The notes under the pieces were generated by a model that did not search any database, was not told the DNA's origin, and saw only the letters and a program-made list of their open reading frames with translations. Positions 1 to 23,113 of a stretch of 23,113 bases of DNA are shown piece by piece. Made by a program: the position numbers and the translations under genes. The stretch is from a virus. Where the stretch lies: the IMG/VR virus record IMGVR_UViG_3300006735_000277, positions 1-23,113 of that record, one strand, 5' to 3'. Within the stretch, counting starts at the first letter, position 1, and each line of letters begins with the position of its first letter.

Positions 1-1497
1 GATGGAGCACATGGACAAACGGAAGTTTCAAATCAAAGAATGAACGGCAAACAAAAAGCCAAATCATTTATCGTAAGAAATCCATTAACATTAGAACTTA
101 TGCAAGGACATGTAGACGGCAGAAAAGGTGTCGGCTCTATACCTATTAATGCAGAAAACAAATGTAAATTTGGTGCATTAGATATTGATGAGTATCCCTT
201 AGATCATAATGCCTTGGTGGATAAATTAGAAAAATTAAAAGTCCCGTGTATCGTGTGCCGTAGTAAAAGTGGGGGTGCACACATATTCTTTTTCTTTAAA
301 GAGTGGATGGATGCTGCCGATTTCAGAGATAAAGCCGCCGAGATAGCAGCTGCACTTGGACATGGGCGCTGTGAGATATTTCCAAAACAAGAGCAGGTGT
401 TGGTGGAGCGAGGAGATGTAGGCAATTTTATAAACCTACCATACTTTGATTCTGAACAGACTTTAAGATATGCCGTAATCAAGACGGGTAAAAAATATAT
501 AGAGGCAACACTTTCTCAGTTTATAGAACACATACACAAAATAAAATGTGATCCAAAAAAATTCATGGAACTATCTGTGGGTGGTAAACCAAACTTATTT
601 CCTGGTTATGTTCCGTGCCTTAAGTCATTGTTAAGCATGGGTATATATGAAGGTGGCAGAAACAAGGCGGCTTTCCAACTTGGAGTTTATTTACAAAAGT
701 CATCTCCGAATGATTGGAAGACACAGTTGGAGCAGTTAAATGTAAAACATTTTACACCACCATTACCAGCATCAGAGATAGTAACAGTTCAGTCTACATT
801 AGAGAAGAAAGAATATCAGTATCTATGTAAGGAAGAACCCATGTCATCACATTGTAATCAAAGTGTGTGTCGTGGATTGAAACATGGTATTGGTGCTACA
901 TCAATGCCTGCTATCAGTGGACTATCTGTGATTCTATCAGAGCCTAGACTTTGGTTCTTGGATATAGATGGCAGAAGACTTGAGTTAACAACAGAAGAAT
1001 TACAAGCACCGAGGCTGTTTCAGAGAGCATGTATGGAGCAGTTGAACTTTATGCCACCAAAGATGAGAGATGCAGATTGGGAAGTACAAGTCAATGGCCT
1101 GCTTGAGAACTGCAATGAGATAGCCGTGCCACAAGAACTGACATATAAGGGACAGTTTCTATCTTATCTAGAATTGTTTTGCACCGGCAGAGTACAAGCA
1201 CAAAGTTTTGAAGAAGTTGTAATTGGTAAACCGTACACAGACGTAGAAGATGCAAGAACGTTTTTTAAGTTAGATGCCTTGATGGAGTTCTTGAGAAACA
1301 GAAAGTTTGATAACTACACAAGGGCACAAGTCCAAGAGAGATTGAAAGAGATTAACAACGGAGACAGTTCGTTAGTTAAAAAATTTCAGAACTCTCAAGG
1401 CAAGTGGAAATCTGTGAGAGTCTGGTGGATACCAGAATTTGGTGGAGAAGTAGAACTTAAACCAATTACTATAGAAGAAGAGGAGGTTCCGTTCTAA
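1..1497 (+). CDS. AEP-type DNA primase, 5' end cut by window edge
   Basis: This is a probable phage replicative primase of the archaeo-eukaryotic primase superfamily, close to the type found in TOTE systems and marine phages. The frame is open from base 1 with no stop before the Met at base 40. The 13 upstream codons (DGAHGQTEVSNQR) read like family sequence, so I treat the gene as lacking its N-terminus. Numbering from the Met at 40, the sequence shows a D-x-D metal motif (D48, D50), an SGGAH motif (S77-H81), EIFPKQ near 112-117 and GNFINLPYF near 128-136. A PriCT-like C-terminal segment follows: PCLKSLL near 192, RNKAAFQLGVYLQ near 207-219, PPLP near 240, then clustered cysteines C263, C272 and C277. 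The last 200 residues are unassigned. The stop overlaps the next start as TAATG, preceded by GAGGAGG. It probably primes synthesis for the polymerase encoded downstream. The family call is good; the exact start lies outside the window. Confidence 0.8.
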   Translation, partial: DGAHGQTEVSNQRMNGKQKAKSFIVRNPLTLELMQGHVDGRKGVGSIPINAENKCKFGALDIDEYPLDHNALVDKLEKLKVPCIVCRSKSGGAHIFFFFKEWMDAADFRDKAAEIAAALGHGRCEIFPKQEQVLVERGDVGNFINLPYFDSEQTLRYAVIKTGKKYIEATLSQFIEHIHKIKCDPKKFMELSVGGKPNLFPGYVPCLKSLLSMGIYEGGRNKAAFQLGVYLQKSSPNDWKTQLEQLNVKHFTPPLPASEIVTVQSTLEKKEYQYLCKEEPMSSHCNQSVCRGLKHGIGATSMPAISGLSVILSEPRLWFLDIDGRRLELTTEELQAPRLFQRACMEQLNFMPPKMRDADWEVQVNGLLENCNEIAVPQELTYKGQFLSYLELFCTGRVQAQSFEEVVIGKPYTDVEDARTFFKLDALMEFLRNRKFDNYTRAQVQERLKEINNGDSSLVKKFQNSQGKWKSVRVWWIPEFGGEVELKPITIEEEEVPF

Positions 1498-1718
1498 TGG
1501 AAGTAATAATAGCATTTTGTATTGTTTTAGTTGAAGCACCTAGAATTAATGGTGGTAAGTCAATATGCAATTTCTATAACCCTGGTGTTATATTTAAATC
1601 TTATGAAGAGTGTATGGAAGACAGAAGATTGATAGAGGACTATGTAGTAGAATCTGCGTGGAAAATGTATCCTAACGCAGTCAAAATATATGCGAAAGGA
1701 ATATGTGGAGAACAATGA
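1497..1718 (+). CDS. Small Cys-containing protein of unknown function
   Basis: A 73-residue protein that I do not recognise. It has a short hydrophobic N-terminus (residues 3-12) and four cysteines (C8, C24, C39, C70). F33 lies six residues before C39, and Y66 lies four residues before C70. The hydrophobic stretch is short for a membrane helix and shows no clear signal-peptidase site, so export is possible but unproven. The start overlaps the primase stop (TAATG) and has a strong GAGGAGG Shine-Dalgarno sequence about ten bases upstream. The stop overlaps the helicase start as ATGA. The gene is therefore translated as part of the replication operon. Its layout resembles the 60-residue protein at 5657-5839 on the other strand. 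Confidence 0.65.
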   Translation: MEVIIAFCIVLVEAPRINGGKSICNFYNPGVIFKSYEECMEDRRLIEDYVVESAWKMYPNAVKIYAKGICGEQ

Positions 1719-3250
1719 CAAAATTATACACAACTGCACCGACTACAATTTTTGGACCACCTGGAACAGGTAAAACAACTGCTTTAATTAAGTTAGTGCA
1801 AGAAAATTTGCTTAAGGGTGTTAGACCTCAAGACATTGGATTCATGTCTTTTAGTAGAAAAGCCGCAACAGAAGCAAGAGATAGAGCTTCAAGAGTCTTG
1901 GATTTAGATCCGAAGGACATGGTTTATTTTAGAACCTTACACTCTCTTGCTTTTAGTTGGCTTGGCTTAAGCACATCAGAAGTAATGTCGGGTCGTGATT
2001 ACAATGAATTAGGTAAACTTGTGGGTTTAGATTTTAGAACCACACAAACAGTGAACTTAGAAGAAGGTGCACTATTTAATATTGGTGCGGGTGGCGATAA
2101 GTATATGTCATTAATACAGTATGCGAGAGTTAAGCAAGTAGATCTTGAAGAAGAGTTTCATAAAGGTTGGGATCAAAGTTTAAATAAACAACAACTGCTA
2201 GTGTTGGACAAGGCTTTCAAAGATTACAAGGAAGCAAAAGGCAAGTATGATTTTATTGATATGATAGAAAAGTTTATATGGAAAGGGACATCTCCCGAAT
2301 TTGATTTACTTATTATAGATGAGGCACAAGACTTGGCTCCGTTGCAGTGGCAGATGGTTCAAGACGTATTAGTTCATAATTCTAATAACATTTTCTACGC
2401 TGGAGATGATGACCAAGCTATATATTCTTGGATGGGTGTTGATGTTGACAACTTTCTTAATGCTAGTAGTGATAAAATAATATTGGATCAATCATACCGT
2501 GTTCCCGAACATCCCTTTGCTTTTGCAAAAGGATTGACCGAGCAAATCACGAAACGAGAAGATAAAGAATGGAAACCAAAGAATGAAAAAGGTTTTGTTA
2601 CATGGCATAATGATATTCTTGATATAGATATGCGAGAGGGCGAATGGTTAGTTCTTACAAGAACTAATTATATTGCTAATAAAGTTTGTCAAAAGTTAAG
2701 AGAAGAAGGTTATGTATTTTGGAGAGAAGGCGAAGGGTGGTCTGTATCTATCAATGTATTGGTGTCGATAGAAGTGTGGATAAAACTGCAACGAGGAGCA
2801 TCAGTGCCTGGAGATTTATTAAAACCATTTTCAAAACTTATTGATCCCGAATACATACAAAGATCGGGCAGAAGAATTATGAACTCTTTGTCAGAAGATG
2901 AAGAATATACATTAACTGATTTAAAAAGATTATGTGGCTTTGAAGCAAATAACTTTGTAACATGGCAGAACGTCTTAAAAGTATCTGAACAAGTTGCTGC
3001 ATATATAGTTTCTGTACGAAGGAGAGGCGAAAAAATTCTTTCGGCTGATCCTAGAATCCGTGTATCTACAATCCATAGAGCAAAAGGTGGAGAAGCAGAT
3101 AATGTAGCATTGTTGCTAGACTCAACGAAGGCATGTGTGGAAAGTCCAGACCAAGATGCCGAGAGAAGAGTTTGGTATGTGGGTGTAACTCGAGCAAAGC
3201 AAGAGTTACATATAATATGTAAATCTGGACAGTATGGATTTGAATTATGA
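1715..3250 (+). CDS. UvrD/Rep/PcrA-like SF1 DNA helicase
   Basis: An ATP-dependent DNA helicase of superfamily 1A, 511 residues. I chose the ATG at 1715 over the one at 1703 because it forms an ATGA overlap with the preceding stop and has GGAG four bases upstream. The motifs occur in order: Walker A GPPGTGKTT (14-22), motif Ia FMSFSRKAA (43-51), Walker B IDEAQD (201-206), motif III GDDDQAIYSWMG (230-241), motif IV QSYR (259-262), motif V STIHRAKGGEADNV (451-464) and motif VI WYVGVTRAKQEL (487-498). All catalytic motifs are intact. It is shorter than the roughly 700-residue bacterial UvrD/PcrA proteins, so the accessory insertions are reduced. No DnaB- or T7 gp4-type helicase appears in the window, so this enzyme may open the replication fork together with the AEP primase and Pol A; that role is inferred from context. 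It overlaps the next gene by ATGA. Confidence 0.9.
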   Translation: MTKLYTTAPTTIFGPPGTGKTTALIKLVQENLLKGVRPQDIGFMSFSRKAATEARDRASRVLDLDPKDMVYFRTLHSLAFSWLGLSTSEVMSGRDYNELGKLVGLDFRTTQTVNLEEGALFNIGAGGDKYMSLIQYARVKQVDLEEEFHKGWDQSLNKQQLLVLDKAFKDYKEAKGKYDFIDMIEKFIWKGTSPEFDLLIIDEAQDLAPLQWQMVQDVLVHNSNNIFYAGDDDQAIYSWMGVDVDNFLNASSDKIILDQSYRVPEHPFAFAKGLTEQITKREDKEWKPKNEKGFVTWHNDILDIDMREGEWLVLTRTNYIANKVCQKLREEGYVFWREGEGWSVSINVLVSIEVWIKLQRGASVPGDLLKPFSKLIDPEYIQRSGRRIMNSLSEDEEYTLTDLKRLCGFEANNFVTWQNVLKVSEQVAAYIVSVRRRGEKILSADPRIRVSTIHRAKGGEADNVALLLDSTKACVESPDQDAERRVWYVGVTRAKQELHIICKSGQYGFEL

Positions 3251-3663
3251 AAAAAGAATGGTATCTACAACAAGCAACTGACGAAAAAGATCCTAGACCA
3301 TTTTGGGATAGTTATGTTCATCACATGTGTGAAGTCCTTGAAACTACAGACAAAAAACCTTTTGGCATACCAATAAAAGATACTGTAAAAAATAAAAAAG
3401 ATAGAAAATATTTTTTAGATGAAGCAGAAAAACTAATCAACGGTCCGAGAGCCAAAGAGTATGGGCCTGCTAAATTTAATCATGAAAGAATAGCCAAGAT
3501 ATGGTCTGTTATATTAGATCGAGACGTTACGGCACAAGAAGTTGTGGCTTGTATGGTTGGTGTAAAACTAGCTAGATTAGCAGAAACGATAGAACATGAC
3601 GACAGTTGGGTTGATATAATAGGCTACGCTGCGTTAGGTGGAGAAATTATAAATGACAAGTGA
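3247..3663 (+). CDS. DUF6378-like phage protein
   Basis: A 138-residue protein whose C-terminal half looks like DUF6378, a family common in phages and without an assigned function. The recognisable stretch begins near residue 58 with AEKLINGPRAKEYG, continues with NHERIAKIW, then VACMVGVKLARLAE, and ends with DDSWVDIIGYAALGGEI near residues 118-134. The acidic D-x-W-x-D helix recalls all-alpha NTP pyrophosphohydrolases of the MazG type, which would fit nucleotide-pool control next to a polymerase, but I see no full MazG motif set. Residues 1-55 are lysine-rich and unassigned. The start overlaps the helicase stop (ATGA), and the last 11 bases overlap the polymerase gene. The family call is from memory of the motif pattern. 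Confidence 0.7.
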   Translation: MKKEWYLQQATDEKDPRPFWDSYVHHMCEVLETTDKKPFGIPIKDTVKNKKDRKYFLDEAEKLINGPRAKEYGPAKFNHERIAKIWSVILDRDVTAQEVVACMVGVKLARLAETIEHDDSWVDIIGYAALGGEIINDK

Positions 3664-5563
3664 CCAATACCATTTATTGGAACAAGATATAAAAGATGTG
3701 GCATGGGGTAATATCGATTCTGATTGGACACCACCCGAAGCTATACCCGATCTATCTCAATACGACACAATAGCTATAGACTTAGAAACAAAAGATGAGA
3801 ATCTTTTAAGACTAGGGCCTGGTTGGTGTAGAAAAGACGGACATATAATAGGTATTGCAGTAGCAGCTGGCGATAGCTCTTGGTATTTTCCCGTTGCACA
3901 TACTGTAGGTAACATGCCGAAGAACGCAGTATATAAATGGCTTACTAAATTATGCAGTGATACCACTAAAACTTTCGTGTTCCACAATGCGTTGTACGAT
4001 TTGGGTTGGCTACGAGCCGAGGGTATAGAAGTCAAAGGTAAAATCAGAGATACAATGGTAGCTGCTCCATTGTTAAATGAGAATAGAAGATATTACAATT
4101 TAAACTCATTAGCAGGCGATCATCTTGGCACATATAAAGATGAGAAGATGCTTAAGAGTGCAGCAGAAGAATTTGGTGTAGATCCAAAGTCTGGTATGTG
4201 GAAACTACCTCCTCGTTATGTCGGTGCTTATGCAGAACATGACGCTGCCATAACTTTAAAATTATGGGATGTGTTAAGAAAAGAAATAACCAAGGAAGAA
4301 TGTAGTGGCATCTTTGATTTGGAAACTAGACTCACACCTTTGCTTCTTGATATGAAAACAGAAGGAGTACGAGTTGATATACCTAAAGCAGAATTAGTTA
4401 AGAAAGAATTGAAAACTTTAGAGCAATCACTTGTAGATGAAATAGTCAAGGAAACCGGGGTGGTTGTTGAACCTTGGGTCGCTACATCTGTAGCAAAGGT
4501 CTTTGATGCTGTGGGACTTCCGTACTCTAGAACAGAAAAGTCCGGTGCTCCCGCGTTTACAAAACAATTTCTTGCAAATCATCATCATCCCATTGCGAAG
4601 AAGATTATAAAAATAAGAGAGGTTAACAAAGCCAATACGACTTTTATCGATACAATTCTTGAACATTCTCATAATGGTAAGATACATTGTGATTTTCATC
4701 CTTTACGTTCTGACGGTGGTGGAACTGTTACAGGTCGTTTTAGCTCGTCTAATCCTAATTTACAACAAATACCTGCAAGAGATCCATATATAAAAAAATT
4801 AATTCGAGGTTTATTTATTCCAGAAGATGGATCGAAGTGGGGATCATTTGACTATGCGTCTCAAGAACCGAGATGGCTTGTTCACTATTGTGCTACACTT
4901 ACAGGTATTGATAGACACCCACAGATAGATGATGTCGTATCTTTATACCATAAAGGCGAAGCTGACTTTCATCAGATTGTTGCAGATATAGCAGGTATAC
5001 CTAGAAAACAAGCGAAGACTGTGAATCTTGGATTGATGTATGGAATGGGTAAAGGTAAACTAGCAAACATTCTTGATCTATCCGTAGATGAAGCAACTGC
5101 TCTTTTAAATAAATATAATGATAAAGTTCCGTTTCTAAAATCAATATCAGAGAAGACAACAAAGAAAGCATCAGAGAGTGGTATTATTAGAACTTGGTTG
5201 GGCCGTAAGTGTAGATTCAATATGTATGAACCTATCTCTTATCAGTACAATAAAGCATTACCTATGAAAGAAGCTATTGCTGAATATGGCGGTAAGGGTA
5301 GAATCAGAAGAGCTTTTACATACAAGGCGCTGAATAGATTGATTCAAGGATCAAGTGCCGACCAAACCAAGAAAGCAATGGTCGATTGTTATGAAGCTGG
5401 TCTTACTCCCATGCTTACAGTTCATGATGAATTGTGTTTTAATGTTCAAAATGACAAACAAATTAAACAAATAAAAGAAATTATGTCTAATTGTGTGCCC
5501 GAACTTAAAATACCCTTTGATGTAGACGCTGAAATGGGGTCAAATTGGGGAGAAGTTGGATAG
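3653..5563 (+). CDS. polA: Family A DNA polymerase with 3'-5' exonuclease
   Basis: The phage replicative DNA polymerase, 636 residues, with a DnaQ-like proofreading domain followed by a Pol I palm/fingers/thumb. There is no 5'-nuclease domain, as is usual for phage enzymes. Exo I is IDLET (D43, E45), Exo II is HNALYD (D116) and Exo III is YAEHD (Y193, D197), so proofreading looks active. Polymerase motif A is DYASQE (D400, E405). Motif B is RKQAKTVNLGLMYG (R451, K455, Y463). Motif C is HDE (591-593). Leu459 occupies the place of E. coli Pol I Phe762. Translation starts inside the end of the previous gene, an 11-base overlap, which points to coupling. It is the last gene of the + strand operon and is followed by a hairpin/T-run at 5633-5666. 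It should work with the AEP primase and SF1 helicase upstream. Confidence 0.95.
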   Translation: MTSDQYHLLEQDIKDVAWGNIDSDWTPPEAIPDLSQYDTIAIDLETKDENLLRLGPGWCRKDGHIIGIAVAAGDSSWYFPVAHTVGNMPKNAVYKWLTKLCSDTTKTFVFHNALYDLGWLRAEGIEVKGKIRDTMVAAPLLNENRRYYNLNSLAGDHLGTYKDEKMLKSAAEEFGVDPKSGMWKLPPRYVGAYAEHDAAITLKLWDVLRKEITKEECSGIFDLETRLTPLLLDMKTEGVRVDIPKAELVKKELKTLEQSLVDEIVKETGVVVEPWVATSVAKVFDAVGLPYSRTEKSGAPAFTKQFLANHHHPIAKKIIKIREVNKANTTFIDTILEHSHNGKIHCDFHPLRSDGGGTVTGRFSSSNPNLQQIPARDPYIKKLIRGLFIPEDGSKWGSFDYASQEPRWLVHYCATLTGIDRHPQIDDVVSLYHKGEADFHQIVADIAGIPRKQAKTVNLGLMYGMGKGKLANILDLSVDEATALLNKYNDKVPFLKSISEKTTKKASESGIIRTWLGRKCRFNMYEPISYQYNKALPMKEAIAEYGGKGRIRRAFTYKALNRLIQGSSADQTKKAMVDCYEAGLTPMLTVHDELCFNVQNDKQIKQIKEIMSNCVPELKIPFDVDAEMGSNWGEVG

Positions 5564-5632
5564 TGGACAATACAAAAACACACAAAACATAAGGTATTTC
5601 TAGGGTATAATCACACACGGGACATTTGTTTT

Positions 5633-5666
5633 GGCTCTGTACGGGCATCCTAGAGCCTAGTTTTTT
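5633..5666 (+). terminator. Probable rho-independent terminator of the replication operon
   Basis: A perfect 6-bp stem, GGCTCT (5633-5638) with AGAGCC (5652-5657), encloses a 13-base loop. Three bases later comes a run of six T (5661-5666). It sits 70 bases after the polymerase stop, between convergent operons, which is where a terminator is needed. On the opposite strand the stem is followed by AAAACAAATG rather than a T-run, so it should act only on + strand transcripts. The stem is short, so strength is uncertain. The right arm overlaps the stop codon of the convergent small gene. Confidence 0.6.
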
Positions 5667-5839
5667 CTCACAGGTTTGCAATATGCAGTAATTTTACCTA
5701 CTTTACCATCTAACAGTGGAACATCTGGTTGATTGTTCAAACGTCTAGCAAAATACAAACAAGTGTTAATATTTTCAAATTTTTGTGTCTGGTTTATAAC
5801 TCTTTCGTTGAGCATAAAGACCAGAAGAAACTCGATCAT
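5657..5839 (-). CDS. Small conserved marine-phage protein, function unknown
   Basis: A 60-residue protein, the last gene of the - strand operon. It has a hydrophobic N-terminus (IEFLLVFML, residues 2-10), FENINTC at 21-27, an ARRLNNQP helix-like stretch near 31-38, and a C-terminal AYCKP (C54). Two cysteines 27 residues apart could form a disulfide if the protein is exported. I recall similar small proteins in uncultured marine phages, without a known function. The start overlaps the upstream gene's stop as ATGA (5836-5839), so it is probably translated by coupling. Its position next to the endolysin raises a lysis-related role, but it lacks a clear holin-type membrane helix. Confidence 0.7.
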   Translation of the reverse strand: MIEFLLVFMLNERVINQTQKFENINTCLYFARRLNNQPDVPLLDGKVGKITAYCKPVRKN

Positions 5840-6477
5840 TCATTCTTAGCCTTCCAAAAGTATTCATCTGTGTCTCCGAGTCTAAACTTCTGTCCATTCT
5901 CGACTTGATATATTTCTGTGCTAACTTTGAAGTCTGGCTTCAGAGGTTCATCTGGTGTTAATGAGTTATCATAAACTCTCATTCTGTTGTTTGGATACAG
6001 ACAGAACTGACCATTATCTAACTCTAATAAATTAAATGATTTATGTTCTTCTGGTTTCTCACTAGTTGAATAATCTATTGTATCTATACTTTCGTGATAA
6101 TTATCAAGAGTACAAACGTAAGATCCTTTTACAATACCATGATCTCTTGTATATACTTCAAAGTCCATTGACCCTATAAATTGTTTGCTAATAGCCACCA
6201 CCCCATAATCCATGCAATTCCAAAACTGGAGATTATAAAGATCCATATCTGGAGTTGGGGTTTGTGGTTCAACAGTAAAAGCACTAATAGGTAGTTTGTC
6301 GTAAAGAGCACCGTAGTCAGGAAGGTAAGTTTCAAAATAAAAAGCTCGACCTGGAATAGATTTTGCCGTAACCCAAACACCTTTTACAAACTCTCCATGA
6401 CCATCTTCTCCGTCTCTTAGATATTCTTTACGAACCCATACATCTATTGAAGGTAGATTGACAATTAATGTAGACAT
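5836..6477 (-). CDS. Conserved marine-phage protein of unknown function
   Basis: A 213-residue soluble-looking protein with no signal peptide or membrane helix. It is rich in aromatic residues and acidic turns. Notable stretches are VWVRKEYLRDG (13-23), GHGEFVKGVWV (26-36), IPGRAFYFETYLPDYGALYD (41-60), NLQFWNCMDYG (82-92), KQFIGSMDFEVYTRDHG (98-114), EEHKSFNLLELDNGQ (143-157) and LYPNNRMRVYD (160-170). I recall nearly the same phrases in many uncultured marine phage genomes, so it appears to be a strongly conserved family, but I know no assigned function or fold. Its start directly abuts the M15 peptidase stop (bases 6477/6478) with no clear Shine-Dalgarno sequence, so expression probably depends on coupling. 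It lies in the lysis/late end of the operon. Confidence 0.75.
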   Translation of the reverse strand: MSTLIVNLPSIDVWVRKEYLRDGEDGHGEFVKGVWVTAKSIPGRAFYFETYLPDYGALYDKLPISAFTVEPQTPTPDMDLYNLQFWNCMDYGVVAISKQFIGSMDFEVYTRDHGIVKGSYVCTLDNYHESIDTIDYSTSEKPEEHKSFNLLELDNGQFCLYPNNRMRVYDNSLTPDEPLKPDFKVSTEIYQVENGQKFRLGDTDEYFWKAKNE

Positions 6478-6942
6478 CTATGCGTAAATCAAACCTCGTC
6501 TATAACCATTAACCCTATCATATGTAAGGGATTCTTTTCTGTTTGCCTCATCATTATATGATACATGCACCCAACCAGAACTAGGACCTTTTGCTCTTTC
6601 ATAACATTCTAATATTAACTGATCGTAGTCCATTGAATCTGCTATATGTTGAGCTAGTTCTGCATTACTTACACCGGGTATTTCTATATCTGCCGCCTGC
6701 CCTTTGCAATGTTGACTAGTGCTTTTTGATCCTATGGCTCGACATAATGCTGCGCTGCGATACCCAGAGTTAATCATGATTGGTTTACCAAAATGTTCAC
6801 GAAGAGGCTCAAGAACATTAGTACACAATGACATCATTGCAACTACATGTTTATCGTTTGGCATGTTTTCTATGCCTTTTCTTTCTGCCGTTTGTGATTT
6901 AATAAATTCTGTTATTGTAAAATGTGGGGATAATCTACTCAT
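6478..6942 (-). CDS. Peptidase M15-type endolysin (peptidoglycan peptidase)
   Basis: A 154-residue zinc peptidase of the M15_3/VanY-like fold that cuts peptidoglycan peptides. It is probably the endolysin, or possibly a virion-associated wall enzyme. The N-terminal SPHFTITEF is typical of the family. The catalytic core shows INSGYRSAALCRAIG (57-71), then STSQHCKGQAAD with zinc ligands H78 and D85, and SGWVHVSY with the third ligand H126. The length is normal for a stand-alone catalytic domain. There is no signal peptide, so access to the wall would need a holin or virion delivery; no obvious holin is seen nearby. It has a good AGGAG Shine-Dalgarno sequence. The start overlaps the stop of the large internal protein (ATGA-type overlap). 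Confidence 0.85.
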   Translation of the reverse strand: MSRLSPHFTITEFIKSQTAERKGIENMPNDKHVVAMMSLCTNVLEPLREHFGKPIMINSGYRSAALCRAIGSKSTSQHCKGQAADIEIPGVSNAELAQHIADSMDYDQLILECYERAKGPSSGWVHVSYNDEANRKESLTYDRVNGYRRGLIYA

Positions 6943-9900
6943 CCAGTTCTCCTAGCTATATCTAAGTTTTTTAGAATGTCCTCTGGACTACTGCCTAGAA
7001 AAGAAGGATTAGTTCTTGTTGTCGGATCTGTTGCCACATTAGTCATCTGTTGAAAATTTGGAGCTGATGACACATTAACATTTGATGCAGGCGACTGAGT
7101 AATATTTGATGCAGGCGACTGAGTATTATTAACAGGTGGTTTAGGAACTTGAGTTGCAACTGCTCTTTGATTTCCCAATCCAAACAAGTTAGGCATACTT
7201 AACATATCCGAGTCTGGCTCTTTCCGTAAAGACATTCCTCTTCGTAATGATCTTAAAGCATTTATATCTCCAGTGGGGACATATATATTTTTCTTTCTTG
7301 CATCTTTAACTTTTTCTTTACTTGGCTTGAATGGAACATATCTATCGTTCAAGACAGAACTTGTTTCTTCTTCTCCTAACTGTGCGTCTTTCATTATCTT
7401 TCTTAGTTGTGGTCTTGATAAACCAAGTGTTTTCAAATCATCTATAGCTGACGCATACTTTCTAAAAATTTTCAATCTAGCATCATCTGCTCTTCTAAAA
7501 GCAGTAATAATTTGTTCTGGAGATGCTTCTTGAAGTCTTAATACTTCATTAAACAATGCAGCCGTTCCAGATCTATCTTGTTTAAACTCTTGTGCTCTAA
7601 ACTCCCCTAATCTTTTCAAGTCTAGTGTTTGTGTGTTTAGACCAGTAAAAGCTCTAAATAGTTCTGCTCCTTGTCGATAAGTCTTACCAGTTGTAGGCTC
7701 CATCTCACCTTCTGGAGAGAACACACCTCGTAAAAATCTGGATTTTTCTATAGATTTTACACCTTCTGGAAAGTTACCACCTGCAATACCAAGCTCTGCT
7801 CCCACTGGTATTCTGACGGGGACCATGCCTGGGATCAAAGTATTAAACATATGTAACAATGATTTTTCAAAAGCAACTCCAGAACTATCTTGTTCTCTGT
7901 AAACCTTCGCACCAGATCTTGTTCGACCTCCACGACCTCCACCTGCTGTAGGTGCTACATCTTGTAGTGCAGAAAAAACCATGGAGTAATCTATAAACGG
8001 AGTGAAGTATTCAGACAATGTTTCAAATCCTATCTTTCTAACTTGTTCTCCCATAGACATGCTTTGTCTGTCTGTTTCTCTATATGTGTTTAAAGCAGTT
8101 CTAAAACCTCTTGATAATAAATCGTATGGGTTTGTATGACTAAAATCAATGTATTCAAAATTACCATTGTCGTCTCTGCCAACTGGTATTAATTGTGAGT
8201 TTCTTTGCCAACTAGCCGCCAATCTATTAGCCGCCTCTAATTCTTCATCGCTAGTGTCAGTCAAAGTCTGTGCAAATCTTTGTAGTCCATCGCCTACAAC
8301 ACCAAAGGCAGTAATACCACCCATTAATCTTTTCATACCTATTTCTCTAATAGCTTGAACTGGACTATCTAATTCTTTTGCAGCAGTATCAAGAGTATTA
8401 AAACCAGTTCTTAGAATCTCTGCTGGAAAAGCTATAAAGTTTCCAAGAGGCACACCTCTTAATCCTTTAATAAACTCTGGTACAAGTTCATAGTTTGGAA
8501 CTGTATTACGAACTGTATCTGCGGCTGCTCTCTTTAGTGCTTCATCTAATCCTTCACCCTTTTGTTTACCTATGTGCCTAGAAAACGCAGTGAGCTGTTG
8601 TCTTCTAACAGTGGGATTGTTAGCGAAATCTGTTCCTATCTTTGCTATTGAGTTTCTTAGTTTTTGTAATTCAAAAGCGTAGTTGTATATCTTCCAAATA
8701 TCATCACCACCTTTATACAAACCTTCTGCTGTATCTAAGAATCGTCTTGTCATGTTCATACTGCCTTTCAAAGCAGTCTTTGACATACCTTTTAATCCTT
8801 TACCATCTGAAGGAGTTTCTATTATAGATTGTTGTCTAGCTATTGAATCTTCAACTGCTTGTGGTCTAGCACCCAAAGCAACTTCAAAATCAGAAACTCT
8901 TACATCGTCTACTGATCCAACTGTTCTTTGTGCTGTTTCACCTGTGATCCCTGTTCCTCTATACCCTAACCCTTGGCGTAAGTTAGCTTGTATCTCTCGT
9001 AGTTGAGCCGAACTACCGATAACACCTCTGTTCTGTAAGTCTACAAGAAAATCTAAAACTTCATCGTTCAAAGAAAAATCAAATCTATCATTGGTAAATT
9101 TTTCAATTTTACCAGTGCCTTTTAGCTTTAATTCTTTATCAATTAAATCTCTCAAAACTAAATCTACTGATTCAAAAAGACTAGCGTTCTTACCTACATT
9201 ACCTTGTGCTAGTGCAAACAAAGAAGCAGATGTTACGTTTCTAACTTGTGTAATTGGAGATAGAATAGTTTTAGCGTATTGAGATAAACCTTTTAATTTA
9301 ACCATAGGATAATACAAGGCTCTTGCTATATCTCCCATGACACTTGTTCTTTCGTTAATAACATTACTCATGGCTTCATACATAGGTTTTGGTATGGCGT
9401 ATCCATACATTTCACCGAAAACGCTTCGTGCTGCAATACCTTCTGGATCAAAACTTTTTAATCGATCTCTACCAAGAACCACATAGTCTAGTCCTCGACC
9501 GCCTCGTCTTTGAACACTATTCATAACATCTTCAATAATTTCATCTCTGTTTTGTTGGGGTAATTCACGAAGAGATGTTATTGGTTCAAATCCCATGTTA
9601 CTTCTTGCTTGGTTAATCTGTACAATTTTTTCTCTGATTAAATCGTTTGTGTCTATAAACAAAGGTTTATCTGCACGAGGATCCGTTTGTCTGATTATAT
9701 TGTCTGCGGTTTTTTTAAAACTAGAATAAAACGCATCTGCTGCTATAAAATTAGATAGCTCCCCTACAGTGTGCATGTATGCTTCTTTTGGGTTTCTAAC
9801 TTCACCAAGTATGGCTCTAATAATTTCATTATCTATCTTTGATTTATTTAAAACTGCTGGATTGAGTCTGACAACTGGTACAGTTCTAGCGGCAGACCCG

Positions 9901-11738
9901 TATGATCCACCAGAGCTATGCTTCAAAGCCTTATATTCTTTTGTAACAGCGTCTATGTATCGTTCTGCTTGAAGTCTTGTTAATCTACCAACTTGACCAA
10001 CAGCTCCCTCTGGACCTTCTCGTTGTGCCGCACTAAATACGTTTACAAAATCATCTGTAATTCTAAATGTTTCAGGCTCACCTGCTAAAAATTTTTGAAC
10101 ATGTTTTATATCCACACCTTTACCCTCTACGATTTGATCTATAAGAGCTTCTCTCATATCGGGTGCTAGTTTAAAATTGTCGTCATTGAATATTTGATAT
10201 TGTCTAGAAAGATAACCACCATTTGCTATGTTATCTCTTACTTGCTTTTTGAAAGCCGCTCTAGACATCAACCCACTAGTTGATACTTCTGGTAAACTTT
10301 TAGCTGCACCAGTGTCTATAACTTTATTAGATAAGTCATCAATAATATTTTTTGCTTTTAAGAAGCGATCAAATAAAATTTTTGGGATTTCTAAATCTTT
10401 TTCTTTTGCTCCTTCAAGAACATCCATAAAATTATTTATCAGTTTTTGTTTTGTAAAATCTGGAAGTTTTCTGTACGCTTCAAATTCTTTGTTACCTGGT
10501 CTTAATACATTTGAAATTTCTTTATCAACTTCTTTTAACGCCTTTTCTGCTTTCTTAATATCTCCTTCTATGGCTGGGTTGACCAAAGATTTTACTCTCG
10601 CTACGGCAGCTGGTAAAAATGATCTGTATCTAAAAGCAGACAACGCTTTAGCAACGGCTCTATCCAAAGTATTGATGACACCTGGATCAGAAGACTCGCC
10701 TTTTAAAAATCTTTCTTCTTGTTTTGCAATAGCTTCTGATGCTTTTTTAGAAGCTGCTCCTAATACTCTTGACCCTACTCCAGCACCCGCACCAATACCT
10801 GCTCCATATGCCGCACCAGTTGCCACCTTTCCAAAATCTATATCTTTAAGATCTTTTCCTTGAGCCAACTCATCAACTGTGGCTGCACCCGCACCGATGG
10901 CTGCACCTGGAACTGCAAGACCAACTTCTCTTGATGTAGCCGCACCTATTTTTGCAGAAGTGCTAAGTCCTGCACCAATGACTGGAGGTAAAATACCAGC
11001 AAGAATTGACCCAGAAATACCATGAGCCATAACTTTATTATATACTCTAGCAGCTGCTCTTTCTCTGCCCTCTAATCCTAAAAGATCTTTTGTTTCAAAA
11101 AACGGACCGTAACCACCCTCAAAAAAATCACCTAAAGATTGTGTGCCGTCTGTGGCTACGACTGCATCTGCTGCACCCGCCGCTACCATTTGTTGTGTTG
11201 CCAATCCTAACTTTTGACTAGTTGTTAAGTCCTTCATGTCCAAAGGTTGTTTTGTGATCTTCATAGTTTTTAAAGACCCTGCATCGGGTTTCATGCCTCG
11301 TGTGCCTCGTGCCAACTTACCAAGTTTACTAAACTTTGATACGGCAGCCGCGGCTCCAAGACCTGGAATACCAAACTGAATAAGACCTTCTGTTATTTTA
11401 CCAGCGGTTCCAGCTGGATCAATACCAAGATCGTTTCTCATTTTATTAAAACCTTTAACCACTGAATCTGTGTAACTAGTTCCGGCAGCAAGATCGATAA
11501 GACTTGTAGCAGTTTCTACTATACCTTGAGGTATAGCAATTAAACCAGAGGCTGCACCCTCTGCTATTTCTTGCAAGGTTCCTTCATCTTGTGGATTTAA
11601 ATAATCACTAGGCTCGTCTTCTGCCGTAGCTTGATCGCCTGGAGAACCAAAACGAGTTTTTACAAGAGCTTCTGCTTCTGTTTGCGTAAGATCTTCTTTA
11701 ATAAAATAAGTTTTACCATCTACTATATAGCTAGGCAT
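6939..11738 (-). CDS. Very large internal virion (probable DNA-ejection) protein
   Basis: A 1599-residue protein, the largest in the window. By size, position and composition it is probably the internal core or ejection protein, analogous to T7 gp16; this is inference, since I see no lytic transglycosylase or other catalytic motif. The N-terminus (SYIVDGKTYFIKEDLT) resembles the start of other phage internal proteins. Gly/Ala-rich, membrane-seeking stretches lie near residues 80-145 and 235-330 (for example AAYGAGIGAGAGVGSRVLGA). A long predicted-helical middle follows, with a region near 825-860 (KTILSPITQVRNVTSASLFA) that I recall from similar phage proteins. The C-terminus is a low-complexity Asn/Ser/Pro-rich tail with a tandem TQSPASN repeat. 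The start directly follows the stop of the upstream virion gene. It overlaps the endolysin gene by four bases. Confidence 0.65.
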   Translation of the reverse strand: MPSYIVDGKTYFIKEDLTQTEAEALVKTRFGSPGDQATAEDEPSDYLNPQDEGTLQEIAEGAASGLIAIPQGIVETATSLIDLAAGTSYTDSVVKGFNKMRNDLGIDPAGTAGKITEGLIQFGIPGLGAAAAVSKFSKLGKLARGTRGMKPDAGSLKTMKITKQPLDMKDLTTSQKLGLATQQMVAAGAADAVVATDGTQSLGDFFEGGYGPFFETKDLLGLEGRERAAARVYNKVMAHGISGSILAGILPPVIGAGLSTSAKIGAATSREVGLAVPGAAIGAGAATVDELAQGKDLKDIDFGKVATGAAYGAGIGAGAGVGSRVLGAASKKASEAIAKQEERFLKGESSDPGVINTLDRAVAKALSAFRYRSFLPAAVARVKSLVNPAIEGDIKKAEKALKEVDKEISNVLRPGNKEFEAYRKLPDFTKQKLINNFMDVLEGAKEKDLEIPKILFDRFLKAKNIIDDLSNKVIDTGAAKSLPEVSTSGLMSRAAFKKQVRDNIANGGYLSRQYQIFNDDNFKLAPDMREALIDQIVEGKGVDIKHVQKFLAGEPETFRITDDFVNVFSAAQREGPEGAVGQVGRLTRLQAERYIDAVTKEYKALKHSSGGSYGSAARTVPVVRLNPAVLNKSKIDNEIIRAILGEVRNPKEAYMHTVGELSNFIAADAFYSSFKKTADNIIRQTDPRADKPLFIDTNDLIREKIVQINQARSNMGFEPITSLRELPQQNRDEIIEDVMNSVQRRGGRGLDYVVLGRDRLKSFDPEGIAARSVFGEMYGYAIPKPMYEAMSNVINERTSVMGDIARALYYPMVKLKGLSQYAKTILSPITQVRNVTSASLFALAQGNVGKNASLFESVDLVLRDLIDKELKLKGTGKIEKFTNDRFDFSLNDEVLDFLVDLQNRGVIGSSAQLREIQANLRQGLGYRGTGITGETAQRTVGSVDDVRVSDFEVALGARPQAVEDSIARQQSIIETPSDGKGLKGMSKTALKGSMNMTRRFLDTAEGLYKGGDDIWKIYNYAFELQKLRNSIAKIGTDFANNPTVRRQQLTAFSRHIGKQKGEGLDEALKRAAADTVRNTVPNYELVPEFIKGLRGVPLGNFIAFPAEILRTGFNTLDTAAKELDSPVQAIREIGMKRLMGGITAFGVVGDGLQRFAQTLTDTSDEELEAANRLAASWQRNSQLIPVGRDDNGNFEYIDFSHTNPYDLLSRGFRTALNTYRETDRQSMSMGEQVRKIGFETLSEYFTPFIDYSMVFSALQDVAPTAGGGRGGRTRSGAKVYREQDSSGVAFEKSLLHMFNTLIPGMVPVRIPVGAELGIAGGNFPEGVKSIEKSRFLRGVFSPEGEMEPTTGKTYRQGAELFRAFTGLNTQTLDLKRLGEFRAQEFKQDRSGTAALFNEVLRLQEASPEQIITAFRRADDARLKIFRKYASAIDDLKTLGLSRPQLRKIMKDAQLGEEETSSVLNDRYVPFKPSKEKVKDARKKNIYVPTGDINALRSLRRGMSLRKEPDSDMLSMPNLFGLGNQRAVATQVPKPPVNNTQSPASNITQSPASNVNVSSAPNFQQMTNVATDPTTRTNPSFLGSSPEDILKNLDIARRTG
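7081..7128 (-). repeat. In-frame tandem 24-bp repeat
   Basis: Two adjacent 24-base units share an identical first 21 bases (7081-7101 and 7105-7125). They encode a repeated TQSPASN in the low-complexity C-terminal tail of the 1599-residue virion protein. The unit length keeps the frame, as expected for a recent slippage duplication in a disordered linker. Confidence 0.85.
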
Positions 11739-13562
11739 TTAGTCACCAACACTTAGTTCTAGAACATCTGCATAATCACTAGCGTTTATACCCTTATTTT
11801 TACCAACTTTCTTTTGATTTAAAAATTGTTTTACTGCTCCAGGCAATGTGTTTTCTGGTATTTTTATACCTGGGAAGTTTTGTTTTTGACTTCTTACAAA
11901 ACTAACAACTCTATTAAATCTATCGATAGGATCTGTTAAACTACCTAAATCTTTTAGTAATTGCGTACCTGCTATACCATAAGATTCTTTAATTTCCTCA
12001 TTAGCATTTCCAAAATTTGGAGGTGTTGGAACTATATCAACTTGTCCAGTGGTAGCGATATTTTTTCTTTTTACATTAAACTCACTTCCAGAATTTAAAC
12101 TTTTTGAAGTGCCTTTCTTTAATTCTGTTAAATAATTGTCAATCGTTTTTTGACCAAATTCAGTTAGCTCATATTGCTCTAAATAATTTTCTTCTCCATA
12201 AGGTATTTCTTTTGTGATACCATCTTTTAACTTCATGTGACCTCTTGCTTTAAGCAAAGAAATAATTTCTGGCTGTGCTCGTAATAAGGCAGCTTTAAAT
12301 GTTTTGTCTATGTTTTCTTTTGTAAGTTGTAAATTCTTTTCTTTAAGTCCCATTTCAGCAGCAGCACTTAATAAGTTTGCATTAAACTTTAATTGAGTCA
12401 TTTCTTGATTAAAGATATCTTGTGCTTGTTGTCTTTGATCTCCTATAAGACTTTTTTGAATATTTACAACACCTTCCATCTGTTGTATCTCTAGAGTTCT
12501 TTGTGCAAGTGCTTCTGATTTTTTATCTTTCAAAAGATTATACATAGTGTTTCTTGCTTCTCTTCTATCTTCTCTTAATTGCTTACTTAAGAGATTTACA
12601 TCTTCACCATATCCTTGCAATCCAACGCCAAAACCTTTTGCAATATTTGTTATAGCATCATCACTTTGACCAGCAGCAACAGCAAGACCCGCTTTCATCA
12701 TGTTCATAAAGATAGATGCCTTTCTGTCTTCTTCATACTCGCCTTCTAGTTCTCGTGGATCAAAACCTAACAATTTAATTGCATCATCTTGTACGTCTGC
12801 AAGTGTAGGAGTTTCTCCTTTTTCTTGGAGTTTCGCTACTAATGCGTTTGAGTTTTCAAGTATTGTTTTACCACCTAATTTTATATCGTCTGCATCTGCA
12901 AGACCTGTGGACAAATTAGCAATCGCTTTTGTCATTCTATCAGACAAGTTTTTTTGCTTTGATTCAAAGCCACTTAACATGCTTGGGCCTGGTTCTGTAC
13001 TTGGTTCTGTACTTGCTTTGCCAGAACCTTCGTCACTAATAGCTGCACCAGTTTCAGTAGCTAGGTTTGCATCAAAATCATCTTCTGGAATCAAACCAGT
13101 TTCAGTAGCTAGGTTTGCATCAAAATCATCTGTTTTTTCAAGTATTTTTTTATTTACGTTATTTATATCCAAACCTGATCCTATCTTGTCTTGAGTATAC
13201 AATGAGGTCGAATCACTTGTTGGTTCATTTGGGCGATCTGCATAAGGAATAGTCTCATAATTATATTGTGAATCTTTTCCACTTGGTTCATCATATGTGT
13301 ATGAGGGTTTTGGTTTACCTGCTATGTCTAACAAAGCTCCCCCTGGAGCCTTAATATTACCAAAAATATCTACTTTTTGAGTTGGAATCTGTGTAATTCC
13401 AGACCTAAGTTTACCAATTTTAAACTCGGGTGCTCCTGTTATAATTGGGTTTAATTGACTTGCCTTCGCTGTACTTGCTCTAATCAACTCTGGACTAGAA
13501 CGCATGATGCCTCTGCTTTGTTGACCAGGTATTCTAAACATTGCTCTATTAAGTACACTCAT
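11739..13562 (-). CDS. Probable virion/ejection protein with helical core
   Basis: A 607-residue protein without a recognised catalytic domain. Residues 1-200 are low-complexity and contain in-frame repeats: DDFDANLATETG at 145-156 and 161-172, then STEPSTEP at 184-191. Residues 200-320 include NMMKAGLAVAAGQSDDAITN (287-306) and FGVGLQGYGEDVN, a pattern I recall from internal virion proteins of marine phages. Residues about 317-425 are strongly helical and Gln/Lys/Glu-rich, suggesting a coiled coil. Its place between the Ala/Gln-rich protein and the giant internal protein matches a podovirus internal-core cluster (compare T7 gp14-gp15-gp16), but that match is by position only. The start overlaps the upstream stop as TAATG, preceded by GGAAGAAC. 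The stop directly abuts the start of the giant gene. Confidence 0.6.
   Translation of the reverse strand: MSVLNRAMFRIPGQQSRGIMRSSPELIRASTAKASQLNPIITGAPEFKIGKLRSGITQIPTQKVDIFGNIKAPGGALLDIAGKPKPSYTYDEPSGKDSQYNYETIPYADRPNEPTSDSTSLYTQDKIGSGLDINNVNKKILEKTDDFDANLATETGLIPEDDFDANLATETGAAISDEGSGKASTEPSTEPGPSMLSGFESKQKNLSDRMTKAIANLSTGLADADDIKLGGKTILENSNALVAKLQEKGETPTLADVQDDAIKLLGFDPRELEGEYEEDRKASIFMNMMKAGLAVAAGQSDDAITNIAKGFGVGLQGYGEDVNLLSKQLREDRREARNTMYNLLKDKKSEALAQRTLEIQQMEGVVNIQKSLIGDQRQQAQDIFNQEMTQLKFNANLLSAAAEMGLKEKNLQLTKENIDKTFKAALLRAQPEIISLLKARGHMKLKDGITKEIPYGEENYLEQYELTEFGQKTIDNYLTELKKGTSKSLNSGSEFNVKRKNIATTGQVDIVPTPPNFGNANEEIKESYGIAGTQLLKDLGSLTDPIDRFNRVVSFVRSQKQNFPGIKIPENTLPGAVKQFLNQKKVGKNKGINASDYADVLELSVGD
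12991..13014 (-). repeat. Tandem 12-bp direct repeat (2 copies)
   Basis: The 12-mer ggttctgtactt occurs twice head to tail without mismatch and encodes STEP-STEP in the acidic linker of the 607-residue virion protein. It is in frame, consistent with slippage. Confidence 0.85.
13047..13131 (-). repeat. Perfect 37-bp direct repeat, 48-bp period
   Basis: Copies at 13047-13083 and 13095-13131 are identical over 37 bases and separated by 11 bases. They encode the repeated peptide DDFDANLATETG in the linker of the 607-residue virion protein. The 48-base period (16 codons) keeps the frame. Perfect identity, including third codon positions, indicates a recent duplication. Confidence 0.9.
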
Positions 13563-14560
13563 TATGTTCTTCCTACTGGTGATCCACTAAAAAAATTACC
13601 AAAACCTCCGGCACTACCGATTGCTCCAAGACCCGCGATACCTAGTCCAAGCATCTGTGATCCTCTATTTGGTGGTGGTGTAGACATTCTAGAAGTTGTC
13701 TGCTGTAACGCTGGAACACCTCTGAATATATCAGATAAGAAACCTATTCTTTGATAAGGTAACGCTTCTTGTGCTAACTCATTAGCTCTTGTAACATCTA
13801 ATTCTTTCTGTGCCTGTCCTTGTTGCAGACCACCTATACCAAGCAACGTATTTACATCTTGCACACCCATCTGTTGTCCTAGCTGTCCAAGAGCCGCGGT
13901 TTGTGTTCCCATTTGCCCGATTTGTGTGCCAAGTGCACCAGCCGATTGACCCAACTGACCAGTAAGTTGTGCTTGTCGTAATGCTTGTGAGGCTTGTTGT
14001 TGTGCTAAATTCTGTGCTTGTGCAAAACCTTGTGATCTTAATTGTGCACCAGTCCGTGCTTGTTGATCCATAACATTTCTTGCAACTTCTGCTGCAGCTA
14101 TGCCTTGCCTTGATCCACCAAAAGCACCTGCACCAACTGCATTTCCAGCAACTTGATTCTGTTGCATTTGTCCTTGCCTTGCTATATCAGCTTGTGTTGC
14201 TGCAATTACATCTTCTGTGTACGGATCCATAAATTGTTGATAAGATGTTGGGTCAAAACTAGCTTGAGCAGTTTGTCCTATCGCAGCTCCAAGAGTTCCA
14301 AGTCCACTGCCCACGGCTCCAATGCCTTGACCTATGGCTTCACTACCTTTTTGTAAATAAGGAGCATATGCTCCAACGCCTTGAGTAGCTTGTGTTATTG
14401 CTGATTTTTGAGCATCAGATAATCCTGCTACCTGTTGAGCAGAATATGGCATTGATGAACCATCACCCGTAATATTCTCTGCACTTTTAAATATATCTGC
14501 TAAAAATTGTTCTTGAAACGGAGCAAGTCTAATCGTTTGTTCTGTGGTTTGTGTAGCCAT
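13562..14560 (-). CDS. Ala/Gln/Gly-rich probable ejection or core protein
   Basis: A 332-residue virion-region protein. The N-terminus TIRLAPFQEQFLADIF (9-24) and the motif FMDPYTEDVIAATQADIARQG (110-130) look like a family conserved in marine phages; I know no assigned biochemical role. Residues about 70-100 are Gly-rich. Residues 120-235 form a long Ala/Gln-rich helical or coiled-coil region containing GAGAFGGSRQG (143-153). Residues 302-320 are a hydrophobic Gly/Ala stretch that could contact membrane. Together with the neighbouring Gly-zipper protein and two larger proteins it fits an ejection-protein cluster, as in T7 or P22. The start overlaps the upstream stop as TAATG with an AAAGGG Shine-Dalgarno sequence. 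The stop overlaps the next start in the same way. Confidence 0.6.
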   Translation of the reverse strand: MATQTTEQTIRLAPFQEQFLADIFKSAENITGDGSSMPYSAQQVAGLSDAQKSAITQATQGVGAYAPYLQKGSEAIGQGIGAVGSGLGTLGAAIGQTAQASFDPTSYQQFMDPYTEDVIAATQADIARQGQMQQNQVAGNAVGAGAFGGSRQGIAAAEVARNVMDQQARTGAQLRSQGFAQAQNLAQQQASQALRQAQLTGQLGQSAGALGTQIGQMGTQTAALGQLGQQMGVQDVNTLLGIGGLQQGQAQKELDVTRANELAQEALPYQRIGFLSDIFRGVPALQQTTSRMSTPPPNRGSQMLGLGIAGLGAIGSAGGFGNFFSGSPVGRT

Positions 14561-14574
14561 TATGCAACCCTTTC
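14556..14574 (-). promoter_or_regulatory. Coupled start: AAAGGG ribosome site and TAATG overlap
   Basis: On the - strand GAAAGGG lies about seven bases before an ATG that overlaps the upstream stop codon by one base (TAATG). The Shine-Dalgarno sequence is inside the codons for the terminal ERVA of the upstream protein. Almost the same sequence (21 of 23 bases) recurs at 20741-20763 between two unrelated genes. Confidence 0.7.
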
Positions 14575-15378
14575 TAATTCAGACATCATCTCATACATTC
14601 TTGCAGCTCCGATATCTCTGTCTCCACCACCTGCTCCTCTAACTGCTTGAGCAGTTAATACAAACTCTCCGTCTGAAAGTCTAGCAGGCACGGAATCACT
14701 TGTTCCAGTCCCAGGTCCTTCGACCTCGCCACCAGAGTTAAGTATTCTTACCTCGTCATCTGATGATTTAGTCCCTTTCTTTCTTTTTTCTAAATCTTTA
14801 AAATATCTTTCTCTATCTTCTTTATCATCTAGATTGTAACTCTCCTCGCCAATAAAACCAAGTCCTAATCTTGATTTACCAACTGGGTCTGGTCTTTGTG
14901 TAAACACTTCTTGTTTTGGCTCTTCCATTCCACCTAATGCCGCTAAACCACCAATACCGCCAATCGTTGAAGCAGTGAGCATTGGATTTTCTTTTGCAAA
15001 GTCTATTGCTTTACTAAAGAAAGTTGGTTCTGGAGTAGGAACATATTTAGGAATAGCAGAACTTGTGGCAAAATCAGACATGCCTACATTGGAACTAACA
15101 GCATCTGTAACAGCAGATGTTCCAGTAGCCGCGGCACTTGGTGCGGCAGCCGTGAATAATTTACCACCACTTGCAGCGTATCCACCAATACCACCCATAA
15201 GTGCAGCTTTCAATGCGTCATCTGTATCGGCACCTGCCGCCAATGATCCTATACCAGCACCTAAAGCAGATCCTATAGCGGCAGAACCTAGGGGACCACC
15301 AATAGCGAAGCCAATACTACCACCTATTATTGGTGCGGCTTTCTTTAAAATCTTTGTAAAACTTTTAAATATTCCCAT
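14560..15378 (-). CDS. Glycine-zipper probable ejection protein
   Basis: A 272-residue protein with a short basic N-terminus (MGIFKSFTKILKK) followed by a glycine-zipper hydrophobic region (16-48, GGSIGFAIGGPLGSAAIGSA and onward), a second hydrophobic patch at 61-71 and a third at 133-150. Such segments suit a virion protein that inserts into the host envelope during DNA delivery. Residues 185-205 are highly charged. The C-terminal block 217-262 (GEVEGPGTGTSDSV, then ARLSDGEFVLTAQAVRGAGG) is a motif I recall at the ends of several phage structural proteins, function unknown. It has no strong Shine-Dalgarno sequence and is preceded by a 39-base gap, one of the few in the operon. The ejection role is inferred from composition and neighbours. 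Confidence 0.6.
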   Translation of the reverse strand: MGIFKSFTKILKKAAPIIGGSIGFAIGGPLGSAAIGSALGAGIGSLAAGADTDDALKAALMGGIGGYAASGGKLFTAAAPSAAATGTSAVTDAVSSNVGMSDFATSSAIPKYVPTPEPTFFSKAIDFAKENPMLTASTIGGIGGLAALGGMEEPKQEVFTQRPDPVGKSRLGLGFIGEESYNLDDKEDRERYFKDLEKRKKGTKSSDDEVRILNSGGEVEGPGTGTSDSVPARLSDGEFVLTAQAVRGAGGGDRDIGAARMYEMMSELERVA

Positions 15379-15417
15379 AATTTAATACTCTATCAATAAA
15401 TGGTCTTTTTTTCAATC

Positions 15418-15801
15418 TTATATTCCAGCACTTGTTGTGTTTCTGTTTTGTGCTAATTCTTGAATACTTGCCACTACATGCAATCTGTCCGCCGTTGCAG
15501 CAGTAGCTTTTAAAATCTCACCTGCTTGTAAAACTAATTCGTTGGTTAACAGCTCAACTGTAGTATTAGCGGCAACTGCTTTTACTTGAAATAAGCTAAA
15601 TACATCACTGCCGTTTGTAACAGTCAAAGTTATTGTATCAGAACTTCCAGAATCATTCGACACTAATATTGAACTTACTATAGAAGCATTGAAGTCTGCT
15701 CCACTAGGAGCAGTATATAAGGTAGTAATGTTAGTTGATGATAAATCTAACTTTGCATTTGTTAGATTCTGTATATATTGTGGTATTGCATTTACAAACA
15801 T
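15418..15801 (-). CDS. Small beta-rich virion protein
   Basis: A 127-residue protein with alternating beta-strand pattern and few charges. Key stretches are NITTLYTAPSGADFNASIVS (24-43), SNDSGSSDTITLTVTNGSD (48-66), VAANTTVELLTNELVLQAGE and ATAADRLHVVASIQELA-like sequence at the C-terminal side. I recall similar small proteins in phage tail or neck gene clusters, without an established role; a decoration, collar or tail-accessory protein is plausible. The start overlaps the stop of the large tail protein as TAATG with GGAAGAAG upstream, so the two are probably made together. Confidence 0.6.
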   Translation of the reverse strand: MFVNAIPQYIQNLTNAKLDLSSTNITTLYTAPSGADFNASIVSSILVSNDSGSSDTITLTVTNGSDVFSLFQVKAVAANTTVELLTNELVLQAGEILKATAATADRLHVVASIQELAQNRNTTSAGI

Positions 15802-15818
15802 TATCTTCTTCCATCTGG
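15799..15818 (-). promoter_or_regulatory. Coupled start: GGAAGAAG site and TAATG overlap
   Basis: On the - strand the junction reads CCAGATGGAAGAAGATAATG. The ribosome site lies within the last codons of the upstream gene, and the stop and start share one base. It matches 17 of 20 bases of the junction at 13560-13579 between two other genes. Confidence 0.6.
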
Positions 15819-17666
15819 TCTAAGATCAACTCTAGGCGTTCCCAGTTTCCAAGCAACTCCTTGGTCTGTGGACTCTAGTTTCATGTTAAAAGATCTACCT
15901 CTTAATCTTACGTTTATAAAATCCGTAAATTGTTCTACTGGAGATGTCGAAGTTCTTGTCGAAGTTCCTCCAGAATTAGTCCCATAAACACTACCAGGTC
16001 CTGTTCTTGCTTGTAAGGTAAAGGTTGCATTTGGATTACCACTAGTTGAAGTTGAGCCTTGGAAAGTTATATCTGGTATTATCTGATTTATAAAAGTAAA
16101 CTGATAGCCATCACCCATATCAATTTGACTTGATTCAACGGAGGATGTCATAGCAGATCCGTCATCATCATTCCCATTCTCATGTTCATATAAATAAGAA
16201 GAACCCGCTGCAATAGGATATTGCCTAATTCCTCTGTCATGCCATGCAGTTCTAGCCAATGATCCGTAGTACCATGTTTTTTCTAAGTAATTATAGATAA
16301 CATATTTGTCATTTTCTTCTGAACTAGCAGAGGCATAAAACCACCATATCTCACCCCATTTTGAATTTACGCCTGAAATGATTTTATCTGATTGTGCTAA
16401 ATTAAAATCAAGGAATACTTTGTCTCTAACCGTGCAAGGTATCTGCGCTGTCTGACCAGCGTACACATAAAAATTATCTTTACCCATCCAAAAGACAGCA
16501 TCCTCCACGGCAACTGCTGCTTTTGGACTTGCGATTGTAATGTTCTTTGATAGTTCTTGAAGACCAAAAGTAAATGGAGGCCCGATAAATTTCATTCCAA
16601 ATAAACTTCTATCGGTAAACACTAATACTTGTTGTTTTGTTTCTACTGCTTGAACAAAAGTAGACCCACTACTTAATCTTAGGTCTCCCGCAGTATTTGT
16701 TGCAGTTGGTGTAAAATCTGTTATAGATTCTTGTGATCCAAAACGAATAAGCAAAGGATCTTGTGTTGTTGTTCCTAGTGTGTTTGCTCCAAAAACAATG
16801 ACATGCCTATCAATATCTGACACTAAAACCTGTTTTGCTACTGTAGGAGCGTTTGAAGAACCTGCTAAAGTTGTTATGTTTACTGCTGCCGTACCAGTAC
16901 CGTTTGATTTATCCCAGTAAAAGATACCACTATCTCTAGGATTTATAAGCAAATCTTCACCAAAATTATCATGCGACCATGATCTTATTTGAGAAGTTGT
17001 TCCACTTGCAGCGGCTTGTCCCCAACCAAAAGTTGAAAGATCTGCGTTTACACCACCAAAACCACCAGCACCCCAACCATTACCGCCAACAGCAGTATTC
17101 AACCCTACGTTAAGTTGATAAACTCCGTCTACACCAGAACCACCGTTTCCACTGTCCGAGGCATTGGCTGTTACACTTACTGTTATTTTGTAAGAGTTAG
17201 CGTTTACTACAGAAGTAATTTGATGTTCTGCATTAAGAATACTTGCTGTTACAAGACCGCCTAAACTTACTGCACCAGATATTGTAACAAAATCATTTGC
17301 TACTGCACCGTGAGTGCTATCTGTAACTGTTATAACATTAGAATCTTCAGTTGCTGAAAAAGTAATAGAATTAGTAGAAGTTTTACGAGTAGGTGTTATG
17401 TCGTTAAAACTACCACTTTCTTCTATGTAATACTTTAAGTGTGTTCCAACGCCCATGTAATTAGAGCCATCTAGAGCTAACCAGTTATGTAATGCTCTTG
17501 CCGTTCCTTGATAAGTGTTGTCAGATTGTTTAACCCAACCCCCTATTTTCTCTGGAAAGCCTGCATAAAATCTAATTTTCTCACAATCAAAGAACCCACC
17601 TTCGTTTGAATATGAAGTTACTTCTCTATTTATTCCTGGTCTAAATTTTAAACTTGTAATAGGCAT
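15801..17666 (-). CDS. Large beta-rich tail protein (nozzle/adaptor candidate)
   Basis: A 621-residue protein, mostly predicted beta-strand, that I recall as widespread in uncultured marine phages. The N-terminus reads SLKFRPGINREVTSYSNEGG (5-24), then FDCEKIRFYAGFPEKIGGW. The middle has repeated blade-like units such as WLALDGSNYMGVGT, DLLINPRDSGIFYWD, DRHVIVFGANTLG, KQQVLVFTDRSLFGMKFIG, DAVFWMGKDNFYVYAG and WGEIWWFYAS, which look like a beta-propeller. This pattern and its place beside ejection and tail genes resemble P22 gp10 or the T7 gp12 nozzle; the assignment is inference from style, not clear homology. The N-terminal third carries a low-complexity insert (about 95-175). No strong Shine-Dalgarno sequence is seen, and the 38-base gap upstream separates it from the oxygenase gene. 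Confidence 0.55.
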   Translation of the reverse strand: MPITSLKFRPGINREVTSYSNEGGFFDCEKIRFYAGFPEKIGGWVKQSDNTYQGTARALHNWLALDGSNYMGVGTHLKYYIEESGSFNDITPTRKTSTNSITFSATEDSNVITVTDSTHGAVANDFVTISGAVSLGGLVTASILNAEHQITSVVNANSYKITVSVTANASDSGNGGSGVDGVYQLNVGLNTAVGGNGWGAGGFGGVNADLSTFGWGQAAASGTTSQIRSWSHDNFGEDLLINPRDSGIFYWDKSNGTGTAAVNITTLAGSSNAPTVAKQVLVSDIDRHVIVFGANTLGTTTQDPLLIRFGSQESITDFTPTATNTAGDLRLSSGSTFVQAVETKQQVLVFTDRSLFGMKFIGPPFTFGLQELSKNITIASPKAAVAVEDAVFWMGKDNFYVYAGQTAQIPCTVRDKVFLDFNLAQSDKIISGVNSKWGEIWWFYASASSEENDKYVIYNYLEKTWYYGSLARTAWHDRGIRQYPIAAGSSYLYEHENGNDDDGSAMTSSVESSQIDMGDGYQFTFINQIIPDITFQGSTSTSGNPNATFTLQARTGPGSVYGTNSGGTSTRTSTSPVEQFTDFINVRLRGRSFNMKLESTDQGVAWKLGTPRVDLRPDGRR

Positions 17667-17704
17667 AAGCTATAGTACTCTAAAACATAAAATTAAACAA
17701 TTTT

Positions 17705-18373
17705 TTATGCCTTCTGATTATTTTTAAATTGTAATGACATATTAGCTGAAAAAGACCTTCTTTCACCTTCTCCAAAAAATGGATATGCAGTGTGCATTAA
17801 CAATGATGGAAATACATAAATATCGCCTACTTCTGGTTTTCTTGAATAATTAGATGGTGAACAATATCCATTTGAACCAAAAATAAAATCAATATAACCT
17901 TCTGTTGCATATCGTTTTTTTGTATTTCTAAAATTGGTTTCTCCTATTGATGAGGGTACTTTGGTATAAACAACACATGAAAAGTCGGAATGGGTATGAA
18001 TATGAACAGGGTTATAATCTCCCTTATAACTACGAACAAACCAAGCACCAAATATATTAAGTCTTTCTATTTCCTTATTTTCTCCGCCTCTTTCTATAAA
18101 ATCATTGTTGTATAAAGCTGAACAAGCTCCATATAATACATTCCCTAATTCTCTTAATAGCTCATCTTCAATTTCACAATGTAATTCTTCTGCCACATGA
18201 CCAACCAAATCTTGTGATTTATCATGTTTTTTTCTTATTTCATCTCCTTGAGCAATAACATTATCGCAATACTTATTCATATTATCAATAATGTGCATAG
18301 GTAATTTAGCCACTGCTATTCTAGGCCCAAAAGGTTTTTCTAATTGTAATGGAATTTCGTCATGTTCACTCAT
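17705..18373 (-). CDS. 2OG-Fe(II) oxygenase-like protein (first of tandem pair)
   Basis: A 222-residue protein with the marks of a double-stranded beta-helix 2-oxoglutarate/Fe(II) dioxygenase. YNPVHIHTHSDFSCVVY (120-136) supplies metal-binding histidines (among H124, H126, H128). GDIYVFPSLLMH (183-194) supplies the distal His (H194). ERRSFSANM (204-212) supplies the arginine expected to hold 2-oxoglutarate. The substrate is unknown; such enzymes hydroxylate proteins, nucleic acids or small molecules. The N-terminal 100 residues are helical and contain KYCDNVIAQGDEIRKKH. It lies ten bases after the second oxygenase gene and before the tail nozzle candidate, so a virion-protein or host-surface substrate is possible. 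The DNA here is more A+T-rich than in neighbouring virion genes, suggesting an acquired cassette. It shares the active-site layout with the adjacent gene but little else, so it is not a recent duplicate. Confidence 0.75.
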   Translation of the reverse strand: MSEHDEIPLQLEKPFGPRIAVAKLPMHIIDNMNKYCDNVIAQGDEIRKKHDKSQDLVGHVAEELHCEIEDELLRELGNVLYGACSALYNNDFIERGGENKEIERLNIFGAWFVRSYKGDYNPVHIHTHSDFSCVVYTKVPSSIGETNFRNTKKRYATEGYIDFIFGSNGYCSPSNYSRKPEVGDIYVFPSLLMHTAYPFFGEGERRSFSANMSLQFKNNQKA

Positions 18374-18382
18374 TTTAAAAAC

Positions 18383-19003
18383 CTAAATATTTAAATAAGA
18401 AAGATTATTTTCTTTTGTTTTGGGTTCACCTTTAAAAAAACAATTAAAAGATAAACTAATTCTTTGTGTGTCAAAACTATTTTCTTCTACAAAGTGTGAA
18501 AGAACTGAGGGGAATAACACTATTCTTCCTTCTTTAATTGGCATATGACAATCTCTTGAATTAAATGAATTAGATTCATTCAATTCAAATTCAAAGTTTT
18601 GAAATGCCTCAACATCTTTACGAAATGTTATTGGTGTGTCACCTTTGATATAATATACACCACTAAAAAAAGAATTAGAGTGTTTGTGAAGATGGTGTGC
18701 TTCACCTTTTGCATTAAAATTACACCAAGACTGTGAAATATAAAATTGTACTTTTTCTGTTATTTTAAAAAATTTATAACCATAATTATTAATATGTTTT
18801 AATATATGGTTTTTCAAATCTAATAAATAATCTTGTTCTAATATGAAATGGTTGTTACTTGTTTTATTACCACCAAGATTTGTCAAAGGCTTATCAAAAG
18901 ATTCCTTAATCAATTTATCTTTAATTTTTTCATCTAATAAAAAGCCATCACTTACATAAACTGGCATAGGAAAAACACCATGTACCTCAAAATCATCTGC
19001 CAT
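18383..19003 (-). CDS. 2OG-Fe(II) oxygenase-like protein (TIGR02466/PF13759 type)
   Basis: A 206-residue putative 2-oxoglutarate/Fe(II) dioxygenase. The opening VFPMPVYVSD (10-19) is typical of the phage-associated TIGR02466 group. SWCNFNAKGEAHHLHKHSNS (92-111) followed by FFSGVYYIKG carries the metal-binding histidines (among H104, H106, H108). GRIVLFPSVLSHFVEEN (159-175) gives the distal His H170. QRISLSFN (180-187) gives the co-substrate Arg R181. Homologues are common in marine phage genomes near tail genes; their substrate is not established. The gene is strikingly A+T-rich (bases 18781-18840 hold 9 G+C in 60), unlike the virion genes around it. It precedes the second oxygenase gene by nine bases, so both are probably co-expressed. 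Confidence 0.85.
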   Translation of the reverse strand: MADDFEVHGVFPMPVYVSDGFLLDEKIKDKLIKESFDKPLTNLGGNKTSNNHFILEQDYLLDLKNHILKHINNYGYKFFKITEKVQFYISQSWCNFNAKGEAHHLHKHSNSFFSGVYYIKGDTPITFRKDVEAFQNFEFELNESNSFNSRDCHMPIKEGRIVLFPSVLSHFVEENSFDTQRISLSFNCFFKGEPKTKENNLSYLNI

Positions 19004-19028
19004 AATTATCAGCTATAAAGTTGATTTA

Positions 19029-19304
19029 TTATTCTTTCTCATAACTTGGAGGAATATAATCTCCAATAGTGCCGTAATCTCCAGCCTTTGCTCTTTCAAA
19101 AATTAATCTGCCATGTTCCTCAGGGTCAGTAGGTTTAGCAGTAAACCCTAAATACCCATCTTCTGTATCTACTCCTATACGCTCATAGTGGGTAAATTTA
19201 CAATCTAAGCATATTGATTGCTTATCTTTATCTCCCCATCTAGGATTTTTTGCACCTTCAAGTTTTGAATTTGGCACTGATTTAACTATTATATCTTCTG
19301 ACAT
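19029..19304 (-). CDS. Small CxxC protein of the tail-fibre cluster
   Basis: A 91-residue protein. It has PRWGDKDKQSICLDCKFTHY (21-40) with a C32-x-x-C35 pair, then GFTAKPTDPEEHGRLIFERA (53-72), and ends AGDYGTIGDYIPPS. The FTA-x-P-x-D-x-E-x-HG-x-x-IF pattern recurs in small proteins encoded after phage tail-fibre genes; I recall them as uncharacterised, and a fibre-assembly chaperone is a reasonable but unproven guess. A single CxxC is not enough to claim a zinc site. A good AGGAG Shine-Dalgarno sequence overlaps the stop codon of the fibre gene upstream. Its start is nine bases beyond that gene. Confidence 0.6.
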   Translation of the reverse strand: MSEDIIVKSVPNSKLEGAKNPRWGDKDKQSICLDCKFTHYERIGVDTEDGYLGFTAKPTDPEEHGRLIFERAKAGDYGTIGDYIPPSYEKE

Positions 19305-19313
19305 TTTTTACTC

Positions 19314-19790
19314 CTATGAAATTCTATGTGCAACTGATGCCTTAAAAGGACTACCAGTTTGACCAAATGCTCTCCAAGTGCCAGGAGAAGTGCTTCCAGC
19401 ATGGTTGTCTGAACCTGATGCTTTAACATTAGTGCCAACATCAGAACCCCAACCAAACTGACCATGATCGTCATATCTAACATTTGCAAAACAACCTACT
19501 GCTTGACTTGCATAAATAATACTACTTGGACTTGGCAAACTTGTTAAATTAGAACCATTTGTAGCACCTAAAGTACCACCTGATATTCTTGCACCATCCA
19601 TTGTACCACTTGTTATTTTAGAAGCCGCAAGATCTGCAATCCTCGCCGCCGCAACTGTGCCGCTTGATATTTCACTACCATTTAAAGAAGTCAAACTTGC
19701 ACCACTTATTGCAGGTAAATTTCCAGTTAATTTTGTTGCATCTAAAGTTTGAGTACCCGTTACTTGTACCCCACCTACATACATAGCCAT
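19314..19790 (-). CDS. Short tail-fibre-like protein
   Basis: A 158-residue protein. The first 90 residues are built of short repeats with a beta-helical or fibre look: ATKLTGNLPAISGASLTSLN (18-37), then SGTVAAARIADLAASKITSG, SGTMDGARISGG and NGSNLTSLPS. The remainder (93-158) is a small globular tip with FGWGSDVGTN and GTWRAFGQTG, a GTWR-type ending I recall in other phage fibre proteins. It may be a distal fibre or receptor-binding component. Its start overlaps the longer fibre gene's stop as TAATG, with GAGGAG about eight bases upstream. Another - strand reading frame over 19289-19489 is a shadow. Confidence 0.65.
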   Translation of the reverse strand: MAMYVGGVQVTGTQTLDATKLTGNLPAISGASLTSLNGSEISSGTVAAARIADLAASKITSGTMDGARISGGTLGATNGSNLTSLPSPSSIIYASQAVGCFANVRYDDHGQFGWGSDVGTNVKASGSDNHAGSTSPGTWRAFGQTGSPFKASVAHRIS

Positions 19791-20749
19791 TATAACATCT
19801 CCTCTAATTTAAATTTATATTTTTTGCCATTAAGTCTGTTTAATATAAACAGATCATCTTCGCCCTCTTGAATAGTCCAAGAACCTCTTGTTCCATCAAC
19901 TTCATTATCTCTTGTTTTGGTGTTATTTAAATTTATATCACCAGTATATATATCTCGCCATTGTTTAGATGCAGAACCTAAATCAACAGCATCATCACTA
20001 GAAGGTAATACAGAACCACCAAATACTGCTCCAGAATTAAATGTTGCTAATCCTGCCTCACTACCATCTAATGTAAGCATTGTAATATCAGAAGTATTAT
20101 CTGTGCCTTTAAATATAATATCAGTATCATTTGCAGCTGCATCAATAGTAATATTGCCAGAGGTTGTGGTTATATTAACAGCTGCATCACCAGCACTAAT
20201 ATCATCTGCGGCACTAGATACACTACCAAAAGATAATGTACCAGAGCCATCTGTTTTCATAAATTGTCCATTAGAGCCATCACTTGTGGGATAAGTTAAG
20301 CCACCTGCAAACAGAGAAGGTATATTTAAATCTGTGAAAGCATCAATAACTGCTGCTCCACTTCCTGCACCATCTAAATAAACAACTTTAGTATGTCCAT
20401 TTGGTATTGTAACATTTGCACCACTACCTTGTGATATAAGTATGTTTTGTGAACCACTAGTTGCATTTTCAATAATATGTACTCTTTTTAAAGTATTTGG
20501 ACCTATTGTAATGGTACAAGCACTATCTAATGTTCCAGTATATTTAATAAACATGGCTCTACCTGCATCAGAAGAACCATCTGCTATCGTTGTTGCATGA
20601 GTATCAGCGTTTGTTGTTATGGCTTCAGTGCCATAACCTAATGCCTCACCGATAAGTTCTAAATTTGTATTGGTAGATGCACCCCATGTGCCAGATTCAT
20701 CACCAGTTCCTATTTCTTTTAGTCTAAGATTATTTACATATGTTGCCAT
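19790..20749 (-). CDS. Tail-fibre-like protein
   Basis: A 319-residue probable fibre. The N-terminal LRLKEIGTGDESGTWGASTN (8-27) resembles virion-attachment starts of marine phage fibres. The middle is Gly/Ser/Asp/Thr-rich repeating beta structure (for example SGTLSFGSVSSAADDISAGD, then NITTTSGNITIDAAANDTDI). The C-terminal part has DAVDLGSASKQWRDIYTGDI, a phrase common in phage fibre proteins, followed by SWTIQEGEDDLFILNR and NGKKYKFKL. It begins with MAT and is coupled to the cupredoxin-domain gene through TAATG with a GAAAGGG Shine-Dalgarno sequence. The gene is followed by a second, shorter fibre gene. Host-recognition function is inferred from composition and context. Confidence 0.7.
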   Translation of the reverse strand: MATYVNNLRLKEIGTGDESGTWGASTNTNLELIGEALGYGTEAITTNADTHATTIADGSSDAGRAMFIKYTGTLDSACTITIGPNTLKRVHIIENATSGSQNILISQGSGANVTIPNGHTKVVYLDGAGSGAAVIDAFTDLNIPSLFAGGLTYPTSDGSNGQFMKTDGSGTLSFGSVSSAADDISAGDAAVNITTTSGNITIDAAANDTDIIFKGTDNTSDITMLTLDGSEAGLATFNSGAVFGGSVLPSSDDAVDLGSASKQWRDIYTGDINLNNTKTRDNEVDGTRGSWTIQEGEDDLFILNRLNGKKYKFKLEEML

Positions 20750-20763
20750 TATGCGACCCTTTC
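20745..20763 (-). promoter_or_regulatory. Coupled start: AAAGGG ribosome site and TAATG overlap
   Basis: On the - strand GAAAGGG is followed about seven bases later by TAATG. It is encoded within the terminal ERVA of the upstream protein. It is a near copy of the junction at 14552-14574, where another ERVA-ending gene is coupled to another MAT-starting gene. Confidence 0.7.
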
Positions 20764-21972
20764 AATCCAGTTAGCAAGTTGGTCTGGTTTTATTAAACTA
20801 TAAACTTGTTCTTCACCAGTAGCTCCCGTGCCAGTAACTCCGGTTAAGGATAACACAGATGTACCAGTTAATGCAAGAGTTCCTACAGAAATACTTAAAC
20901 CAGATAAAGTGACCTCAAAACCAGCACCCCCAGTAACACTTTCACTTCCTAAAGCAGTAGTACCAACAACATTTGTTACTGGTGCTCCAGTTGTGGTTGC
21001 TATTGTAAATATTATTGGAGTATTTGCTTGACCGCCCATCCCACTATGAGCTGTGCAATAATAATAAAGAGTTGGAGTATTTGTTGCTACCGCTATTTCT
21101 GTATAAGCACCAGAACTTCCAGGAGTTCCGTTAATTGTTACACCAGTTGTGTATTCATCACCACCTCCCCATACGCCATTAGAGGTAGTGCTAAAACGAA
21201 AATAGTGACCACTATTGGTACTATCGCTTTGGTCAAATCTGTAAGTGTTTCCTTCGAATAATTCTAAAGTAGCTTGTTGTACGCTATCAATAAAATATTT
21301 ATTAGAGCCACCCACATCTTGAACAGTAACCGTTTTTGTAACAGTAGAAGATTCGTGACCACTTAATAAAACAGTAGCCGAAAGACCCGTTTCTACAACA
21401 ACACTTGTTCCCACAACACCTTCATCACCAACTGCACCAGTTGCTTGAAGACCAGTTGCAGTAAACTTCATTTGTGCAACTACTACTTCATTACCAACGG
21501 CAGAAGTTCCTGCGTTACCCGTTACTGAAAGAATACCAGTACCAGTGACTGTGGATGCACCTACAGCTCCAGTAGCTACGGCAGAAGTCGGAACAATATC
21601 TTGTCCAGGAATAGCGGCGACACCACCACCCCATACTCCTGCTCCCCAAGTTCCATGACCCCAATTAGTCAGAAAACCAGTTGTAGCAGATACGCCAGTT
21701 ACTACGGCAGTGATAGGTATTTTAGGTAAGACGTTACCAACGGCTGTTGTTCCTACAACTCCAGTTGGAGTAATAATATGAACGCTAGTAGCTGATACAG
21801 TGCCAACAGAACCAGTGGCTTGAAGACCAGTTTCAACAACTGTGCTTGTTCCACCGACACCTTCATTACCAACGGCTGTTGTTCCTGCAACTCCAGTTAC
21901 AGCGAAAGAAGTATTACCAATACCTCCCCAACCAACAGCACCCCAGGTGCCTTGTCCCCAACCGTTAGCCAT
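20749..21972 (-). CDS. WG-repeat virion protein with cupredoxin-like domain
   Basis: A 407-residue structural protein. Two Trp/Gly-rich boxes, NGWGQGTWGAVGWGG (3-17) and NWGHGTWGAGVWGGG (103-117), each precede runs of short repeats of the type TGVAGTTAVGNE and TGLQATGAVGDE. Residues about 210-325 form a cupredoxin-like (plastocyanin fold) domain: FFIDS-like YFIDS at 226-230, then LELFEGNTYRFDQSDSTNSG (236-255), H256, VTINGTPGSSGAYTEI (278-293) and YYYCTAHSGMGG (303-314). H256, C306, H309 and M312 match the His-Cys-His-Met type-1 copper set. The C-terminal 80 residues return to beta repeats and end LANWIERVA. It lies at the head of the fibre cluster, so it is probably a tail or fibre-base protein. 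Whether the domain binds copper or only serves as an adhesion fold is open. Confidence 0.7.
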   Translation of the reverse strand: MANGWGQGTWGAVGWGGIGNTSFAVTGVAGTTAVGNEGVGGTSTVVETGLQATGSVGTVSATSVHIITPTGVVGTTAVGNVLPKIPITAVVTGVSATTGFLTNWGHGTWGAGVWGGGVAAIPGQDIVPTSAVATGAVGASTVTGTGILSVTGNAGTSAVGNEVVVAQMKFTATGLQATGAVGDEGVVGTSVVVETGLSATVLLSGHESSTVTKTVTVQDVGGSNKYFIDSVQQATLELFEGNTYRFDQSDSTNSGHYFRFSTTSNGVWGGGDEYTTGVTINGTPGSSGAYTEIAVATNTPTLYYYCTAHSGMGGQANTPIIFTIATTTGAPVTNVVGTTALGSESVTGGAGFEVTLSGLSISVGTLALTGTSVLSLTGVTGTGATGEEQVYSLIKPDQLANWIERVA

Positions 21973-21983
21973 AACGGTTTACT

Positions 21984-22436
21984 TTAAGCTATACGAATAA
22001 TAGCGTTTGAAGCGTCAGCAGTTGGAAATTGTACTGTAAAAGTTCCTGATGTAGATGTTTTATTAGAGCTAAAATCTAACACACAAACCGCTTTATCACT
22101 ATTCGTGTCATTATATATTAATGCACCCATAGCTGTAATTGTTGCAGTTGTAAAACTTATATCAGCAAAATCTGTAAAAGCAGTTGTTCCAGAAGTAGAA
22201 GGTGCTACTTTTGTTAAAGCTCCACCTCCAGCAGTGTAACTACCACTATTAGCAATTTCTCCAGTTGTAGTGTAAGCTGTTGTTGCCGCCCCTAATGTAG
22301 CAGTAGTAGAAGATTTTCCTCCACCACCCTCTGCATAAAGAGCTAATTTAAAAGCATTTCCGTTAGTTGCAAAATTATGTGTGCCTAACATTAACTCTTG
22401 TTTAAATGAAGTACACATTGCTTGTGCTATAGCCAT
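21984..22436 (-). CDS. Conserved marine-phage virion-region protein
   Basis: A 150-residue beta-rich protein of a family I recall as widespread in marine phages, mostly next to tail genes and without a defined role. Recognisable parts are MCTSFKQELMLGTHNFATNG (7-26), FKLALYAEGG (29-38), TTAYTTTGEIANSGSYTAGG (52-71), GALIYNDTNSDKAVCVLDF (103-121), GTFTVQFPTADA (130-141) and a terminal IIRIA. Its length is normal for the family. It has a strong AAGGAG Shine-Dalgarno sequence, built into the last codons of the preceding gene, and ends 11 bases before the cupredoxin-domain gene. A minor structural or tail-assembly function is likely. Confidence 0.65.
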   Translation of the reverse strand: MAIAQAMCTSFKQELMLGTHNFATNGNAFKLALYAEGGGGKSSTTATLGAATTAYTTTGEIANSGSYTAGGGALTKVAPSTSGTTAFTDFADISFTTATITAMGALIYNDTNSDKAVCVLDFSSNKTSTSGTFTVQFPTADASNAIIRIA

Positions 22437-22437
22437 G

Positions 22438-22725
22438 TTATAATCTCCTTATATATTCAGCCGTTTCTTTTTGACCACTTGATCTCAAAGCATGGATAAT
22501 AGTACCACGCTCTTCCTTTCTTGCCAAGAGAAGATAATGATACAAGACTTTTTTCAAATGTTCTCTAAACTGATTCGCTTGTTGCCGTATATGAGGAGGA
22601 GCTTGATCGGAGATACTGACTATTTTATCTACGGCTAAATCTGCTACTTGCTCGTTTGTAAGACCTCCTTGATTTGAGGTTTTTACATTTACACTTCCCA
22701 CTGTAGATGTACCTAATTCAAACAT
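22438..22725 (-). CDS. Small conserved phage protein, probable virion region
   Basis: A 95-residue protein with MFELGTSTVG at the N-terminus, LTNEQVADLAVDKIVSISDQ (22-41), APPHIRQQANQFREHLKKVL (42-61) and a helical C-terminal half ending IRRL. I recall close relatives in cyanophage and other marine phage genomes within the structural gene block; no function is assigned. The fold looks mainly helical and soluble. Its first eight bases overlap the end of the preceding gene, with GAGGAG about seven to eight bases upstream, so coupling is likely. The final AGG AGA codons double as the ribosome site for the next gene. Confidence 0.65.
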   Translation of the reverse strand: MFELGTSTVGSVNVKTSNQGGLTNEQVADLAVDKIVSISDQAPPHIRQQANQFREHLKKVLYHYLLLARKEERGTIIHALRSSGQKETAEYIRRL

Positions 22726-23113
22726 TTTTTTTCTCCTCGTAAGTTACTCCTGGAATGTCTTCTCTCCCAATAAGGTTAGGTTTATTATCTATAGGGTTAG
22801 GAGGTTCTAATTTTGACTTTCGTGTTATCAACATACTACCTTGTGTAACTGTTGAAACAACGGGATCTTCTAATCTATGATAACCATACAGTTTTTGATC
22901 GTCTGGAACATTAGTGTCAAGTAAAGAAGAGCTGTGTGCTATATTTATTTTAATACCTTTTGATGTTGCTATAGCTAACCAAAACTCGCAACAAGCTCTT
23001 CCAGCTTCAGCAAAAGCTACATCTTTATGTGTAAAATCAATACCATACAAATGCAATTCTGTTACTTCTTCAGCAACAGCATAGGCAAAAGAGTAAGCAA
23101 CTGTGTTATTTAA
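22718..23113 (-). CDS. MptE/DUF115-like protein, 5' end cut by window edge
   Basis: The reading frame stays open from the right edge of the window. The codons before position 23056 encode NNTVAYSFAYAVAEEVTE without a stop, and the first apparent start there is only a TTG, so the true N-terminus lies outside. The visible 132 residues read EVTELHLYGIDFTHKDVAFA, then EAGRACCEFWLAIATSKGIK and SSLLDT. This alternating strand/helix pattern resembles DUF115/MptE-like Rossmann proteins that I recall in phage structural regions, sometimes labelled morphogenetic. The C-terminal 50 residues are unassigned. Function in the phage is unknown. It overlaps the next gene by eight bases and is the most upstream visible gene of the late operon. 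Confidence 0.55.
   Translation of the reverse strand, partial: LNNTVAYSFAYAVAEEVTELHLYGIDFTHKDVAFAEAGRACCEFWLAIATSKGIKINIAHSSSLLDTNVPDDQKLYGYHRLEDPVVSTVTQGSMLITRKSKLEPPNPIDNKPNLIGREDIPGVTYEEKKNV

Follow-up and report, generated by a model that had tools for sequence, protein, structure and literature searches.

Introduction

Why would a phage encode two different 2OG-Fe(II) oxygenases side by side among its tail genes, and on what might they act? Few auxiliary genes recur in abundant marine phages as often as those for 2OG oxygenases, and none of the literature cited here establishes a substrate for these enzymes. Three studies report the genes as metabolic (PMC3037559, PMC9599517, PMC11561400). 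The metaviromic islands of marine phages are variable host-recognition modules that contain fibre genes and eight Fe(II)-dependent oxygenases, the latter merely counted in a table under host recognition (PMC3909814). Structure-based annotation has also seen similarity to EGLN3 in marine phage oxygenases (PMC12774648).

Here we analyse a stretch of 23,113 nucleotides (the window) that makes up positions 1 to 23,113 of the IMG/VR virus record IMGVR_UViG_3300006735_000277. An earlier note, made from the sequence alone, described a tandem pair of oxygenase genes in an A+T-rich insert between tail genes. A megablast search of the whole window against phage records gave no match. Its DNA polymerase is 49-53% identical to that of the HTVC023P-type group, and its nozzle protein is 31-34% identical to those of HTVC023P and HTVC027P. 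By these identities, the phage is related to HTVC023P-type pelagiphages, and a SAR11 host is plausible.

Results

Two intact, diverged genes of one oxygenase family

The pair consists of the following genes.

18383..19003, minus strand: P0002, a 206-aa PF13759 (class III) oxygenase with the conserved site H106, H108, H170 and R181
17705..18373, minus strand: P0001, a 222-aa PF13759 (class II) oxygenase with the conserved site H124, H126, H194 and R205

P0002 is transcribed first, and the two intact ORFs are directly adjacent. Their products share 30% identity across ~105 aa, in agreement with the diverged neighbours that the earlier note had described. P0001 and P0002 score 63.9 and 70.8 bits against PF13759 (2OG-FeII_Oxy_5; curated cut-off 27 bits), covering nearly the whole profile, and match PHROG_81 over most of each protein's length. 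Against TIGR02466, the other family that the note had named, their scores of 29.3 and 60.9 bits fall under the curated cut-off of 62.5 bits, P0002 narrowly, and we do not class them as members. Likeness to the PF13759, TIGR02466 and PHROG_81 group consists of the profile match over most of the length and the fold of the crystal structures 3bvc and 2rg4; among these families we found no member with an established substrate.

AlphaFold2 models were confident for P0001 (pLDDT 86.9, pTM 0.86) and P0002 (pLDDT 83.0, pTM 0.81). The top Foldseek matches of the two models in the PDB are 3bvc and 2rg4 (TM 0.62-0.74), PF13759 structures of uncharacterised marine Rhodobacteraceae proteins. Next come P. 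putida prolyl-4-hydroxylase and PHD2 for P0001, and assorted 2OG enzymes including OGFOD1 for P0002. Each model has nearly 300 PDB matches at E <= 0.001, the best of which are 2OG-oxygenase structures. Profile searches reach 3bvc at E 2.4e-29 with the P0002 alignment and E 2.3e-11 with the P0001 alignment, and named matches of the pair in a viral structure library are chiefly cyanophage oxygenases. The predicted structures thus contain the double-stranded beta-helix fold of the 2OG-Fe(II) oxygenase superfamily. The pair are real, diverged proteins of this fold, and their specificities likely differ.

A variant form of the putative metal site

When P0001 is aligned with 32 relatives, W111, H124, H126, F188, P189, H194 and N211 are invariant and R205 is conserved in at least 90%. 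The alignment of P0002 with 29 relatives has invariant W93, H106, H108 and H170 and at least 90% conservation of S114, F164, R181 and N187. The distal FPSxLxH and downstream Arg noted earlier are present in both proteins; R205 and R181 correspond to the superfamily's 2OG-binding Arg after the distal His. The HxHxHS string that had been read as a common metal motif does not withstand alignment, as it is out of register between the two. Counted from the conserved Ser (S132 in P0001, S114 in P0002), the conserved HxH covers the first and second His of HxHxHS in P0001 but the second and third in P0002, so the apparent common motif is a coincidence of register. H128 of P0001 and H104 of P0002 lie outside the conserved set.

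With hhalign, H106/H108 of P0002 align with the HxD of PF13640-type relatives. A simple motif count finds HxH in 62/62 class III and 52/60 class II sequences, and HxD in 68/71 class I sequences. Judged from these alignments, the site is HxH...H plus Arg rather than the canonical HxD/E...H, with His in place of the carboxylate across the family. Because this His is invariant family-wide, the three-histidine site of the PF13759 pair reads as a variant site, not a broken one, and we class the two by their fold as members of PF13759 that have a variant site, and do not count them among canonical-triad enzymes. Structure prediction upheld the oxygenase fold, with its matches to 3bvc and 2rg4. One outcome that the earlier note had named as a refutation, an incomplete facial triad, applies by half: in the alignments the carboxylate is missing, but an invariant His stands in for it. 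Broken enzymes are disfavoured by the conserved residues together with purifying selection on P0001 (dN/dS 0.20).

Protein prolyl hydroxylases (P. putida P4H, PHD2/EGLN, OGFOD1) have a similar double-stranded beta-helix by Foldseek, at an identity of about 12-15% to the window pair that is uninformative on substrate. These enzymes use HxD...H, whereas the window pair has HxH...H. P0001 and P0002 look like ordinary members of a known family; it is their setting that is unusual and informative.

Base composition and origin of the pair

The oxygenase block is poorer in G+C than its neighbours, as first noticed from a count of 9/60 at 18781-18840: G+C is 0.26-0.32 within the block versus 0.36-0.40 alongside. 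The reading of this A+T richness as an insert fails, however. GC3 of P0001 and P0002 is 0.15, like that of neighbouring genes (0.125-0.21), and FYMINK residues make up 34-41% of the oxygenase pair versus 25% of the nozzle protein. The low G+C is therefore due to amino-acid make-up, and A+T richness gives no grounds for deducing a recent insertion. Enzyme genes are poorer in G+C than the nozzle gene in 44/44 enzyme-bearing loci (mean 0.308 vs 0.367). That the slot described below is an exchange site follows from comparative gene order, not from base composition.

Tandem duplication is rejected, since P0001 and P0002 fall into different supported clades in a tree of 46 oxygenases. Their closest outside kin in the tree are in loci L088 and L092 for P0001 and in L040 for P0002. 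By this phylogeny, the two are different old subfamilies that diverged anciently. The exact pair occurs elsewhere only in L006 and 3300002482_000250, at 91-97% identity and with the look of the same species.

The pair lies in a slot between fibre and nozzle genes

The surroundings of the pair are as follows.

19790..20749, minus strand: F19790, a 319-aa fibre protein whose N-terminal part is conserved; it borders the variable slot on the upstream side
19314..19790, minus strand: F19314, a 158-aa variable fibre protein of type D (weak PHROG tail matches, homologues)
19029..19304, minus strand: S19029, a 91-aa small tail-fibre-related protein of the type D fibre module (PHROG_1795, E 1e-11)
15801..17666, minus strand: nozzle/stabilisation candidate of 621 aa; downstream border of the slot (PHROG_3287, E 2e-60)
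17667..19789, minus strand: slot with exchangeable content, bounded by F19790 and the nozzle gene and holding the variable fibre module and the enzymes, as defined by gene-order comparison

The position between fibre genes and a nozzle candidate, already given in the earlier note, is confirmed by PHROG matches: genes upstream of the pair match tail-fibre families, and PHROG_3287 is a virion structural family. Cultured homologues of the nozzle candidate are annotated as stabilization protein. S19029 lies 25 bp upstream of P0002, and the gaps around the pair (25, 9 and 38 bp) are operon-like. No internal terminator-like site was found on this strand of the block, and promoter-like matches were no more frequent than chance, so the case for a late operon is made entirely from orientation and spacing. 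Head to tail with tail genes, the oxygenase pair is probably made late.

Elsewhere in the virion gene block, window positions 6939-11738 encode a 1599-aa protein whose middle part matches large structural pelagiphage proteins; one distant match carries the annotation ADP-ribosyltransferase.

Fibre types and enzyme sets in related loci

We fetched 80 loci by their homologue of the nozzle gene and compared 44 related loci with enzymes. In loci close to the window, the stretch from F19790 to the nozzle gene is hypervariable and holds a fibre module followed by up to nine enzymes. PF13759/PF13640-like oxygenase ORFs number 81 in 163 kb of slot versus 5 in 466 kb of flanks, a ratio that is descriptive, as there are near-copies among the loci and the flanks are mostly virion genes. 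Four of the five flank oxygenases share a second site, a short way upstream within the tail region. This second insertion site corresponds to the junction of window 22438-22725 and 22718-23056 and is occupied in L010, L014, L040 and L049; the copy in L040 is the closest outside relative of P0002.

The enzymes present differ with the type of fibre. Type A fibres (Gly-rich U2 plus U3) are accompanied by U1, OX.2 and U0.1 in the same order in 16/16 loci, with extras that vary. Type B fibres (Gly-rich U5 plus U4) occur with OX.3 in 13/14 loci, and type C fibres with U0.8 in 4/4. Fibre types are intermixed on the nozzle tree, where type A changes at least five times, three of them on well supported branches. 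OX.2 accompanies type A in 3/3 independent supported pairs, and OX.3 and type B agree in about 3.3 of 4 pairs; these 3-5 independent switches are too few for significance in a sign test.

Type D, the fibre type of the window, shows a loose match; the nozzle tree places it inside a mainly type A part. One type D locus, L158, has the fibre and an empty site without any oxygenase, and four others (L019, L159, L162, L163) carry other oxygenases than the window's. In most loci found with F19314, a homologue of S19029 comes after that of F19314, and in some of them, such as L019, L162 and L163, oxygenases lie between the two.

The fibres and cassettes have further features. The U2 and U5 fibres of types A and B (e.g. 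L010:5385-6626, L035:2505-3497) contain 24-33% glycine and may form glycine-rich helical bundles; the amino-acid make-up of the fibres revealed no clear hydroxylation target. A QueC-like PP-loop protein (L013:8563-9279; PF06508 just over cut-off) is part of the oxygenase cassette in several type A loci, and a PLP-dependent enzyme of Cys/Met metabolism (L025:5479-6735; PF01053, E 6e-97) ends one oxygenase cassette.

Distant phages, cultured pelagiphages and other locations

A distant group of about 50 loci has the order fibres, a 222-aa gene, class II, class I (PF13640), class III, a U1-like gene and nozzle. Class II (P0001-like) and class III (P0002-like) genes thus co-occur again in the same slot. 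The co-occurrence that the earlier note had proposed to survey recurs at the level of these classes, while the exact pair is confined to the two same-species-like contigs. The gene of ~222 aa (L105:8323-9024 and homologues), with a weak match to PHROG_1409, is conserved; most loci that extend far enough have it ahead of the oxygenase triple.

Cultured pelagiphages have a comparable arrangement; two of them, HTVC023P and HTVC027P, were grown on Candidatus Pelagibacter HTCC1062. HTVC023P carries a tandem oxygenase pair and another oxygenase directly before its nozzle homologue, HTVC027P has one oxygenase beside the nozzle homologue, and in 023Pt_psg01 oxygenases occupy the same fibre-nozzle slot. 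The window resembles HTVC023P-type phages in DNA polymerase identity and in having oxygenases next to the nozzle homologue. In the accessible part of PMC9599517, the HTVC023P-type genes are treated as metabolic, near each other but non-adjacent, and with ferrochelatase partners; the window genes, unlike these, are directly adjacent and have no ferrochelatase-labelled partner in the slot. The same part of that paper makes no mention of fibre-type matching.

P0001-like genes also occur outside tail regions. The closest outside relatives of P0001 (L087-L092, 46-50% identity) belong to another phage group, in which P0001-like genes (L087:10001-10666, L092:4798-5433) follow DNA polymerase A with one small gene between. 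In the cultured phage HTVC106P, the P0001 relative gp11 is in the leftmost gene block. Since its closest kin in L087 and L092 lie by DNA polymerase A and the HTVC106P copy lies in the leftmost block, the P0001 subfamily is, on gene order, not tied to tails. The tail link proposed in the earlier note thus holds for the fibre-nozzle slot, across the 44 related loci, the ~50 distant loci and the cultured pelagiphages, but does not extend to the closest outside kin of P0001.

Possibly mislabelled partner families

Some genes that share these cassettes carry labels for other functions. The U1 group (copies at L007:1180-1728, L105:11549-12205 and L152:5295-5915) corresponds to PHROG_2954 'ferrochelatase', of which HTVC023P gp67, the last of these copies, is a member. 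Aligned PHROG_2954 members keep H90, D92 and H138 without exception, which gives an HxD...H arrangement. Searches of Pfam and NCBIfam matched none of them to a ferrochelatase model, hints of AlkB type are weak, and the public record of 023Pt_psg01 labels its PHROG_2954 copy as either function. These proteins may be 2OG oxygenases under a wrong label. Given the HxD...H arrangement and the lack of a ferrochelatase profile match, the reported ferrochelatase-oxygenase pairing may be an oxygenase-oxygenase pairing.

The U0 group (L011:3522-4124) corresponds to PHROG_274 'DNA endonuclease V', with invariant H103, D105, H148 and R159. Of its members, 10/22 match PF13640 at E <= 0.1 (best 3.8e-6), and PHROG_274 is likely an oxygenase family. 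Profile-profile comparison detected no link of U1 or U7 to PF13759.

Discussion

What do the two oxygenases act on? Given the family, fold, conserved site, slot and match of fibre type to enzyme set demonstrated above, the best single reading, which we adopt tentatively, is that they act late and hydroxylate a protein of the phage itself, either its receptor-binding fibre or a tail protein close by. P0001 and P0002 would be the enzymes of a fibre-plus-oxygenase cassette that can be exchanged, expressed late together with the tail genes. They would use 2OG, and each would hydroxylate a site of its own, which would be why different fibres come with different enzyme sets. Stepwise action of the two on one substrate, a possibility raised in the earlier note, gains no support from these results. 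Enrichment in the slot, the fibre-enzyme match, the gene order of the distant group and the protein-hydroxylase-like folds favour this reading. It is weakened by the P0001 kin beside DNA polymerase A and by type D fibres with no oxygenases or with other ones.

Could the target instead be the receptor? Late in infection, the enzymes may modify a receptor at the host surface, be it a glycan, a lipid or a surface protein, and so spare progeny from loss to debris or close the cell to competitors. Enzyme set and fibre would then go together since both track the receptor, which predicts the same fibre-type match, allows one fibre type to go with different enzymes and fits the tabulation of oxygenases under host recognition in metaviromic islands (PMC3909814). 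However, 2OG enzymes depend on Fe(II) and 2OG in the cytoplasm, and the target would therefore have to be a precursor, and the folds closest to P0001 include protein hydroxylases, which is weak evidence. We consider receptor modification somewhat unlikely.

In the literature on cyanophages and pelagiphages, such genes are read as auxiliary metabolic genes (PMC3037559, PMC9599517, PMC11561400). The enzymes would target small molecules of the host, or else 2OG/iron status, and the fibre-nozzle slot would be merely a permissive insertion site. The presence of P0001-like genes in a replication module and the L158 fibre without enzymes are consistent with this. A metabolic role does not predict that the same three enzymes stay with one fibre type over several switches, nor the conserved order in the distant group, and we regard it as unlikely.

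Under hitch-hiking, neighbours would recombine as one block while the enzyme functions are unrelated to the fibre. Adjacency and linked exchange suffice for an association, and independent switches are few; the extras of type A nevertheless vary freely around a constant core, the enrichment concerns one enzyme superfamily and the pattern recurs in distant phages, all of which make this explanation quite unlikely. A nucleic acid or a replication protein as the target of at least P0001, with base oxidation or AlkB-like repair or modification as its activity, would suit its closest outside kin just after DNA polymerase A and the HTVC106P copy in the leftmost block, but is very unlikely given that the window's P0001 lies among tail genes and that Foldseek ranks PF13759 and P4H-type folds above AlkB.

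Fibre or tail hydroxylation, our favoured reading, also has a broader form, which we put forward as possible but doubtful. Fibre-matched sets of several 2OG oxygenases in marine podoviruses would put a specific hydroxylation pattern on the receptor-binding fibre, and a fibre swap would be an enzyme swap. That marine phages have oxygenases in variable islands was known already; what we add to PMC3909814 is the specific oxygenase set for each fibre type and the conserved order in distant phages. Fibre-matched sets appear to be unreported in the literature searched, chiefly freely accessible papers, which likewise gave nothing on point for fibre hydroxylation in phages.

Altogether, the close match between fibre type and oxygenase set offers a concrete candidate substrate, the fibre protein or its receptor, and suggests that these oxygenases may give the fibre or its receptor a chemical finish and not take part in general metabolism. 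Should virion proteins prove to be hydroxylated, models of how viruses influence host metabolism would have to count these genes differently, and host recognition by phages would gain a chemical layer. If fibre-matched hydroxylation is true, it would be a chemical extension of host-range diversification.
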